Of a stretch of 64,000 nucleotides of DNA, positions 1 through 64,000 are shown piece after piece. The notes beneath the pieces were generated by a model that ran no database searches, was not told the DNA's origin, and saw only the letters and a program-made list of their open reading frames with translations. Origin of the DNA: Ruegeria sp. AD91A (GTDB lineage Bacteria > Pseudomonadota > Alphaproteobacteria > Rhodobacterales > Rhodobacteraceae); the NCBI RefSeq assembly GCF_003443535.1, contig NZ_CP031946.1:1116001-1180000 (forward strand), in the 5' to 3' direction. Position 1 is the first letter of the stretch. The number at the start of each line of letters is the position of its first letter. Position numbers and translations under genes: made by a program.

Positions 1-56
1 GGGAACACCTCTTTGAGGTATTGTGACAGTTCGTCCCGGTTCATTTCCAAAGCCAT
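1..56 (-). CDS. 5' end of a divergent gene, possibly a PaaI-family thioesterase (partial)
   Basis: Reading the minus strand from position 56 gives ATG followed by an open frame that leaves the window after about 18 codons; it begins MALEMNRDELSQYL. A strong ribosome-binding site (AGGAGGGG) lies just upstream of the ATG, which supports a real start. The first residues resemble N-termini of small hotdog-fold PaaI thioesterases of this bacterial group, but too little is visible to be sure. It diverges from the crotonase-fold gene at 115, so the 58 bases between them must hold both promoters or leaders. Confidence 0.5.
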   Translation of the reverse strand, partial: MALEMNRDELSQYLKEVF

Positions 57-114
57 ACTTCCCCTCCTGCTCTTGCCGACCTAGAGTTGGCCCAACTTGG
101 GATCGGAGGGCAAG

Positions 115-900
115 ATGACAATTCTGGAACGTAACGACACTGGCGCGGTTGCAAGACTTAAGATGAACGCACCGGACCGGCTGAACGCGCTGAGTGATGA
201 GATGCTGGCTGCATTGCAGGCCGAACTTGATGCACTGCGCGAGGACAGCTCGATCCGGGCCGTGGTCCTGTCGGGGGCAGGAAAGGCGTTTTGTGCCGGG
301 CATGATCTGAAACAGATGACCGCCGGACGCCAATCAGAAGATGGCGGCAAGACATACTTTCAGGACCTCTTTTCCCGCTGCGCCCGGATGATGATGTCCA
401 TCCAATCCCTGCCCCAACCTGTTATCGCGCAAGTCCATGGCATTGCGACCGCCGCCGGGTGTCAGTTGGTTGCAACCTGTGACATGGCCGTGGCTGCGGA
501 AGGGACACGGTTTGGCGTCAACGGAGTCAATATCGGCCTTTTCTGTTCCACGCCGATGGTGGCGCTCAGCCGAAATATTCCCAGAAAGCAGGCCTTTGAA
601 ATGCTGACCACCGGCGAGTTCATCTCAGCGGAACGCGCCGCCGAGTTGGGTCTGGTAAATCGTGTCGTTCCGGAAACGCTGCTGGAACAAGAAGCCAACG
701 GGCTGGCGGAACTGGTCGCATCCAAGCTTGGCGTGGCCGTGAAGATCGGGAAAGAAGCGTTCTATCAACAGCTGCAAATGCCTTTGGATCAGGCTTATGA
801 CTATACCGGAGACGCAATGGCGCAGAATATGTTGTACCGCGATACAGAAGAAGGCATTTCCGCCTTTATTGAAAAGCGCCCCCCGAATTGGACCCAATGA
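115..900 (+). CDS. ECHDC3-type enoyl-CoA hydratase/isomerase family protein
   Basis: A 261-residue crotonase-fold protein. The start is ATG at 115, placed six bases behind a GGAGGG site; a longer TTG start at 97 is less likely. Residues 57-64 (KAFCAGHD) form the usual CoA-pocket segment, and GIATAAGCQL (109-118) the oxyanion-hole region. The two glutamates that act as acid and base in classical enoyl-CoA hydratase are not present: the matching positions read Gln117 and about Gly137. That pattern, and the GVNIGLFCSTP stretch that follows, match the ECHDC3 branch, whose reaction is poorly known. Hydratase activity should therefore not be assumed. It stands alone, followed by a non-coding stretch and then trmFO. 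Confidence 0.85.
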   Translation: MTILERNDTGAVARLKMNAPDRLNALSDEMLAALQAELDALREDSSIRAVVLSGAGKAFCAGHDLKQMTAGRQSEDGGKTYFQDLFSRCARMMMSIQSLPQPVIAQVHGIATAAGCQLVATCDMAVAAEGTRFGVNGVNIGLFCSTPMVALSRNIPRKQAFEMLTTGEFISAERAAELGLVNRVVPETLLEQEANGLAELVASKLGVAVKIGKEAFYQQLQMPLDQAYDYTGDAMAQNMLYRDTEEGISAFIEKRPPNWTQ

Positions 901-980
901 CGCAATTGTTTTGAACATTTTTTGCCACTGTTTTCATTTTAGCACTTTCCAAAAGGGCAACTCTGTGGCAAAGCTGGGTC

Positions 981-1082
981 GAGGCTAAGGCCTCAGTACA
1001 CTTTTGGGTCGCCGTGGGCGGAAGGTCCCTCCAGCTGGTCTCTCTCACCAGCGCTGACATTCCCGCAGCGGCGACCCCAAGA
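981..1082 (+). ncRNA. Candidate structured RNA or leader upstream of trmFO
   Basis: The gap between the crotonase gene and trmFO holds a clear foldable segment. A short hairpin (GAGGC-TAAG-GCCTC, 981-994) is followed by a nine-base-pair stem of GGGTCGCCG (1006-1014) with CGGCGACCC (1069-1077). Inside this stem lies a further hairpin, GCTGGT-CTCTCTC-ACCAGC. The rod-like shape with internal bulges would suit a small RNA such as 6S RNA, or a long trmFO leader, but no family signature is recognisable. The strand is assumed from trmFO; the fold would also form on the other strand. Confidence 0.35.
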
Positions 1083-1152
1083 CCCTCCCACTGAAACAGT
1101 CACAAAAATACGGCAGTTGCGCCTGTGTGTGCGGTGCCCTATGTGGCTGCAC

Positions 1153-2493
1153 ATGACACAAGTTTTGCATATCGTTGGCGGTGGAATGGCCGGGTCCGAA
1201 GCGGCCTGGCAAGCCGCTGAAATGGGCGTTGACGTGATCATTCATGAAATGCGCCCCACTGTTGGCACTTTTGCACATCAGACCGGAAACCTGGCGGAAA
1301 TGGTGTGTTCAAACTCTTTCCGATCAGATGACGATGAACAAAATGCCGTGGGTCTGCTGCACTGGGAAATGCGTGCCGCCAATGGGTTGATCATGACCAC
1401 AGCCCATGCACATCGCCTGCCGGCCGGTGGTGCGCTCGCCGTGGACCGCGATCCCTTTGCCGAAGATGTCACCGCAAAACTCCGCTCACATCCGCGTGTG
1501 ACGGTTACCGACGAAGAAGTGACCGCCCTTCCCGACGATGGACAGTGGATCTTTGCGACCGGTCCGTTGACCTCACCTGCACTGGGGGAAGCAATCCGGG
1601 CCGAGACAGGATCTGACGCGCTGGCATTTTTCGATGCAATCGCACCGATTGTCTACGCCGACAGCATCGACATGAGCAAAGCTTGGATGCAATCCCGGTA
1701 CGACAAAGGTGAGACCGAGGAAGAACGCGCGGCTTATCTGAACTGCCCGATGGACCGTGATCAATACGAAGCTTTCATCGACGCGCTTCTGGCTGCGGAC
1801 AAAACCGAGTTTCACGAGGGTGAAACTGCAGGTTATTTTGATGGTTGTCTTCCAATTGAAGTCATGGCCGAACGCGGACGCCAGACCTTGCGTCACGGTC
1901 CGATGAAGCCGGTAGGACTGACAAATCCTCATGCGCCTGATGTCAAACCTCACGCCGTGGTTCAGCTTCGACGGGACAACGCGTTGGGAACATTGTTCAA
2001 CATCGTGGGGTTCCAGACCAAGATGAAATACGGAGCCCAGACCGACGTGTTCCGCAGGATCCCCGGTCTGGAAAACGCCAGTTTTGCTCGTCTCGGCGGT
2101 ATTCACCGCAACACGTTCATCAACTCTCCCACCCTGCTCGATGCACAGATGCGGTTGAAATCCAAGCCCAACATCCGCTTTGCCGGCCAGATTACGGGCG
2201 TCGAAGGTTATGTTGAAAGTGCCGCGATGGGATTGCTTGCCGGTCGCACGGCCGCCGCGGAAATACTGGGGCGTGAATTGCCCGAAGTACCCAAAGACAG
2301 TGCAATGGGTGCGTTGATCCATCACATTACCGGAGGGGCCGAAGCCAAGACGTTTCAACCGATGAACGTAAATTTCGGCCTATTCCGCCCCGTAGACGGC
2401 CTGAAAGGCGGGCGGCGGGGCCGGAGGGACCGGTACAAAGCCTATACCGATCGCGCCAAGGCAGAATGGCAAACATGGTTGGATCAATGCTGA
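1153..2493 (+). CDS. trmFO: tRNA (m5U54) methyltransferase, FAD- and folate-dependent TrmFO
   Basis: A 446-residue TrmFO (formerly GidA-like Gid). It uses 5,10-methylenetetrahydrofolate and FAD to make ribothymidine at position 54 of tRNA. The ATG at 1153 is chosen because the family starts right at the FAD fold: residues 5-18 read [14 protein letters not shown], the Rossmann glycine motif. The conserved [14 protein letters not shown] segment follows near residue 50, and [14 protein letters not shown] lies in the central part. No good ribosome-binding site is visible before this start. The C-terminus is rich in Gly and Arg. It is downstream of the possible structured RNA and 37 bases ahead of the next gene. 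Confidence 0.95.
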
Positions 2494-2530
2494 CTGGACG
2501 CGCGACATGCTCTCGGCCTAGCATGCCGGG

Positions 2531-3145
2531 ATGAGCGACAAATTCCTGGACAATACCTACAATCTCGACACGCCCAAAGACACTGAAACGCACTATCAGA
2601 ACTGGGCTGCGACCTACGAAAAAGAGGTCGCGGAACAGGGATATGCAACCCCGGGACGGGTGGCCGCGGCTTTGTGGAAATTCCACCCTCACCCCCAAAC
2701 GCCAATTCTGGATTTTGGCTGTGGAACCGGGCTTTCCGGTCTCGCCTTGCGGGCGGCGGGATTTGAAGTCATCGATGGTATCGATCCCACTCCCAAAATG
2801 CTGGAAGAGGCAGAGGCCAAGGGTGTTTACCGAACCCTGACCGGTTTTGACATCACCAAGCCAGCCCTGCTCAGGCGCGGCGCGTATTCGGTGATCACAG
2901 CCATTGGTGTCATCGGCCAGGGCGCGGCGCCACCCGAGACTTTCGACCTGTTGATGCACGCCTTGCCCAAAGGTGGGTTGCTTGCGTGTTCCTTGAACGA
3001 TCATGCGCTGGCAGATCACAAATTCACCTGCCGACTGACGGATTGGGTCGACATGGGGGCAGCACGTTTTCTATTTCGTGAATACGGGCCACACTTGCCC
3101 GGTATCAACCTTAACTCTGACGTGTATGTATTAAAAAAAGCGTGA
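2531..3145 (+). CDS. Class I SAM-dependent methyltransferase
   Basis: A 204-residue small-molecule-type methyltransferase. The SAM-binding motif I reads LDFGCGTGLSG around residues 60-70 and is followed by the acidic motif II (VIDGIDPTPKML). The N-terminal HYQNWAATYE segment is typical of methyltransferase_11/25 proteins. The substrate cannot be told from sequence. Its stop codon overlaps the GTG start of gluQ (GTGA), so the two are probably translated together, although no functional link is evident. Confidence 0.85.
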   Translation: MSDKFLDNTYNLDTPKDTETHYQNWAATYEKEVAEQGYATPGRVAAALWKFHPHPQTPILDFGCGTGLSGLALRAAGFEVIDGIDPTPKMLEEAEAKGVYRTLTGFDITKPALLRRGAYSVITAIGVIGQGAAPPETFDLLMHALPKGGLLACSLNDHALADHKFTCRLTDWVDMGAARFLFREYGPHLPGINLNSDVYVLKKA

Positions 3146-4023
3146 CTTTCGTAACGCGTTTCGCGCCATCCCCGACCGGTCCACTTCACCTTGGGCACGC
3201 CTATTCTGCGATGATCGCCAGCGACATGGCCAGATCCGAAAATGGACAGTTCTTGCTGCGCATCGAAGATATCGATCAGTCCCGCTCGCGTCGGCATTGG
3301 GAGGATCAGATCTACGATGACCTCAAATGGTTGGGGCTGACCTGGCCGAAACCGGTTTTGCGTCAATCAGATCGGCTGAGTATCTATGATCGAGCGTTGG
3401 ATCGGTTGTGGAAAAGGGGTCTTCTGTATCCCTGCGTCTGTAACCGCAAAGATATTGCTGCCGCCGCAAGCGCCCCCCAAGAAGGCGCGCCCTTGCTTGG
3501 ACCAGATGGAATAGTATATCCCGGAACATGTCGAAATGCTAATCAAGCCAAAGACTTAAGCCGAATACATCATCCGCGAAACCAGGCGCTGCGACTGGAC
3601 GTTGCCAAAGCCTGTCGAGCAATCCGCGATCCTGCCAAATTCCAATTCTCGGAACTGGGCTCAGGTCCCGATGGCGAAACAGGAACTGTCACATTCACCC
3701 CGGATGAAATGGCAACAAATATCGGCGATGTTGTACTTTCCCGCCGTGACATGGGTACGTCCTACCATTTGTCCGTCGTTCTTGACGACGCAGCTCAAGG
3801 GATCACCCGTGTGGTTCGCGGTCGGGATCTGTTCGAAGCCACCCGCATTCATGTTCTGCTTCAGGCGCTGTTGAACCTGCCTACACCCGAGTATTTCCAC
3901 CACGATCTGATCCGCGATGACGCGGGCAAACGACTGGCCAAACGGGACGACGCACGTGCGATCTCGAAATATCGGGCCGAAGGTGCCAGCCCGGCTGACA
4001 TCCGCCATATGGTGGGGCTTTGA
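3142..4023 (+). CDS. gluQ: Glutamyl-Q tRNA(Asp) synthetase
   Basis: A 293-residue truncated glutamyl-tRNA synthetase paralogue. The enzyme activates glutamate and attaches it to queuosine in the wobble base of tRNA-Asp. The class I HIGH motif appears as HLGH (16-19) within RFAPSPTGPLHLGH, and the KMSK motif as KRLAKRDD (263-270). A cysteine set (CVCNRKD and, further on, YPGTCRN) fits the zinc site of the family. The anticodon-binding domain of true GluRS is absent, as expected. The start is GTG, overlapping the upstream stop. It converges on hisI with five bases between. Confidence 0.93.
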   Translation: MTFVTRFAPSPTGPLHLGHAYSAMIASDMARSENGQFLLRIEDIDQSRSRRHWEDQIYDDLKWLGLTWPKPVLRQSDRLSIYDRALDRLWKRGLLYPCVCNRKDIAAAASAPQEGAPLLGPDGIVYPGTCRNANQAKDLSRIHHPRNQALRLDVAKACRAIRDPAKFQFSELGSGPDGETGTVTFTPDEMATNIGDVVLSRRDMGTSYHLSVVLDDAAQGITRVVRGRDLFEATRIHVLLQALLNLPTPEYFHHDLIRDDAGKRLAKRDDARAISKYRAEGASPADIRHMVGL

Positions 4024-4028
4024 TCTTG

Positions 4029-4406
4029 CTACGTTACTTCCATCGGAGCCATCAGTTCGGTTTCGGTCCCGTCCCGCACCGCGGTGTAAAAGCACGTCCG
4101 GCGGTTGGTGTGACAGGCAGCACCGGTTTGACGCACCAGAACCAACAGGCAATCGCGGTCACAATCGATGCGGAAGTCCACCAGTTTCTGCACATGACCT
4201 GAGGTTTCGCCCTTGATCCAGAAAGACTGACGCGAGCGTGACCAATAGGTCACCCTGCCCGTTTCCAATGTCTTTTCAATGGCCTGCGCATTCATCCATG
4301 CCATCATCAGAACTTCACCCGACACCTCATCCTGCGCAATTGCCGGAATCAGTCCCGCCTCGTTATATTTCAGAGTAGATGGATCAAACGCGACGGGGTC
4401 AGACAT
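4029..4406 (-). CDS. hisI: Phosphoribosyl-AMP cyclohydrolase
   Basis: A 125-residue stand-alone HisI that opens the adenine ring of phosphoribosyl-AMP, the third step of histidine synthesis. The metal-binding core is complete: DCDRD (81-85) for magnesium and Cys98-His99 with Cys105 for zinc, in [16 protein letters not shown]. There is no HisE (pyrophosphohydrolase) domain, which is usual in alphaproteobacteria. The start MSDPVAF is preferred over an ATG six codons upstream because AAAGG lies nine bases before it. It is divergent from the IscU-like gene. Confidence 0.95.
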
Positions 4407-4472
4407 GACAAAAACCTTTTGCATCCGGTTGGCTGGTCACTATGTATGAGGAACACACGACGAGGGAAAGCC

Positions 4473-4925
4473 ATGAGCGGCGAGAACGACCTGATTAAGC
4501 TGTATTCCGGACGCATTCTGGCGCTGGCGGCGGACATCCCGCATCTGGATCGGCTGGAAAACCCGGATGCAACGGTCAAGAAACGCGCACCTCTATGCGG
4601 CTCTACAGTGACGGTTGATCTGAACGTTCAGGATGGTCGCGTCAGTGCCTTTGGACAGGACGTGAAGGCCTGTGCGTTGGGTCAGGCGTCCGCTTCGTTG
4701 GTTGGCGACGCAATCATTGGCGCGACGCGTGCACAGGTCGAAGCGGCGCGCGATCAGCTTGCTGCGATGTTGAAAAAGGATGGCCCCGCTCCGGACGCGC
4801 CCTTCGACGGTCTCAAGGTTCTGATGCCGGCGCGGGACTATAAGAACCGCCATGCTTCAATCCTGCTGGCGCTGGACGCCACTGCGGAAGCCATGGCGCA
4901 GGCGGAACAGGCACATTGCGCCTGA
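4473..4925 (+). CDS. Iron-sulfur cluster assembly scaffold-like protein (NifU/IscU N-terminal fold)
   Basis: A 150-residue IscU/SufU-like protein with GAGGG seven bases before the ATG at 4473. Two of the three cluster-ligand cysteines of the family are visible, Cys42 (PLCGST) and Cys67 (KACALGQASAS). The third, expected near residue 129 in the helix that usually reads R-x-x-C, is a serine (NRHASILLALD). So this protein may bind a cluster differently or serve another role, such as a carrier. No isc or suf genes are nearby. It is followed by marC after 59 bases. Confidence 0.8.
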   Translation: MSGENDLIKLYSGRILALAADIPHLDRLENPDATVKKRAPLCGSTVTVDLNVQDGRVSAFGQDVKACALGQASASLVGDAIIGATRAQVEAARDQLAAMLKKDGPAPDAPFDGLKVLMPARDYKNRHASILLALDATAEAMAQAEQAHCA

Positions 4926-4984
4926 TTGTAGCTATTTGAGACAAACCCGTTTACCTTCCGTACAGATTTAAGGAGGGATGGGTA

Positions 4985-5623
4985 TTGAATAATCTGCTTG
5001 AGCATTTTGTGACGCTTTGGGTCGTCATTGACCCGATTGGCACAATTCCGGTTTTTATCGCCGTCACCGCAGGTCTTACTGCTGCGGCCCGGCGGAAAAC
5101 GGCCCTGTTAGCCGCCCTGATAAGCGCAGGCGTTTTGCTGTTTTTTCTTGTGTTTGGGCAATTGCTGATCGAAGCGCTGGATATCGGTCTGAATTCGTTT
5201 CAGGTGGCTGGGGGTATCATACTGTTTCTTTTTGCACTGACGATGATCTTCGGCGAGAGCAAACAGGAAATTGAACAACGTCAGGCCGAAGAGGATCAGG
5301 AAGACAAGTATCACAAGCAAAACCCAGCAATCTTCCCTCTTGCCGTTCCGTCTCTGGCCTCACCCGGGGCGATGCTGGCCGTCGTCATCCTGACAGACAA
5401 CCATCGATATAGTGCAGCAGATCAAGGGATTACCGCGCTGGTCATGCTTTCGGTTCTGGTTGTTGCCTTTGTTCTCATGCTCTTGGCGGAACCGATCATT
5501 CGCCTGATTGGCCACTCAGGAGCGGCGATCATCAGCCGTATCATGGGGATGATCCTGGCCTCTGTCGCGGTCAATTCCGTCCTGTCCGCATTGCTTGAGA
5601 TTTTCAAAACCGGACAGTTGTAA
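4985..5623 (+). CDS. MarC family integral membrane protein
   Basis: A 212-residue inner-membrane protein of the MarC/UPF0056 family with about six membrane segments. The typical motifs are present: VVIDPIGTIPVFIAVTAGLT at the N-terminus, and FPLAVPSLASPGAM starting the second half. A charged cytoplasmic loop (residues 88-110) separates two homologous three-helix halves. The start is TTG, chosen because a strong AAGGAGGG lies upstream and the only nearby ATG is out of frame. The role of the family is not established; early claims of multidrug resistance were not upheld. A second, more distant MarC gene is at 54009. Confidence 0.88.
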   Translation: MNNLLEHFVTLWVVIDPIGTIPVFIAVTAGLTAAARRKTALLAALISAGVLLFFLVFGQLLIEALDIGLNSFQVAGGIILFLFALTMIFGESKQEIEQRQAEEDQEDKYHKQNPAIFPLAVPSLASPGAMLAVVILTDNHRYSAADQGITALVMLSVLVVAFVLMLLAEPIIRLIGHSGAAIISRIMGMILASVAVNSVLSALLEIFKTGQL

Positions 5624-5660
5624 AAAAAACCGCCGCACCTTCCGGGCGAAAGGGCGGCGG
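5622..5660 (-). terminator. Intrinsic terminator for the small minus-strand gene, facing marC
   Basis: CCGCCGC (5630-5636) pairs with GCGGCGG (5654-5660), and an inner CCTT/AAGG pair extends the stem. On the minus strand the hairpin is followed by eight T residues, a textbook intrinsic terminator for transcription arriving from the small gene at 5808-5930. There is no T-run on the plus side, so it would end marC transcription only weakly. Confidence 0.75.
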
Positions 5661-5807
5661 CAGTCATTGCGTGTCTCGCGTGGGGTCCGGATTACCGCAC
5701 GGGGCCGAGGCATGGCCCCTCAAGGGGTTTGGGACAGGCAGGTCACCCTTGACTGAAATGGGGATGACAGCGCGGTTTTTTCGGCACGAGATCGCAGTCA
5801 GAAAGGC

Positions 5808-5930
5808 TTAGAATCCAACCGGAAGGTGCAGGGCGACCATCAGGATCACGACCAGAGACATCACGCCCACTGCATCCTGCAGGATAGTCGATTGCGAGCG
5901 GCTGAATACAGTCTTGATCTGGGTCAGCAT
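5808..5930 (-). CDS. Small membrane protein, 40 residues, probably SOS-controlled
   Basis: The minus-strand frame starting MLTQIKTVFSRSQ encodes 40 residues. The ATG at 5930 has an excellent ribosome-binding site (GGAGGTGA, five bases before). An in-frame start 29 codons further up exists but lacks one. The N-terminal half is polar and basic, and residues 19-38 form one hydrophobic helix, so a single-pass membrane protein is likely. It ends ahead of a strong intrinsic terminator. Four GAAC repeats lie upstream at 6001-6035, one pair in the LexA-box spacing of Rhodobacteraceae. Small SOS-induced membrane peptides such as Caulobacter SidA offer a parallel, but no sequence similarity to them is claimed. 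Confidence 0.75.
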   Translation of the reverse strand: MLTQIKTVFSRSQSTILQDAVGVMSLVVILMVALHLPVGF

Positions 5931-6000
5931 AGGGTCACCTCCGGTCAGAGTTTTAATCCTTTGTTGACCTTTTGTTCTCATATTTACCCGAGTCGGTAAA

Positions 6001-6035
6001 GAACTTTTTGAGAACATTTGTGAACTTTTTGGAAC
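6001..6035 (-). promoter_or_regulatory. LexA-type operator array (GAAC direct repeats)
   Basis: Four GAAC tetramers occur at 6001, 6012, 6022 and 6032, with gaps of 7, 6 and 6 bases. The first pair has the GAAC-N7-GAAC (equivalently GTTC-N7-GTTC) spacing described for the LexA box of Rhodobacter and its relatives. The array lies 71 bases upstream of the 40-residue gene and just past the recG stop, so it can only serve the small gene. Confidence 0.6.
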
Positions 6036-6042
6036 TTTTCGC

Positions 6043-10432
<4,390 letters not shown>

Positions 10433-10467
10433 GGCCAGGTCCAGACGTGCTGAGCCGTGAGTGCAAT

Positions 10468-10493
10468 GTGCCGCCCTGGACCACCGGCGGCAC
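10468..10493 (-). terminator. Hairpin directly after ctrA
   Basis: GTGCCGCC (10468-10475) pairs perfectly with GGCGGCAC (10486-10493), twelve bases past the ctrA stop. No T-run follows on either strand, so it may protect the ctrA mRNA 3' end or act as a weak terminator, not a classical intrinsic one. Confidence 0.4.
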
Positions 10494-10505
10494 TGGTGTT
10501 TCAAA

Positions 10506-11222
10506 TCAGAGACCGACTGCCATCCGTGTTTCGTCCAGCGAGTTGTTTTGCGGATCTCGCAGCACATAACCGCGGCCCCAAACGGTTTCGATGTAGTTCT
10601 CTCCTCCGGTTGCATTGCTTAGCTTTTTGCGCAGCTTGCAGATGAATACGTCAATGATTTTCAGTTCGGGTTCATCCATGCCGCCATAGAGGTGATTCAG
10701 AAACATTTCCTTCGTCAGAGTCGTCCCCTTACGCAGGCTGAGCAACTCGAGCATCTGGTATTCCTTGCCGGTCAAATGCACAGTCTTACCATCCACTTCG
10801 ACGGTTTTGGCATCAAGATTCACTGCTACACGCCCTGTGTGAATGATCGATTGCGAATGCCCTTTGGAACGGCGGATAATGGCATGAATGCGCGCCACAA
10901 GTTCTTCGCGATGGAAGGGTTTGGTCAGATAATCATCCGCACCAAATCCAAAGCCTTTGATCTTGCTTTCAGTATCATCAGCACCGGACAGAATCAGAAT
11001 CGGCGTTTCCACCCTGGCGATCCGCAACTGGCGCAGAACCTCATGCCCGTTCATGTCCGGCAGGTTCAGATCCAGCAAGATCAGGTCGTAATCATAGAGT
11101 TTCGCCAGATCGATTCCTTCTTCGCCAAGATCCGTCGCGTAGACGTTCAGGTTCGCATGCGTCAGCATCAGTTCGATGCTTTTGGACGTGGTCGGATCAT
11201 CCTCGACAAGAAGTATGCGCAT
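10506..11222 (-). CDS. ctrA: Cell-cycle response regulator CtrA
   Basis: A 238-residue OmpR/PhoB-class regulator almost certainly CtrA. The receiver domain has the acidic pocket VEDDP (7-10) and phosphoacceptor Asp51 ([12 protein letters not shown]). A winged-helix DNA-binding domain follows ([20 protein letters not shown], then [14 protein letters not shown]). The C-terminus is longer than in Caulobacter and lacks its Ala-Ala degradation end. In Rhodobacteraceae CtrA is not essential and controls motility and gene-transfer-agent production rather than replication. The neighbour sciP encodes its known partner, and an upstream ATGGTTAA half-site suggests autoregulation. Confidence 0.95.
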
Positions 11223-11278
11223 TTTTCACTGCTCCAATTCGGGTCAATAATTCCAATTAAAATTAAACCTGACCAAGA

Positions 11279-11286
11279 ATGGTTAA
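11279..11286 (-). promoter_or_regulatory. Possible CtrA half-site in front of ctrA
   Basis: ATGGTTAA, reading TTAACCAT on the minus strand, lies 57 bases before the ctrA start. TTAACCAT is a recognised CtrA half-site form in Caulobacter. A full TTAA-N7-TTAA box is not seen, so this is only suggestive of autoregulation. The surrounding 70 bases are AT-rich and must hold the ctrA promoter unless it is read through from sciP. Confidence 0.35.
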
Positions 11287-11293
11287 TCTGACG

Positions 11294-11602
11294 TTACCGT
11301 TGAATTATTAATTCACACTCGCCTTTAGGTTGTCGATACTTTTTTAGCGCCGTCGCTTTCAATGCCTCAACGCCGTGCTCTGCGACCAACGACACCCAAC
11401 CGTTGAACTCTTGGTCGCTGATGCCGTATTTCCTTTTTGCTTCCGACAGGCTGATCAAACCGTAAAGTACTCCACGCACGACAAGAATCTTGCGTGACGC
11501 CACCCATCGCCTTGTGTTTGCGGGCGGCAGATCGGCATGCGTCAAAATAGATCCATCCGGCAGAGCAACAGACCTTGGCCCTTCAACTTTGTGCAAATAC
11601 AT
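11294..11602 (-). CDS. sciP: CtrA inhibitor SciP family protein (DUF1153)
   Basis: A 102-residue helix-turn-helix protein of the DUF1153 family. In Caulobacter SciP binds CtrA and stops it recruiting RNA polymerase. The family landmarks are here: an N-terminal LPDGSILTHADLPP followed by NTRRWVASRKILVV, then the helix-turn-helix region SLSEAKRKYGISDQEF. It lies 71 bases upstream of ctrA in the same direction, so regulator and inhibitor are side by side. In Caulobacter the two genes are apart, so the pairing here is informative. It diverges from mnmA. Confidence 0.88.
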   Translation of the reverse strand: MYLHKVEGPRSVALPDGSILTHADLPPANTRRWVASRKILVVRGVLYGLISLSEAKRKYGISDQEFNGWVSLVAEHGVEALKATALKKYRQPKGECELIIQR

Positions 11603-11730
11603 CGCTTTACCCTTCTTGCTGCACCAAAGCTGACACCAGCCTACTTAAGGTCGAGTGAAACCGCCCCTTGAGAGTGTGTAGAATTTTCTTATATTCTGCC
11701 GGTCTTTCTTAACCCGGACTGGAAACTGCA

Positions 11731-12876
11731 ATGGCCCTCGATACCGAGACCCCGCTGAACTCGCTTGGCTTTGCCAAACCGCCCTCGGAGACGCGGGTCG
11801 TTGTGGCGATGTCAGGGGGCGTCGACAGTTCCGTTGTCGCGGCCTATCTGGCCGATCAGGGCTATGATGTGGTCGGTGTGACGTTGCAGCTTTATGACCA
11901 CGGCGCGGCGTTGGCCAAGAAAGGTGCCTGTTGCGCAGGAATCGATATTCATGATGCGCGCCGCGTGGCGGAAGAGCGTGGATTTCCACATTACGTTCTG
12001 GATTACGAGAACATCTTTAAGGATGCCGTGATCGACGAGTTCGCCGACAGTTATTTAGCAGGTGCAACGCCAGTTCCCTGCATCCGCTGCAACGAGCGGG
12101 TGAAATTCAAGGATCTTCTGGAAACCGCCAAGGATCTTGAGGCAGACTGCATGGCCACCGGCCACTACATTCAGCGCAAGATGGGCGCCAACGGTCCGGA
12201 ACTGCATAGCGCCGAAGACGCCAATCGCGATCAGTCCTATTTCCTGTTCTCGACCACGCCGGAGCAACTGAACTTCCTGCGCTTCCCGCTGGGCCACCTG
12301 CCGTCAAAAGATGCAACCCGTGAAATGGCTGCGCAATATGGGCTGTCTGTAGCAGACAAGCCTGACAGTCAGGATATTTGCTTCGTGCCCGACGGCAACT
12401 ATGCCAGTGTCATCGAAAAACTACGCCCCGGAGCCGCGGAACCCGGCGAGATCGTTCACGCGGATGGCCGCGTTCTGGCGCAGCACAACGGTGTAATCCA
12501 CTATACGATCGGGCAACGTCGCGGTCTTGGCATCGGCGGCCTCAGCGAGCCGCTTTACGTCGTCAAACTGGACGTTGACAAAAAGCAGGTCGTAGTGGGC
12601 CCGAAAGAGATGCTGGCAACGCGCGTCGTTCCGGTGCGCGAGATCAACTGGCTGGGCGACGAACCCTTCACGTCACGCGATGAATGGCATCTATCCGTTA
12701 AAGTCCGTTCGACCCGCCCGCCGCGCGAGGCAATCCTTCGGCCGCTGTCGGACACAACGGCCGAGGTCGAACTGCTGACCCCCGAGGAAGGCATCTCGCC
12801 AGGGCAGGCCTGTGTGTTTTACGCAAGTGAAGACAGCCGCGTATTCGGCGGCGGCTGGATCTGGCGTGGGTATTAA
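11731..12876 (+). CDS. mnmA: tRNA-specific 2-thiouridylase MnmA
   Basis: A 381-residue PP-loop enzyme that adds sulfur to U34 of tRNA-Lys, -Glu and -Gln. The adenylation loop SGGVDSS is at residues 28-34. The two catalytic cysteines lie in [12 protein letters not shown] and in [13 protein letters not shown]. The N-terminus has about 20 more residues than E. coli MnmA before the PP-loop, as in many alphaproteobacteria. Its TAA stop shares bases with the stop of the convergent gene (TTAA at 12873-12876). TusA, one member of the sulfur relay that can feed MnmA, is also encoded in this window at 45115. Confidence 0.97.
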
Positions 12877-13418
12877 GCTGAAACCGGTTTGACCTCGGAT
12901 TCGATCTGAATCTGCAATGCATCGTTGAACCGATTGAACGCACCGCACAAGGCGATGCGCCAGGTCAGCTCGACGATCTGAGCATCCGTGAACCATTCCC
13001 TCAGATCCGCCACTTCAGCGTCCCGCATACGGCCCGACCGGATCGTCACGGCTTCGGCATAGCGAACGACCGCCTTGTCACAGGCATCGAGTTCCGTATG
13101 ATCTGCGACGTCTGGCAGACGCGCCGCACCTTCGGGGCTGAGACCCGCCACCGTCAGCAGCGGTGTGTGATGCGAGACGCAATAATCGCAGGCATTCAGT
13201 TTCGAAACCGTCACCATAGCCAGCTCCAACGCACGGCGCGGCAGGTTCTCCTGCTCTCGCAGGGTTGTCAGCATTCCCGTGACATGGTTCAGAACCGGAG
13301 GGCAATACGCCGCAACGCGGGCCCAGTTGTCAAACGGACCATACGCGCCCAATGCTGCGTGGGACGCGCGCGCGTCGACTGTCATTTCCTGATCCGACAA
13401 AGGGGGAATGCGGGTCAT
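12873..13418 (-). CDS. Carboxymuconolactone decarboxylase/AhpD-like family protein
   Basis: A 181-residue all-helical protein of the AhpD/CMD superfamily. The redox-type motif [10 protein letters not shown] lies near residue 91 and has the CxxC plus downstream His arrangement of peroxidase-coupled members. [18 protein letters not shown] and the following helix are typical. Members with this motif are often annotated as peroxidase-related or alkylhydroperoxidase enzymes; the true substrate is unknown. It is convergent with mnmA, sharing stop-codon bases, and begins 100 bases after the exporter gene's 3' end. Confidence 0.8.
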
Positions 13419-13518
13419 GTCGAAAGCTCCTTTTTCGGGTGACGATACCTCGGACCTGCATCACTGCAACAGCCGAATAGAGATCACGTGTGCGAGACAA
13501 AGTGCTCTCTCGGTGCGG

Positions 13519-14094
13519 TCACAGCATGTCGGTGGGAGAGTTTAAGAGAATATAGAGCCCGACGCAGACCATGATATATGGAGCGATCCGATCCAAACGG
13601 GCAACGCGAGGTCCAAGGCTTTTGGCGTAGGGTGCCCCCCATGCCGCTACTACGACCAGACCCGCGGCCGCAGTGACAGCGCCAACCAACGCAACAACAC
13701 GATAAGAAGGCGCCGAGTCCGCCAGCAGAGGGGTCATAACCGCGAAACTGTCTATCGAGAGGCTCAGAAACAGCGTCACCACTGAGGTCACGGCCCCTTT
13801 TGACTCTGTGTTTTCAGTTTCCGCGTTGCGAAATTGCCGCCAGATACCGCGCAAGCCAAACACCAATGGGACAAGGCCAAGGTAGCCGATCCAAAACGGA
13901 AGACCGCTTTGGTTCAGGCCCACAGCCACGGTCATGGCTAAGGAAAGTACAATTGTCTGAGCGACCGCAAAGCCCACGAGCGCGCGGCGCTGTTCCATCA
14001 CCAGGATCAAGCCCAACAAGACGGCTAGATTGTCAAGATTGGTGGAAATCACTGCGATCCCGGCCGAAACGGCGAACAGCGCGTGATCAAGCAT
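13519..14094 (-). CDS. CadD/LysE-superfamily cation efflux-like membrane protein
   Basis: A 191-residue protein with about six membrane helices in two repeats. Each repeat begins with a charged-residue motif inside a helix: STNLDNLAVLLG near residue 18 and LSIDSFAVMTPLL near residue 113. This duplicated N-x-D-N/S-D layout is seen in the CadD cadmium-resistance and MntP-like branches of the LysE superfamily, so metal export is a fair guess; the ion is not predictable. It overlaps the 3' end of lpxB by eight bases, so it appears to be the last gene of the lpx operon. Confidence 0.65.
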   Translation of the reverse strand: MLDHALFAVSAGIAVISTNLDNLAVLLGLILVMEQRRALVGFAVAQTIVLSLAMTVAVGLNQSGLPFWIGYLGLVPLVFGLRGIWRQFRNAETENTESKGAVTSVVTLFLSLSIDSFAVMTPLLADSAPSYRVVALVGAVTAAAGLVVVAAWGAPYAKSLGPRVARLDRIAPYIMVCVGLYILLNSPTDML

Positions 14095-15253
14095 TTTCTG
14101 GCTGCATTCTGTTCAGAACAGCCCGCGCCGCGCGCAAACCAGGTGCTTCGCCTCCTCGCCCCAACCGATCCATGGTCAGGTTCATGGCGTGCTGTTGCGC
14201 GTTGGTTGCGCCGGCCACCTCACGCAAGGCTTCGGCGATCCTTTCAGGCTGACAATTATTCAGCAGGCATTCCGGCACGGCGCGCGTGTCCGAGACCAGA
14301 TTGACCAGAGTAACGGTGTCCAGTTTGACCATCCGTTCCGCCACCTTCTGCGTCAGCCAGTTGAGTTTGTACGCAATGACCATCGGCGTATTCTGCGCCG
14401 CAAGTTCCAGCGAAACCGTTCCCGATGCAGCAAGTGCAAGATCTGCGACACCAATGGCTGCACGTTTGTCGGCTGTGGCTTGCTCTGCGCCTACATTGCG
14501 AGGGTCCAGCACCACGGGGGCGCCGGGCCATTCTCGCACCAATTCATTTATCAGATCGGTTGTCGAACCTACCGTCGGGATCACCACGCGGTAATTCGGG
14601 TGGTCATCGATGAACAACCGCAATGCGCCGCCGAAAGACTCTGCCAGACGTTCGATCTCACCCCGCCGCGAACCGGGCAAAGCCAGGAGGATTGGCGCGT
14701 CGGCCAGATCGAAGCGGTTCCGAAAGGCCGCGATCTCGTCTGGTGTGGCAATCGGCTCGCTGGCCACAGGATGACCGACAAAGTCGCAGTCCATCCCTGC
14801 CTGTTCCATGTATGGAGGTTCGAAAGGAAGAAGCGCCAGCACATGGTCGATGACCTTTGCCATCTTGTCAGCACGCCCGGGTCGCCAGGCCCAGACGCTG
14901 GGGGCAACATAATGGACTGTTCGGATTTTGCTGTTAGCTTTGACGATCTTGGCGACGCGCAAGCTGAAATCAGGGCTGTCTATCGTGATCAATACATCCG
15001 GTTTCGTGTCCAGCACCGCCTGTGCTGTCTCGGAAATACGCCGTTTCAGGTGGAAAAACTTCGGCAGAACTTCAACAAGCCCCATGACCGTAAGCTCGGA
15101 CATGGGAAACCGGCTGCTCAGACCCTGCGCTTGCATCAACGGGCCACCGACCCCGTCGAATTCAACATCAGGCACCAGGGTTTTCAACCCCTCCATCAGC
15201 GCTCCGCCCAGCCGGTCACCCGAAGGTTCACCAGCGACCAGAAAGACACGCAT
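14087..15253 (-). CDS. lpxB: Lipid-A-disaccharide synthase
   Basis: A 388-residue GT19 glycosyltransferase that joins UDP-2,3-diacylglucosamine and lipid X to form the lipid A disaccharide at the inner membrane. The N-terminus reads MRVFLVAGEPSGD, the hallmark of LpxB. HYVAPSVWAWRPGR, LLPFEPPYM and LALPGSRRGEIERL appear in order. The ATG at 15253 overlaps the lpxI stop (TGATG). An upstream start 16 codons earlier would lie within lpxI and is not needed. Confidence 0.96.
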   Translation of the reverse strand: MRVFLVAGEPSGDRLGGALMEGLKTLVPDVEFDGVGGPLMQAQGLSSRFPMSELTVMGLVEVLPKFFHLKRRISETAQAVLDTKPDVLITIDSPDFSLRVAKIVKANSKIRTVHYVAPSVWAWRPGRADKMAKVIDHVLALLPFEPPYMEQAGMDCDFVGHPVASEPIATPDEIAAFRNRFDLADAPILLALPGSRRGEIERLAESFGGALRLFIDDHPNYRVVIPTVGSTTDLINELVREWPGAPVVLDPRNVGAEQATADKRAAIGVADLALAASGTVSLELAAQNTPMVIAYKLNWLTQKVAERMVKLDTVTLVNLVSDTRAVPECLLNNCQPERIAEALREVAGATNAQQHAMNLTMDRLGRGGEAPGLRAARAVLNRMQPENA

Positions 15254-16047
15254 CAGACCGCCCGCTCGCGGATGTACAGGAACAGACCCAGGCGATTGCA
15301 TTCAGCGATGACACGATCTTTTTCCAGAACGAGTACACCGCCTTTTTCCAATACGATCCCGGACAATCCTGCCGCAACCGTATCGGTGACGGTATCCGGT
15401 CCTATGGCGGGCAAATCAGCGCGCCGATCCTGATCGGGTTTGGGGCCTTTGAAAAGAATGCCCCCGCCTGCGTCGGGGCGTTGCGTCAGGGATTGCAGCA
15501 TCCACGCAGTGCCGAATATCCCCTCGATAGCCAGCGCCTGCCCTTTGGATATGGCGCAGGCCTGCCCCGTATCCGCCGCCCCCATTGCCCGAAGAATACC
15601 CGCTGCACGGTCAGCGTCGGCCATGTCGGCGTCCGAGGGATGCGCTTCGGTCAGGCACCCCACCGGCGGCAACAAACCGGGCGCGATTTCATGCGCGGCC
15701 CTGAGGTTGACACCGGCCCCCTCAAGAATTCCGATCATGGCGCGCAAAGCTCCGTCATCCCCGGACAGGATGGCCTTTTGGATGATCGGAACCAGCGGCA
15801 GTGTCGCGGCATCGATGCGAGAGGGGTCGATTGGCGGGCGCCGAACAGCGCCGGCCAGACAGATATCAGTCACGCCCCGCGCCTTCAGGTCGGCGATGAA
15901 GCTGCCCAACTGTTCCAGAGGAAACACGACATCCGCGCTCAGGGTGTCCGGCAGAAACCCCTCCATCGCGCAGATCAGGGGACGTTCTGCCAACTGGGCA
16001 ACAACTTCGGTGGGCAGCGCCCCGGTTCCCGCAATCAACGCAAGCAT
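15253..16047 (-). CDS. lpxI: UDP-2,3-diacylglucosamine diphosphatase LpxI
   Basis: A 264-residue DUF1009 protein. LpxI splits UDP-2,3-diacylglucosamine to lipid X by a mechanism unlike that of LpxH, and replaces LpxH in most alphaproteobacteria. The family pattern is clear: LIAGTGALP at the start, VTDICLAGAVRRPP in the first domain, and the C-terminal half with LPAIGPDTVTDTVAAGLSGI and VLEKDRVIAECNRLGLFLY. It sits between lpxA and lpxB, which matches its position in the pathway. Confidence 0.95.
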   Translation of the reverse strand: MLALIAGTGALPTEVVAQLAERPLICAMEGFLPDTLSADVVFPLEQLGSFIADLKARGVTDICLAGAVRRPPIDPSRIDAATLPLVPIIQKAILSGDDGALRAMIGILEGAGVNLRAAHEIAPGLLPPVGCLTEAHPSDADMADADRAAGILRAMGAADTGQACAISKGQALAIEGIFGTAWMLQSLTQRPDAGGGILFKGPKPDQDRRADLPAIGPDTVTDTVAAGLSGIVLEKGGVLVLEKDRVIAECNRLGLFLYIRERAV

Positions 16048-16051
16048 GATC

Positions 16052-16837
16052 CTACTTTCTCGGGGTCAGGAAGGACCGATCACTATGGCCGGTGACGAAA
16101 TCAACGATCTGCTGCACATAGTCGCTTTCGTTACCTTCACCGATCCGGCTGGCACGATCCATAAAGGTACCTTCGCCGTCAGATAGTTCCTTGAAGGCCG
16201 CGCGCAGCGCCGAGATATCTTCGCGTGATACACCCTTGCGCTTGAGACCGACGAGGTTCAAGCCATCCAGTTCACCCCTCGACGCCTGTACCAGGCCATA
16301 AGGAATAACATCCTTGGGCACCATGGTCAGCGCGCCAATAATGGCCCCGCGTCCAACACGCACCCATTGATGCAGCCCCGAAATGCCGCCGATAATCACG
16401 TCGTCTTCGACGATACAGTGCCCCGCCGCACCTGAATGGTTGACCATGATCACACGGTTGCCGATCTGAACGTCATGGGCTACGTGAACACCCGCCATAA
16501 ACAGGCAGTCGTCGCCGATCCGCGTGACACCTCCGCCACCTTCGGTTCCGGTATTGATTGTCACATGCTCGCGAATGCGGTTGCGTTTGCCAATCTCAAG
16601 ACGGGTGTTTTCGCCACTGAATTTCAGATCCTGAGGGATCTCACCAATCACCGAGAAATTGAACACAACGGTATCTTCGCCAATCGAGGTGTCACCCGTC
16701 ACGACCACGTGCGATTTCAACTCGACCCGATCCGCCAGTTTCACCTGTGCGCCCACATGGCAGAATGGACCGATGATGCAATCCCGTCCAATCTGCGCAC
16801 CGTCTTCGATAATTGCGCTGGGATGGACTCCGTTCAT
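16052..16837 (-). CDS. lpxA: UDP-N-acetylglucosamine acyltransferase
   Basis: A 261-residue left-handed beta-helix enzyme that performs the first step of lipid A synthesis, moving a hydroxyacyl chain from ACP to UDP-GlcNAc. Repeated hexapeptides ([13 protein letters not shown] and the like) fill the first two thirds. [25 protein letters not shown] contains the catalytic histidine region. The C-terminal helical part ([12 protein letters not shown]) is present. Its ATG overlaps the fabZ stop, and lpxI follows after four bases. Confidence 0.97.
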
Positions 16838-17307
16838 GTTGTTTTTTCCATATCCCAGTCGACATAGGCCGAGAATTCCGCCTCGGCGGCCACGTCCCCT
16901 TCGACGGTGGCACGGCCGCTGAACTTGAACAGCTTACCGCCTTTTTTCCCGCGTACGGTTTCCACATGCATTTCCAGCACATCACCGGGCACAACCTTGC
17001 GGCGGAATTTGCACTTGTCGATGCTCATGAAGTAAATCAACAGCTCGGTATCAATGACGTCCATTCCCACGCCCAGCATCACGCCTGCGGTCTGTGCCAT
17101 TGCCTCAACAATCGTGACGCCCGGCATGATCGGCGTACCCGGGAAATGCCCCTGAAAATGCGGTTCATTCATGGTGACATTCTTGATTCCACGTGCCGAC
17201 TGATAGCCCGAAATATCTACCACTTTATCAACCAGCAAAAACGGATAGCGGTGCGGCAGGATCCTTTGGATCAGCTGAATGTCTGCGCTTTTGGTTTCAG
17301 TGCTCAT
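16834..17307 (-). CDS. fabZ: (3R)-hydroxyacyl-ACP dehydratase
   Basis: A 157-residue hotdog-fold dehydratase of fatty-acid elongation. The active-site pair is visible: His54 in [14 protein letters not shown] and Glu68 in [21 protein letters not shown] is the family's N-terminal motif. The start [10 protein letters not shown] is taken over a start 22 codons upstream because it gives the normal length. Its place directly before lpxA is the common arrangement that couples acyl supply with lipid A synthesis. Confidence 0.96.
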
Positions 17308-17379
17308 TATGCAGAAATCCCGTTTTGGATGTTTCTTTTTTGCGTGGTTAGCAATACACCACCCCAAGGGCAAGCGAAC

Positions 17380-17958
17380 CTATTCGCCCTTCCCTTCTTG
17401 CAAATCGCTTCCATCACCAATTACCGCATCTATTCGGATGATTGCGGCCTCGGTGATGTCGGATGTGCTGACAACGACATTGGATCGTTCAATCATCACG
17501 CTGGCCCCAATTTCGCGCAGCAGATCGACCAGCACCGGGCGCACAATCTCGAAAAATGTTTGTTGGGCTTCTTCACTGCGGCGGGCCAGAACGTCCAGCT
17601 TTGCCCTTTGCCCCTCGCGATGGGACTGAACCTTAAGATCAAACGCCTCGGCCAAGGGGCGGAACTCGTCGGCCGACATGTTGGCGCGCTGCTCGGTGAG
17701 TTCCTTTTCTTCGCTGCTCAGTTCCGCGACAATCCGTTGGTTTTCTTCGGCCAGTAAGGCGCTTTCCTTTTCAATTTCGCGCAAAACTCGTTGTCCAAAG
17801 GCTGACTTGGCAAACAACTCTTCACTGGACAGGGTAACCACACTGGCTTGCGGCACACCAAGCTGCTGTGCATTTGCCAAAGGTGCCGAGACCATCGTCA
17901 TAAATGCACACAGGGCCCAAAGCGGGCCCCGTGTTCTGCAAAGCAATCTGTTCAGCAT
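17380..17958 (-). CDS. OmpH/Skp-family periplasmic chaperone
   Basis: A 192-residue protein with a signal peptide (hydrophobic segment ending SAPLANAQQ, cleavage near residue 30). The mature part is mostly long charged helices (residues 60-135, with many Glu, Arg and Gln), as in Skp, which shields unfolded outer-membrane proteins. A C-terminal beta-type segment (GASVMIERSNVVVS) is characteristic of the OmpH family. It lies six bases after bamA, the usual partner gene. Confidence 0.88.
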   Translation of the reverse strand: MLNRLLCRTRGPLWALCAFMTMVSAPLANAQQLGVPQASVVTLSSEELFAKSAFGQRVLREIEKESALLAEENQRIVAELSSEEKELTEQRANMSADEFRPLAEAFDLKVQSHREGQRAKLDVLARRSEEAQQTFFEIVRPVLVDLLREIGASVMIERSNVVVSTSDITEAAIIRIDAVIGDGSDLQEGKGE

Positions 17959-17964
17959 CGCGGA

Positions 17965-20325
17965 TCAGAACCGGGCTTGGATCGTGAAATCAAAGTTCTG
18001 TTCCTTGTCGAAAGACTCTTTCTTCAGAGGCTGCGAGAAGTTGAACTGCAACGGTCCAAATGGGGTTTCCCACAGAACCGAAATGCCGATCACGTGGCGG
18101 ATCGATCCATTTGCGCCGACAATAGTTGCACCTGCCGTGTTCACGTTGTCGATGTTGTAGAGGTTGCCAACATCATAGAACAAGCCACCCCGCAAACCCA
18201 GTTCCTCGGGCAGACCCAGCGGGAAGTCGGTTTCGAAACGGGCAACCCAATAGTAGTTGCCCCCGATCGCGTCATCCTGACCGTTGGACAGGTCACGTGG
18301 TCCGATACCCGCAGGTTCGAAACCACGGAAGGTGTTGGGACCAAGGACAAACCGGTCCACAGTCCGGCTGAAATCGTTGCCGCGCCAATGCAAGGCGCCC
18401 AGCTCCATCGTAGCCCGAAGCACCACCTCTTCATTCCAGACACGGGTTTGCGCGATACCGCGCGCCGTGGTCTTGAAGAACTTGTTGTCCCCACCAAGAC
18501 CAGCGGCATCAACACCAACTTCGAACAAAACACCGGAATTCGGGTCCAGGCCGCCGAGACGGCTGTCGTAAATGTAGGACAGACCCAAAGAACTGGACGT
18601 CCGCTTGCCCTGCGCAATTTCAGAAGCAATCACTGCACCGTTAGTTTCGTTGTCCTGCTGCGTCATCTCGCTGCGGTCCCAGCCATAGCGGACCCGCAGA
18701 GCCGACAATTCACCAATCGCGTAGGTCAGCTGCGGTGCAAAGAAAAGACTGCTTGTGTCGTAACTCGCAAACCCGGAATTGGTGCCTGACAAACCCAGAC
18801 CAAGATCAAATCGCAGCTTGCGGCCCAGCAGGTAGGGCTCGGTAAAGTTGATTGTGTATTCCTCCGAGTCCTGCGCGGTAGAGATCGAGACACCGAGGTT
18901 CTGGCCACGGCCCAAGAAGTTGGATTCGTTCAGACCGATTGCAATCCCGAAACCGTCCGTAACCGAGTAGCTGCCTCCAAGGCTCAGCGAGCCTGTGGGT
19001 TGTTCTTCAACGTCCACATCCAGAATGACCTGACTGGGCGACGATCCTTCGCGCGGTTCGACTTCCGCGACAGCGAAGAAACCCAGGGCATTGATACGCT
19101 CAGCCGCCTGACGGATTTCGCGTGGATTGAACGGGTCACCTTCGACGGTGTCAAACTGACGACGGATCACGCGATCCAGGGTGGTAGTGTTGCCTTCTAT
19201 ATCGATCCGCTCAACAAAGATTCGCGGGCCTTTTGTCAGGACAAACTCGATATCCAGAGTCAGGTCACGGTCATTGCGTTTGACACGCGGCTCCACCCGC
19301 AGGAAATCCACACCTTGTTTCAGACCCAGACGTTCCTGGCGTGTAATGGAATTTTCAACCAGCGACGGTGTATAGGTTACGCCGGGCTTGATTTTCAGCG
19401 AGTCCTGATAAGGTGCTGGATCCACGCCCGGTATTTCGCTGACGGTCGTGATTTTACCGAATGAGAATTTCTGACCTTCGGTTACATTCATCACCAGGAA
19501 AAACGCATCCCGTTCGCTGGTAAACTCGACGTTGGCGCTGTTCACACGGAAGTCGACATAGCCTCGTGACAGGTAGAAATCCCGGATGACCTGCTTATCG
19601 AACTCGATGCGATCGCCGATAAAAGTGTCGTTCCGGAAGAAAGTCCGCAGAAATGTCGCCTGCTTGGTTTCCAGAACACGGCGCAAACGCCGATCCGAAA
19701 ATGCGCGGTTGCCCACAAAGCTGACACGTTCCACTTCAATGGTGGTGCCCTCTGCCACCTCAAAGACCAGATCAACCCGGTTGTCACTACGGCGGATAAT
19801 CCGAGGGATCACGGTCGCGGCGACACGGCCCTGAGCCGAATACACTTCAGCAATTATATCGGCGTCAGCTTCAGCCACCTGCGGGGTAAAAACACGACGC
19901 GGCTGGGATTCGATAACGTCCAGCAGCACGTCGTCTTTGACACGGGCGTTACCCTCGATGCTGATCTGGTTGATTGTCGGGTATTCCTGAACTTCGATGA
20001 CCAGCGTAGAGCCGCGCGGCGTCAGTTCGACTGTCTCAAATACACCACTGTCAAGCAAACGCTGATAGGCATCATTGAGTTGCCCTGAGGTTACACTCTG
20101 GCCTGGTTCGATTCCCGTTCGGGCGATGATCGTACCGGTTTCAATCCGGCGATTGCCCTGAACGTCAAACGAATTGATAGTATAGTTTTGCGCCAGTGCT
20201 GCTTGCGGAAAAGTCATTAAGCTCGCTGCAACAAAAAGGAAAAGAACCGCTAGCGCCTGCCACAAAATATTGATTGTTGGCACTTGCTGCCCGCAGGATG
20301 TGCCCGCCCCTCGCCTGTCAGTCAT
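17965..20325 (-). CDS. bamA: Outer membrane protein assembly factor BamA
   Basis: A 786-residue Omp85 protein, the core of the machine that inserts beta-barrel proteins into the outer membrane. A signal peptide ends near AALAQNYT (about residue 46). Five POTRA domains follow (first begins INSFDVQGNRRIETGTI), then a 16-strand barrel containing the conserved FEPAGIGPRD loop region and ending with a C-terminal phenylalanine (IQARF), the insertion signal. It lies between the small ORF at 20453 and skp in the same direction. Confidence 0.97.
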   Translation of the reverse strand: MTDRRGAGTSCGQQVPTINILWQALAVLFLFVAASLMTFPQAALAQNYTINSFDVQGNRRIETGTIIARTGIEPGQSVTSGQLNDAYQRLLDSGVFETVELTPRGSTLVIEVQEYPTINQISIEGNARVKDDVLLDVIESQPRRVFTPQVAEADADIIAEVYSAQGRVAATVIPRIIRRSDNRVDLVFEVAEGTTIEVERVSFVGNRAFSDRRLRRVLETKQATFLRTFFRNDTFIGDRIEFDKQVIRDFYLSRGYVDFRVNSANVEFTSERDAFFLVMNVTEGQKFSFGKITTVSEIPGVDPAPYQDSLKIKPGVTYTPSLVENSITRQERLGLKQGVDFLRVEPRVKRNDRDLTLDIEFVLTKGPRIFVERIDIEGNTTTLDRVIRRQFDTVEGDPFNPREIRQAAERINALGFFAVAEVEPREGSSPSQVILDVDVEEQPTGSLSLGGSYSVTDGFGIAIGLNESNFLGRGQNLGVSISTAQDSEEYTINFTEPYLLGRKLRFDLGLGLSGTNSGFASYDTSSLFFAPQLTYAIGELSALRVRYGWDRSEMTQQDNETNGAVIASEIAQGKRTSSSLGLSYIYDSRLGGLDPNSGVLFEVGVDAAGLGGDNKFFKTTARGIAQTRVWNEEVVLRATMELGALHWRGNDFSRTVDRFVLGPNTFRGFEPAGIGPRDLSNGQDDAIGGNYYWVARFETDFPLGLPEELGLRGGLFYDVGNLYNIDNVNTAGATIVGANGSIRHVIGISVLWETPFGPLQFNFSQPLKKESFDKEQNFDFTIQARF

Positions 20326-20452
20326 TTTATGCTCTACCCAGAATTTAAGACTTTAATGCTGAGTAACGGGATTGAATGAGCTTGTCAAAAGGCGAAAGCA
20401 AAGCCGCCGTTCAGACTGCCAAGCAATTTAATGACGTCGGTTTCAGTAAGAA

Positions 20453-20581
20453 TCACATAGCCGCCAGATAGGCGGCACCTGCCATCGCCAAAGCTGTAAC
20501 CGCAAAGCTCAGTAGAACGTCCCAATTCAACACGAACAGGAAGCTAAAGCTCTGATACGATTTTCTCAGCGTTTTGGTCAT
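20453..20581 (-). CDS. Small membrane protein, 42 residues, between rseP and bamA
   Basis: The minus strand from 20581 reads MTKTLRKSYQSFSFLFVLN and continues for 42 codons to a TGA. GAGGG precedes the ATG by seven bases. The N-terminus is basic, and residues 21-40 form a clear hydrophobic helix, so a single-pass membrane peptide is likely. No family is recognised. It fills most of the 334-base gap between rseP and bamA; the remainder (20326-20452 and 20582-20659) shows no gene and may carry a bamA promoter. Confidence 0.55.
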   Translation of the reverse strand: MTKTLRKSYQSFSFLFVLNWDVLLSFAVTALAMAGAAYLAAM

Positions 20582-20659
20582 GGCATTTCCCTCAGACGCA
20601 AAGAGAATACCGTCCAATTAAGGCGATAATGCGGCTCAATTTTGCACTGAGCGCCACAA

Positions 20660-22012
20660 TCAGCAGAACAGGTCGTTGCTCACTGAGAACAGCATCAGCG
20701 TGAGGATAAAAGTGATCCCCACCCCCATGAGCACCCGCAAGGCCCCGTCACTGGGTGGCTTTCCGGCGATGGCCTCATAGGCGTAGAACACAAGATGTCC
20801 GCCATCCAGTGCCGGGATCGGAAACAGGTTCAACAATCCGACCGCTGTAGACAGAACCGCGATAAAGAAGATGAAGTTCTGGGCCCCCTGACTGGCCATG
20901 GCACCCGAGGTTTCAGCAATTCCGATCGGTCCCGAGATGTTGCAGGTACTAATCGCACCCGTCACCATGTGCCACATGCCCGACAGCGATCCTTCGATAA
21001 TACGACCCGTTTGTCTGACACCACCCGTCAGTGAAGCTAGAATACCTGCCGGTTCAGTCGCCGGTTCCAGCATCATGCCCCCAATGATCCCAATCCGCCA
21101 ATGCGTTACAAAACCACCATCCGGTTGCGGTTCATCCGTGCGTCGGGGTGCCAATGCGAATTCCAGCACGGACCCGTCCCGCCAGACCTCCAGCAGCAAA
21201 ACCCGACCGTCGGACCCTTCGACAAAGTCTTTCAGCTGGTCGAAGGCAAAGATCGGCTCGCCATTCACTGACATGATGACATCGCCTTGTTTCAGTTGGA
21301 TATCCATGGCCGCGCTGCGAGGGGCCACCTGACGGATCAGTGGCGGAAACATCCAGGGTGCCTGAACATCCAGGGTTTCACCGTCACGGATCACCGTATA
21401 GTTCAGAACCGGTTCCACAGGCAGCGCATCAATGAAGTTCTGCCATGCCCCCTCTTCATCATAATCTGGCGTTGGAGTGCCCGCGATGGCCGTGATCACG
21501 TCACCTTCTCTCAGCTCCTGCACGGTGCCCGGCAAGGGTTGCAACGATCCGACTGTCAGCGGCTCTTTCGATACGCCTTGTGACCAGAAGATCAGGCCAA
21601 ACACCAGAATGGACATCGCAAAATTGAAGACAGGCCCGGCCGCGACCGTGGCGGCACGCGCCCACAAAGGGGCACCGTGCATGGTGCGGCGCAGCTCTTC
21701 CGGGCTCTGGGTTGCGATGCCTTCCATCGCCTTTTCATCCTTGCCGGATGCGGCATTGGCATCGCCCAGGAACTTTACATAGCCCCCAAACGGCAGCAAC
21801 GCGATCTGCCACTTGGTTCCCCGCTTGTCGATACGGCTCCAGAGAACTGGCCCAAACCCGATCGAGAAGACCTCGGCATGGATTCCGGACCAGCGTCCAA
21901 CAATGTAATGTCCGTATTCGTGCACCGCGACGATGACCGACAACGCGATGACAAACGCAACTATCGTCCACAGAAGGTTGCCAAATTGGGGGATTAGGGA
22001 AAGTACGTCCAA
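20660..22012 (-). CDS. rseP: Site-2 intramembrane zinc protease RseP
   Basis: A 450-residue membrane metalloprotease of the M50 family that cuts anti-sigma factors within the membrane. The zinc motif HEYGH (31-35) lies in the first helix and the NLFPIPALDGGHL motif near the C-terminus. Two PDZ-type domains lie between (LREGDVITAIAG and QLKQGDVIMSVNG). The preferred start is TTG at 22012, four bases after the dxr stop with AGGA upstream; it gives the family's usual MDVLSLIPQF N-terminus. An ATG at 22045, overlapping dxr, is the alternative. Confidence 0.94.
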   Translation of the reverse strand: MDVLSLIPQFGNLLWTIVAFVIALSVIVAVHEYGHYIVGRWSGIHAEVFSIGFGPVLWSRIDKRGTKWQIALLPFGGYVKFLGDANAASGKDEKAMEGIATQSPEELRRTMHGAPLWARAATVAAGPVFNFAMSILVFGLIFWSQGVSKEPLTVGSLQPLPGTVQELREGDVITAIAGTPTPDYDEEGAWQNFIDALPVEPVLNYTVIRDGETLDVQAPWMFPPLIRQVAPRSAAMDIQLKQGDVIMSVNGEPIFAFDQLKDFVEGSDGRVLLLEVWRDGSVLEFALAPRRTDEPQPDGGFVTHWRIGIIGGMMLEPATEPAGILASLTGGVRQTGRIIEGSLSGMWHMVTGAISTCNISGPIGIAETSGAMASQGAQNFIFFIAVLSTAVGLLNLFPIPALDGGHLVFYAYEAIAGKPPSDGALRVLMGVGITFILTLMLFSVSNDLFC

Positions 22013-22016
22013 AATT

Positions 22017-23189
22017 CTATCCTGCTCGTTCCACCACAGTGTCATCGACCCACTGACGTGCCAGATGGTCGGTTTGCTGTACGTTATCAAGGGTCATCGG
22101 GGCATCAATAAGGCTGTCTGACGCGTCGAACCTGTCCAGGACCGCGGAAACAGCGTCAGCCATATCCAGAAACCCGATCCGGCGTGCGATAAAATGATCC
22201 AGCGCGCGTTCCTTTGCGGCATTGAAAACAGCGCCTGCAAGGCCGCCACGCTTCATCACGTCCCGCGCGAGTTTCAGGGCAGGATAACGCGCCACATCCG
22301 GTTCATTGAAACGCAGTTGACCCAGCTTTGCCAAGTCAAGCCGCTGTATCGGCAAGTCCCGTCTTTCAGGCCAATGCAGCGCGTATCCAATGGCGTGGCG
22401 CATATCTGGTGATCCCATATGAGCCATAACGGCGCCATCCCGATAGCCGACCAAGGCATGCACTATGGATTCCGGATGAACCAGCACTTCGATCTGATCC
22501 GGATCGACGCCAAAGTATTCTTTTGTTTCTATGACTTCCAGTGCTTTGTTGAACATCGATGCGCTGTCGATGGTGATACGCTGCCCCATATCCCAGTTCG
22601 GATGGCTCGAGGCTTGTTCAACAGTTGCGTTGGCCAGATCACTCAGGGGCCAATCACGGAACGCGCCGCCGCTGGCCGTAATGATCACGCGCTCAACCGC
22701 TTCGATTTCCTCGCCAACCAAAGCCTGAAACACAGCCGAATGCTCGCTGTCTACCGGCAGCAATCGCGCGCCATGCTGTTTGGCCGTTTCCAGAACCAAT
22801 GACCCGGCGCAGACCAGCGTCTCTTTGTTGGCCAGTGCAAGTGTCGAACCCTGTTTCAAAGCTTCGATACCCGGCGCCAACCCTGCCGAGCCGACAATGG
22901 CCGACATAGTCCAATCCGCCGGGCGTGCAGCAGCCTCGACAATAGCGCCGGGGCCCGCAGCCGCCTCAACGTCACTGCCGGCCAAGGCTGAACGCAGGTC
23001 GTCAAGCCGGTTTTCATGAGCGGTGACGGCAATTTCAGCGCCGAGCCGACGCGCATCATCCGCAAGTTTTTGAATATTGGCGCCCCCCGTCAAAGCCACA
23101 ACGTCATACTCGGACGGCGCGCGCGAAATCAGATTGATCGTATTCTGCCCGATCGACCCGGTGGCCCCGAAAACAGAAACCTTTCGCAT
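22017..23189 (-). CDS. dxr: 1-deoxy-D-xylulose-5-phosphate reductoisomerase
   Basis: A 390-residue enzyme that makes 2-C-methylerythritol 4-phosphate, the committed step of the non-mevalonate isoprenoid pathway. The NADPH-binding FGATGSIGQNT is at the N-terminus. The metal and substrate motifs LLPVDSEHSAVFQ and ITASGGAFRDWPL are intact, and VHPESIVHALVGYRDG follows. Its start overlaps the cdsA stop (TAATG). Its product feeds UppS, encoded two genes upstream. Confidence 0.97.
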   Translation of the reverse strand: MRKVSVFGATGSIGQNTINLISRAPSEYDVVALTGGANIQKLADDARRLGAEIAVTAHENRLDDLRSALAGSDVEAAAGPGAIVEAAARPADWTMSAIVGSAGLAPGIEALKQGSTLALANKETLVCAGSLVLETAKQHGARLLPVDSEHSAVFQALVGEEIEAVERVIITASGGAFRDWPLSDLANATVEQASSHPNWDMGQRITIDSASMFNKALEVIETKEYFGVDPDQIEVLVHPESIVHALVGYRDGAVMAHMGSPDMRHAIGYALHWPERRDLPIQRLDLAKLGQLRFNEPDVARYPALKLARDVMKRGGLAGAVFNAAKERALDHFIARRIGFLDMADAVSAVLDRFDASDSLIDAPMTLDNVQQTDHLARQWVDDTVVERAG

Positions 23190-23971
23190 TACATTTCACC
23201 CGGCGAATAGATCAGCCCTGCGATCAGAACAAACAGCGCGGCGCCCATCATGCCATCAAACCGATCCAGAAAGCCGCCATGACCCGGTATCAGGTTCGAA
23301 CTGTCTTTGACGCCGAACTTACGTTTGACCGCGCTTTCGATAATATCACCAGCCTGACTGGCCATTGAGGCCAAAACGGAAACAACGACAAAACCGAATC
23401 CGAACCCCGCCTGGCTTGCGAACACGACACCGACGCACGCGGCGGCGGCCCATCCACCAGCCGTTCCCGACCATGTCTTTTTTGGGCTTACCCTTGGCCA
23501 GAACTTCGGCCCGCCAACCGCCTTGCCAACAAAATAGCCAGCAACATCCGTGGCGACCACGACCGCGATCAGCCAAACCATCCAGCCAAACCCGGAGTTT
23601 TCCCGGATCGAAATGAAGCCGAGCCCGGCCCCAACTATCCAGACGACACACAGCCCAAACAGAACCCTGGAACGACTGACCTGCCCGACACCCACAAGCG
23701 CAGGCGCAAGCAAGATCGGCAAAGTGTAGATCGGGGGCAGATGATAGCTGAGGACAACCGCCGCGCTTGTCAGAATCCCCAATTGCACAGCCACGCCCCG
23801 GGCCTGTGGGTCAATAATCCGAACCAATTCCCAGGTCATCAGCCCACAGGCTGCGGCGATGAAGGTTTCGAACCACCAACCGCCAAGCCAGACTTCGATT
23901 GATCCGATTACGACCAGAACAGCAGCAGAAAGGACCCGTGTCGTCAGGTCAGACCATCGGCCTTCACTCAT
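23189..23971 (-). CDS. cdsA: Phosphatidate cytidylyltransferase
   Basis: A 260-residue polytopic membrane enzyme that makes CDP-diacylglycerol for phospholipid synthesis. The CdsA signature is seen near the C-terminus as SQAGDIIESAVKRKFGVKDSSNLIPGHGGFLDRFDG (read in sections around residues 208-244). ATDVAGYFVGKAVGGPKFWPRVSPKKTWSG-type text lies before it. The ATG at 23971 overlaps the uppS stop (ATGA), which decides the start over one 16 codons upstream. Confidence 0.95.
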   Translation of the reverse strand: MSEGRWSDLTTRVLSAAVLVVIGSIEVWLGGWWFETFIAAACGLMTWELVRIIDPQARGVAVQLGILTSAAVVLSYHLPPIYTLPILLAPALVGVGQVSRSRVLFGLCVVWIVGAGLGFISIRENSGFGWMVWLIAVVVATDVAGYFVGKAVGGPKFWPRVSPKKTWSGTAGGWAAAACVGVVFASQAGFGFGFVVVSVLASMASQAGDIIESAVKRKFGVKDSSNLIPGHGGFLDRFDGMMGAALFVLIAGLIYSPGEM

Positions 23972-24699
23972 GCCAGAACCGCTCCGAACCGCCGGTCTCT
24001 TGAGCCGTAATTCTGGCACAGACGGGCTAGTTCAGCGGCAGAGAAGTCCGGCCAGAGGGTATCGATGAATTCATATTCCGAGTAGGCGGACTGCCACAGA
24101 AGAAAGTTCGAAATTCGTGCTTCGCCGCTGGTTCGGATCACAAGGTCCGGGTCGGGAAGAACGCGCGTATCCAAATACTTAGGCAGGGTTTCTTCATCGA
24201 CCTCATCGGGCTTTAACCGCCCCTCAGCCACATCCCGCGCCAGGCGTTTGGTGGCGCGCGCGACTTCATCGCGCCCACCGTAATTCAGTGCGACTGTCAA
24301 ATGAACAAGATCGTTGTTCTGGGTTTCTTCTTCCAGAGAGTCCATCAACTCGATCAGTTTCGAATCCAACCGGACGCGGTCTCCGATAAACCGAACCCGG
24401 ATGCCATTATCCGCAAGTGTCCGGGTTTCCTTGATGATATAGCGGCGGAACAGGTTCATCAGGCCCGCCACTTCGACCTGTGTCCGCTTCCAGTTCTCGG
24501 TCGAAAAAGCGAACACCGTCAGATACTTGATTCCCAAACTTGGACAGGCCTCGACAACCTCGCGCACGCGCCGCGCACCGGCATGGTGACCGAACAGCCT
24601 GGGACGACCGCGCGCCTGTGCCCAGCGGCCATTGCCATCCATAATGATGGCCACATGGCGCGGGCCGGACTCCAGGTCGGTTTGCGGGTCTTTTGGCAT
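23968..24699 (-). CDS. uppS: Undecaprenyl (isoprenyl) diphosphate synthase
   Basis: A 243-residue cis-prenyltransferase that builds the C55 carrier lipid for peptidoglycan and other envelope polymers. The catalytic Asp21 lies in HVAIIMDGNGRWA; FAFSTENWKR, DLVIRTSGEARISNFLLWQSAYSE and FIDTLWPDF are all intact. It is nine bases downstream of frr and overlaps cdsA. The order frr-uppS-cdsA-dxr-rseP is widely conserved in proteobacteria. Confidence 0.97.
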   Translation of the reverse strand: MPKDPQTDLESGPRHVAIIMDGNGRWAQARGRPRLFGHHAGARRVREVVEACPSLGIKYLTVFAFSTENWKRTQVEVAGLMNLFRRYIIKETRTLADNGIRVRFIGDRVRLDSKLIELMDSLEEETQNNDLVHLTVALNYGGRDEVARATKRLARDVAEGRLKPDEVDEETLPKYLDTRVLPDPDLVIRTSGEARISNFLLWQSAYSEYEFIDTLWPDFSAAELARLCQNYGSRDRRFGAVLA

Positions 24700-24708
24700 C
24701 AGTCGGGC

Positions 24709-25272
24709 TCAGACCTGCATGATTTCTGCTTGCTTGGTTTCCAGTGCTGCATCCACGGCTTTGATCATCTCATCCGTCATTTCCTGAACTTCGCCCTCCC
24801 ACAGCTTCTGGTCATCTTCCGACATCCCGTCCGCTTTGGCTTTCTTGATCTGATCCATGCCGTCGCGACGCACATTGCGGATCGCGACACGTGCGCTTTC
24901 CGCATATTGACCGGCGACCTTGCTCAGCTCGCGGCGGCGTTCCTCGTTCAGCTCAGGTATCGGCAGCATTATAATGGTGCCATTCAACTGCGGATTGATA
25001 CCAAGGCCGCTTTCGCGAATGGCCTTTTCCACCTTACCGACCAGTGACTTATCCCAGACATTTACAGTGACCATACGCGGTTCGGGCACGTTCACGGTGC
25101 CCACCTGGTTGATTGGCGTCATCGAGCCATAAGCGTCAACCATGACAGGTTCCAGCATCGAGGCCGAAGCGCGTCCTGTTCTCAATGATGCAAATTCGGT
25201 TCTCAGATTGGCCATTGCGCCATCCATGCGGCGCTGCAGATCATCGGTGTCCAGTTCGAAGTCGTCAGACAT
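24709..25272 (-). CDS. frr: Ribosome recycling factor
   Basis: A 187-residue RRF, which splits post-termination ribosomes with EF-G. The N-terminus ([19 protein letters not shown]) leads into the long three-helix bundle; [20 protein letters not shown] and [24 protein letters not shown] are typical. A start three codons earlier is possible. The usual upstream partners tsf and pyrH are not here; instead acuI lies 182 bases upstream in the same direction, so frr probably has its own promoter. Confidence 0.97.
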
Positions 25273-25409
25273 TCTGCTCACTCCCCGTCTTCAGGTACTC
25301 TTTGGATGGGTCTTACGCCATCGCAATTGGGATGTATAGCAATCATGATCGGGAAATTTATCAATGGCCAGAGGTGTTGCGACCAATTTGGACAAACGTC
25401 GTCTTCCCG

Positions 25410-25437
25410 AACCTGGCCGAGTTTCTCCGGCCAGGTT
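25410..25437 (-). terminator. Hairpin downstream of acuI
   Basis: AACCTGGCC-GAG pairs with CTC-GGCCAGGTT across a three-base loop, with one bulged C, beginning 18 bases after the acuI stop. The stem is strong, but no T-run follows on the minus strand. It could end the dmdA-acuI transcript in a Rho-assisted way or protect its 3' end. Confidence 0.5.
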
Positions 25438-25454
25438 GAGTTCAAAGCTCAGCC

Positions 25455-26450
25455 TCAGGCATTAACATCAACCACGACGCGCCCCTTGACCTGTCCTTTC
25501 AGAATGTCGGCCCCCAGTTGCGGCAGATCGGACAGACTGGCCGGTTGAACCATCGCCTCCAGCTTGTCCATCGGCAGATCCGTGGCGATCCGTTTCCACG
25601 CACGCACCCTGTTGTCATAGGGCTGCATCACGCTGTCGATCCCCAAAAGGTTCACGCCGCGCAGCAGGAATGGAATCACCGTCGCAGGCAAAGCAGCCCC
25701 CCCTGCCAAACCAACGGCGGCAACGGAGCAACCGTATTTCATTTGGCCCAGAACACGCGCCAGCATGGCGCCGCCAACAGCGTCAATGCAGCCAGCCCAG
25801 GATTCGCTTTCCAGAGGGCGTTTGGTCGTCTCATTCAATTCTTCTCGCGGAACAATTGTCGTCGCGCCCAGGGATTTCAGATAATCACCGGTTTCGGGGC
25901 GCCCGGTTACCGCAGCGACCTCATAGCCCAGCTTGCCCAGAATGGCTGTGGCCACCGAACCGACGCCACCCGCGGCCCCGGTCACCAATACCGGCCCCCG
26001 ATCCGGGGTAAGCCCATGATCCTCCAGCGCCATGACCGCCAGCATCGCAGTGAACCCGGCGGTGCCTACGGCCATGGCCTGCCGCGTGGTCAGCCCTTCG
26101 GGCAGCGGCACCAGCCAGTCGGCCCGCGCGTTGGCTTTTTGCGAATAACCGCCCCAGTGAGCCTCGCCCACGCGCCATCCGGTCAGAACAACCTTGTCAC
26201 CGGGCTTGTAGCGATCATCCGATGAAACTTCGACCGTACCCGCGTAATCAATACCGGGGACATGTGGATAGGCCCGCACCAGCCCGCCCCCTTTCGGAGA
26301 CAGGCACAGGCCATCCTTGTAGTTCACTGTGGAATATTCAACGGCGACCGTGACTTCACCATGCGGCAGATCATCCACTGACAACTGTTTGAGCGAGCCG
26401 GTGGCAAGTCCGCTTTCTTCATCCTTGTCCATTACAAGAGCATTGAACAT
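25455..26450 (-). CDS. acuI: Acryloyl-CoA reductase (NADPH), AcuI/YhdH family
   Basis: A 331-residue zinc-free medium-chain reductase. AcuI reduces toxic acryloyl-CoA to propionyl-CoA during DMSP breakdown and is a known neighbour of dmdA in roseobacters. The family features are present: EYSTVNYKDGL near residue 40, VPGIDYAGTVE, VGTAGFTAMLAV and the NADPH-binding VLVTGAAGGVGSVA. There are no zinc-ligand cysteines. It lies 90 bases downstream of dmdA with a Roseobacter-type repeat in between, so it may be co-transcribed or have its own promoter. Confidence 0.92.
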   Translation of the reverse strand: MFNALVMDKDEESGLATGSLKQLSVDDLPHGEVTVAVEYSTVNYKDGLCLSPKGGGLVRAYPHVPGIDYAGTVEVSSDDRYKPGDKVVLTGWRVGEAHWGGYSQKANARADWLVPLPEGLTTRQAMAVGTAGFTAMLAVMALEDHGLTPDRGPVLVTGAAGGVGSVATAILGKLGYEVAAVTGRPETGDYLKSLGATTIVPREELNETTKRPLESESWAGCIDAVGGAMLARVLGQMKYGCSVAAVGLAGGAALPATVIPFLLRGVNLLGIDSVMQPYDNRVRAWKRIATDLPMDKLEAMVQPASLSDLPQLGADILKGQVKGRVVVDVNA

Positions 26451-26486
26451 CTGTCATTCCTTTCGTGTTTCAGCGACCAGCCCAAT

Positions 26487-26514
26487 TCTTCACCTGGCCA
26501 AAAATATCCCGAGG
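26487..26514 (-). repeat. Dispersed intergenic repeat (ATATTTTTGGCCAGRTGAAG type), copy 1
   Basis: On the minus strand this segment reads CGGGATATTTTTGGCC followed by AGGTGAAGAA. A near-identical segment occurs at 48702-48730. Both lie just after the stop codon of a minus-strand gene, in the same orientation with respect to it. I recall this motif as common between genes in Roseobacter-group genomes. Its role is unknown. Confidence 0.6.
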
Positions 26515-26540
26515 ACGACACAACAGCGCCCTTAACTGTG

Positions 26541-27644
26541 TTAGATCCAGAAATGCGATTGCACGGTTGCGCGACGCATCCCATCCGGTGTCTCCACGTC
26601 CAGTTCCGTTCCGGCATCCCAATGGCTCAGGCGCACCATACCGATCGCGACGTTGGTTTCAAAATCAGGAGACCAGGCCGCCGAAGTCACCTGCCCCACA
26701 CGCTTTCCGTCCGCAAACATACCCCAGGGACGATCGCAACCCGGCACCGGATCACCATCAATGGCGATAGGTCGGATTTGCTGTACTGGTCCCTCTTTGG
26801 CGACACGCAACAATGCGTCCCTGCCGATGCAGCCAATCGCGGTATGCGTGTTACAGAACTTCCCCAGACCGCATTCATGCGGTGTATTGTCATCGGTCAT
26901 GTCGTTCCCGTAAGACAACAAGCCGCCCTCTATACGCTCAATCAGGTTCGGACAGCCCGCGCGCACCTGCAGGTCTTCGCCTGCCGTAAATAACGCGTTC
27001 CACAAAGGCATGCCGATATCGCTGCCATCCACATAGATCTCGAACCCGCCCTGTTTCGAATAGCCGGATCGTGCGACGGCCAGATCCCGTCCTTCGAACT
27101 CGAACATATCAAATTTGAAAAACCGGATGTCCCGCACGCGATCGCCGAACACACGGGCCATCAGATCGTCCGCCTTGGGCCCCTGAACGGCAAGCGGCGA
27201 CACATCAGGTTCATCCACCAGCACATCCAGACGGTAGCCAACGGCGATACCCTTGACCCACAGCAACAGATCGCTGTCGGCAATCGATATCCACCAGCGG
27301 TCTTCAGACAGTTTCACCGCAACCGGGTCGTTCAGCATGCCGCCGGTTTCATCAACGATAGGCACGTAGAAACATTGCCCCGGCAACATACCGCGCAGAT
27401 CGCGCGGGGTCAGCATCTGCATCAGACGTGCAGCATCAGGGCCACGCAATTCGACCTGCCGCTCGCAAGACACATCCCAGACCTGCACATGGGTTTTCAG
27501 GTGCCGATAATCAGCTTCAACGCTTTCAAAAACCGTCGGCAACAACATACGGTTGTAGACCGTGTATCCCTTGACCCCGGCAGCTTCGACCCCTTCAGAG
27601 AACGGAGTGCGCCGCAAGCGGCGTGAGGCGGAAATCTGTGGCAT
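26541..27644 (-). CDS. dmdA: Dimethylsulfoniopropionate demethylase DmdA
   Basis: A 367-residue enzyme of the glycine-cleavage T-protein fold. DmdA moves a methyl group from DMSP to tetrahydrofolate, giving methylmercaptopropionate, the first step toward methanethiol. N-terminal SASRRLRRTPFSEGVEAAGVK and YNRMLLPTVF match DmdA rather than GcvT or aminomethyltransferases of other kinds. QVWDVSCERQVELRGPDA, SGYSKQGGFEIYV and NDMTDDNTPHECGLGKFC are the T-protein-fold blocks. The next gene upstream, dinB-like, ends directly before its ATG, and GAGGAGG gives strong initiation. acuI follows. Confidence 0.95.
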   Translation of the reverse strand: MPQISASRRLRRTPFSEGVEAAGVKGYTVYNRMLLPTVFESVEADYRHLKTHVQVWDVSCERQVELRGPDAARLMQMLTPRDLRGMLPGQCFYVPIVDETGGMLNDPVAVKLSEDRWWISIADSDLLLWVKGIAVGYRLDVLVDEPDVSPLAVQGPKADDLMARVFGDRVRDIRFFKFDMFEFEGRDLAVARSGYSKQGGFEIYVDGSDIGMPLWNALFTAGEDLQVRAGCPNLIERIEGGLLSYGNDMTDDNTPHECGLGKFCNTHTAIGCIGRDALLRVAKEGPVQQIRPIAIDGDPVPGCDRPWGMFADGKRVGQVTSAAWSPDFETNVAIGMVRLSHWDAGTELDVETPDGMRRATVQSHFWI

Positions 27645-28175
27645 TCATACCTCCTCGGGCATAAAGACGATATCACTGACAGGCGCTTCCGAGCCCGTCT
27701 CGGTCAGCATTTTATGCACTTGTCCCCTGTGGTGGGTCTGGTGATTGAAGAAATGGATCACACACAACGCGTAAGGCATTGTGACATCGGCTTCTTTCGC
27801 GGCAGAGTACCACGTGAACGATCCGGTCAGCGGATCATCCCCCAACCCTTTCGCCCATTTCTGGATACGGCCATCAATCTTCTCGCGTAACGCCAACCAG
27901 CTTTGCAGGTCCGGGCACAGGTATACACTTTCATGGATACCCCCGCCCGCATTGTGAATATTGCCGTCGGGCCCGTCGCGCTTTTCGAAACGAGACATCC
28001 ACATCCAATCGCCCCACAGCAAATGGTTTACCGTGCCCATGATCGAGCCAAAAAACGCCCCGCGTTCAAGGGTCAGTTCCTTGGGTGTCAGAGATTGCAA
28101 AAACTCTGACAACTGCTTGTTTTGCCAATGATTGTACCGCGCCATTTCCCGCGCATACGCGCCCGTGATCATCAT
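27645..28175 (-). CDS. DinB-family putative metal-dependent protein
   Basis: A 176-residue four-helix-bundle protein of the DinB/YfiT superfamily. The expected metal triad is visible: His51 (TVNHLLWGDWMW) with His141 or His145 and His149 in CVIHFFNHQTHHRGQ. Characterised relatives include thiol-dependent S-transferases (bacillithiol, mycothiol) and hydrolases, so chemistry with a thiol or a sulfonium is imaginable next to dmdA. No direct evidence fixes the substrate. Its stop directly abuts dmdA, and its ATG overlaps the DUF1326 stop, so the three are co-translated. Confidence 0.85.
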   Translation of the reverse strand: MMITGAYAREMARYNHWQNKQLSEFLQSLTPKELTLERGAFFGSIMGTVNHLLWGDWMWMSRFEKRDGPDGNIHNAGGGIHESVYLCPDLQSWLALREKIDGRIQKWAKGLGDDPLTGSFTWYSAAKEADVTMPYALCVIHFFNHQTHHRGQVHKMLTETGSEAPVSDIVFMPEEV

Positions 28176-28876
28176 TTGGGCCCATGCCAGTCGATGGGGC
28201 AGATTTCAGCGGACTTGCCGCCGAAATCCCAGACCCTGCCGTAGTCGCGCACCTTCGATTTGGTACCACGCGCCACGATGATGTCCGGTCCCATCCAGTA
28301 TTTGGAGTTTGAAACCATCACCGGATGCTCCGGATCCTTGCCCGCAAGCATCTCGATCTCGCCCTGGATTTTGCGACCAATCGCGATCCGGCGTTTGTTT
28401 CCGTCGCGCTCAATCTGGACCGGAGCTCGTTCCGCCCCAATGATCTCGCTGACCAGCATAGTAAACAGTCCGGTGGTACCGCCCGCCTGACCGCTGAAGA
28501 TTTGCAACAACCCGTTATATGCCTTGCCGCTTGCACGCTCATCAACGTAAGCGGCGACTTTCCACTGGCCTTCACCCATCCGGCCCGGAATATCGACCAG
28601 CAACCCGACATTCAGGCCCGACAGATCCTCGCCTTCATAGTGGCCTTCATCAACGATGATACCCATCCACGCATGACAATGACCTTCCGTCGGAGGATGC
28701 GCGCCCAGTGACACTACACAGGGGCAGAACACGTCACATGAACAGTTCAGGATCAGCTCGCCCTTGATGGCCCATTCCGTCGGGCTCATTTCACGCCGCT
28801 TGGGATTGGGCATGCGGCTGTCGATGCGCTGGCTGACAGGTAGCCGATCGGCGTCTTGTTTTCTGTTTTTAGCCAT
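28172..28876 (-). CDS. DUF1326 family cysteine-rich protein
   Basis: A 234-residue protein with GGAGG before the ATG at 28876, chosen over a start 18 codons upstream. The signature CSCDVFCPC is at residues 45-53, followed by GHCHAW (66-71) and a C-terminal EICPIDWHG. The four close cysteines plus His and Cys look like a metal site, though none has been shown for the family as far as I know. The first 35 residues are basic and not a signal peptide. It lies between the DUF2182 and DinB genes. DUF1326 and DUF2182 are a recurring gene pair of unknown role. Confidence 0.85.
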   Translation of the reverse strand: MAKNRKQDADRLPVSQRIDSRMPNPKRREMSPTEWAIKGELILNCSCDVFCPCVVSLGAHPPTEGHCHAWMGIIVDEGHYEGEDLSGLNVGLLVDIPGRMGEGQWKVAAYVDERASGKAYNGLLQIFSGQAGGTTGLFTMLVSEIIGAERAPVQIERDGNKRRIAIGRKIQGEIEMLAGKDPEHPVMVSNSKYWMGPDIIVARGTKSKVRDYGRVWDFGGKSAEICPIDWHGPK

Positions 28877-28880
28877 AGGC

Positions 28881-29690
28881 TTATCCTCCGTAGCTAATTG
28901 GGTACACGAGCAGAAAAAGACCGCCCGCAATTAATACAAATCCCATTGGACGGGTCACAGCGTGCCCGATCTGAGGGAGTTTCTCCAAAACCATGAACAG
29001 GGTTGCGAGCCCCATCCACAACAGGCTCATGACACCGCCGACAAAGCCAAGTGCCATGAAGCCCCAGCAACAGCCGACGCAAAAGGCACCAAGACCCAGG
29101 CCCATACGTAAACCGCCTGAAAAACCGGTTCTCCAATGCCCAAGGAAATAAGTCATCGGAGCATGGCAAACACCGTGGCAAACCTCTTTGACGCGGGAAA
29201 ACTGAAAGGCGCCCACGGCAATCATCAAGCCGCCCGCGACCCAGCCGGATTTGGCAATACCCAGCATATCGACAACGCCACCAAACAGCAGAAGCAGTTG
29301 TATTCCTGCGATAAGAGCCGCAAACCCGACCCAGACGACGGAATACCCGGCCAGAACCCCCAGCCAGCCTCCGCGGCTGCCATTTGCACTGCGGATCAGG
29401 TCCTCGTAACTGCGCAGGGTCGGAATCAGGGTCGGCAGCATCATCGCCGCCATCATGATCGCCCACATTGAAAACAGCGGGCCGAACTCGGCCATCGGCA
29501 TGTACATATCCATGCGCGGATCCATTGCGGCCATCGCCTGCCCCATCGGCCCCGGGCGACCGATCAGATCAAGGTCCATGTCCCGGCTCATCGAGAACAT
29601 GATCCACCACGCCAACAGGATCAGAACATAAAAGCCCAGCCACATTCCGCTGCGCAGCCACGTGCGACTCACTTCAGCCTCCCGACTCAA
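28881..29690 (-). CDS. DUF2182 family integral membrane protein
   Basis: A 269-residue protein with about six or seven membrane helices. Methionine-rich segments stand out (MSRDMDLD, MDPRMDMYMPMAE, SMWAIMMAAMMLP), followed by CHGVCH at 171-176 and CVGCC at 204-208. Met, Cys and His in and beside helices suggest handling of a soft metal such as copper. The family is described only as a predicted metal-binding membrane protein. It is the first gene of the minus-strand operon running to dmdA; the direct-repeat operator at 29705-29730 lies just upstream. Confidence 0.85.
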   Translation of the reverse strand: MSREAEVSRTWLRSGMWLGFYVLILLAWWIMFSMSRDMDLDLIGRPGPMGQAMAAMDPRMDMYMPMAEFGPLFSMWAIMMAAMMLPTLIPTLRSYEDLIRSANGSRGGWLGVLAGYSVVWVGFAALIAGIQLLLLFGGVVDMLGIAKSGWVAGGLMIAVGAFQFSRVKEVCHGVCHAPMTYFLGHWRTGFSGGLRMGLGLGAFCVGCCWGFMALGFVGGVMSLLWMGLATLFMVLEKLPQIGHAVTRPMGFVLIAGGLFLLVYPISYGG

Positions 29691-29704
29691 CTCCCTTGCT
29701 TTTC

Positions 29705-29730
29705 AAATGTCAGACTTTTAAATGTCAGAC
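29705..29730. promoter_or_regulatory. Tandem operator between DUF2182 and the GntR gene
   Basis: AAATGTCAGAC occurs at 29705-29715 and again at 29720-29730, a 15-base period. The core TGTC-A-GACA of the second copy is a perfect palindrome, and the first differs at its last base. Short palindromes of this kind are usual for FadR-type GntR regulators, and the regulator gene starts 31 bases away. The site lies between two divergent operons, so one regulator could control both. Confidence 0.55.
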
Positions 29731-29760
29731 AAATAAAAATTTACCCAAGGTCGTCTGAAG

Positions 29761-30492
29761 ATGAAAACCGCGCCCCGAAAAACCGCAGACCTGTCTGCCC
29801 AGATCGCCCAGGCCATTCGGGATGCGATCGTGTCGGGTGAGCTGATCGTGGACGCGCGCTTGCCATCCGAAGCGGAACTGTCGGATCAGTTCCAGGTCTC
29901 TCGCCCGACTGTGCGTGAAGCATTGAAACGGCTGGCAGCGCAATCCCTGATCCGCACACAACGCGGCGCTTCCGGCGGCGCGTTTGTAAATCGCCTGAGC
30001 TTTGAGGACGCCTATTCTCAGCAAGTCACGACTTCGACATTGTTGCTGTCGATGAATGCGGTCAGCTTCGATACGGCTTGCGAGGCGCGATATGCCCTGG
30101 AAAGAGCCTGTGCGCCTTTGTCCGCGCAGCGACGCACTGCAGATCACCTGGCGACTATGCGGGCGGAGATATTCCGACAGTCCCAACCCGGCCTGACGGA
30201 TGAAGCCTTTTGCGCATCAGACGTGACTTTACATCGCGCGTTGGTGGATGGGGCTGGAAACCCGGTCCTGTCCTATCAACTGGCAGGTGCTGTGGAAGCG
30301 ATGCAACCGCTGATGAACATGATCACTTTCACTGCGCGATCCCGCGAGGAAATTATCCGCCTGCATGTTAAAATAGTGGACGCGCTTGAGACAAAAGATG
30401 CAGATACCGTGGACTCCGCACTGATTGATCTGGAACGTTACACACGACGACTGGCCCATGATGTGGCCAAGAGCAAACGTAAACCGACTTGA
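29761..30492 (+). CDS. GntR/FadR-family transcriptional regulator
   Basis: A 243-residue regulator with an N-terminal winged helix-turn-helix (residues 8-75; LPSEAELSDQFQVSRPTVREALKRLAAQ) and a C-terminal FCD ligand domain. The FCD metal-site residues are suggested by ARYALERACAPL, DVTLHRALVDGAGNPVL and the C-terminal REEIIRLHVKIVDAL. FCD proteins bind small carboxylic acids, and DMSP, its demethylation product or acrylate are possible ligands. It diverges from the DUF2182-DUF1326-dinB-dmdA operon and precedes the methanethiol oxidase homologue in the same direction. Confidence 0.88.
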   Translation: MKTAPRKTADLSAQIAQAIRDAIVSGELIVDARLPSEAELSDQFQVSRPTVREALKRLAAQSLIRTQRGASGGAFVNRLSFEDAYSQQVTTSTLLLSMNAVSFDTACEARYALERACAPLSAQRRTADHLATMRAEIFRQSQPGLTDEAFCASDVTLHRALVDGAGNPVLSYQLAGAVEAMQPLMNMITFTARSREEIIRLHVKIVDALETKDADTVDSALIDLERYTRRLAHDVAKSKRKPT

Positions 30493-30609
30493 GGGCTGAA
30501 TTCTAAACAAAATCAGAACAAGGGGCACACGAGCAGGCAGATTGTCATCCGGCGCCAAGACCGGAACTCTCAATGTGAATTGAAGATCAATGACTTACGG
30601 GAGGACGTT

Positions 30610-32010
30610 ATGAATCAAAGACCGGACCCTAGCTTTTATCCATCCGCAAAACTGGCGATGGAGGGCCCCGCTGAGACACTTGCATTCACGCTGATGCTCA
30701 GCCCTGACTTTTCACAACCAGACGGACTGGCGGTTGTGAATGTTGATCCAAGCTCGGACGATTTCGGAAAGATCGTGCATCAGGTGATCATGCCCGAGAA
30801 AGGCGACGAGTTTCACCATTTCGGTTGGAACGCCTGTTCTTCGGCCCTGTCGCCGCTCAGCGGTCACGCGTTTCTGGAGCGGCGCTATTTGATCATCCCT
30901 GGCATTCGGTCCAGCCGAATTTATGTCATCGATGTCAAAAACCCGCTCGAGGCCAAGATACACAAGATCATCGAACCCGAAGAAGTCTTTGCAAAGACTG
31001 GGTATTCCCGTCCGCACACGATCCATTGCGGGCCTGAGGGCATCTATGTCAGCACCCTTGGTGGTGGCGGCCCCGACGGGACAGATGGCCCTCCGGGCAT
31101 TTTCATCATGGACTGCGAGACCTTCGATATAATCGGGCGCTATGAAATCGAGCGCGGCGTGCAGGACAAGCATTATGATTTCTGGTGGAACCTGCCGCGT
31201 GACTACATGGTCAGTTCCGAATGGGGCCTGCCACCGCAATTCGAAAACGGACTCGTGGCCGAAGACCTGTTGTCCAATAAATACGGCCATAGCATCCATT
31301 TTTGGAACCTTCGAAACCGGACGAACATTCAAACCATCGATCTGGGTGAAAACCATCAGATGGCCTTGGAAATCCGCCCCGCTCATGATCCCGTAAAACA
31401 ATACGGGTTCTGCGGCGTTGTCGTCGATACAACAAACCTGCAAGGTGCGATCTTCACCTGGTGGCGCAATGATGACGGCACGTTCGAAGCCAAGAAAACC
31501 ATAACAATCGATCCGCAACCCGCTGATCCCGATGATCTTCCTGACCTTCTGAAGGGCTTCTCTGCTGTTCCGCCGCTGGTCACTGATATCGACCTGAGTC
31601 TGGATGACAAGTACCTCTATGTCGCTTGCTGGGGAACCGGCGAGATGCATCAATACGATGTATCCGACCCGATGAATCCAACTCTGGCAGGCAAGGTCGA
31701 GATCGGTGGAATCGTCAAAAAGACAAAGCACCCAAATGGTCAAACCTTTGGCTATGGTCCACAGATGGTCGAAATCAGCCGCGACGGCAAACGGGTCTAC
31801 TGGACCAATTCTCTCTATTCCACGTGGGACGACCAGTTCTACCCCGAGGAAGGCGGTGCGGCCATGGTCAAGGCTGATGTCGGCGAGAATGGTGGTCTGA
31901 CACTGGATCCGAAATTCTGGGTGGAGTTTCCCAAGGGTTATCGCAGCCACCAGATCCGGTTAGAGGGCGGAGACTGTTCAACCGACAGCTTCTGCTATCC
32001 GTCGGTCTGA
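30610..32010 (+). CDS. mtoX: Selenium-binding protein SBP56 homologue, probable methanethiol oxidase
   Basis: A 466-residue beta-propeller protein of the SBP56 family; the bacterial type MtoX is a copper-dependent enzyme that turns methanethiol to formaldehyde, H2S and H2O2. ATG at 30610 has GGGAGG behind it. Histidine clusters that could hold copper are seen: His69-His70 (DEFHHFGWNAC), His136 and His139 (RPHTIHC) and a C-terminal SHQIRLEGGDC. No signal peptide is present, whereas exported MtoX enzymes carry one. The SCO1 and MauG-like genes that accompany mtoX in Hyphomicrobium are absent here. Placement beside dmdA suggests it removes methanethiol formed from DMSP. Confidence 0.85.
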   Translation: MNQRPDPSFYPSAKLAMEGPAETLAFTLMLSPDFSQPDGLAVVNVDPSSDDFGKIVHQVIMPEKGDEFHHFGWNACSSALSPLSGHAFLERRYLIIPGIRSSRIYVIDVKNPLEAKIHKIIEPEEVFAKTGYSRPHTIHCGPEGIYVSTLGGGGPDGTDGPPGIFIMDCETFDIIGRYEIERGVQDKHYDFWWNLPRDYMVSSEWGLPPQFENGLVAEDLLSNKYGHSIHFWNLRNRTNIQTIDLGENHQMALEIRPAHDPVKQYGFCGVVVDTTNLQGAIFTWWRNDDGTFEAKKTITIDPQPADPDDLPDLLKGFSAVPPLVTDIDLSLDDKYLYVACWGTGEMHQYDVSDPMNPTLAGKVEIGGIVKKTKHPNGQTFGYGPQMVEISRDGKRVYWTNSLYSTWDDQFYPEEGGAAMVKADVGENGGLTLDPKFWVEFPKGYRSHQIRLEGGDCSTDSFCYPSV

Positions 32011-32023
32011 ATTGGACTTTCTG

Positions 32024-32677
32024 ATGTCATCAACGGCTGGCCTGTGGCTGGCCGTTGTTCTGAGCGGCGCCTATCACGGTCTGAACCCCGGCATGGGCTG
32101 GCCGCTGGCGGTGTCTTCGGCTTTGATGGAGCAACGCCAATCCGCCCTGTGGAGCGCACTCGCGGCTTTGGCTGGCGGGCATTTCGTGGCCATGCTCGGC
32201 GTGCTTCTGCCTTTTGCCCTGATGGCCGTACTGGTCAACTATCAAAATGAAATCCGCATCGGCGCGGCCCTGGTCGTCATAGGCATGGGACTGTACATCG
32301 CCATAACCCGCCGTCATCCCCGCTTTCTTTCACGTGTTCCGCCAAGCAAGCTCGCGCTGTGGTCTTTTCTGGTGGCGCTTGCCCACGGAGCCGCCCTGAT
32401 GCTGGTTCCAATCTATCTGGGCCTTTGCGCCGTGGATGAATTGGACGCGGGACATCAAGCGATTTCCCAGATCATGACGACAAATACGCTTTTGGTTCTG
32501 GGTGTCGCCGCGCTGCATACGGCCGCCATGGTTCTGGGCGGGGGGGTGTTGGCCTTTGCGGTCTATCATTGGCTTGGTCTGCAATTTTTGTCGCGCAGCT
32601 GGTTCAACCTGGAACTGATTTGGGCGCTGAGCCTCATTCTGGTCGGTGGTCTGGGTCTTTGGTCCGCACTTGGCTGA
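32024..32677 (+). CDS. Polytopic membrane protein with HGLNPGMGW motif
   Basis: A 217-residue protein with about six membrane helices. Two histidine motifs sit in helices in symmetrical positions: YHGLNPGMGWPLA at residue 18 and AHGAALMLVPIYLG in the second half. The layout recalls nickel/cobalt (NicO, RcnA) and other metal permeases, but no firm family assignment is possible. TTG at 32012 is an alternative start; neither has a strong ribosome-binding site, so translation may depend on mtoX, whose stop is 13 bases upstream. Confidence 0.7.
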   Translation: MSSTAGLWLAVVLSGAYHGLNPGMGWPLAVSSALMEQRQSALWSALAALAGGHFVAMLGVLLPFALMAVLVNYQNEIRIGAALVVIGMGLYIAITRRHPRFLSRVPPSKLALWSFLVALAHGAALMLVPIYLGLCAVDELDAGHQAISQIMTTNTLLVLGVAALHTAAMVLGGGVLAFAVYHWLGLQFLSRSWFNLELIWALSLILVGGLGLWSALG

Positions 32678-32736
32678 CCTTGTACTTTGTTTTGAAACGC
32701 GCTTTGTCTGCATCAAAACAAAACTGGAGCTTCCGA

Positions 32737-33387
32737 ATGCAGGACCAAACCCGCCCAACCGAAGTGCTGCGTCAGGGCAAAATCGACCAGTGGCAGGCCG
32801 CGACAACCCATGCCTTCACCTGCGAACTGTCTGACGGCACCCTGCCCGAGGATAAAATGCGCTGGTACCTGCGGCAGGATTATCAGTTCGTCGACGGTTT
32901 CGTGCGTCTTTTGGCCAGCGCCATCGCGCATGCACCGACCCTTGCAGACAGCGTACCGGCCGCGCAGTTTCTGGCGGTGATCACAGGCCCCGAGAACACC
33001 TATTTTCTGCGCGCGATGGACGCTTTGGGCACTGAACCCAGCACCGACCCCGCGCCGGCCACACGGGCGTTTCAGGATCTGATGACCGAAGCCGTGGCCT
33101 CTGGCCGCTATCAGAACATGCTGGCGGTACTCGTCGTAGCAGAATGGGTTTACCTGAGCTGGGCCAGCCCGGAAAACCCACCCAAAGACGGCTTGCCATT
33201 CTGGTTTGCGGAATGGATCACGCTACATGCGGGCGAAGGGTTCGAAAGCGTGGTGGAATATCTGCGGCGTCAGTTGGATAACGTCTGGCCAACGCTGGAT
33301 GCGGATGAACAGGCCGAGGTTACACGGCTGTTTCATCGAGCCGTCGAGTTGGAACGTGATTTCTTTGACGCCGCTTACGCGGCCTGA
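32737..33387 (+). CDS. TenA_E-like (thiaminase II/THI-4 fold) protein
   Basis: A 216-residue all-helical TenA/THI-4-family protein. Family landmarks include a conserved aromatic pocket (MRWYLRQDYQFVDGFVRLLA) and a C-terminal LFHRAVELERDFFDAAY with the catalytic-type glutamate. The catalytic cysteine of thiaminase II is replaced; the segment reads VVAEWVYLSWA, as in the TenA_E branch, whose members salvage thiamin breakdown products such as aminopyrimidines. No thiamin genes are nearby, so the substrate may differ. It lies 59 bases after the membrane gene and 15 before the DUF4345-like gene. Confidence 0.8.
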   Translation: MQDQTRPTEVLRQGKIDQWQAATTHAFTCELSDGTLPEDKMRWYLRQDYQFVDGFVRLLASAIAHAPTLADSVPAAQFLAVITGPENTYFLRAMDALGTEPSTDPAPATRAFQDLMTEAVASGRYQNMLAVLVVAEWVYLSWASPENPPKDGLPFWFAEWITLHAGEGFESVVEYLRRQLDNVWPTLDADEQAEVTRLFHRAVELERDFFDAAYAA

Positions 33388-33402
33388 ACCAAGGAGGCCG
33401 CT

Positions 33403-33765
33403 ATGGTCGCTACTCTGAACGTCATTGCGGCATTGCTGACCATCGGGTTCGGCGCATTCGGGTTTTTGGCCCCGGCCCATACCGCGTCGGCCCTGGATCT
33501 GGCCCCGACCAACAGCACAATGGGGTTGTCCGAGATGCGCGCCTCGGTCGGTGGTTTATTTGTTGTGACCGGGATCGCCGTTATCTGGCTGAACAACCCA
33601 ATGGCCTATTTCATGCTGGGCATTGTCTATTCCGGTGCTGCACTGGGCCGGTTTGTATCGGTCGCGCTGGACAATCCACCCTTTGCCAAGGCGTTGATCT
33701 TTGGGGGAATCGAACTGGCTCTGGCGGTTTGGCTTATCTCCGCAAACTTCAACAAAGCCACCTAA
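33403..33765 (+). CDS. DUF4345-like small membrane protein
   Basis: A 120-residue protein of four hydrophobic helices with short turns and few charged residues. AAGGAGG lies nine bases before the ATG. The pattern of a small four-helix protein with MRASVGGLFVVTGIAVIW in helix two resembles DUF4345 proteins, which have no known function. It is the last gene of the mtoX unit before the tmRNA. Confidence 0.65.
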   Translation: MVATLNVIAALLTIGFGAFGFLAPAHTASALDLAPTNSTMGLSEMRASVGGLFVVTGIAVIWLNNPMAYFMLGIVYSGAALGRFVSVALDNPPFAKALIFGGIELALAVWLISANFNKAT

Positions 33766-33837
33766 CAGATTGGAAATATGGGATGCGATAGACTTCATTC
33801 TGAGTTTGCATCCATCCATCACCTCACCTATATAAGA

Positions 33838-34182
33838 GGTGTCCTTCGGGACTATGGACATAAACGCGCTCGTAATAAGCGGATCGGACCCGGGGGCGGT
33901 ACCCGGCGGCTCCACCATACACCTTCTGGGGGCATCCTTCGTTTGGGGATCACTTTCGGAACCGGGGGGCCGAAATAGGATCGACGAACGTCTAAAGGGG
34001 TTAGCTTTGTCCCGGCTGTCTGCCACCGTTACCGGCGAAAACAGTACAATTGCAAACGACAATCGTGCTCCGGTTGCAGTTGCTGCGTAAGCAGTAGCAA
34101 GACCGAAACTTAAGCCCTTGCGCCTAGCCGCGTAAGGCGGGGTTCGCAGGTACCTGGCAACAGAAACCTGCATTAATCCCCT
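33838..34182 (+). ncRNA. ssrA: Two-piece (circularly permuted) tmRNA
   Basis: The gene has the permuted alphaproteobacterial layout. The acceptor piece comes first and ends with a T-arm (CCGGG-GGCGGTA-CCCGG, about 33889-33905) and the acceptor strand CGGCTCC-A-CCA (33907-33917). After an excised linker, the coding piece starts at about 33966 with GGGGCCG, which pairs with CGGCTCC, and continues GAAATAGGATCGACG. The tag frame at 34052-34090 encodes ANDNRAPVAVAA and a TAA stop. Pseudoknot-type sequence follows. The outer ends are approximate. The tag's hydrophobic end fits ClpXP recognition; the adaptor SspB is encoded 2.8 kb downstream. Confidence 0.95.
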
Positions 34183-34199
34183 ACAAGTCTGAATTATTT

Positions 34200-34217
34200 A
34201 CCCGCGTTTTCGCGGGT
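34200..34217 (+). terminator. Probable terminator of the tmRNA gene
   Basis: CCCGCG-TTTT-CGCGGG with one flanking A-T pair forms a compact hairpin 18 bases after the tmRNA 3' region. The following TTCAGAGTTTGTTC is only moderately T-rich. Confidence 0.6.
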
Positions 34218-34274
34218 TCAGAGTTTGTTCACTCCTTTTTGTCATCTTACCAGCACTTGGACAGGAGAGCTGGG

Positions 34275-34706
34275 ATGACGAATTCAGAGATACTCAGAAC
34301 GTGGTATTCCGAAGTTTGGGAAAACGGAAACACCGAAGCAATCGATCAGTTCTTCGCACCCGAAACAATGGCCGAAGGGCTGATTCCGGAAATGCAGGTC
34401 GGTGCCGACGATTTCCGGGATCTGGTCATGGCGTTCCGCCACATTCTGGGGGACATCAAGGTCGAGTTGCCCAAGATCATCGAAAACGGCGACTGGGTGT
34501 CATCCATTCTGCATGTTCGTACTTTTCGTGCCGACAATGGCGCGCCACTGGAAGTCACCGGCCAGGTCATGGCGCGGTTCAAAGACGAAAAGATGGTCGA
34601 GGCTTACAATCATTTTGATTTCATCTCGTTTTTTGAAGAACTGGGCCAGTTTCCATCAGACACCCTACCCGTGTGCATGACAGGGCAGCGCCTGGACTGG
34701 GCGTGA
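34275..34706 (+). CDS. SnoaL-like (NTF2 fold) protein
   Basis: A 143-residue protein with the NTF2/SnoaL pattern: an N-terminal helix (SEILRTWYSEVWENGN), IDQFFAPETMAEGLIPEMQVG, and the strands ending in KMVEAYNHFDFISFFEELGQ. Proteins of this fold range from polyketide cyclases to small-molecule isomerases; nothing here fixes the role. AGGAGAG precedes the ATG at 34275, which is preferred over an ATG 12 codons upstream. It stands alone between the tmRNA and a large inverted repeat. Confidence 0.75.
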   Translation: MTNSEILRTWYSEVWENGNTEAIDQFFAPETMAEGLIPEMQVGADDFRDLVMAFRHILGDIKVELPKIIENGDWVSSILHVRTFRADNGAPLEVTGQVMARFKDEKMVEAYNHFDFISFFEELGQFPSDTLPVCMTGQRLDWA

Positions 34707-34712
34707 ACACAA

Positions 34713-34770
34713 CGCAATCTTGACCCCTATGACCCTTGCGCGTTAGCAAGTGTCATGGGGTAAGATTGCG
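34713..34770. repeat. Long imperfect inverted repeat upstream of chrB
   Basis: The arms 34713-34739 and 34746-34770 match over about 24 pairs (CGCAATCTT, ACCCC, ATGAC and CTTGC blocks) with two single-base bulges and one mismatch, and a six-base loop. There is no T-run on either side. It begins seven bases after the SnoaL stop and ends 62 bases before chrB, so it could end transcription, be an operator, or be a small mobile palindrome. Confidence 0.75.
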
Positions 34771-34831
34771 AACGCCCCGTGAGGCGACAGCCCAAGTTTC
34801 GCATGTATCCGCGGTTACAAGGAAACATGCC

Positions 34832-35647
34832 ATGGCATCGCCCAACTCTATTTCCCCCAAACAACTCCTGCGTCTGATTGGTACTCCGAATGCGCCCGTT
34901 CTATTCGACGTCTGCCTGAATGACGATTTTGACGAAGATCCCTATCTGATCCCCGCGTCAGTCCGGCACCCGGTCACAGATCTTCAGGGGCTGAAATGCA
35001 AGATCTCCGGCCGCTCGGCTGTGATTATCTGTCAAAAAGGTAAGAAGCTGAGCCAGGGCGTTGTATCCTGGCTGCGCAGCGAAGGGCATCAAGCCGAATA
35101 TCTGGAAGGTGGTATGTATGCTTGGCGCGAATTGACCGACGCGCTACGCGTACCCGCAGCCCGCATTCCTGAACGGATTGGTGGTCATACGCTCTGGGTC
35201 ACGCGCCACCGACCAAAGATCGACAGAATCGCATGTCCCTGGCTGATACGCAGGTTTGTTGATCCCGACGCAAAATTCCTGTTTGTGGCACCCGGCGAAG
35301 TCGAAAGCGTTTCGACTGCTTTCAGGGCGTCACCTTTTGATATCGAGAACACGTTCTGGAGCCACCGGGACGACAATTGCACGTTTGACACCATGTTGGA
35401 TGAATTCGAGCTTCACTCCCCTGCACTTGACCGGTTGGCCACAATAATCCGGGCAGCAGACACGAACCGACACGCGCTTGCACCCGAAGCGGCGGGATTG
35501 TTGGCGGTGTCCGTCGGGCTTTCAAGGCAGTATCGCGATGACCACGAAAACCTGGAGGCCGGGATAACCCTTTACGACGCGCTGTATCGCTGGGCTCGCG
35601 ATGGGTTTGACGAAAGCCATGACTGGCCCACAGGTCGAACACCATGA
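34832..35647 (+). CDS. chrB: Rhodanese-ChrB fusion, chromate resistance-type protein
   Basis: A 271-residue two-domain protein. Residues 8-100 look like a rhodanese domain (LLRLIGTPNAPVLFDVCLN; SAVIICQKGKKLSQGVVSWL, with a cysteine in the active loop). Residues 112-265 match the ChrB C-terminal domain (HTLWVTRHRPKIDRIACPWLIRRFVDPDAKFLFV). ChrB proteins sense chromate or assist ChrA. Its stop overlaps the chrA start, so the two are coupled. ATG at 34832 removes a long leader that would read through the inverted repeat area. Confidence 0.85.
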   Translation: MASPNSISPKQLLRLIGTPNAPVLFDVCLNDDFDEDPYLIPASVRHPVTDLQGLKCKISGRSAVIICQKGKKLSQGVVSWLRSEGHQAEYLEGGMYAWRELTDALRVPAARIPERIGGHTLWVTRHRPKIDRIACPWLIRRFVDPDAKFLFVAPGEVESVSTAFRASPFDIENTFWSHRDDNCTFDTMLDEFELHSPALDRLATIIRAADTNRHALAPEAAGLLAVSVGLSRQYRDDHENLEAGITLYDALYRWARDGFDESHDWPTGRTP

Positions 35648-36897
35648 CACCGGTACTGACAGAGATTATCAAGGTCTTCGGCAGGATCGGACTGCTGTCT
35701 TTCGGTGGACCCGCTGCACAAATTTCCTTGATGCATCAGGAGTTGGTCGAGCGTCGATCCTGGCTGGATGAACAGACGTACCTGCGCGCCCTGTCTCTGT
35801 GCATGTTGCTACCTGGTCCAGAGGCGATGCAGCTTGCGACCTATGCGGGGTGGCGTCTGCGCGGTGTTGCTGGCGGGCTGATTGCCGGCAGCTTGTTCGT
35901 GTTGCCCGGCGCGGTGGTGATCGCGGTTCTGGTCGCACTCTATTCAGCATTTGGCGATATCCCCTTGGTGCAGTCGGCCTTCACGGGCATCAAGGCAACT
36001 GTCATCGTGATCGTTTTGCAGGCGCTTCGCAATCTTTCGCGCAAGGCATTGAACGATCGCGAGCACCGGACAATCGCAATTCTGTCCTTCCTGTCCATTT
36101 TTCTGCTGAACCTCCCCTTTCCAGCGATCATTTTCGCTGCCGCTTTCTGGGGGTACGTGACGTTCAAGGGACCCGTTGAAACACCCACACGGGAAGGAAC
36201 ATCACATCTGGCGCGTTCGCTTCGAACGATTGCTGTCTGGTTGCCGCTGTGGCTGGGCCCGCTTGTCGCTCTGAGCGTCACAGGCCATCAACTGCTGAGC
36301 GATCTGGGGTGGTTTTTTGCCCGTCTCGCTGTCGTGACCTTTGGCGGCGCATATGCCGTGTTGGCCTATATGACCCAAACGGTTGTCGACCAGTACCACT
36401 GGATCAGCACGGATCAGATGATAGATGGGCTCGGTCTGGCGGAAACGACACCGGGTCCGCTAATTCTTGTTACACAGTTTGTCGCCATGCTGACCGGGCA
36501 ACAGACTGGTGGGTTTACGTTGGCACTTGCCGCTGGCGCGGTTGCATTGTGGGCGACGTTTGTTCCCTGCTTTCTTTGGATTTTTCTTGCGGCCCCTTAT
36601 CTTGATCGTTTGGCTGCACGTCCCCGCCTGTCAGCAGCCCTGCACGGAATCACCGCAGCCGTCGTCGGAGTGATTCTCAACCTTTCCGTGTGGTTCGCCC
36701 TGAATGTTCTTTTCGAATCGGTGCCTGAAAAATCAATGGGGCCATTGGCAATACCCGCGCCGCAGTTATCCGCATTGGATTTCACAGCACTAAGTCTAAC
36801 TATCCTTGCTGGGGCCTTGATTTTTCGACTGAAATTAGGGATGGGAACTGTGTTGGCCCTGATGTCGATGGCCGGGCTGGTTGCACACAATATCTGA
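35644..36897 (+). CDS. chrA: ChrA chromate efflux transporter (long form)
   Basis: A 417-residue membrane protein of the CHR superfamily long-chain type, with two homologous six-helix halves. Each half starts with its signature: LLSFGGPAAQISLMHQELVERR near residue 17 and VVTFGGAYAVLAYMTQTVVDQY in the middle. LLPGPEAMQLATYAGWR and ETTPGPLILVTQFVAM are the paired motifs. It exports chromate, possibly sulfate-like anions. It overlaps chrB (ATGA). The role in a marine sulfur-cycling organism could include oxyanion control. Confidence 0.92.
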   Translation: MTPVLTEIIKVFGRIGLLSFGGPAAQISLMHQELVERRSWLDEQTYLRALSLCMLLPGPEAMQLATYAGWRLRGVAGGLIAGSLFVLPGAVVIAVLVALYSAFGDIPLVQSAFTGIKATVIVIVLQALRNLSRKALNDREHRTIAILSFLSIFLLNLPFPAIIFAAAFWGYVTFKGPVETPTREGTSHLARSLRTIAVWLPLWLGPLVALSVTGHQLLSDLGWFFARLAVVTFGGAYAVLAYMTQTVVDQYHWISTDQMIDGLGLAETTPGPLILVTQFVAMLTGQQTGGFTLALAAGAVALWATFVPCFLWIFLAAPYLDRLAARPRLSAALHGITAAVVGVILNLSVWFALNVLFESVPEKSMGPLAIPAPQLSALDFTALSLTILAGALIFRLKLGMGTVLALMSMAGLVAHNI

Positions 36898-36973
36898 TCA
36901 ATCCGGTCATACCCGCCCTTTCGTTTCCGAACAAAACCCCTATGCTGAGCATAACCACTTTTGAGGATCAAAT

Positions 36974-37438
36974 ATGTCGCAAGGCATCGATTATGGAAAC
37001 CTGATGCACACCGCCATGCGCGGCCTGATCAAAACAGTGCTGACGGAAGTTTCCCGAACCGGTCTACCCGGGGCGCATCACTTCTTCATAACTTTCGACA
37101 CGCGTGAGAATGGTGTGGAAATCGCAGACTGGCTGCGTGAACGCTATCCCGAAGAAATGACCATCGTCATGCAGCATTGGTTCGAGAATCTGGAAGTCGG
37201 AGAGGCCGGCTTTTCCATCACTTTGAATTTTGGAGACGCACCAGAACCGCTGTATGTCCCCTATTCCGCAATCAAGACGTTTGTGGATCCATCGGTCGAG
37301 TTCGGCCTTCGCTTTGAAAGCCCGGAAGATGAAGACGAGGAAGATCACATCATCGAAGATGAGATCGAAATCGAAGTCGAGGAAGACGAAGTCCATCATG
37401 ATGCGGAAGTCGTGTCGCTGGACAGCTTCCGGAAATAA
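36974..37438 (+). CDS. sspB: SspB-family ClpXP adaptor
   Basis: A 154-residue alphaproteobacterial SspB. SspB holds ssrA-tagged proteins and passes them to ClpXP. The fold part is residues 1-110 (TGLPGAHHFFITFDTRENGVEI, LNFGDAPEPLYVPYSAIKTFVDPSVEFGL). It is followed by a flexible, very acidic tail and the C-terminal EVVSLDSFRK, the likely ClpX-binding end. The window also encodes the tmRNA that makes the tag. A 9-bp terminator follows. Confidence 0.92.
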   Translation: MSQGIDYGNLMHTAMRGLIKTVLTEVSRTGLPGAHHFFITFDTRENGVEIADWLRERYPEEMTIVMQHWFENLEVGEAGFSITLNFGDAPEPLYVPYSAIKTFVDPSVEFGLRFESPEDEDEEDHIIEDEIEIEVEEDEVHHDAEVVSLDSFRK

Positions 37439-37444
37439 CACTTA

Positions 37445-37467
37445 AAACCCCGCCCTGCGCGGGGTTT
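37445..37467 (+). terminator. Intrinsic terminator after sspB
   Basis: AAACCCCGC pairs perfectly with GCGGGGTTT across CCTGC. It ends with TTTATCGTTT on the plus strand and has an A-run on the left, so it can serve sspB and also the convergent gene whose stop lies at 37466. Confidence 0.85.
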
Positions 37468-38029
37468 ATCGTTTCATCAGAAAAGTCTCGACCGACCGGG
37501 ATTTTTGGCCGTCGATGAATCGTGAGAACGCGAGGTTCAGCCCGCCTTCGGCCAGTGTACGGTCGAATTGCTGCAACTCATAGCCTCCATCCTCATCTAT
37601 AAACAACGAAAACACAGTCAGCGTGTCGCCGACAATGCGGCCCCATACAAACGGCTCGCCCTTCATCGGGTCCAATGGCACTTCGTGACCAAAGACATTG
37701 CGTTTCATCGCCGCCGAAAACACGTCCGGGCGGTCCGACGGGACAAAATCAATCGAAAACTTCTGTTCCTTTATACGACCGTCCAACTTGTACGTCGTCG
37801 TCCGCCAACTGACGTTGAAACCGTTTTTGGTCTCGACAATAGAAACGCTCATGTCGCGTGGCGTTGCAGTGCCATCCGCGTCCACAACTTCGGCTGAACC
37901 GATATAGTCACCTATGAAAGGTGCTATGTCTGACGCGCGGGCCTGCAAACTCAGAATCGACAGCCACAAAGCGCAAACTGCAAGTATCGCGGCAGCTTTT
38001 TCAAGCTTAAGGCGATGGAAATTTGGCAT
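37466..38029 (-). CDS. Secreted protein of unknown function
   Basis: A 187-residue protein with a signal peptide (LEKAAAILAVCALWLSILS, cleavage after ARA near residue 32). AGGAGG stands five bases before the ATG at 38029, which decides the start. The mature part has alternating beta-type segments (IGDYIGSAEVV; FNVSWRTTTYKLDG; FVWGRIVGDTLTVFSLFID), as in lipocalin-like or other small periplasmic beta proteins. No family is recognised. It converges with sspB on a shared terminator. Confidence 0.75.
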   Translation of the reverse strand: MPNFHRLKLEKAAAILAVCALWLSILSLQARASDIAPFIGDYIGSAEVVDADGTATPRDMSVSIVETKNGFNVSWRTTTYKLDGRIKEQKFSIDFVPSDRPDVFSAAMKRNVFGHEVPLDPMKGEPFVWGRIVGDTLTVFSLFIDEDGGYELQQFDRTLAEGGLNLAFSRFIDGQKSRSVETFLMKR

Positions 38030-38234
38030 TTTATCCTCCTGGGCGGTCATTGCTCTATTGTAGCCCAGAGGTGTCCGCAAACAACGCACATTCTCCCCCA
38101 ATAACGATTAAAGTGACGCACCCCGCGCCTATACGTTTGACGTCCTTAAGTTTAAGGTGCGCGCAACTGGCCGATTGCGTCACGGCGTGGCTGCGGCTAA
38201 ACGGCATACAACTGCATACCAGACGGAGTGACCG

Positions 38235-39629
38235 ATGTCTCTAACCCGCACAGAATCCGACAGCTTTGGCCCGCTCGAGGTTCCTGCCGACAAGTATTGG
38301 GGCGCACAGACGCAGCGCTCGATCATGAATTTTCCCATCGGCTGGGAGAAGCAGCCGGTCGCCATCGTGCGCGCGCTAGGCGTGATCAAGAAAGCCTGCG
38401 CGATGGAGAACAAGGCGACCGGAACGCTGGACGTCAGGATTGCCGATGCGATCATTCAGGCCGCGGGCGAGGTGATCGAGGGCAAATTTGACGACAACTT
38501 CCCGCTGGTCGTATGGCAGACGGGTTCGGGCACCCAGTCGAACATGAATGCGAACGAGGTCATCGCCAACCGCGCTATCGAGATTCTGGGCGGCGTCATT
38601 GGCTCAAAGGACCCGGTGCACCCGAATGATCACTGCAACATGGGGCAATCGTCGAACGATACCTTCCCAACCGCCATGCATATCGCCACTGCAATGAGCG
38701 TCAGGGACGTGTTGCTTCCGGGGCTTGAGAAACTGGCGTCCGGACTCGAGCAGAAGGCCAAGGAGTTCAAAGACATCATCAAGATCGGCCGAACGCACAC
38801 GCAGGACGCGACACCGCTGACACTGGGTCAGGAATTCAGTGGCTATGCCCACCAGGTTCGTCAGGGGATCGCACGCGTACACGCGGCAATGCCGGGGATT
38901 TATGAACTGGCCCAGGGCGGTACGGCCGTTGGCACCGGCCTGAACACCCAACACGGCTGGGATAAAGCCGTTGCAGGCCATATGGCACAGATCACCGACC
39001 TGCCCTTCGTGACAGCCCCGAACAAGTTCGAAGCGCTGGCCGCCCATGATGCCATGGTCTTCCTTTCGGGCGCTTTAGCGACGATAGCCGGCAGCTGCTA
39101 CAAGATCGCAAACGACATTCGTTTCTTGGGCTCCGGTCCTCGTTCCGGTCTGGGTGAGCTGATCCTGCCGGAAAATGAGCCCGGGTCGTCGATCATGCCC
39201 GGCAAGATAAACCCGACGCAGGCCGAGGCACTGACTCAGGTCGCCGCGCATGTGATGGGCAACAACGCTGCGATGACATTTGCCGGGTCGCAAGGTCATT
39301 TCGAGTTGAACGTCTATAATCCGATGATGTCCTACAACCTGCTGCAATCGATCCAGTTGCTGGGTGATGCCTCCGACAGCTTTACCGAGCGGATGCTACT
39401 GGGCATCAAGGCCAATGAGCCGCGGATCGACAAGCTGATGAAGGAATCGCTGATGCTGGTCACGGCGCTTGCCCCAACCATCGGGTATGACAATGCCACC
39501 ACCGTTGCGAAGACCGCTCATAAGAACGGCACCACCCTCAAGGAAGAAGCCATCGCGCTGGGCTTTGTGGATGAAGCAACCTTTGACGCCGTCGTCCGTC
39601 CCGAACAGATGATCGGCCCGAAAGACTGA
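38235..39629 (+). CDS. fumC: Class II fumarate hydratase
   Basis: A 464-residue oxygen-stable fumarase of the TCA cycle. [19 protein letters not shown] opens the protein; [31 protein letters not shown] and the catalytic loop [13 protein letters not shown] are intact. The 205 bases upstream hold no gene; TTAAG repeats are the only feature there. The stop overlaps the start of a 58-residue gene (TGATG), forming a small operon with it and the ribbon-helix-helix gene. Confidence 0.97.
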
Positions 39630-39805
39630 TGGGCAAGCCGGTCAATCTGAACCGGTATCGAAAAGAAAAAGCGCGGGCCGTGAAAAAGGCCCGCGCTGAC
39701 CAGAACGCGGTCGCGTTTGGACAAACGAAAGCTGAAAAAGAAATCGTGAAGCTTCAACAAGAAAAACAAAAGCGCGACCTCGACAATCATGAGCTGGACG
39801 AATGA
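39629..39805 (+). CDS. DUF4169 family small basic protein
   Basis: A 58-residue, highly charged protein beginning [18 protein letters not shown], matching the DUF4169 family. It is mostly Lys, Arg, Glu and Gln and likely a helix or coiled coil that may bind nucleic acid. The ATG overlaps the fumC stop, and its own stop overlaps the next start (ATGA). The fumC-DUF4169-ribbon-helix-helix order is one I recall from other Rhodobacteraceae. Confidence 0.8.
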   Translation: MGKPVNLNRYRKEKARAVKKARADQNAVAFGQTKAEKEIVKLQQEKQKRDLDNHELDE

Positions 39806-40023
39806 GCGGCCGCCCTGTCAAACGCTCTCTGACCCTGAAAGGGCATCGAACCTCGGTTTCACTCGAGGATGAGTTCTGGAGGGCTTTTCGCGAGATCGCT
39901 CATGAAAAAGGAAAACCAATCAATGTCTTGGCGGCTGAGATTGATGTGGAACGCGACCCGCAAACCGGCCTTGCATCGGCCATACGCGTCTTTGTTCTAA
40001 ACTGGTTTCGCAATCGCGATTAG
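39802..40023 (+). CDS. Ribbon-helix-helix domain protein
   Basis: A 73-residue protein; KRSLTLKGHRTSVSLEDEFWRAFREIAHEKG is the beta strand plus first helix of a ribbon-helix-helix domain of the RHH_4 type. The C-terminal IRVFVLNWFRNRD is the conserved end of the family. Such proteins bind DNA as dimers; the target is unknown. It is the last gene of the fumC unit. Confidence 0.85.
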   Translation: MSGRPVKRSLTLKGHRTSVSLEDEFWRAFREIAHEKGKPINVLAAEIDVERDPQTGLASAIRVFVLNWFRNRD

Positions 40024-40082
40024 GACTTGTCACTCCTTGATCACCGCGTGTAACGTGAATGGAGAACAAAAGAGGTACATTC

Positions 40083-40685
40083 ATGAGCAACACCATTACC
40101 GGCCCGGATGGTCAGCAAAGGTGCGCATGGTGTCAGGCCGCGCCCGAGTTCTTTGAGTATCACGACAATGAATGGGGCTACCCTGTTGGCGAAGACCAAC
40201 GGTTGTTTGAAAAACTGTGCCTCGAGAGCTTTCAGTCAGGCCTCAGCTGGCGGACAATCCTGAACAAGCGCGAAAACTTCAGGAAAGCCTTCTGCGGATT
40301 TGATTTCAACAAGATGGCTGCGTTTTCTGATGCAGATGTGGAACGCCTGCTACAGGACGCCGGGATCATCCGTCATCGCGGCAAGATTGAAGCAGTGATC
40401 AACAATGCGCGTTGCGCGCAGGAGTTGGTGGCCGAGGAAGGATCTCTGGCGGCCTATGTCTGGCGTTATGAAGCTAAAACGCCGCCGCCACCGCAAACAG
40501 CATCCACATCTCCCGAGTCTGTGGCCATGACAAAGGATCTCAAGAAACGGGGGTGGAAGTTTGTTGGCCCCACAACCGTGTTTGCGTTCATGCAGGCCGT
40601 GGGGCTGGTCAATGACCACGCCGAGGGCTGCATCGGCAGAAAAAAAGCGGCACAGATGCGCCGCTCTTTCACCAAACCTGCCTGA
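40083..40685 (+). CDS. tag: DNA-3-methyladenine glycosylase I
   Basis: A 200-residue Tag-type base-excision enzyme that removes 3-methyladenine. The zinc-binding set is visible: Cys14 and His27 (QQRCAWCQAAPEFFEYHDNEWG read in two parts) with a C-terminal HAEGCIG. LCLESFQSGLSWRTILNKR is the conserved helix-hairpin core. ATG at 40083 with AGAGG upstream is preferred to one eight codons earlier. It converges on fba with four bases between. Confidence 0.95.
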   Translation: MSNTITGPDGQQRCAWCQAAPEFFEYHDNEWGYPVGEDQRLFEKLCLESFQSGLSWRTILNKRENFRKAFCGFDFNKMAAFSDADVERLLQDAGIIRHRGKIEAVINNARCAQELVAEEGSLAAYVWRYEAKTPPPPQTASTSPESVAMTKDLKKRGWKFVGPTTVFAFMQAVGLVNDHAEGCIGRKKAAQMRRSFTKPA

Positions 40686-40689
40686 CGGA

Positions 40690-41571
40690 TCAGACCGAGG
40701 CTTTGTAAATCTTGTCGATGTTACCACCCAGAGCCGCGTTGAATTCGGCATCTGACTGCTGCTTCGACAGACCTTCGGTCAAAGCCCGCGAGAAGGATGC
40801 GATCATCTTGCCGTTCTGACCCAACAGGTCGCAGGCTTGTTCCGTCGAATAACCGCCCGACAAGGCCACAACTCGCAATACCCGCGGGTGGTCTGCCAGC
40901 GCGTCATACAGGTTTGCCTTTGTCGGGATCGTCAGCTTCAGCATCACTTCCTGACCCTCGGCCAGTTGATCGAGGTTTTTGAGGATTTCCGCCTTCAGGA
41001 TTTCTTCTGCCTCGGCCTTGGTTTGCGAATGGATGTTAACTTCGGGTTCCACGATCGGAACCATACCGGCATCGGTGACTTCGCGGGCAACGTCGAACTG
41101 TTGGGCAACCACCGCCGCGATGCCGTCGGCATTCGCTTCGTGAATGACAGAGCGTTCCTTGGTGCCGAACACACCATCGGCCTTGGCCAGGGTCTCGGCC
41201 AGACCGGGGATCGGTTTCATCACCTGGACGCCGTTTGCCTGTTCTTCCAGGCCTTTGTCGATCTTCAGGAAAGGCACGATACCTTCGACAGACCACAGGT
41301 AGTCGGCAACCTTGCGACCTTCGATCTCTTCCCCCAGCGTACGTTCGAACAGGATTGCGCCAATCACTTTGTCCTTGGTGAAGTCGTCGGCCAGAATGAT
41401 GCGGGCACGCATCTTCTGGATTTCACCGAACATCTCTTCGTCTGAGCTGTAGTCAGATGACTCGACACCATACAACGCAAGCGCTTTCGGGGTTGATCCG
41501 CCGCTTTGATCCAGTGCCGCGATAAAGCCCGTGCCGTTGATCATCTGCGCGCGCTGTTCTGCTTTGGACAT
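40690..41571 (-). CDS. fba: Class I fructose-bisphosphate aldolase
   Basis: A 293-residue Schiff-base aldolase of the short bacterial class I type. GFIAALDQSGGSTPKAL opens the barrel. Lysines in ILFERTLGEEIEGRK-VADYLW and in VPFLKIDKGL are candidates for the base and Schiff-base residues, and VEPEVNIHS and RVVALSGGYS follow. It serves glycolysis or gluconeogenesis. ATG at 41571 has GGGAAAA upstream. It is on the same strand as the P450 and hydrolase genes but unrelated in role. Confidence 0.94.
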   Translation of the reverse strand: MSKAEQRAQMINGTGFIAALDQSGGSTPKALALYGVESSDYSSDEEMFGEIQKMRARIILADDFTKDKVIGAILFERTLGEEIEGRKVADYLWSVEGIVPFLKIDKGLEEQANGVQVMKPIPGLAETLAKADGVFGTKERSVIHEANADGIAAVVAQQFDVAREVTDAGMVPIVEPEVNIHSQTKAEAEEILKAEILKNLDQLAEGQEVMLKLTIPTKANLYDALADHPRVLRVVALSGGYSTEQACDLLGQNGKMIASFSRALTEGLSKQQSDAEFNAALGGNIDKIYKASV

Positions 41572-41644
41572 ATTGTTTTCCCGTTCAATGATGATTCCGA
41601 TGTTCTTCCCCGCATACAACAGGGCGTGAACCGATGGTAGGTTG

Positions 41645-42994
41645 TTAGCGCTCAAACAGGCGTAACCATATGCCATCTTTAGATCGAACCGTCAGATGTG
41701 CGACCGGAACAGGTGTTTTTCCCGGGATTGTTTCGAACCGGAAACGGCGCAAGAGCATCGACAGGATCAGCGGCCCTTCGACCATTGCAAACCCGGCCCC
41801 GGTGCACACTCGAGGGCCCGCAGAGAACGGAATGTAGGCGTCGCGCTGGCAGCGCTTGCCGTTTTCCGTGCCCCAACGCATAGGATCAAAACCGTCCGGA
41901 TTGTCCCACAAACGCTCCTGACGGTGCAAATGCCAGGGGCTGATCACGATTTGCGCGCCAACCGGCACATCCCTGTTACGGAACCGTTCGGGGCACGTGG
42001 CCTCGCGGACCATCATGGGCACCGGAGGATAAAGGCGTAGCGCTTCGCGAAACACATCCCGGCTGATCCTGAGTTTTGAAACAGAGACAAATGAAGGCTC
42101 ATCCAGAACAGCGGCTTCATCTGCAACTTTCTGTTGCCATTCCGGGTAAAGGGCCATCAGGTACAGCGTCCAGGCCAGGGCGGACGCACTGGTTTCATGC
42201 CCGGCAAGAAAAAAGACCGCTACCTGATCAACCATTTCCTCGGGGTCGAAGAACTGTCCGGTTTCGGGATCAGCCGTTGTCATGATCTTGGTCGCCAGAT
42301 CATCCGGTGCCGTTCCGTCCTTGATGGCCTTTGCGCGTGTTCCGGTGAGTTCCGCAATCAGCGCCCTGATATCCCGCGCGTTTTGTTTCGTCGCCTTGGA
42401 ATGGAACCGGGGCAGCCACTTTGGCAACGGAACAAAGGCCGCGAGATTCAGCAAAGGTTGCTCACGCTGATAGGCCCGAAACTTGTCAAACACCTGACTG
42501 GCAATAACGTGTTCGATAGGAACGGAAAACAAGGTGCGGAATATGACGTCCGCCGCCGCATGGCTTGTCTGTTCTTCAAATTCGATTTGTCCGCCGACGT
42601 GAGGTCGCAACCGTTCCACGCACGCCTCGGCAGCAGCCAGCATGGCAGGAAATGTATCCTTCAACCGCCCGCCTTCGAACGCCGGATCGATAATCCTCCG
42701 CTGTCGTTTCCAAGTCTCACCATTGGTCAGAAATACCGAATTGCCAAGCAACGGCCGCAGGCCTTCGCTGATCCTGCCAGATTTCGGGAAATCGTCAGGT
42801 CGCTTCTTGAGGACCGTTTGAATCAGGTCCGGTTGATTGATCATGAACGACCGGAAGAACGGAGTTTTGAATTCGGCCATCCACGCGCGATACAGCCGGG
42901 CTGGCTGGGCCGACAGCAGGTCATGTCTGAACAGTTTCAAATAGCGCAGCAAAGAAACCTTATCAGGGCGCGGTTCTGGCTTGGGCGGGGTCAT
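41645..42994 (-). CDS. Cytochrome P450
   Basis: A 449-residue soluble bacterial P450. The I-helix oxygen motif reads AGHETSAS, the ExxR motif EALRLYPPVP, and the heme loop FSAGPRVCTGAGF with Cys397 as the iron ligand. The R in MRWGTENGKRC and FDPMRWG are the usual meander residues. No signal peptide or ferredoxin gene is nearby. The upstream hydrolase ends with ATGA overlap, so the two are translated together. The N-terminal half has the kind of pattern seen in fatty-acid or terpene hydroxylases; the substrate is unknown. Confidence 0.92.
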   Translation of the reverse strand: MTPPKPEPRPDKVSLLRYLKLFRHDLLSAQPARLYRAWMAEFKTPFFRSFMINQPDLIQTVLKKRPDDFPKSGRISEGLRPLLGNSVFLTNGETWKRQRRIIDPAFEGGRLKDTFPAMLAAAEACVERLRPHVGGQIEFEEQTSHAAADVIFRTLFSVPIEHVIASQVFDKFRAYQREQPLLNLAAFVPLPKWLPRFHSKATKQNARDIRALIAELTGTRAKAIKDGTAPDDLATKIMTTADPETGQFFDPEEMVDQVAVFFLAGHETSASALAWTLYLMALYPEWQQKVADEAAVLDEPSFVSVSKLRISRDVFREALRLYPPVPMMVREATCPERFRNRDVPVGAQIVISPWHLHRQERLWDNPDGFDPMRWGTENGKRCQRDAYIPFSAGPRVCTGAGFAMVEGPLILSMLLRRFRFETIPGKTPVPVAHLTVRSKDGIWLRLFER

Positions 42995-44193
42995 GGGCGT
43001 ACCGAGGTGAACTTGGACACAGGCGTCTCGATGCGGCTGCGCGAAGCCTCACGATCCGCAAACCTTTGCTTCAGCGTCAAAGGACCAGCCGTTATCCGGA
43101 AATAGTCATAGCTTCCCGGCTTGTCGAACGCGCAAAGGTACTGAAAGTGCAGGCGAAAAAACCGCCATCGCAACGCCTTCCAACGTTCCGGCGACAACGT
43201 TTGCGTAAAGGCCGCCGACAGGACCAGCGGCCAACGCTTGTCAGAGCGCGCAACCCCCGTGACCGCAACCGGATCGCAAAGAGCAAAGGCGCAGCCGTCT
43301 CCGGGGGCAGAGACATCGACCCAGGTGAGTTCAGACCGCGTGGACAGGAATTGCAGGTCGGACCGCAACTCATATGCCTGAGGCAGAAATGAAACCATCG
43401 GAACAACCTGCCCCAAACTGAGGAAAGACAGTGCTGCCCGCCGCTCCTGCACGTTCGTTTTTCGGATCAGTTCAGCCAGAACAGACGTTCCCATATGCGC
43501 GCCCGAGCTGTGGCCTACGACCAGCACTTCATCCACATCGGACTTAAGCGCAGCTTCGATCGTTTCTCGAAACGAAGCCAACCTGTCATGCAGCTTGGCA
43601 GGAGTTTTTCCCTTCAACTGTGCAGAATAAGCGTAATCATGCATCAGGTAGTAAGCAAAAAGCCGGTTGTCGACCTTGCGAAACCATAACAACAGCGCAA
43701 CGGCTGCGGCCGCTCCCGGGAACAGCCCCCACCAACCTGCCATGGCTGTGCATGCCCATGCTACCGCAAGCGCAATCAGCAACTGGGACACCAACATACC
43801 TACTGGATACAACGCCGCGATCACCGGCCCCTTACGGAGGCGCATCAGACGCCACAATGTGCCGGTTGAAATGTAGATCCAGGCCGTGCGCGCCAATTGC
43901 CAATAGGTCGCCGGAATCGAGACCGACATGCTGTCGCGCACGATGTCGGACCACACCAGAACCTCGAACTCAGTTTCAACGGTCAGGCCATCTTGTTCCG
44001 AGGTCACACGCCACCCAAAACGCTCGCCTGTCGTCTTTGGGGCGATTGCGATCTCGTACCCCGAGATCCGGGCCTGTTTTTGAGACTCGGTGCGATACAA
44101 CTCTCGATACCGCCGAGGCGGCATCGGATCGTAGCCGGGTATATAGAACACCCGACGTCTGCGCACCCGCGGCTGATTTGTGTGACTGCTCAT
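42991..44193 (-). CDS. Membrane-linked alpha/beta hydrolase-like protein
   Basis: A 400-residue protein. The N-terminal RRRRVFYIPGYDPMPPRRY holds a strand-loop resembling the oxyanion loop of alpha/beta hydrolases, and GHSSG at 227-231 (in VLVVGHSSGAHMG) is the nucleophile elbow with Ser229. Two predicted membrane helices (residues 124-170) lie between. A later histidine is plausible but not identified. Its stop overlaps the P450 start, so it likely works with the P450 on a common lipid-like or ester substrate. Confidence 0.7.
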   Translation of the reverse strand: MSSHTNQPRVRRRRVFYIPGYDPMPPRRYRELYRTESQKQARISGYEIAIAPKTTGERFGWRVTSEQDGLTVETEFEVLVWSDIVRDSMSVSIPATYWQLARTAWIYISTGTLWRLMRLRKGPVIAALYPVGMLVSQLLIALAVAWACTAMAGWWGLFPGAAAAVALLLWFRKVDNRLFAYYLMHDYAYSAQLKGKTPAKLHDRLASFRETIEAALKSDVDEVLVVGHSSGAHMGTSVLAELIRKTNVQERRAALSFLSLGQVVPMVSFLPQAYELRSDLQFLSTRSELTWVDVSAPGDGCAFALCDPVAVTGVARSDKRWPLVLSAAFTQTLSPERWKALRWRFFRLHFQYLCAFDKPGSYDYFRITAGPLTLKQRFADREASRSRIETPVSKFTSVRP

Positions 44194-44255
44194 GCCCTTA
44201 CCTTCTGACGCGCAGGTTAACGCAGGCTTGAGTTCAAGGTAAGAGGGTCAGGTGC

Positions 44256-45008
44256 TCAACCGAAATTTGCCAGCGCCGGGAAGGTTTCCAGCAGCCACCA
44301 GCTAAAGCGGGTGAAAAGACCCGTGATCAGCATTATTCCGACAAACAACAGCAGGCCGCCCATGACCTTCTCGATCGTGCCCATATACGGTTTGATCCGG
44401 TTCATCACGGTCATAGAGCGATTCAGGAACATGGCTGCCAACAAGAACGGAATACCCAAACCCGCAGCGTAAACACCCAGCAAAAGCGTGCCTCGTGCAA
44501 CCGAGGCTTCGTTGGCAGCCAGTGACAGGATCGCCCCCAGTTGTGGCCCAATGCACGGAGTCCAGCCGAATGCAAAAGCAAGGCCAAGGATATAGGCACC
44601 AAAGACCGAACCACCGGAATCACCGGTTTCAATCCGTGCTTCGCGATCCAGAAAAGGAATCCGGAAAACATTCAGGAAGTGCAGACCGAAGACAATAACA
44701 ACGGCTCCGGATAACTTGGCAAATAGCACCTGATTTTGCAGCACAAACGCGCCAAAGGCCGATGCGGTAAATCCAAGCAGCAAAAAGACGGTCGACAGGC
44801 CCATGACAAAGAACAGGGCCGACATGGTTGCCTTGCGCCGCGCGCGCGCCTCGTCCTGCATCTCATGTATGGTGACGCCGCTCATATACGCCAGGTAAGG
44901 CGGTACGATGGGCAATACGCAGGGCGACAGAAAGCTGATCAAACCACCCAGAAGCGCGACGAACATGGCGGGCAGAAGTCCCGCGTCTATGATTTCGATT
45001 CCGAACAT
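44256..45008 (-). CDS. ccdA: Cytochrome c biogenesis protein CcdA
   Basis: A 250-residue membrane protein of the DsbD-central-domain type with six helices, moving reducing power from cytoplasmic thioredoxin to periplasmic thiols. The two helix cysteines are Cys30 (FLSPCVLPIVPPYL) and that in AFGWTPCIGPQLGA. ATG at 45008 is chosen over one 12 codons upstream. It diverges from tusA. The ccmE-F-H genes that need its electrons lie 13 kb away. Confidence 0.92.
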   Translation of the reverse strand: MFGIEIIDAGLLPAMFVALLGGLISFLSPCVLPIVPPYLAYMSGVTIHEMQDEARARRKATMSALFFVMGLSTVFLLLGFTASAFGAFVLQNQVLFAKLSGAVVIVFGLHFLNVFRIPFLDREARIETGDSGGSVFGAYILGLAFAFGWTPCIGPQLGAILSLAANEASVARGTLLLGVYAAGLGIPFLLAAMFLNRSMTVMNRIKPYMGTIEKVMGGLLLFVGIMLITGLFTRFSWWLLETFPALANFG

Positions 45009-45114
45009 GTTTCTGCACATATGTGATGAAGAACGATCCGTCACGGGGCCAAACAGTCACATCCTCGTGCTCGAAATCTGGACAATATTACAACTTCACC
45101 CTATCCCGAAAATC

Positions 45115-45348
45115 ATGTCAGAGATTACAGATACCCTGGACGCCTTGGGCCTGTTGTGCCCGTTGCCCGTCCTGAAAGCCCGAAAACGACTGAAGTCTAT
45201 GCCTGAAGGTGCTGTTCTGCGGGTACTGGCCGATGATCCTGCGGCCATAGTGGATGTCCCACATTTTTGTGCCGAGGCCGGACACACGCTACTTTCGCAA
45301 GACCTTGACGGCGCGCATCAGATTTATCTGATCCGGAAATCCTGCTGA
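45115..45348 (+). CDS. tusA: TusA-family sulfurtransferase
   Basis: A 77-residue SirA/TusA protein that carries sulfur as a persulfide. The active cysteine is Cys15 in LDALGLLCPLPVLKARKRL. The ATG at 45115 gives the family's length; upstream in-frame sequence overlaps the divergent ccdA. It can supply MnmA, encoded 33 kb away, or other thiolations. A perfect intrinsic terminator follows the stop. Confidence 0.95.
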   Translation: MSEITDTLDALGLLCPLPVLKARKRLKSMPEGAVLRVLADDPAAIVDVPHFCAEAGHTLLSQDLDGAHQIYLIRKSC

Positions 45349-45362
45349 CCTTTCGTGAGGTC

Positions 45363-45395
45363 AAAAAAAGGCGGGCCTGTCAGCCCGCCTTTTTT
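45363..45395. terminator. Bidirectional intrinsic terminator between tusA and rne
   Basis: GGCGGGC (45370-45376) pairs with GCCCGCC (45383-45389) across CTGTCA, with seven A residues on the left and a T-run on the right. It ends tusA on the plus strand and rne on the minus strand, whose stop is at 45397. Confidence 0.95.
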
Positions 45396-45396
45396 G

Positions 45397-48264
45397 TCAA
45401 CTTCCCAGCGACCACCAACCGCGCCGTTTAGGCTTAGTTGATACAGGGTCAGGTTCTTCCGCGACGGCTTCCAGCACCGGCTCGGGCGTAGCTGCTACTG
45501 GCGCGTCATCGACGGGATCGTCGGCATCTTTTACCTCGGATGCTTCCACAGCTTCCATAGATGGCTCTTCTGACTCATCGGTCTGTTCCGCCGCATGCGC
45601 CATATCCGTGCCGTTTACAGATTGCTCTGTTGGCAACGACGAATCAGGTTCCGCTTCGACAGATTCAGCGGTCACCTCAACCTGATCCGCTGAGACCTCA
45701 ACGCCTTCACCCTCAATGCTCTCGCGAGCTTCTTCGGTCGCTGATTCTTCTGCAACAGCTTCAACCGCAATGGCAGTTGTTTCTTCAGACTGATTTGTAG
45801 CTTCTTCCGCTGTTACGTCTTTCTTACGCCGACGTGGAGCACGTTTGCGCTTGGGCTTGGCAGGCTTCTCTTCCTCCGAAGCTTCAGCTTCAGCCGATTC
45901 AGCATTTTCAACGTCAGAAGCATCGCTCTCTGCGTCTTCTTGTGCAGGCGTTTCGTCCTCTTCCGCGCTCTGCTCCTGCGTGTCGCCATTGCCCGAGCCC
46001 TTTTTGCGGCGGCGGCGACGGCGTTTGCGCTTGGGTTTTGTCTCTTCTTCGGTCTGAGCGATTTCCTCTTCAGCCTCTTCCTCGTCAGAGGAATCGACAA
46101 GATCCATCAGCGACGCATCGACCGACACGACAGGCGCCGTGGCCTCGGGAACGATCCTGCTGGCCGTCTTGAATTTCTCCATCGAGAATTCCGGGCTGAC
46201 CAGATGAATATCCCCTTCGATCCTTACCGACAGGCCGTACCGCGCCTCAATCTGCGCAATATGTTCCCGTTTCTGGTTCATAAGGAAGTTGGCGATGCTA
46301 ACCGGGCAGCGTACTAACACTTCGCGCGAACGTCGACGGGTACCTTCTTCTTCAATTTGACGCAGGATAGACAAAGCCATGTTGTCGTCCGAGCGGATCA
46401 GGCCGGTGCCATGACACGCAGGGCAAGGCTGTGTCGTTGCCTCGATCATACCGGGGCGCAGGCGCTGACGGCTCATTTCCATCAAGCCAAAGCCCGAAAT
46501 ACGACCCACTTGGATGCGCGCACGGTCGGTTTTCAACCGCTCTTTCATACGCTTTTCAACGGCCGCATTATTCTTGCGCTCATCCATATCGATGAAGTCG
46601 ATCACGATAAGACCGGCCAGATCGCGCAGACGCAACTGCCGTGCAACCTCCTCTGCAGCCTCAAGGTTGGTCTTGAGTGCGGTTTCCTCGATCGACCCTT
46701 CCTTCGTGGCACGGCCCGAGTTCACGTCGATCGCCACCAGTGCTTCAGTCACGCCGATCACGATATAGCCACCGGATTTCAACTGTACGGTCGGGTTGAA
46801 CATCCCCGCCAGATAGCTTTCCACCTGATAGCGCGCGAACAGCGGCAGCGCATCCTCATACCGTTTCACGTTCTTGGCGTGAGACGGCATGATCATCTTC
46901 ATGAAATCCTTGGCGATGCGGTATCCGCCCTCGCCTTCAACCAGAACCTCGTCGATATCGCGGTTATAAAGATCACGGATCGACCGTTTGATCAGGTCGC
47001 CTTCCTCATAGATTTTCGCGGGCGCAATGGATTTCAGCGTCAGTTCGCGGATCTGTTCCCACATGCGCTGCAGGTATTCATAGTCGCGCTTGATCTCGGA
47101 TTTGGTGCGTTTGGCCCCTGCAGTCCGAATGATCAGACCAGCCCCGGTAGGCACATCAATTTCCGCAGCAATCTCTTTCAGTTTTTTACGGTCCGGCGCA
47201 TTGGTGATCTTACGGCTGATGCCGCCGCCGCGCGCCGTGTTCGGCATCAAAACGCAATAGCGACCGGCCAGCGACAAATACGTGGTCAGAGCGGCACCCT
47301 TGTTGCCACGCTCTTCCTTGACGACCTGAACCAGCAGGACCTGACGTACTTTGATGACTTCCTGTATCTTGTAGCGACGCGGGCGCGGTTTGCGCGGCGG
47401 ACGAATGTCTTCGCTGTCATCCTCATCAGCTACCGTTTCAATCGAAGCGTCTTTTGAAGCAGCGTCAGCGTTCAGCGTATCGTTGCCGTCCTCATCGGAG
47501 TCCTGTTGATGCTCAGTAGCGTCAACAGGTTCTTCTGTTTGCTCCGATTCAGATTGGGTTTCATCCCCTTCCGATTGAACTGCTTCTTCGGGTTCCACAG
47601 CCTCTTTGGCTTGTTCGTCTGCGTCGTTTTCCGACGCCTCGACAGCCTGTTCCGTGACAACCTCGGCAACGTCTAACGCGTCCTCATCCGATGCGGCTAC
47701 AGCCGCTTCTTCGGCCGCCAGCGCGTCGTCACCATCTGGCTCCTCTACCGGAGTTTCAGCGACGACTTCCATCGGCGAGGTACCCTCGGGCACGTCTCCG
47801 TTGGAATCGTCACCCTCATCCAAATCAATGGTTTCCATGCCGGATGGTTCCGTCGACACCTCCATCGATTCGACCGGATCGTCGGATTTCACATCCGCGG
47901 CCTTTGAACGTGTCCGGGAACGCCGCTTCTTGGGTTTGGCCTCTTCAGCCTCATCGCGCGCCTTCATTGCCTCGGCATAGGCGCGCTCTTCCTCCATCAG
48001 CGCCTCGCGGTCAGCAACGGGGATCTGGTAATAGTCCGGATGAATTTCGGAAAACGCCAGGAAACCATGCCGGTTCCCGCCATAATCCACAAAAGCCGCC
48101 TGCAGTGACGGCTCAACCCGTGTTACTTTTGCAAGATAGATGTTGCCAGCAAGCTGGCGTTTGTTTTCGGACTCAAAATCGAACTCCTCGACCTTGTTTC
48201 CGTCCACCACCACGACGCGGGTTTCTTCCGCGTGGGTGGCATCGATAAGCATTTTCTTAGCCAT
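45397..48264 (-). CDS. rne: Ribonuclease E
   Basis: A 955-residue RNase E/G endonuclease, the scaffold of the alphaproteobacterial degradosome. MAKKMLIDATHAEETRV starts the protein. The S1 domain (from residue 36, VTRVEPSLQAAFVDYGG) is split by an acidic, Ala/Glu/Asp-rich stretch at residues 91-296 and resumes with RYKIQEVIKVRQVLLVQV. The DNase-like catalytic part has GGYIVIGVTEALVAIDVNSGRATKEG and the zinc link CPACHGTG. The C-terminal 240 residues alternate acidic runs with Arg/Lys clusters that bind RNA. ATG at 48264 is five codons into the longest frame. Confidence 0.96.
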   Translation of the reverse strand: MAKKMLIDATHAEETRVVVVDGNKVEEFDFESENKRQLAGNIYLAKVTRVEPSLQAAFVDYGGNRHGFLAFSEIHPDYYQIPVADREALMEEERAYAEAMKARDEAEEAKPKKRRSRTRSKAADVKSDDPVESMEVSTEPSGMETIDLDEGDDSNGDVPEGTSPMEVVAETPVEEPDGDDALAAEEAAVAASDEDALDVAEVVTEQAVEASENDADEQAKEAVEPEEAVQSEGDETQSESEQTEEPVDATEHQQDSDEDGNDTLNADAASKDASIETVADEDDSEDIRPPRKPRPRRYKIQEVIKVRQVLLVQVVKEERGNKGAALTTYLSLAGRYCVLMPNTARGGGISRKITNAPDRKKLKEIAAEIDVPTGAGLIIRTAGAKRTKSEIKRDYEYLQRMWEQIRELTLKSIAPAKIYEEGDLIKRSIRDLYNRDIDEVLVEGEGGYRIAKDFMKMIMPSHAKNVKRYEDALPLFARYQVESYLAGMFNPTVQLKSGGYIVIGVTEALVAIDVNSGRATKEGSIEETALKTNLEAAEEVARQLRLRDLAGLIVIDFIDMDERKNNAAVEKRMKERLKTDRARIQVGRISGFGLMEMSRQRLRPGMIEATTQPCPACHGTGLIRSDDNMALSILRQIEEEGTRRRSREVLVRCPVSIANFLMNQKREHIAQIEARYGLSVRIEGDIHLVSPEFSMEKFKTASRIVPEATAPVVSVDASLMDLVDSSDEEEAEEEIAQTEEETKPKRKRRRRRRKKGSGNGDTQEQSAEEDETPAQEDAESDASDVENAESAEAEASEEEKPAKPKRKRAPRRRKKDVTAEEATNQSEETTAIAVEAVAEESATEEARESIEGEGVEVSADQVEVTAESVEAEPDSSLPTEQSVNGTDMAHAAEQTDESEEPSMEAVEASEVKDADDPVDDAPVAATPEPVLEAVAEEPDPVSTKPKRRGWWSLGS

Positions 48265-48701
48265 GTGTCCTTGGTGCACCGCGCCAAACGCGTTGTCCTG
48301 ACCTGTCCAGGCGGACAGGCGCTTTTGGGGAGGTGTCTTGTCAGGGCGATATCGGACGGCGCGCGGCAGGGTCTGGCGCTTTGGCCCCCTGCCCGTTCTC
48401 TCAATCGTTGCGCGCGCGTCATCGCGGTTCTTCTCCGACAGGCGCGTCTGAACGCAGCCTGCCCATTTATTCCTTTCGCCCAGATGTTCCGGGCTCAGGT
48501 ACTCTACTGCCCCTATCGAGGCACAATCGGTCTGCTGAACCGCGAGGTCTTGATCCTCACCAACGGATCAGCAGCGAAACTCAAAGATTCGGGACTTGTA
48601 GGCGTCAAATACACCCGGCCCGTTCGGACACAATAAAAGCAACCCTGTGGAAAAGACAATGGGCAAACTGCATTCCATCACCCAACCAGCGTGACGGATC
48701 C

Positions 48702-48730
48702 ACTTCATCTGGCCAAAAATATCTCGGGGG
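48702..48730 (-). repeat. Dispersed intergenic repeat (ATATTTTTGGCCAGATGAAG type), copy 2
   Basis: The minus strand reads CCCCCGAGATATTTTTGGCC followed by AGATGAAGTG. It shares a long core with 26487-26514 and likewise lies after the stop of a minus-strand gene, here dctD. Confidence 0.65.
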
Positions 48731-48745
48731 AGGCGTCATAGGCGA

Positions 48746-48762
48746 CGGGGGCAGAGCCCCCG
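48746..48762 (-). terminator. Hairpin after dctD
   Basis: CGGGGGC-AGA-GCCCCCG is a perfect seven-pair stem eleven bases before the dctD stop when read on the plus strand, that is just after the gene. No T-run follows, so it is at best a weak terminator or an mRNA 3' stabiliser. Confidence 0.45.
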
Positions 48763-48772
48763 ATCGCATCGC

Positions 48773-50107
48773 TTAAAGATAATCCGAACGCTGGAGGCCG
48801 TATTTCGCCATCTTTTCGTTCAGCGTCCGACGCGGGAGGCACAGCTCATCCATGACAGACGCAATCGAGCCCTTGTGCCTGCGCATCGTGTTGTCGATCA
48901 GCATTCGCTCGAACGCTTCGACATATTCTTTCAACGGCTTGCCTTCGGTCGTCATCACCGGCTGCATTTCCTCATGATCCGACATCAAAAGCGACGCGAT
49001 CGTGCCTGACCCACGACGCGACTGAAGCACCGCCCGTTCGGCAATATTGATCAACTGACGCACATTGCCCGGCCAGGGGGCCTGCAACAACTGCGCCGCC
49101 TCCTGCGCGCTCACCTGAGGTGCATCGCAACCATATTCCTCGGCAAACTGCTCACTGAGACGGGTGAACAGGGTCAGGATATCTTCCCCACGCTGGCGCA
49201 ACGGTGGCATGGTGATGCGCAGCGCCGCCAGGCGATAGAACAGATCTGGGCGCAGCACGTCTTCCGACGTCTTGCCCGCCTCCTGCAAGTTCGAGATGGC
49301 AACGATCCGAGTCTCCGCAGGTGTGCCTTGCTCGTTCATCACGCTCAACAGCTTGGCCTGCAACGTATCGCTCAACGCTTCGACATCTTCCAGAACCAGC
49401 GTCCCGCCCCGCGCCTCTTCGATGGCAGGCAGTTGCGCATCCTCGGGCATCATCGGACCAAAGAGACGCTTGGCCAGTGCGTCTTCTTCAAGCGCAGCAC
49501 AGGATACAAGGACAAATTTCTTGCCTGCACGGCTGCCAACAGCATGAAGCGCGTGTGCTACAAGGGTTTTCCCGGTTCCGGTTTCTCCGTCGATCAACAC
49601 ATGACCGTCGGCCTGGCCGAGATCCAAAATATCCTCACGCAGCCGCTCCATAACCGGGCTGGCACCGATCAGCTTGTTCATGATCTGCGTGCCACCGGAC
49701 AGCTCGCGCCGCAGCGCACGGTTGTCCAGTGTCAGTCGGCGCGCATTGCTGGCGCGTTTGGCCAGCTCAGACATACGGTCTGGATTGAACGGTTTTTCAA
49801 GGAAATCAAACGCGCCAACCCGCATCGCCTCAACCGCCATCGGGACATCACCGTGACCGGTGATCATGATCACCGGCAGGGTACTGTCGGCTCCCATCAG
49901 CTTTTTCAGAAGCTGAATGCCATCCATACCCGGCATCTTGATATCCGAGATTACGATCCCTGGATAATCCGGACCCAGAACCTTGAGCGCATCTTCCGCG
50001 CTGGCAAAGGTTTCCGTGTCATATCCGGACAAAGCAAGCCATTGGCTGATTGACTGGCGCATGTCCTGTTCGTCATCCACAATGGCAATTTTCATGGCCT
50101 GTGCCAT
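48773..50107 (-). CDS. DctD-like NtrC-family response regulator lacking GAFTGA
   Basis: A 444-residue three-domain regulator. The receiver has Asp55 in IVISDIKMPGMDG. The AAA+ domain has Walker A GETGTGKT (174-181), but the segment after CAALEEDALAKRLFG (217) is shortened and the GAFTGA loop that contacts sigma54 is not there; Walker B reads TLVLEDV rather than TLFLDEI. A Fis-type helix-turn-helix ends the protein. NtrC of Rhodobacter capsulatus also lacks GAFTGA and works with the housekeeping sigma factor, so the same may hold. It is 12 bases after the sensor kinase gene. Confidence 0.85.
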   Translation of the reverse strand: MAQAMKIAIVDDEQDMRQSISQWLALSGYDTETFASAEDALKVLGPDYPGIVISDIKMPGMDGIQLLKKLMGADSTLPVIMITGHGDVPMAVEAMRVGAFDFLEKPFNPDRMSELAKRASNARRLTLDNRALRRELSGGTQIMNKLIGASPVMERLREDILDLGQADGHVLIDGETGTGKTLVAHALHAVGSRAGKKFVLVSCAALEEDALAKRLFGPMMPEDAQLPAIEEARGGTLVLEDVEALSDTLQAKLLSVMNEQGTPAETRIVAISNLQEAGKTSEDVLRPDLFYRLAALRITMPPLRQRGEDILTLFTRLSEQFAEEYGCDAPQVSAQEAAQLLQAPWPGNVRQLINIAERAVLQSRRGSGTIASLLMSDHEEMQPVMTTEGKPLKEYVEAFERMLIDNTMRRHKGSIASVMDELCLPRRTLNEKMAKYGLQRSDYL

Positions 50108-50119
50108 AGTCATTCCTCG

Positions 50120-51898
50120 TTATTCCGCGGCCTCGAGGCCGTCGCTTCCCAGTGCTGGCAACTGCATTTCAAACACCGCACCGCCGTATTGGCCGTTGCG
50201 CGCAGTCAACCGTCCCCCATGGTCGTTCACGATCCCTGACGAGATGGCAAGCCCCAGCCCAACTCCATCTCCGGGTTGTTTGGTGGTATAGAACGGCTCG
50301 AACAGGTTCTCGATATTCTCGATCCCATGCCCGTTGTCGCGCACCGTCAGTACAGCCGTATCACCCGCCGCCAGGATGATTTCCACATCTGGCTCTGCCA
50401 TTGATTTGGTGGCGTCCAGCGCGTTTCTCAAGAGGTTGACCATAACCTGCTCGATCCGCATCCGGTCCCCCATCACCATCACCGGTTCTTCAGGCAGGAT
50501 CTGAGTGATCTTGACATGGCGCTGGCGCAACTGCGGTTCCATCATCGACAAGGCAGAGGCCAGTGCTTCGCCAAGGTTTACAGGTGAAAACGCGTCCGCC
50601 CCCTTGCGGGCGTAAGATTTGAGCTGCCGCGTAATCGCCCCCATCCGTTCGATCAGACCATCGATGCGGCCGAAACTTGCCAGCGCTTCTTCAGGCCGGT
50701 TTCGACGCAACAGCAAACGGGCACCGGCCAGATAGGTTTTCATTGCAGCCAGCGGTTGATTCAGCTCGTGACTGACTGCGGCTGACATCTCACCCAATGC
50801 CGCCAGTTTCGAGCTTTGGGCAAGGGTCTGTTCAGCCAAATCCAACGTCTTTTCAACCCGTTCGCGTTCAGCGATTTCCCGCTGTAGCCGGGCGTTCAAT
50901 GCGCGAAGCTCTGCCGACTCGCGCTGAAACAGGGTCATGCGCAACGTCGCGCGTCGGCTCAGCGCGTAGAACGCCAGCGCCAGAAGAATCGCAAAGCCCA
51001 TGATCTCGAGCGCCAGAACGCTGTTCACTTTCTCGCGGATCGAGGCATAGGTCGTGAATGACGTCATTTGCCAGCCGCGGAAGGGAATGCGCGTTTCCAG
51101 ACGCATTACCGCCTCGCCTTGCAGGTAGGCGTCGGGTGGCAAAGCTGTCCAATCGGTCGTTGCGCGAATGGCCCGCTGGATGGCCCCTTGAGGTGGCTGA
51201 CGCAGCAGGGCCGAGCCCTCATCTAGACCTCGCCAGCGCGGCTCAGTAGACAAGATGATGGTTCCGGTGCTGTCTGTAACCATCACCGCATCAGAAATAC
51301 CGGCCCAGGCCTGTTCAAACTTTTGCAGATCGACTTCGACAACAATTACGCCCAGTATTTCAGCGCTGTTTTCAAGTCGCCGTGAGTAGACAAAGCTGTA
51401 CCCGCCGGATTCCTTGGGAATGACGGAAAAGATTGTCGCATTTGACCGGATCGCGTCCACGAAATACGATGTGTTCCTGTGTGCCTCGCCCAGTTTACTC
51501 CGATCTGTCGCTGCAACCGTTCGTCCGTCACCATCCAACAACCTCAGCGACGCCGCACCGATTTCTTCGACGAAAGAGATCAATCGCTGCGTCGACAGCG
51601 AATAGTCCCTGGATTGCAACGCCGAAATCAGGGTCGGGTCCCGCGCCAGCAATTGCGGCACGATGGAATTGCGCCGCAATTCGCTCAGCAAATTACCGGA
51701 ATACAGCGCAAGGCGCAGCTCGGCCCGATTGCGTGTGGATTCGGTGAACCTGTCAGTCAGCAGACGGTTGGTGACCCAAACCGTTGCGATTGTCGCCACC
51801 ATCAAAACCAGAACAGCCAGCCGCAGCCGCCATCCCAATGGGGCGCCGCGAAACGGTTTCAGCAGTTTTGACCAGCCTGATCGCACGTCCGAGTTCAT
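50120..51898 (-). CDS. DctB-like sensor histidine kinase
   Basis: A 592-residue membrane kinase. A first helix near residues 26-45 and a second near 300-320 (SVLALEIMGFAILLALAFYA) enclose a periplasmic PAS-like sensor domain. A coiled coil (RAL-NARLQREIAERE) leads to the H-box SHELNQPLAAMKTYL, then the N, G1 and G2 boxes (LLRNALDATK, VRDNGHGI, GVGLGLAIS). It resembles DctB, the C4-dicarboxylate sensor, and pairs with the DctD-like gene, but no dctPQM transporter genes are in view, so the signal is uncertain. Confidence 0.85.
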   Translation of the reverse strand: MNSDVRSGWSKLLKPFRGAPLGWRLRLAVLVLMVATIATVWVTNRLLTDRFTESTRNRAELRLALYSGNLLSELRRNSIVPQLLARDPTLISALQSRDYSLSTQRLISFVEEIGAASLRLLDGDGRTVAATDRSKLGEAHRNTSYFVDAIRSNATIFSVIPKESGGYSFVYSRRLENSAEILGVIVVEVDLQKFEQAWAGISDAVMVTDSTGTIILSTEPRWRGLDEGSALLRQPPQGAIQRAIRATTDWTALPPDAYLQGEAVMRLETRIPFRGWQMTSFTTYASIREKVNSVLALEIMGFAILLALAFYALSRRATLRMTLFQRESAELRALNARLQREIAERERVEKTLDLAEQTLAQSSKLAALGEMSAAVSHELNQPLAAMKTYLAGARLLLRRNRPEEALASFGRIDGLIERMGAITRQLKSYARKGADAFSPVNLGEALASALSMMEPQLRQRHVKITQILPEEPVMVMGDRMRIEQVMVNLLRNALDATKSMAEPDVEIILAAGDTAVLTVRDNGHGIENIENLFEPFYTTKQPGDGVGLGLAISSGIVNDHGGRLTARNGQYGGAVFEMQLPALGSDGLEAAE

Positions 51899-51934
51899 GG
51901 TCAGACGTTACGCGTGGGCGCGCGTGACCTCAAG

Positions 51935-52603
51935 TCACGCCGCTTGAAACACACCTGACAATGCGCGGAACAGCGCCGCCCCGTCGGTGCCGCCATGCCC
52001 TTGGTCCGCCGCGCGTTCGGGGTGCGGCATCATACCCAGAACACGACGGTTTTCGGAAAGGATCCCCGCGATATCACCGACCGAACCGTTGGGGTTCTCG
52101 GTATAGGTGAATGCGATCCTGTCCTGATCCCTCAACGCCGCCAGCGTCGCGTCATCTGCGAAATAGTTGCCGTCGTGATGCGCGATCGGAATACCGATCA
52201 CGTCGCCCGCATTGTAGCCGCCGGTAAAAACACTGTCGCTGGTTGCGACTTTCAGGCCCACGGTCTTGCAGATGTATTTCAACCCGGCATTTCGCAACAG
52301 TGCCCCCGGCAGGATACCCGTTTCCGTGAGAACCTGGAATCCGTTGCAAATCCCCAAGGCGTAACCGCCACGTTCGGTGTGATTGACCACGGCCTTGCAG
52401 ATCGGAGATTTCGCGGCAATTGCACCACAGCGCAAATAGTCGCCATAGGAAAAACCACCTGGAACGCCCACGATATCAATGCCTTCCGGCAGCGCGGCAT
52501 CTTTGTGCCAGATCATGTCGACCTGAAAACCGGCCTGCTCGAAAGCGACCGCGAGGTCTCGGTCACAGTTTGATCCGGGGAATACGATTACGGCTGCGCG
52601 CAT
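51935..52603 (-). CDS. purQ: Phosphoribosylformylglycinamidine synthase subunit PurQ
   Basis: A 222-residue class I glutamine amidotransferase that feeds ammonia to PurL in purine synthesis. The nucleophile is Cys86 in [13 protein letters not shown]. The N-terminal [12 protein letters not shown] and [16 protein letters not shown] loops are typical, and MMPHPERA holds the catalytic His and Glu. purS lies upstream with an alcohol dehydrogenase gene in between. Confidence 0.97.
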
Positions 52604-52614
52604 GGCGGGCCCTC

Positions 52615-53658
52615 CTACGAGACAAAATCGGTGACGACCGCAACGCCCGGAGGAGTTGAATGGTCAAAGGCGGCAAGCTCTGTGCTCACCTGGTTCAGAG
52701 ATATTTTTCGCGTGACCAATGGGCTCAGGTCAACTCCACCGCCTGCGATCAGCGATAACAAAGAGGGATAGCGCCAGCTTGGCATTCCACGCGTTCCGAA
52801 GACAGAAAGCTGACCGGAATAAAGAACATCCATCGGCAACGCCATCTGAGTGTGGTCCCCGGCAGGCATCCCGATCTGCACCATGCGCCCCATTTTACGC
52901 AGGGATCGCATCGCTGAAACGGTCGTAACTTCAACGCCAAGCGCCTCAATCGCAACATGAGCACCGCCACCGGTGAGATCCTTCACCGCCTGCGGCGCAT
53001 CGCAGGTAGCCGCATTGACCGCCGCGTCAGCGCCCAGAGCCTTGGCATAGTTCAGTTTATCATCCGTGATATCGACAACCACGATACGAGCGCCAAGCGC
53101 CTTACCCAAAAGAAGCGTGGATATCCCTACTCCGCCGCCGCCGAAGACAGCGATCCATTCACCACCCTGAACCTTTGCCCGACCGACCAGAGCCTGCCAG
53201 GCTGTCGTCACCCGACACCCCAACGCGGCCGCGGTTTCCGGCGCAATACTGTCGGGCAATGACGTCAGGTTCGCATCGGCATGCGCCACCGCTATGTATT
53301 CCGCAAAAGCGCCGTCACAGGTGAACCCCGGTACAACCTGATCGGGGCAGATCGTCTGATGACCCTGCGCGCAATCCGGACACCGGCCGCAGGCCAGAAT
53401 GAATGGTGCGATCACCCGATCCCCGACACGCCACCGGGTGACGCGCGCGCCGACTGAAACCACCTCTCCGCAATATTCATGCCCGGGAGTGATGGGCAAG
53501 ACGACGTCCGGATCCGAACCAGACCACGCGTGCCAGTCTGACCGGCACACGCCGCAGGCCAGCACTCGCACGATCACGCCGTCTTCCGCAGGTGCGGGAT
53601 CCGGGATCGTCGTTACCTCAAGCGGCTGACGGGAGGTGATCAGACGCGCGGCCCGCAT
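52615..53658 (-). CDS. Zinc-dependent alcohol dehydrogenase family protein
   Basis: A 347-residue medium-chain dehydrogenase. The catalytic zinc residues are Cys38 ([12 protein letters not shown]) and His60-Glu61 (TPGHEYCG). The structural zinc site has four cysteines ([15 protein letters not shown]). The NAD-binding motif is [15 protein letters not shown]. Its substrate is not predictable. The position is odd: it lies four bases after purS and eleven before purQ, so it is co-transcribed with purine genes. Confidence 0.9.
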
Positions 53659-53662
53659 TCAA

Positions 53663-53893
53663 TCAGACCAGTTCGATCTCGTAGCGTTCGATAACCGTGT
53701 TGGCCAACAGCTTTTCGCACATCTCGGTCACATCTGCTTCGGTCGCGCCGTCGGCCAGTTCAAGGTCGATCACCTTGCCCTGACGCACACCTTCGACCTG
53801 ATCAAAGCCCATTGCACCCAATGCGTGCCGAACTGCTTCGCCCTGCGGGTCCAGCACCCCGTTCTTGAGCATCACATGAACCCGTGCTTTCAT
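53663..53893 (-). CDS. purS: Phosphoribosylformylglycinamidine synthase subunit PurS
   Basis: A 76-residue PurS, the small subunit of the PurLSQ synthase. MKARVHVMLKNGVLDPQGEAVRHAL and the Cys-bearing helix MCEKLLANTVIERYEIE match the family. The start is placed at the usual N-terminus, since upstream sequence adds a non-family leader of 54 residues. The 115 bases before it hold no gene. Next is the alcohol dehydrogenase. Confidence 0.95.
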   Translation of the reverse strand: MKARVHVMLKNGVLDPQGEAVRHALGAMGFDQVEGVRQGKVIDLELADGATEADVTEMCEKLLANTVIERYEIELV

Positions 53894-54008
53894 TTTGGCA
53901 ACTCCACCTGCGGGCCGCAATCTGCGGCCCATTTCGTTGCGCGGGGGATAGCGCGCCAAATGGCATTCGACAACCCTGTTTGCAAAGCAGTTTGCCGCAG
54001 CAATCCAA

Positions 54009-54674
54009 CTATCCGCTTTCTTTGACCAATCCCGGATAATGCGCATCAATTGCATGGAACGTGCCCGTCAGAACCATCTCGACCGCGACGGCGACCAGCA
54101 GGATTGCCATGATCCGGGTCAGGACATTGATCATTGTCTCACCCAACAGGCGCGAGATCTGATCTGCGAACAACAAACCCAGCCCCACGATCGCGCAGGC
54201 AATCAGGATCGCCGAACCCAGCGTCAAGATTTCGGCGCCGTTAGAGAGTTGGTGCGAAAAAACAATCGTAATGGCAATCGTGCCCGGCCCGATGGTCAGA
54301 GGAATGGCCAGCGGTACGACGGCGAAATTCAATTTGCGCTCATGCCCGTCGTCCATCGCAGCCTGATCGCCCGGCGGCCTGTCCTCGGCCTTCAACATCG
54401 ACATCCCGATTCCGAAAATGATGATCCCGCCAGCAATCCGAAAAGACGGCACATCAATACCGAACACCCCGAGCACTTCTTCCCCGATCACAACCGCGGT
54501 CAGCGCAATGACAGTAACCGAAATCGTAACAACGACCGCAACATGCCGCCGTTCGGCCGCAGTACAGTTCTTGGTCATGCTCAGAAAGATCGGGATATTG
54601 TACAGCGGATTGAAGATTGCAAGCACGGCTGCCAGAAACTTCAGAAACACCGTCTGATCAAACAGTTCAGCCAT
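54009..54674 (-). CDS. MarC family integral membrane protein (second copy)
   Basis: A 221-residue MarC/UPF0056 protein with about six helices. FNPLYNIPIFLSMTKNCTAAER is the first-half signature and VVPLAIPLTIGPGTIAITIVF the second-half one. A charged loop (KAEDRPPGDQAAMDDGHER) joins the halves. Compared with the copy at 4985 the signatures differ (NPLYNIP against DPIGTIP), so this is a different subfamily. AGGATGGG precedes the ATG at 54674. It sits between purC and purS. Confidence 0.88.
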   Translation of the reverse strand: MAELFDQTVFLKFLAAVLAIFNPLYNIPIFLSMTKNCTAAERRHVAVVVTISVTVIALTAVVIGEEVLGVFGIDVPSFRIAGGIIIFGIGMSMLKAEDRPPGDQAAMDDGHERKLNFAVVPLAIPLTIGPGTIAITIVFSHQLSNGAEILTLGSAILIACAIVGLGLLFADQISRLLGETMINVLTRIMAILLVAVAVEMVLTGTFHAIDAHYPGLVKESG

Positions 54675-54813
54675 TTGACACCCATCCTGAACCTTTTGTG
54701 ACTGCACGGGGCAAACATGCTCAGGAAACGGGAGGCTGTCAAATTCAACCGCCAACGAAAAAACGCCGCAAACACAGCCGCGGCGCTTTGGCGAGGTTCC
54801 GATCCAGCCCTGC

Positions 54814-55569
54814 TTAGTTGATCAGCGTCGGTTTGGTGACATTGTTGCTGGGCAGGACGCCCAGTCGGCGTGCAACTTCGGAATAGGCGTCGGTCAAACT
54901 GCCCAAATCGCGGCGGAAGACGTCCTTGTCCAGTTTCTGGCCAGTTTCGATATCCCACAGGCGGCAGCTGTCGGGGCTGATTTCATCAGCAACGATCAGG
55001 CGCTGATAGTCGCCTTCGAACACGCGTCCGATCTCGATCTTGAAGTCCACCAAACGGATGCCCACCGCCAGCATCACACCACTCATGAAGTCGTTCACCC
55101 GCAGGGCGAGGCTGAGGATATCGTCCATGTCCTGCTGGCTGGCCCAGCCAAAAGCGGCAATGTGTTCTTCGGTGACAAGCGGGTCACCCAGCGAGTCGTC
55201 CTTGTAGCAATACTCGACGATCGGTCGGGGCAGTTGGGTGCCTTCTGCAATACCCAGACGCTTGGACATCGATCCGGCGGCATAGTTGCGCACGATCACT
55301 TCCAGCGGAACGATTTCGCAGTTGCGAACCAACTGCTCACGCATGTTCAGGCGGCGAATGAAGTGGTTCGGGATGCCGATCTGGGTCAGGCCGGTCATGA
55401 AGAACTCGGACAGGCGATTGTTGAGCACCCCCTTACCGTCGATCACGTCCTTCTTTTCCGCGTTGAAGGCAGTAGCGTCATCTTTGAAATACTGAACGAT
55501 CGTGCCCGGTTCAGGGCCTTCGTACAGAATCTTGGCCTTGCCTTCGTAGATTTTCTTGCGACGCGCCAT
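54814..55569 (-). CDS. purC: SAICAR synthase
   Basis: A 251-residue phosphoribosylaminoimidazole-succinocarboxamide synthase of purine synthesis. [17 protein letters not shown] starts the ATP-grasp fold; [21 protein letters not shown] and [13 protein letters not shown] are conserved. ATG at 55569 is chosen with GGAAAGG upstream. It leads the minus-strand purine unit of this window, with marC 139 bases after it. Confidence 0.97.
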
Positions 55570-55670
55570 AAGCGACCTTTCCACTCTGCACAGAGGGATT
55601 GAGTCCCCTCACGTTGGCGTCCTCATAGTCCAAGCACCCATTTCCCGCAAGTTCATGTACCCGAGAGGCT

Positions 55671-55699
55671 TTGACGCAGCGCAAATCCCTTGCGTATGG
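55671..55699 (+). promoter_or_regulatory. Possible sigma70 promoter of the DUF1476 gene
   Basis: TTGACG at 55671 and GTATGG at 55694 are 17 bases apart. The -35 match is good and the -10 weak. The site lies 58 bases before the gene start, in a 187-base stretch between divergent purC and DUF1476 that has no other feature. Confidence 0.35.
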
Positions 55700-55756
55700 G
55701 ACGTCGTATAGTCATATCATCAGGAAACAAGATGTAACCCAAGAGGTCCTTACCCT

Positions 55757-56074
55757 ATGACCACGTTCGACGAACGCGAAAACGCCTTTGAAGCCAAGTT
55801 TGCCCATGATGAAGAGATGCAGTTCAAGGCGCAGGCCCGCTGCAACAAGCTTCTGGGTCTGTGGGCCGCAGAAAAGCTTGGTAAAACTGGTGCAGATGCA
55901 GAGGAATATGCAAGGACGGTTGTAATTTCAGACTTTGAGGAAGCCGGACACGAAGATGTCGTACGCAAGGTTTCGGGCGATCTCGGAAACCTGTCCTCGG
56001 ACGACGAAATCCGCGCAAAAATGGCCGATCTTCTGCCGGAAGCCAAGGCGCAGGTCCTGAGCGAGAAAGGCTGA
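55757..56074 (+). CDS. DUF1476 protein, F1-ATPase zeta-type inhibitor
   Basis: A 105-residue helical protein of the DUF1476 family. In Paracoccus denitrificans this protein (zeta subunit) binds F1FO ATP synthase and blocks ATP hydrolysis through its N-terminus. The same N-terminal pattern is here: TTFDERENAFEAKFAHDEEMQFK, followed by ARCNKLLGLWAAEKLG. Being restricted to alphaproteobacteria, it supports the taxonomic call. It is followed by two hairpins. Confidence 0.93.
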   Translation: MTTFDERENAFEAKFAHDEEMQFKAQARCNKLLGLWAAEKLGKTGADAEEYARTVVISDFEEAGHEDVVRKVSGDLGNLSSDDEIRAKMADLLPEAKAQVLSEKG

Positions 56075-56089
56075 GCCTCAGGTGCCTGA

Positions 56090-56110
56090 CTCATGATCTT
56101 CATGAGTTTT
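56090..56110 (+). terminator. Intrinsic terminator after the DUF1476 gene
   Basis: CTCATGA-TCT-TCATGAG is a perfect hairpin 16 bases after the stop, followed by TTTT. A second stem, GACGCC with GGCGTC (56124-56152) or GAGAC with GTCTC (56138-56154), followed by TTTTT to 56159, lies directly behind, so the region acts as a tandem terminator before the methyltransferase gene. Confidence 0.7.
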
Positions 56111-56193
56111 ATGAATTTGATTTGACGCCTTGGTCATGAGACACGGGGCGTCTCTTTTTAACGGCGTTTTGCGCCTTTTTCTGGAACAACCCT

Positions 56194-57207
56194 ATGACAA
56201 ACGCGCTGAGCAAGCTTCTGGAAACCAATGACGCCATTCTGGCCGATGGTGCAACAGGGACGAACCTGTTCAACATGGGCCTGCAGTCTGGTGACGCTCC
56301 TGAACTTTGGAACGTGGATGCTCCGGACAAGATCCGGGCGCTGTATCAGGGTTCGGTTGATGCAGGCAGCGACCTGTTCCTGACCAACACATTCGGCGGC
56401 ACATCGGCACGGCTGAAACTGCACGACGCGCAGAATCGCGTGGGAGAGTTGAACCGCATCGGTGCAGAGCTGGGACGTGAAGTCGCCGACAAAGCCGGAC
56501 GACCTGTCATTGTTGCAGGATCGGTCGGTCCAACCGGAGAAATCATGGAACCGGTCGGCAGCCTGTCGCACGCCGAAGCAGTGGAAATGTTCCACGAACA
56601 GGCTGAAGCGCTGAAAGAAGGTGGCGTGGATGTTCTGTGGGTGGAAACCATCAGCGCACCCGAAGAGTTCCGCGCCGCTGCCGAAGCCTTTGCCCTGACC
56701 GACATGCCCTGGTGCGGCACGATGAGCTTTGACACGGCCGGTCGCACGATGATGGGTGTGACATCAGCCGATCTGGCCCAACTGGTCGAAACCTTGCCGA
56801 ATCCGCCTATCGCGTTTGGCGCCAATTGCGGCACTGGCGCATCTGACATTCTGCGCACCGTTCTGGGTTTTGCCGCGCAAGGGACTGAGCGCCCACTGAT
56901 CTCGAAGGGCAACGCAGGCATTCCGAAATACGTGGATGGTCACATCCACTATGACGGCACGCCCGAGCTGATGGGGCAGTATGCCGCCATGGCGCGGGAT
57001 GCCGGCGCGACGATCATTGGCGGGTGCTGCGGAACCATGCCCGATCACCTGCGCAAGATGCGTGAGGCGTTGGACACCACGCGTCGTGGCGAACGCCCGA
57101 CTCTCGATCAGATTGCTGATGCTCTGGGTTCGTTTACATCCGCCTCGGACGGGACGGATGACGATGCGACACCGGAACGCCGCACACGCCGCCGCCGCCG
57201 CGCATGA
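56194..57207 (+). CDS. bmt: Betaine/homocysteine S-methyltransferase-type enzyme
   Basis: A 337-residue zinc-dependent methyltransferase of the homocysteine S-methyltransferase family. The three zinc cysteines are Cys212 (GANCGTG) and Cys278-Cys279 (IIGGCCGTMPDHL). DGATGTNLFNMGL starts the barrel. Roseobacters use such an enzyme to demethylate glycine betaine, so it may work on betaine or a sulfonium. The Arg-rich tail after residue 320 is unusual. It has no operon partner. Confidence 0.85.
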   Translation: MTNALSKLLETNDAILADGATGTNLFNMGLQSGDAPELWNVDAPDKIRALYQGSVDAGSDLFLTNTFGGTSARLKLHDAQNRVGELNRIGAELGREVADKAGRPVIVAGSVGPTGEIMEPVGSLSHAEAVEMFHEQAEALKEGGVDVLWVETISAPEEFRAAAEAFALTDMPWCGTMSFDTAGRTMMGVTSADLAQLVETLPNPPIAFGANCGTGASDILRTVLGFAAQGTERPLISKGNAGIPKYVDGHIHYDGTPELMGQYAAMARDAGATIIGGCCGTMPDHLRKMREALDTTRRGERPTLDQIADALGSFTSASDGTDDDATPERRTRRRRRA

Positions 57208-57218
57208 TACCAGCCTGA

Positions 57219-57995
57219 TCAGCGCCCTTCGAATTTCGGAGGGCGTTTTTCCATAAAGGCCACCACGCCTTCGGCGAAATCTCTGGAGCGGCCACATTTG
57301 CCTTGCAGGTGCGCCTCGGTCTCAAGCTGCTGTTGCAGGGTGTTTTCGTAGGTTCCGCGAATGGCCCGCTTGATCGCGTCATAGGCCGCCGTGGGACCTT
57401 TCGCCAGATACTCTGCCCTTTTGCGCCAATGGTCGACAAATACGTCATCCGGCACGGCTTCCCAGATCATGCCCCATTCATCCGCCTGCTTTGCAGTGAT
57501 CTTGTCTGCAAACAAGGCCGCGCCCATTGCTTTGGCCAGCCCCATCTGGCGAGGCATGAACCATGTTCCCCCAGCATCAGGAAGCAGGCCGATACGTGCA
57601 AATGCCTGCAGGAAATAGGCGCTTTCCGTCGCAATTACCACGTCGGCACAGAGGGCGAGGTTGGCGCCTGCCCCGGCTGCCGGTCCGTTAACCGCGGCAA
57701 TCGTGGGCACCGGGCAATTGTGGATCGTGTCCAACATCGGTTCATATTCATCGCGCAACGACCGTTCCAGATCGATCTTGCCGGTTGACGACGCATCACC
57801 CAGGTCCTGCCCCGAACAAAACGCAGGACCAGCACCGGTGATAACTATACAGCGGGCCTTGACCGCTGCGTCTTTCATGGCGTGAGTAATCTCTGCCCGC
57901 ATCTGAGTGGTCAGTGCGTTCATCTTGTCCGGCCTGTTCAGTGTCAGAACTGCCAGACTGTCTGTAATATCCAAAGCAACCGTTTCGTAATTCAT
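57219..57995 (-). CDS. PaaG-like enoyl-CoA isomerase/hydratase
   Basis: A 258-residue crotonase-fold protein. The catalytic aspartate of the PaaG branch is present as Asp140 in RIGLLPDAGGTWFMPR, and the first glutamate of classical hydratases is replaced (GAGANLALCAD). PaaG isomerises epoxide-CoA intermediates of phenylacetate breakdown, but no other paa genes are here, so the true substrate is open. GGGAGGG precedes the ATG at 57995. Confidence 0.82.
   Translation of the reverse strand: MNYETVALDITDSLAVLTLNRPDKMNALTTQMRAEITHAMKDAAVKARCIVITGAGPAFCSGQDLGDASSTGKIDLERSLRDEYEPMLDTIHNCPVPTIAAVNGPAAGAGANLALCADVVIATESAYFLQAFARIGLLPDAGGTWFMPRQMGLAKAMGAALFADKITAKQADEWGMIWEAVPDDVFVDHWRKRAEYLAKGPTAAYDAIKRAIRGTYENTLQQQLETEAHLQGKCGRSRDFAEGVVAFMEKRPPKFEGR
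57222..57245 (+). terminator. Terminator of bmt lying within the 3' end of paaG
   Basis: A stem of about nine pairs (CGCCCTTCG with CGGAGGGCG, one G-T pair) is followed by TTTTT. It ends plus-strand transcription 15 bases after bmt, but its bases also encode the last residues (KRPPKFEGR) of the convergent paaG gene. Confidence 0.8.
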
Positions 57996-58070
57996 GAAAA
58001 CCCTCCCGTCGCGCCAAGTGTTTTTGCACACTTACTGGCCCTGACGGAACGGGAAAAGCGGAACCACGCG

Positions 58071-58526
58071 TCAGTCTTCAAGAATTTGACGCAGACGTTC
58101 TTTTTCGTCGTCGCTCAACGCCGCGGAGTCAACCGAAGCATGAGCCTTGGCCCGGGCTCGGAGAAAGTTCAGCCCAACCACAGCAGCGATCAACAGCATG
58201 ATGGGCCCTGCCAACCACAAAAGCAGGTTCGAGCCGCTGGTGGTCGGCTTCAGAAGGACGTATTCGCCAAACCGATCTACGATAAACGCGATGGCCTGTT
58301 CGTCCGTATCCCCTGCGACCAACCGTTCCCGCAGCAGCAGACGCAGGTCTCGGGCCAGATCTGCGTTGCTTTCGTCAATGCTTTCATTGCGACACACAAG
58401 GCAACGCAATCCGGCGCTGAGATCGCGTGCCCGTTGTTCCAGAACAGGGTCATCCAGTACTTCGTCAGGCTGAACCGCAAAGACAGGTGATGCGAGCATC
58501 ATCAGAATCAGAACAAGGCGTTTCAT
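58071..58526 (-). CDS. ccmH: Cytochrome c maturation protein CcmH
   Basis: A 151-residue CcmH. It handles the apocytochrome CXXCH thiols in the periplasm. A signal peptide (MKRLVLILMMLASPVFA) precedes the active LRCLVCRNE motif (Cys42, Cys45). One transmembrane helix follows (LLLWLAGPIMLLIAAVVGLNFL, residues 102-123). The C-terminal helix ends DEKERLRQILED. The ATG overlaps the ccmF stop. Confidence 0.95.
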   Translation of the reverse strand: MKRLVLILMMLASPVFAVQPDEVLDDPVLEQRARDLSAGLRCLVCRNESIDESNADLARDLRLLLRERLVAGDTDEQAIAFIVDRFGEYVLLKPTTSGSNLLLWLAGPIMLLIAAVVGLNFLRARAKAHASVDSAALSDDEKERLRQILED

Positions 58527-60487
58527 TCCGCAGGTACTCCGCCAACCGGGGTTTTTCTGGCACCTGCGGCCACGCGGAACCGCCTGTCACACAGGCTCAG
58601 GACACCGCCGAGCGCCATCAGGATACATCCACCCCAGATCCAGTTTGCCAGCGGCTTGATATAGGTTCGCATGACCCAGCCGCCATCTGCCTGTTGATCG
58701 CCGATCACGACATAGAGATCCCCAAGGAAACGATAATCGATCGCGGCTTCTGTCGTGGGCATTCGCGCAACGGGGTAATCCCGTTTTTCGGGATGCAATG
58801 TCCCGATCGGGCGGCCATTCTTTTCAATCAGAACATCCGCCGTGGTCGAGAAATAGTTCGGCCCCTCAACCCGACGGACGTCTTGCAGCGTCAGTGTGAA
58901 CTGCCCGACTTCGAAAGGTTGTTTGAGCTGAGCGACGCGAATATCCTCGTCCTCCCACGCCGTCAGGCCGGCAATGGCAAAGATAGTGACCCCCAGTCCG
59001 GTATGAGCGACGGCTTTGCCCCAATCCGCGCCCGGCAGACGGAACAAGCGTTTCAGACTGCCGTTGCGACCTGTACGGCTCCACAAATCAACTGTGGCGC
59101 CAAACGTAATCCACGCCCCAAGGAACAGACCCACTGGCCCCAAAGCGCTGCGCCCGGTCTGCATCGCCCAAACCAACAAGGAAATCGCCAGAGCCAGACC
59201 AAAGGCATAACGCAGGGACCAAGCTGTCTTTCCAATCCGCCCGCGTTTCCACGGCAGCATCGATCCAATCGGCAGAATTAATCCCAGCAGTACCATGAAC
59301 GGTGAAAAAGCAGCATTGAAAAACGGAGCCCCGACCGAGAGTTTTCGATCAAACATCATCTCGGCCAACATCGGCCACATGGTGCCGACAAAAACCACGA
59401 AACAACTGACCGCCAACAACACGTTGTTCACGATCAGCGCGCTTTCACGGCTGACCATGCCGAAGACACCCTTGGCCTCCATAGCCTGCGCCCGTGCTGC
59501 AAACAAGGTCAGCGCGCCACCGATAAAGATCACCAGAATGATCAGAATAAAGACACCACGCTCGGGATCATTGGCAAAGGCGTGAACCGACGTCAGCAGC
59601 CCTGAACGAACGATGAATGTCCCGATCAACGAAAACCCGAATGCAATGATCGCCAGCAGGATGGTCCAGCTTTTCAGCGCCTCGCGCTTTTCCACAACGA
59701 TTGCGGAATGCAGCAGCGCCGCCGCCAGAAGCCACGGCATGAACGAAGCGTTCTCAACCGGGTCCCAGAACCAGAAACCGCCCCAGCCCAGCTCATAATA
59801 GGCCCACCAGGACCCCAGCGCGATACCTATGGTCAGAAAGACCCAGGCAGCCAGCGTCCATGGGCGAACCCATCGCCCCCAGGCCGCATCGATACGCCCT
59901 TCGATCAGTGCCGCGATGGCAAAGCTGAAAGCCATGCTCAGACCGACATAGCCGAGATACAGAAACGGCGGGTGGAAAGCCAAACCGGGATCCTGCAGGA
60001 GAGGGTTCAGATCGCGACCGTCGAATGGTGCTATTGCCAGCCGGTCAAACGGGTTCGAAGTTAACAGAATGAATGCGAAAAACGCGACTGCGATGGATGA
60101 TTGTACCGCCAGCACCCGCGCCTTCAGGCTTGGGGGCAACCCGCCCCCGAAGAAAGCTGCCATCGCTCCGAACAGAGTGACAATCAGCACCCACAGCAGC
60201 ATCGACCCCTCGTGGTTCCCCCACGTCCCGCTGATCTTGTAAAGCATCGGCTTTGCAGAATGACTGTTTTCGACCACGATCCGCAGCGAAAAATCCGACA
60301 TTATGAAAGCCCAGATCAGCGCACCGAAGGAAAACGCAGTTAGCAGGAACTGGACGATGGCAGCAGGCTCTGCAAACGCCATCCAGCCGGTCCAGTTTTT
60401 TGAAGCGCCGATCAAAGGCACCACGCTTTGCACGATGGCAACGAAAAAGGCGAGGATAAGGGCGAAGTGGCCGAGCTCTGTAATCAT
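58523..60487 (-). CDS. ccmF: Cytochrome c heme lyase subunit CcmF
   Basis: A 654-residue polytopic protein that attaches heme to apocytochromes. The tryptophan-rich heme segment reads GWGGFWFWDPVENASFMPW, with further conserved SGTWGNHEGSMLLWVL and FHPPFLYLGYVG. The start MITELGHFALILAFF is 127 codons into the longest frame, where family length begins. It is coupled to ccmH. The preceding gene is a GTA-type holin, not ccmE. Confidence 0.96.
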   Translation of the reverse strand: MITELGHFALILAFFVAIVQSVVPLIGASKNWTGWMAFAEPAAIVQFLLTAFSFGALIWAFIMSDFSLRIVVENSHSAKPMLYKISGTWGNHEGSMLLWVLIVTLFGAMAAFFGGGLPPSLKARVLAVQSSIAVAFFAFILLTSNPFDRLAIAPFDGRDLNPLLQDPGLAFHPPFLYLGYVGLSMAFSFAIAALIEGRIDAAWGRWVRPWTLAAWVFLTIGIALGSWWAYYELGWGGFWFWDPVENASFMPWLLAAALLHSAIVVEKREALKSWTILLAIIAFGFSLIGTFIVRSGLLTSVHAFANDPERGVFILIILVIFIGGALTLFAARAQAMEAKGVFGMVSRESALIVNNVLLAVSCFVVFVGTMWPMLAEMMFDRKLSVGAPFFNAAFSPFMVLLGLILPIGSMLPWKRGRIGKTAWSLRYAFGLALAISLLVWAMQTGRSALGPVGLFLGAWITFGATVDLWSRTGRNGSLKRLFRLPGADWGKAVAHTGLGVTIFAIAGLTAWEDEDIRVAQLKQPFEVGQFTLTLQDVRRVEGPNYFSTTADVLIEKNGRPIGTLHPEKRDYPVARMPTTEAAIDYRFLGDLYVVIGDQQADGGWVMRTYIKPLANWIWGGCILMALGGVLSLCDRRFRVAAGARKTPVGGVPAE

Positions 60488-60561
60488 GTCCGGAATATAC
60501 TCCGAGGCCGAACTGGGGGCCATTAACTTTCGCATGATCCGGGGGCACATAGTGTCGCGGG

Positions 60562-61140
60562 TCAGCGCCCCCGAAGCCTGCGCCAATCGTTCAGTGCAGG
60601 GTTTGCGTCGGGATGTGAGGCGGTCTGTATCAGGTTGGCATCGGGGCCAGGGTCGGCGACGCCCGGACTGTCGCTGCGCATGGCCTGTACCGTTTCTATG
60701 TTTCCCATGACCGTCGGCAAGCGCTGCATCGCTGCACCTATATCCCGCTGAAAATCCTGTATTTTGCTCTGATGGCGCGCACCGAAATAGAAAGACACAA
60801 TCACGCCCAGCAACCACCAAAGAGGTTCCGGCACCAGTGCAATGCCCTGCATACGTTCGGCAAACCACAGTGGATCCACCATTGCGGCAACGAACAATCC
60901 CAGCGTTCCAAGCGCCAAAGCCGGGCGCGGCAACCGGTTGACACCATCCATGACGCGGTCGAACAGGCCTTTCTCAGCAACCTGAAACTCTCCGCCAAAC
61001 TGCGTCATGGCCTGGCTTTGCAACTCTGTTGTTCTCTGAGCACGAGACTCAGCGTTTTCCCGGTATATTTCAACCGTTTCACGCACAGCGTTGCGACCGC
61101 CCCCGAACAACAGCGCCAATACTCCCGAAATCAGCCCCAT
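60562..61140 (-). CDS. GTA-type holin (three-helix membrane protein)
   Basis: A 192-residue protein of the holin family linked to gene transfer agents (GTA_holin_3TM). Hydrophobic helices at about residues 2-14, 72-92 and 106-124 are visible; RLPRPALALGTLGLFVAAMVDP and PLWWLLGVIVSFYFGARHQSKIQDFQ are recognisable. Holins form pores that let the endolysin reach the wall. Its ATG overlaps the endolysin stop by ten bases. In Rhodobacter capsulatus a holin-endolysin pair apart from the main GTA cluster lyses donor cells to release particles. Confidence 0.85.
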   Translation of the reverse strand: MGLISGVLALLFGGGRNAVRETVEIYRENAESRAQRTTELQSQAMTQFGGEFQVAEKGLFDRVMDGVNRLPRPALALGTLGLFVAAMVDPLWFAERMQGIALVPEPLWWLLGVIVSFYFGARHQSKIQDFQRDIGAAMQRLPTVMGNIETVQAMRSDSPGVADPGPDANLIQTASHPDANPALNDWRRLRGR

Positions 61141-61742
61141 GCCGAAACCCTTTCGTTGAATTCACTTTCTGACAAACGATAGCGCGGCGACAGAAACTCT
61201 TCGGCCCTTTTGATCCAGCCGCCTTTGACCCCGGACCGGGTGCGCGCGTATTTTCTGGATGCCGGGCGTTTGTCGGCGAGCCGAAAGTAATAGTTCCGCC
61301 GCGCCACGCCGTACGCATCGCGCAGCGCATTGGGATCAGGCTGTGCCGCCTCTTCGCACGCCTGCGCCGTTTGCACGCCGATCACGCCATCTGCCACAAC
61401 TTCAAACCCCATTTCGCGCAATAGCCGTTGCAGAATTTTCACCGCCTGTGCACCCGCATTCACATACATATCGAAGACAGAAGCATGCAGAACCTCTGGC
61501 AGCAGCGCGATACGCGGTTTTTCAAAGTAGTGCTGAACAAAGATATCGACTGCCTCGCGTTGAGTAAGCGCCCGAACGTCCATTTCGTCAACCAGCCCAT
61601 CCCCAGTCAGATCCAATCCAAGCCTGCGCATAGTATGGATCGTGACTCCAAACTTGGTTGTCCCGCCCGGATCGTCCGGGTCGCTTACGAACCCGCCTTC
61701 CCGATGCACAATTTCCTTGGCAATCTGCCGAACCGTTTGCAT
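61131..61742 (-). CDS. GTA-type endolysin (glycoside hydrolase 108 family)
   Basis: A 203-residue muramidase. The catalytic glutamate lies in the EGG motif (HREGGFVSDPDDPGGTTKFGV, Glu15), and a C-terminal peptidoglycan-binding domain (VADGVIGVQTAQAC, YYFRLADKRPASRKYAR) follows. No signal peptide is present, as expected for a holin-dependent endolysin. GAGGG precedes the ATG. Together with the holin it forms a lysis cassette inside the ccm locus. The AT-rich promoter region has two TTAA half-sites 13 bases apart, not the standard CtrA spacing. Confidence 0.9.
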   Translation of the reverse strand: MQTVRQIAKEIVHREGGFVSDPDDPGGTTKFGVTIHTMRRLGLDLTGDGLVDEMDVRALTQREAVDIFVQHYFEKPRIALLPEVLHASVFDMYVNAGAQAVKILQRLLREMGFEVVADGVIGVQTAQACEEAAQPDPNALRDAYGVARRNYYFRLADKRPASRKYARTRSGVKGGWIKRAEEFLSPRYRLSESEFNERVSAWG

Positions 61743-61807
61743 GGCGCCCTCATTTCGTTGAATGGCGCTGACGATCCTGAAAAAGGATTAACAAGCTTGA
61801 ATGATTA

Positions 61808-61840
61808 AGGGCGCTGCCCGCATCCCGCGCGCAACGCCCT
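61808..61840 (-). terminator. Possible terminator between ccmE and the lysis genes
   Basis: AGGGCG pairs with CGCCCT around a 21-base loop, 20 bases past the ccmE stop on the minus strand, followed by TTAATCATTC. The stem is modest, but its place suggests that the lysis pair is transcribed separately from ccmE. Confidence 0.45.
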
Positions 61841-61860
61841 CAATACGAAATCCGGTTGGA

Positions 61861-62307
61861 TCAGCTGTCTTCGGCCTCTTTGTATACACCCTGTTCCTTC
61901 AACGCGTCCACGACTTCCTTAGGCATGTAAGTTTCGTCATGTTTTGCAAGAATTTCAGTGGCTTCAAACACGCCGTTCACGTAGCTTCCGGTGCCCACCA
62001 TACCCTGATTTTCAGAGAACAGGTCAGGCAGGACACCGGTAAAAGAAACCCTGACGCTTTCGCCTCCATCGGTAACGACAAAACGCACGGTTTCACCCTG
62101 CCCACGGATGATCGAACCTTCTTCGACCAGGCCGCCAATCCGAAAGACCTCGGTCGGTTTGGGTGGTTCGGCAATCACCTGGCTTGGCGAGCGGAAAAAG
62201 TTGATCCCATCGCGCATGGCATACCCAATCAACGCCGTCGACGCCACCAAGGCAACGACAGCTACCAGAATGACTTGTACTCGGCGACGTTTCTTGAGCG
62301 TTTTCAT
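61861..62307 (-). CDS. ccmE: Cytochrome c maturation heme chaperone CcmE
   Basis: A 148-residue membrane-anchored beta-barrel protein that holds heme covalently for CcmF. A single N-terminal helix (residues 10-30) and the heme-binding His123 with Tyr127 (LAKHDETYMPKE) are present. It lies eight bases after argC. The rest of the ccm set (A-D, G) is not here. Confidence 0.95.
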   Translation of the reverse strand: MKTLKKRRRVQVILVAVVALVASTALIGYAMRDGINFFRSPSQVIAEPPKPTEVFRIGGLVEEGSIIRGQGETVRFVVTDGGESVRVSFTGVLPDLFSENQGMVGTGSYVNGVFEATEILAKHDETYMPKEVVDALKEQGVYKEAEDS

Positions 62308-62314
62308 ACCATCC

Positions 62315-63343
62315 TCACGGGAATAACGGAGCCATCATCAGGCCTTGGGTTTCAATCTCACCTAACATCAGGTTGGCGTTCTGCAAGGCTTGGCCGCTGC
62401 TACCTTTTGTCAGGTTATCCAGCGCCGCGATCACGATCGCGCGCCGTTCGATCCGATCTGCCACAACACCGACATGACAGAAGTTGGACCCGCGCACATG
62501 GTGGGTCGACGGTGTCTCGCCCATTGGCAGCATCTGAATGAAAGGCTCGTCCGCGTACGCCTTTGCAAGCGTTTCATAGATGCTCAGCGGGTCGCCTTTT
62601 ACGTATGTCGTGGCCAAAATGCCCCGGTTTGCAGGGATAAGGTGCGGTGTGAACTGCACATGAACCGTACGCCCGGCCAGTTTGGAAAACTCCTGATCGA
62701 ATTCGCCCAGATGCCTGTGGGTCCCGCCGACGGCATAGGCATTGGCGCCCTCGCTCAGTTCGGCGTGCAGCAGGTTTTCTTTCAGCGACCGCCCTGCCCC
62801 GGAAACAGCGCATTTCAGATCCAGCACGATATCGTCCAGATCAATCACTCCGGCAGAAATCAGCGGCCGAAGAACGTATTGCCCGGTTGCCGCATTGCAC
62901 CCCGTGCCCGCCACCAGTCGCGCGTCCCGGATTTCGTCGCGATAGAACTCGGTCAGGCCATAAACGGCCTCTTCCTGCTGCTCGAGCGCGGTATGCGGGT
63001 TTCCGTACCACTTTTCATATTCGTCCGGGTCAGTCAGCCGGAAATCAGCAGACAGGTCGATGATCTTCAGATCCTTGGGCAGCGCACTGATCACTTCCTG
63101 ACTGGTCTTGTGCGGAAGGGCACAAAAACACAGAGCGATCCGGGAAAAATCGATCTCGGAAATCTTGCACAGATCCGGCAGGTCCATGTGGCGCAGATGG
63201 GGGAAAACCTGCGCCATTGTCATTCCCGCCTTCCGTTCAGCGGCCAGCGCAACGATATCCATGTTCGGGTGTTCGGCGATCAGCCGCACCAGTTCCGCGC
63301 CGGTATAGCCCGAGGCGCCCAGAATTGCGATTTTATGGGTCAT
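62315..63343 (-). CDS. argC: N-acetyl-gamma-glutamyl-phosphate reductase
   Basis: A 342-residue long-form ArgC of arginine synthesis. The NADP-binding [15 protein letters not shown] is at the start, and the catalytic cysteine is Cys149 in [35 protein letters not shown] and the C-terminal [13 protein letters not shown] are conserved. ATG at 63343 with AGAGG upstream is preferred to one nine codons earlier. It is followed by ccmE in the same direction. Confidence 0.97.
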
Positions 63344-63437
63344 GTCAGACCTCTTCTCAACGTGTGTCACATGTTACGACCGCCGATGCGACGGCCTTGA
63401 AATAAAGAAAGCAGAACGGCCGCGTCCTTGACCTAAG

Positions 63438-64000
63438 TCAGGCGGCCTCGAATGTGATTTGTCGTCGGAGGAACTGGGTCGCCCGATCGCTCACCACATT
63501 GGGTTTCCCCGTTGTCAGGAATCCTCCCGGGCCGTTACCCAACATGTTGGGGTGGCGACGCAGGTAATCCGCAAGGCTTTCAGCAACCAGCGCTCCCTGG
63601 CTGTAGACCTGTACGTCAGGTCCCAATGCCGCCTGAAATGCTTCGGCCATCAGCGGGTAATGCGTACAGCCCAGAATGGCTGCCTGCGGTTCGGGCATCT
63701 TGCGTTTGAGAGCATCCACATGGCTGCGCACCAGCGCCTCGGCCAGGATCATGTCACCGTCTTCAATGGCATCCACAACGCCACCACATGCCTGCGCCTC
63801 GACATCCACGCCAATTGCCCGGAACGCCAGCTCGCGCTGAAAGGCCCGGCTGGATACAGTCGCGGGCGTGGCGAACAAGGCGACATGCTTGACCGCCACT
63901 TCGCGTGGTGGGGAATTGTCGCCCCATTGCCGTTCGGTCAGGGCTTCGATCAATGGAACAAAGACACCGAGAACCCTTTTGCCGTCGGGCACGCCTTCTT
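63438..64000 (-). CDS. murI: Glutamate racemase (3' part; gene continues beyond the window)
   Basis: The last 187 residues of MurI, which makes D-glutamate for peptidoglycan. [14 protein letters not shown] is open to the window edge. [19 protein letters not shown] and the second catalytic cysteine in [13 protein letters not shown] are present; the N-terminal half with the first cysteine lies outside. The 94 bases between it and argC contain no gene. Confidence 0.93.

Follow-up and report, generated by a model that had tools for sequence, protein, structure and literature searches.

Methanethiol is a main sulfur product of the demethylation of dimethylsulfoniopropionate (DMSP), and dmdA often serves as the marker of this route. 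Todd et al. (2012, PMC3338564) reported that acrylate and DMSP induce the roseobacter dmdA-acuI operon. On the consuming side, Eyice et al. (2018, PMC5739008) described MtoX as a copper-dependent methanethiol oxidase whose level in R. pomeroyi rises with DMSP. According to a 2020 report, R. lacuscaerulensis lacks mtoX and still converts methanethiol to sulfide; its two SBP-family genes were reported there, and genes of this family were suggested for the conversion, with the enzyme left open (PMC7157515). Purified RlMTO was later found to consume methanethiol, yielding sulfane sulfur (Cao et al., 2024, PMC10936201), and in the human relative SELENBP1 the residues H73, H74, H137, H140, D189, and E252 are each described as required for activity (PMC10362175).

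Here we analyze a locus in Ruegeria sp. AD91A, within a stretch of 64,000 nucleotides (the window), in which a gene of the SBP56 family lies close to dmdA. Our main reading, to which we assign a probability of roughly 75%, is that the dmdA operon and an SBP56-TM221 gene pair are two units that have been brought together, so that the production and the removal of methanethiol are coupled. The features of the locus are as follows.

25455..26450, minus strand: acuI, acrylyl-CoA reductase (TIGR02823, 447 bits, cut-off 297)
26541..27644, minus strand: dmdA, DMSP demethylase (NCBIfam NF009133, 697 bits, cut-off 410)
27645..28175, minus strand: DinB-fold protein, dmdA operon member (PF05163, 82 bits)
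28172..28930, minus strand: DUF1326 protein, dmdA operon member, start uncertain (PF07040, 179 bits)
28881..29690, minus strand: DUF2182/PpoB2 putative copper chaperone, gene 1 of the dmdA operon (PF09948, 199 bits)
29708..29731: predicted GntR operator in the divergent promoter (GTCAGAC at 29709 and the palindrome TGTCAGACA at 29723)
29761..30492, plus strand: GntR-FCD regulator, divergent to the dmdA operon (PF00392 and PF07729, above cut-off)
30540..30609, limits approximate, plus strand: leader ahead of SBP56, conserved in the upstream regions of linked Ruegeria loci
30610..32010, open frame from TTG 30580, plus strand: SBP56, probable cluster 1 methanethiol oxidase (PF05694, 577 bits)
32012..32677, plus strand: TM221, 221-residue membrane protein, partner of SBP56 by its same-strand position after it
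about 32737-33387, plus strand: TenA-family protein, lineage-specific flank gene (PF03070, 86 bits)
33403..33765, plus strand: DUF4345 protein, flank gene of the dmdA locus (PF14248, 42 bits)

All ten genes are present at the coordinates that a sequence-only reading of this DNA had given, with dmdA and acuI on one strand and SBP56 on the other; the same reading had a single GntR gene separating dmdA from SBP56, which needs correction since three further genes also intervene. The acuI frame lies directly 3' of dmdA on the same strand with 90 bases between the two, and DmdA gives 371 bits to PDB 3tfh. The proposed identity of AcuI holds at the level of the acrylyl-CoA reductase family TIGR02823 and just fails at the AcuI equivalog NF051456 (425 bits against a cut-off of 440). 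That dmdB and dmdC lie elsewhere is borne out by candidates away from the locus, at G000:C1:906344 for dmdB (1105 bits to PDB 6ihk; 797 bits on the ligase model NF005426, cut-off 822) and at about C1:1.746 Mb for dmdC (1075 bits to PDB 6ijc). We take PDB 6ihk and 6ijc to be DmdB and DmdC, which the database lists as an AMP-binding and an acyl-CoA dehydrogenase protein.

The match of the SBP56 product to PF05694 (cut-off 34) covers residues 15–472, and its likelier start is the ATG at 30610, which has a GGGAGGA ribosome site upstream and gives a protein of 466 amino acids. Canonical MtoX is ruled out as its identity by model score and gene context: it reaches 101 bits on the canonical model NF052453 (cut-off 650; the G075 protein reaches 725 bits), neither SCO1/SenC nor MauG is found among the family matches of the ten locus genes (TM221 has no family match), and an N-terminus with no hydrophobic stretch in its first 60 residues (best 19-residue mean 0.76) speaks against a signal peptide. 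The claim of an MtoX-like methanethiol consumer beside dmdA thus fails for MtoX in the strict sense and stands for a probable methanethiol oxidase, as argued by the cysteine positions of RlMTO. All three cluster 1 cysteine motifs are found in SBP56 (C76, C140, and C456 from the ATG; C86, C150, and C466 from the TTG), with the positions and spacing given for RlMTO. The dmdA-linked SBP56 of R. lacuscaerulensis likewise matches RlMTO in all three positions, and since two SBP genes were published for this species and one was found here, the equation of RlMTO with the linked copy rests on these cysteine positions. The six SELENBP1 activity residues, assigned through published motifs and spacing rather than by alignment to the human sequence, are kept as H79, H80, H146, H149, D200, and E264 (TTG numbering). 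These copper-site residues are retained in 112 of 112 window-type SBP56 proteins (one of them, L102, at 55%) and in all 18 proteins of a second clade. We therefore regard SBP56 as probably a cluster 1 methanethiol oxidase, its function resting on the orthologue, and probably as cytosolic and copper-dependent; the active-site residues are conserved, and the activity of the window protein itself we infer. A search for a riboswitch ahead of SBP56 gave no Rfam match above any family cut-off.

In each of the 80 named loci, which are the best 80 of 582 relatives and therefore those nearest to the window SBP56, TM221 follows SBP56 on the same strand. It has about six hydrophobic segments, and H22, H57, H102, H125, and H169 are invariant in 40 sequences. 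Its structure prediction (one model, pLDDT 79) gave no convincing fold relative that would make it HupE/UreJ-like or CcdA-like, and its role may perhaps be metal delivery or export. SBP56 and TM221 together are a separate two-gene unit added to the dmdA operon.

Across 198 genomes of the family, dmdA is found in 35 of 45 SBP56 carriers vs. 48 of 153 non-carriers (p = 4e-8). With correction for the tree (90 of 194 genomes used, BamA being absent in 4 of the 198) the direction remains right with a median p of 0.22, or 0.125 when either SBP56 clade is counted. The predicted co-variation of mtoX and dmdA is accordingly seen for window-type SBP56, weakly once tree-corrected, and is not seen for canonical mtoX, of whose three carriers one has dmdA. 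The pattern bears on the view that SBP56 is a general thiol oxidase fed mostly by methanethiol from methionine or from sulfide methylation, DMSP being one source of several. SBP56-TM221 does occur in 10 of the 45 carrier genomes with no dmdA match, the Mesorhizobium and Marinobacter loci among the best 80 of 582 relatives have no dmdA nearby, and human SELENBP1 is described as accepting several alkyl thiols (PMC10362175). Against it stand the raw co-occurrence and the repeated linkage to dmdA, although it is compatible with our main reading, and we consider it unlikely while still credible.

Of 54 Ruegeria genomes, 22 have SBP56 no more than 10 kb from dmdA; a split of the Ruegeria SBP56 proteins by MtoX-model score (93–107 vs. 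108–126 bits) was chosen post hoc, and without it the linked fraction is 22 of 41. Linkage is also seen in 18 of the 80 named loci (best 80 of 582 relatives), in two gene orders and including Tateyamaria, Pacificoceanicola, Primorskyibacter, and a MAG. With the order dmdA-SBP56-TM221 in genome G066, the pair takes three different positions relative to dmdA. The joining of a methanethiol-consumer gene to dmdA-acuI, noted first in this one genome, thus recurs in several genera and orders. The link between SBP56 and dmdA, both encoding enzymes already known, looks real, since some relatives place the two side by side in other arrangements and in some a likely regulator site is shared between them.

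That site was identified and tallied in dmdA-type promoters, with unlinked SBP56 promoters kept as a separate set and identical upstream regions counted once. The palindrome TGTCNGACA is present in 37 of 42 dmdA/GntR promoters without SBP56 and in 16 of 18 with SBP56 linked (named loci, best 80 of 582 relatives); among unlinked SBP56 genes it is the palindrome most often seen upstream (14 of 90), and it ranks first of 256 palindromes in both sets. With a matrix built from the dmdA promoters alone, 19 of the 90 unlinked promoters of window-type SBP56 genes score higher than the 99th percentile of a background of 706 promoters. The 3.84 Mb of fetched loci contain 19 copies of a 15-base form of the operator, each of them by SBP56 or the dmdA/GntR promoter, a count that includes one genome twice (L069, L150) and four closely related Roseobacter loci. 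In one unlinked roseobacter the site CAATTGTCNGACATT precedes SBP56. Most of the 90 unlinked SBP56 promoters lack the operator, as do the same-strand loci L134 and L144 and the region ahead of dmdA in L073. Since the Ruegeria loci have no TGTCNGACA directly ahead of SBP56, transcription reading through from gntR would be required for control in these loci. Mesorhizobium holds two of the 14 core sites, with other flanks, and a distant GntR homologue is found in four of the 14 unlinked loci, so another GntR may read some sites. GntR probably binds the TGTCNGACA sites in the shared dmdA/GntR promoter and would regulate from there. Both the linkage and the shared operator seem to be unreported in the texts searched.

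It is also important to consider a chance neighborhood, in which SBP56-TM221 came to lie by dmdA in one or a few events and the arrangement was then passed on by descent with no functional link. Most pairs do lie elsewhere (62 of the 80 named loci, best 80 of 582 relatives, are not near dmdA), the tree-corrected co-occurrence is not significant, and the 13 linked Ruegeria-type copies form one clade in a first tree that included very long branches, so the 22 linked Ruegeria genomes may represent one event. Opposed to this are the three positions relative to dmdA, the shared operator found in unlinked genomes, and a chance of about 0.01, under random placement, of at least two linked genera among 34. 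A single origin of linkage is also rejected, narrowly (AU test of a one-clade tree, p = 0.044). Bootstrap trees require 4–6 changes of the linkage label and the well-supported branches alone just 2, the final tree omitting 9 very-long-branch or outgroup rows and 17 near-copies, with its bootstrap not fully settled. Taken on both sides, the chance neighborhood appears quite improbable.

The remaining genes belong with dmdA. The 60 dmdA loci without SBP56 come from the 83 genomes in which DmdA matched at 417 bits or more; G000, G043, and G066 were set aside together with 20 further ones, nearly all of which show lower identity. Neighboring genes here and in the SBP56 loci were scored by tblastn. 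DUF1326 and DUF2182 occur together in 51 of the 60, AcuI in 50, GntR in 45, DinB in 32, DUF4345 in 18, and TenA in 3; in the 80 named SBP56 loci (best 80 of 582 relatives) TenA occurs in 6, all Ruegeria. DUF2182-DUF1326-(DinB)-dmdA-acuI with its divergent GntR is thus a widespread dmdA operon independent of SBP56. DUF1326 is not special to dmdA, being found in 106 of 198 genomes and in three copies in that of Ruegeria sp. AD91A. The clustering could also be explained if DUF2182 and DUF1326 acted as copper-maturation factors for SBP56, but this is very improbable because the two follow dmdA. PF09948 does bear the name copper chaperone and characterized SBP56 proteins do require copper, yet 51 of 60 dmdA loci have both with no SBP56 nearby, 62 of the 80 named SBP56-TM221 loci (best 80 of 582 relatives) have neither in the flanks fetched, which reach up to 10 kb, and DUF1326 goes with dmdA (71 of 83 dmdA genomes vs. 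35 of 115 others). The idea of a self-contained ten-gene module is likewise unsupported, because five genes plus GntR form a general dmdA operon lacking SBP56; SBP56-TM221 is the addition, and TenA and DUF4345 are flank genes.

Our main reading of two coupled units would then work as follows. The older unit would be DUF2182-DUF1326-DinB-dmdA-acuI with the divergent GntR, and SBP56-TM221 the added one. DmdA would demethylate DMSP; methanethiol would be released by DmdB, DmdC, and a hydratase whose genes lie elsewhere and then be oxidized by SBP56 to formaldehyde and sulfane sulfur; AcuI would clear acryloyl-CoA from the lyase route. Placement of SBP56-TM221 behind gntR (elsewhere behind acuI or dmdA) would let toxic methanethiol be made and removed under one control. 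A broader joint reading, which we hold tentatively and a little short of even odds, is that a single GntR-repressor TGTCNGACA regulon of DMSP demethylation exists in roseobacters and joins the dmdA operon to SBP56-TM221, whether through physical linkage, which would have arisen several times, or in trans via the same operator, with TM221 as an obligate, unrecognized partner of the oxidase and DUF2182-DUF1326-DinB as unrecognized parts of DMSP demethylation. The literature searched held nothing pairing DUF2182 with DUF1326 or DUF1326 with dimethylsulfoniopropionate, and nothing on a dmdA gene cluster with DinB; in one paper on dmdA with GntR and acuI, the passages covered name a GntR only for ectoine uptake.

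A DmdA match (E ≤ 1e-60) is found in 54 of 54 Ruegeria genomes, 12 of them only at about 61–73% identity, and canonical MtoX is above cut-off in one, so surveys of mtoX alone would miss much of the methanethiol sink. For this sink, the linkage singles out one gene with one partner and a single operator. Relative to the roseobacter operon of Todd et al. (2012, PMC3338564), described as dmdA then acuI as here, the Ruegeria sp. AD91A operon adds DUF2182-DUF1326-DinB and the divergent GntR, a regulator with no mention in that text. MtoX of Hyphomicrobium and of R. pomeroyi (SPOA0269) belongs to the same Pfam family as SBP56, yet is described as a distinct clade, predicted periplasmic and accompanied by SCO1/SenC, MauG, and IclR genes, unlike the window SBP56 (PMC5739008). 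Human SELENBP1 shares the six activity residues, and the N-terminus of SBP56 is not signal-like; the products of SELENBP1 are given as H2S and H2O2 (PMC10362175), whereas the bacterial cluster 1 enzymes are reported to yield mainly sulfane sulfur and no H2O2 (PMC10936201). Among the closest systems are these cluster 1 enzymes, RdMTO and RlMTO (Cao et al., 2024, PMC10936201), which carry the same three cysteine motifs as SBP56; the main text of that work has no dmdA, operon, gene cluster, or genomic context, and TM221 and the linkage to dmdA are what the present locus adds.

All ten genes that the sequence-only reading had assigned to the locus are present as described, with dmdA, which encodes the folate-dependent demethylase DmdA, exceeding the cut-off of its curated model in the profile search and the SBP56 gene matching PF05694 above cut-off. 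The same reading had noted that dmdB and dmdC are missing here, and candidates for both were indeed found at other sites of the chromosome (C1). A cupin DMSP lyase match at C1:2551691 makes acryloyl-CoA arising from DMSP cleavage a fair expectation in Ruegeria sp. AD91A. The features of the window referred to below are:

27645-29690, minus strand: genes of the dmdA operon for DUF2182 (a putative copper chaperone), DUF1326 and DinB; across the dmdA loci L202-L261 the first two are conserved members and a DinB-fold protein is a frequent one
29709 and 29723: GTCAGAC and TGTCAGACA, respectively, in the divergent GntR/DUF2182 promoter
30540-30609: leader 5' of SBP56 that contains short inverted repeats and is conserved among the linked Ruegeria loci; nothing over the Rfam cut-off
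33802-34174, plus strand: two-piece alphaproteobacterial tmRNA gene (RF01849, 293 bits), immediately right of DUF4345

The proposal of a self-contained ten-gene module is not supported by the comparison of loci, since the dmdA arm recurs without SBP56, and SBP56 together with TM221, the gene for a 221-residue membrane protein, forms a separate unit. SBP56 was seen in none of 60 dmdA loci, while DUF1326 and DUF2182 both occur in the same 51 of these, AcuI in 50, GntR in 45, DinB in 32, ChrA in 21 and DUF4345 in 18, so that this arm and a large part of the flank on the right belong with dmdA. Across the 198 genomes of the family set, DUF1326 is found in 71 of 83 with dmdA vs. 35 of 115 without it. 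TM221 lies directly 3' of SBP56 on the same strand, at a median gap of about 12 bases, in all 80 named loci (the best 80 of 582 relatives). The loci compared from the family set carry SBP56 of three kinds: window-type (40 loci, plus one whose protein is at 55% identity), a second clade at ~42% (18 loci) and canonical MtoX (one locus). TM221 is present in 41/41 window-type loci, counting the 55% one, in 0/18 second-clade loci and not beside the canonical MtoX. The protein has about six hydrophobic segments and five invariant histidines, with no family match and no clear relative of its predicted structure (pLDDT 79); metal delivery to a copper enzyme and product export are guesses at its role.

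The two units are joined in a subset of genomes. DmdA is matched in 54/54 Ruegeria genomes, and a window-type SBP56 lies within 10 kb of dmdA in 22 of them. The linked copies score 93–107 bits against the MtoX model vs. 108–126 bits for 19 unlinked window-type copies, a division drawn once the scores were known; 13 second-clade copies are unlinked. Seven of the 22 linked genomes (G199, G203, G216, G223, G226, G228 and G239) carry a divergent DmdA (61–66% identity) at dmdA's place beside SBP56, as if dmdA had been exchanged in situ and the link to SBP56 had survived the swap. Among the named loci (best 80 of 582), 18 are linked, belonging to Ruegeria and near relatives, three Tateyamaria, a MAG (L141), Pacificoceanicola onchidii and Primorskyibacter sedentarius, and the last two have the one-strand order DUF2182-DUF1326-dmdA-acuI-SBP56-TM221. 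The linked label requires 4–6 changes on SBP56 bootstrap trees (a single change in 0/200), well-supported branches by themselves force two, and a single clade of linked SBP56 is rejected by the AU test (p = 0.044). L096 (G003, a genome without a dmdA match) has this neighbourhood minus dmdA, with GntR and SBP56-TM221 on one side and, facing them, AcuI, DinB and an acyl-CoA dehydrogenase.

The expectation that mtoX and dmdA co-vary is borne out in part. Among the 198 genomes (197 genera), dmdA occurs in 35/45 with window-type SBP56 vs. 48/153 without (p = 4e-8), and in 48/63 carriers of either clade vs. 35/135 non-carriers; canonical mtoX is found in three genomes, one of them with dmdA, and 34 of 83 dmdA genomes lack SBP56 of every kind. 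With 90 genomes placed on a BamA tree, independent pairs agreed with co-occurrence 4.3 times vs. 0.5 against it for window-type SBP56 (median p = 0.22) and 5.6 vs. 0.7 for either clade (median p = 0.125), which is the right direction and not proof.

A predicted operator marks most dmdA/GntR promoters and some SBP56 promoters. Of 42 GntR/DUF2182 promoters in loci that lack SBP56, 37 contain TGTCNGACA, against 3 for the next most frequent palindrome. The linked loci have it in 16 of 18 cases, the exceptions being L134 and L144, and it is also missing 5' of dmdA in L073. It again ranks first among 256 palindromes 5' of unlinked window-type SBP56 genes, being found at 14 of 90 (runner-up, 7; mean, 0.5). 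When promoters were scored with a matrix built from 29 dmdA-promoter sites, 19/90 window-type and 4/19 other SBP56 promoters exceeded the 99th percentile of the background (706 promoters), as did, among unlinked family-set loci, 6/45 in genomes with dmdA and 0/11 in those without. A 15-base form has 19 sites in 3.84 Mb of loci chosen around SBP56 and dmdA, some of them close relatives (13 by SBP56, 6 at dmdA/GntR promoters), and stands at both promoters within one genome in G126 and G070 (L069/L240 and L079/L208). The upstream region of SBP56 in linked Ruegeria loci has no operator-type site of its own, so expression of the gene there would depend on the gntR promoter.

DmdA-like proteins (~40% identity; two scored 381–382 bits, under the 410 cut-off) stand near SBP56 of either clade in several family genomes, which suggests a second route ending in a thiol. 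Such a paralogue lies within 10 kb of SBP56 in seven loci (G006, G161, G113, G032, G036, G123 and G079), and dmdA itself is near SBP56 in three family-set loci (G000, the window's genome; G043; and G066, ordered dmdA-SBP56-TM221). An enoyl-CoA hydratase and an acyl-CoA synthetase accompany the DmdA-like protein beside SBP56 of both clades in L084, L088, L108 and L109, the first three of which also have OsmC together with an AsnC regulator; these loci possibly encode a second thioether demethylation route. The second-clade operon of L108, L109, L116 and L119 comprises SBP56, a 2Fe-2S ferredoxin, a CoA-binding protein and a rhodanese. In L108, L109 and L119 an IclR-family homologue is encoded close to this operon. 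The rhodanese would fit a sulfane-sulfur product.

Both the linkage of dmdA to acuI and the activity of cluster 1 MTOs are already published. The main texts searched, mostly open-access, contained no description of TM221, of the operator or of the link between dmdA and SBP56, so earlier notice is possible; the accessible portion of PMC10936201 mentions neither dmdA nor operon, and that of PMC7157515 does not contain the terms operon, adjacent or gene cluster.

The window's SBP56 reaches 101 bits against the MtoX equivalog model (cut-off 650), so the strict name MtoX does not apply. According to the accessible text, the purified methanethiol oxidase of R. lacuscaerulensis (RlMTO) consumed methanethiol, yielded more sulfane sulfur than H2S and needs C76, C140 and C456 (Cao et al., 2024; PMC10936201). 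Our search of that genome found one SBP56, which is dmdA-linked and has 466 residues from its ATG, with cysteines at 76, 140 and 456; judging by these positions it is probably RlMTO. Two SBP-family genes are reported for this organism in the part of PMC7157515 available, so a second, more distant copy may have been overlooked. Counted from the ATG, the window's SBP56 has cysteines at the same three positions. The residues described as required for activity in SELENBP1 (PMC10362175, accessible portion) are all kept in window-type SBP56; the single canonical MtoX aligned departs from them at one of the six equivalent columns.
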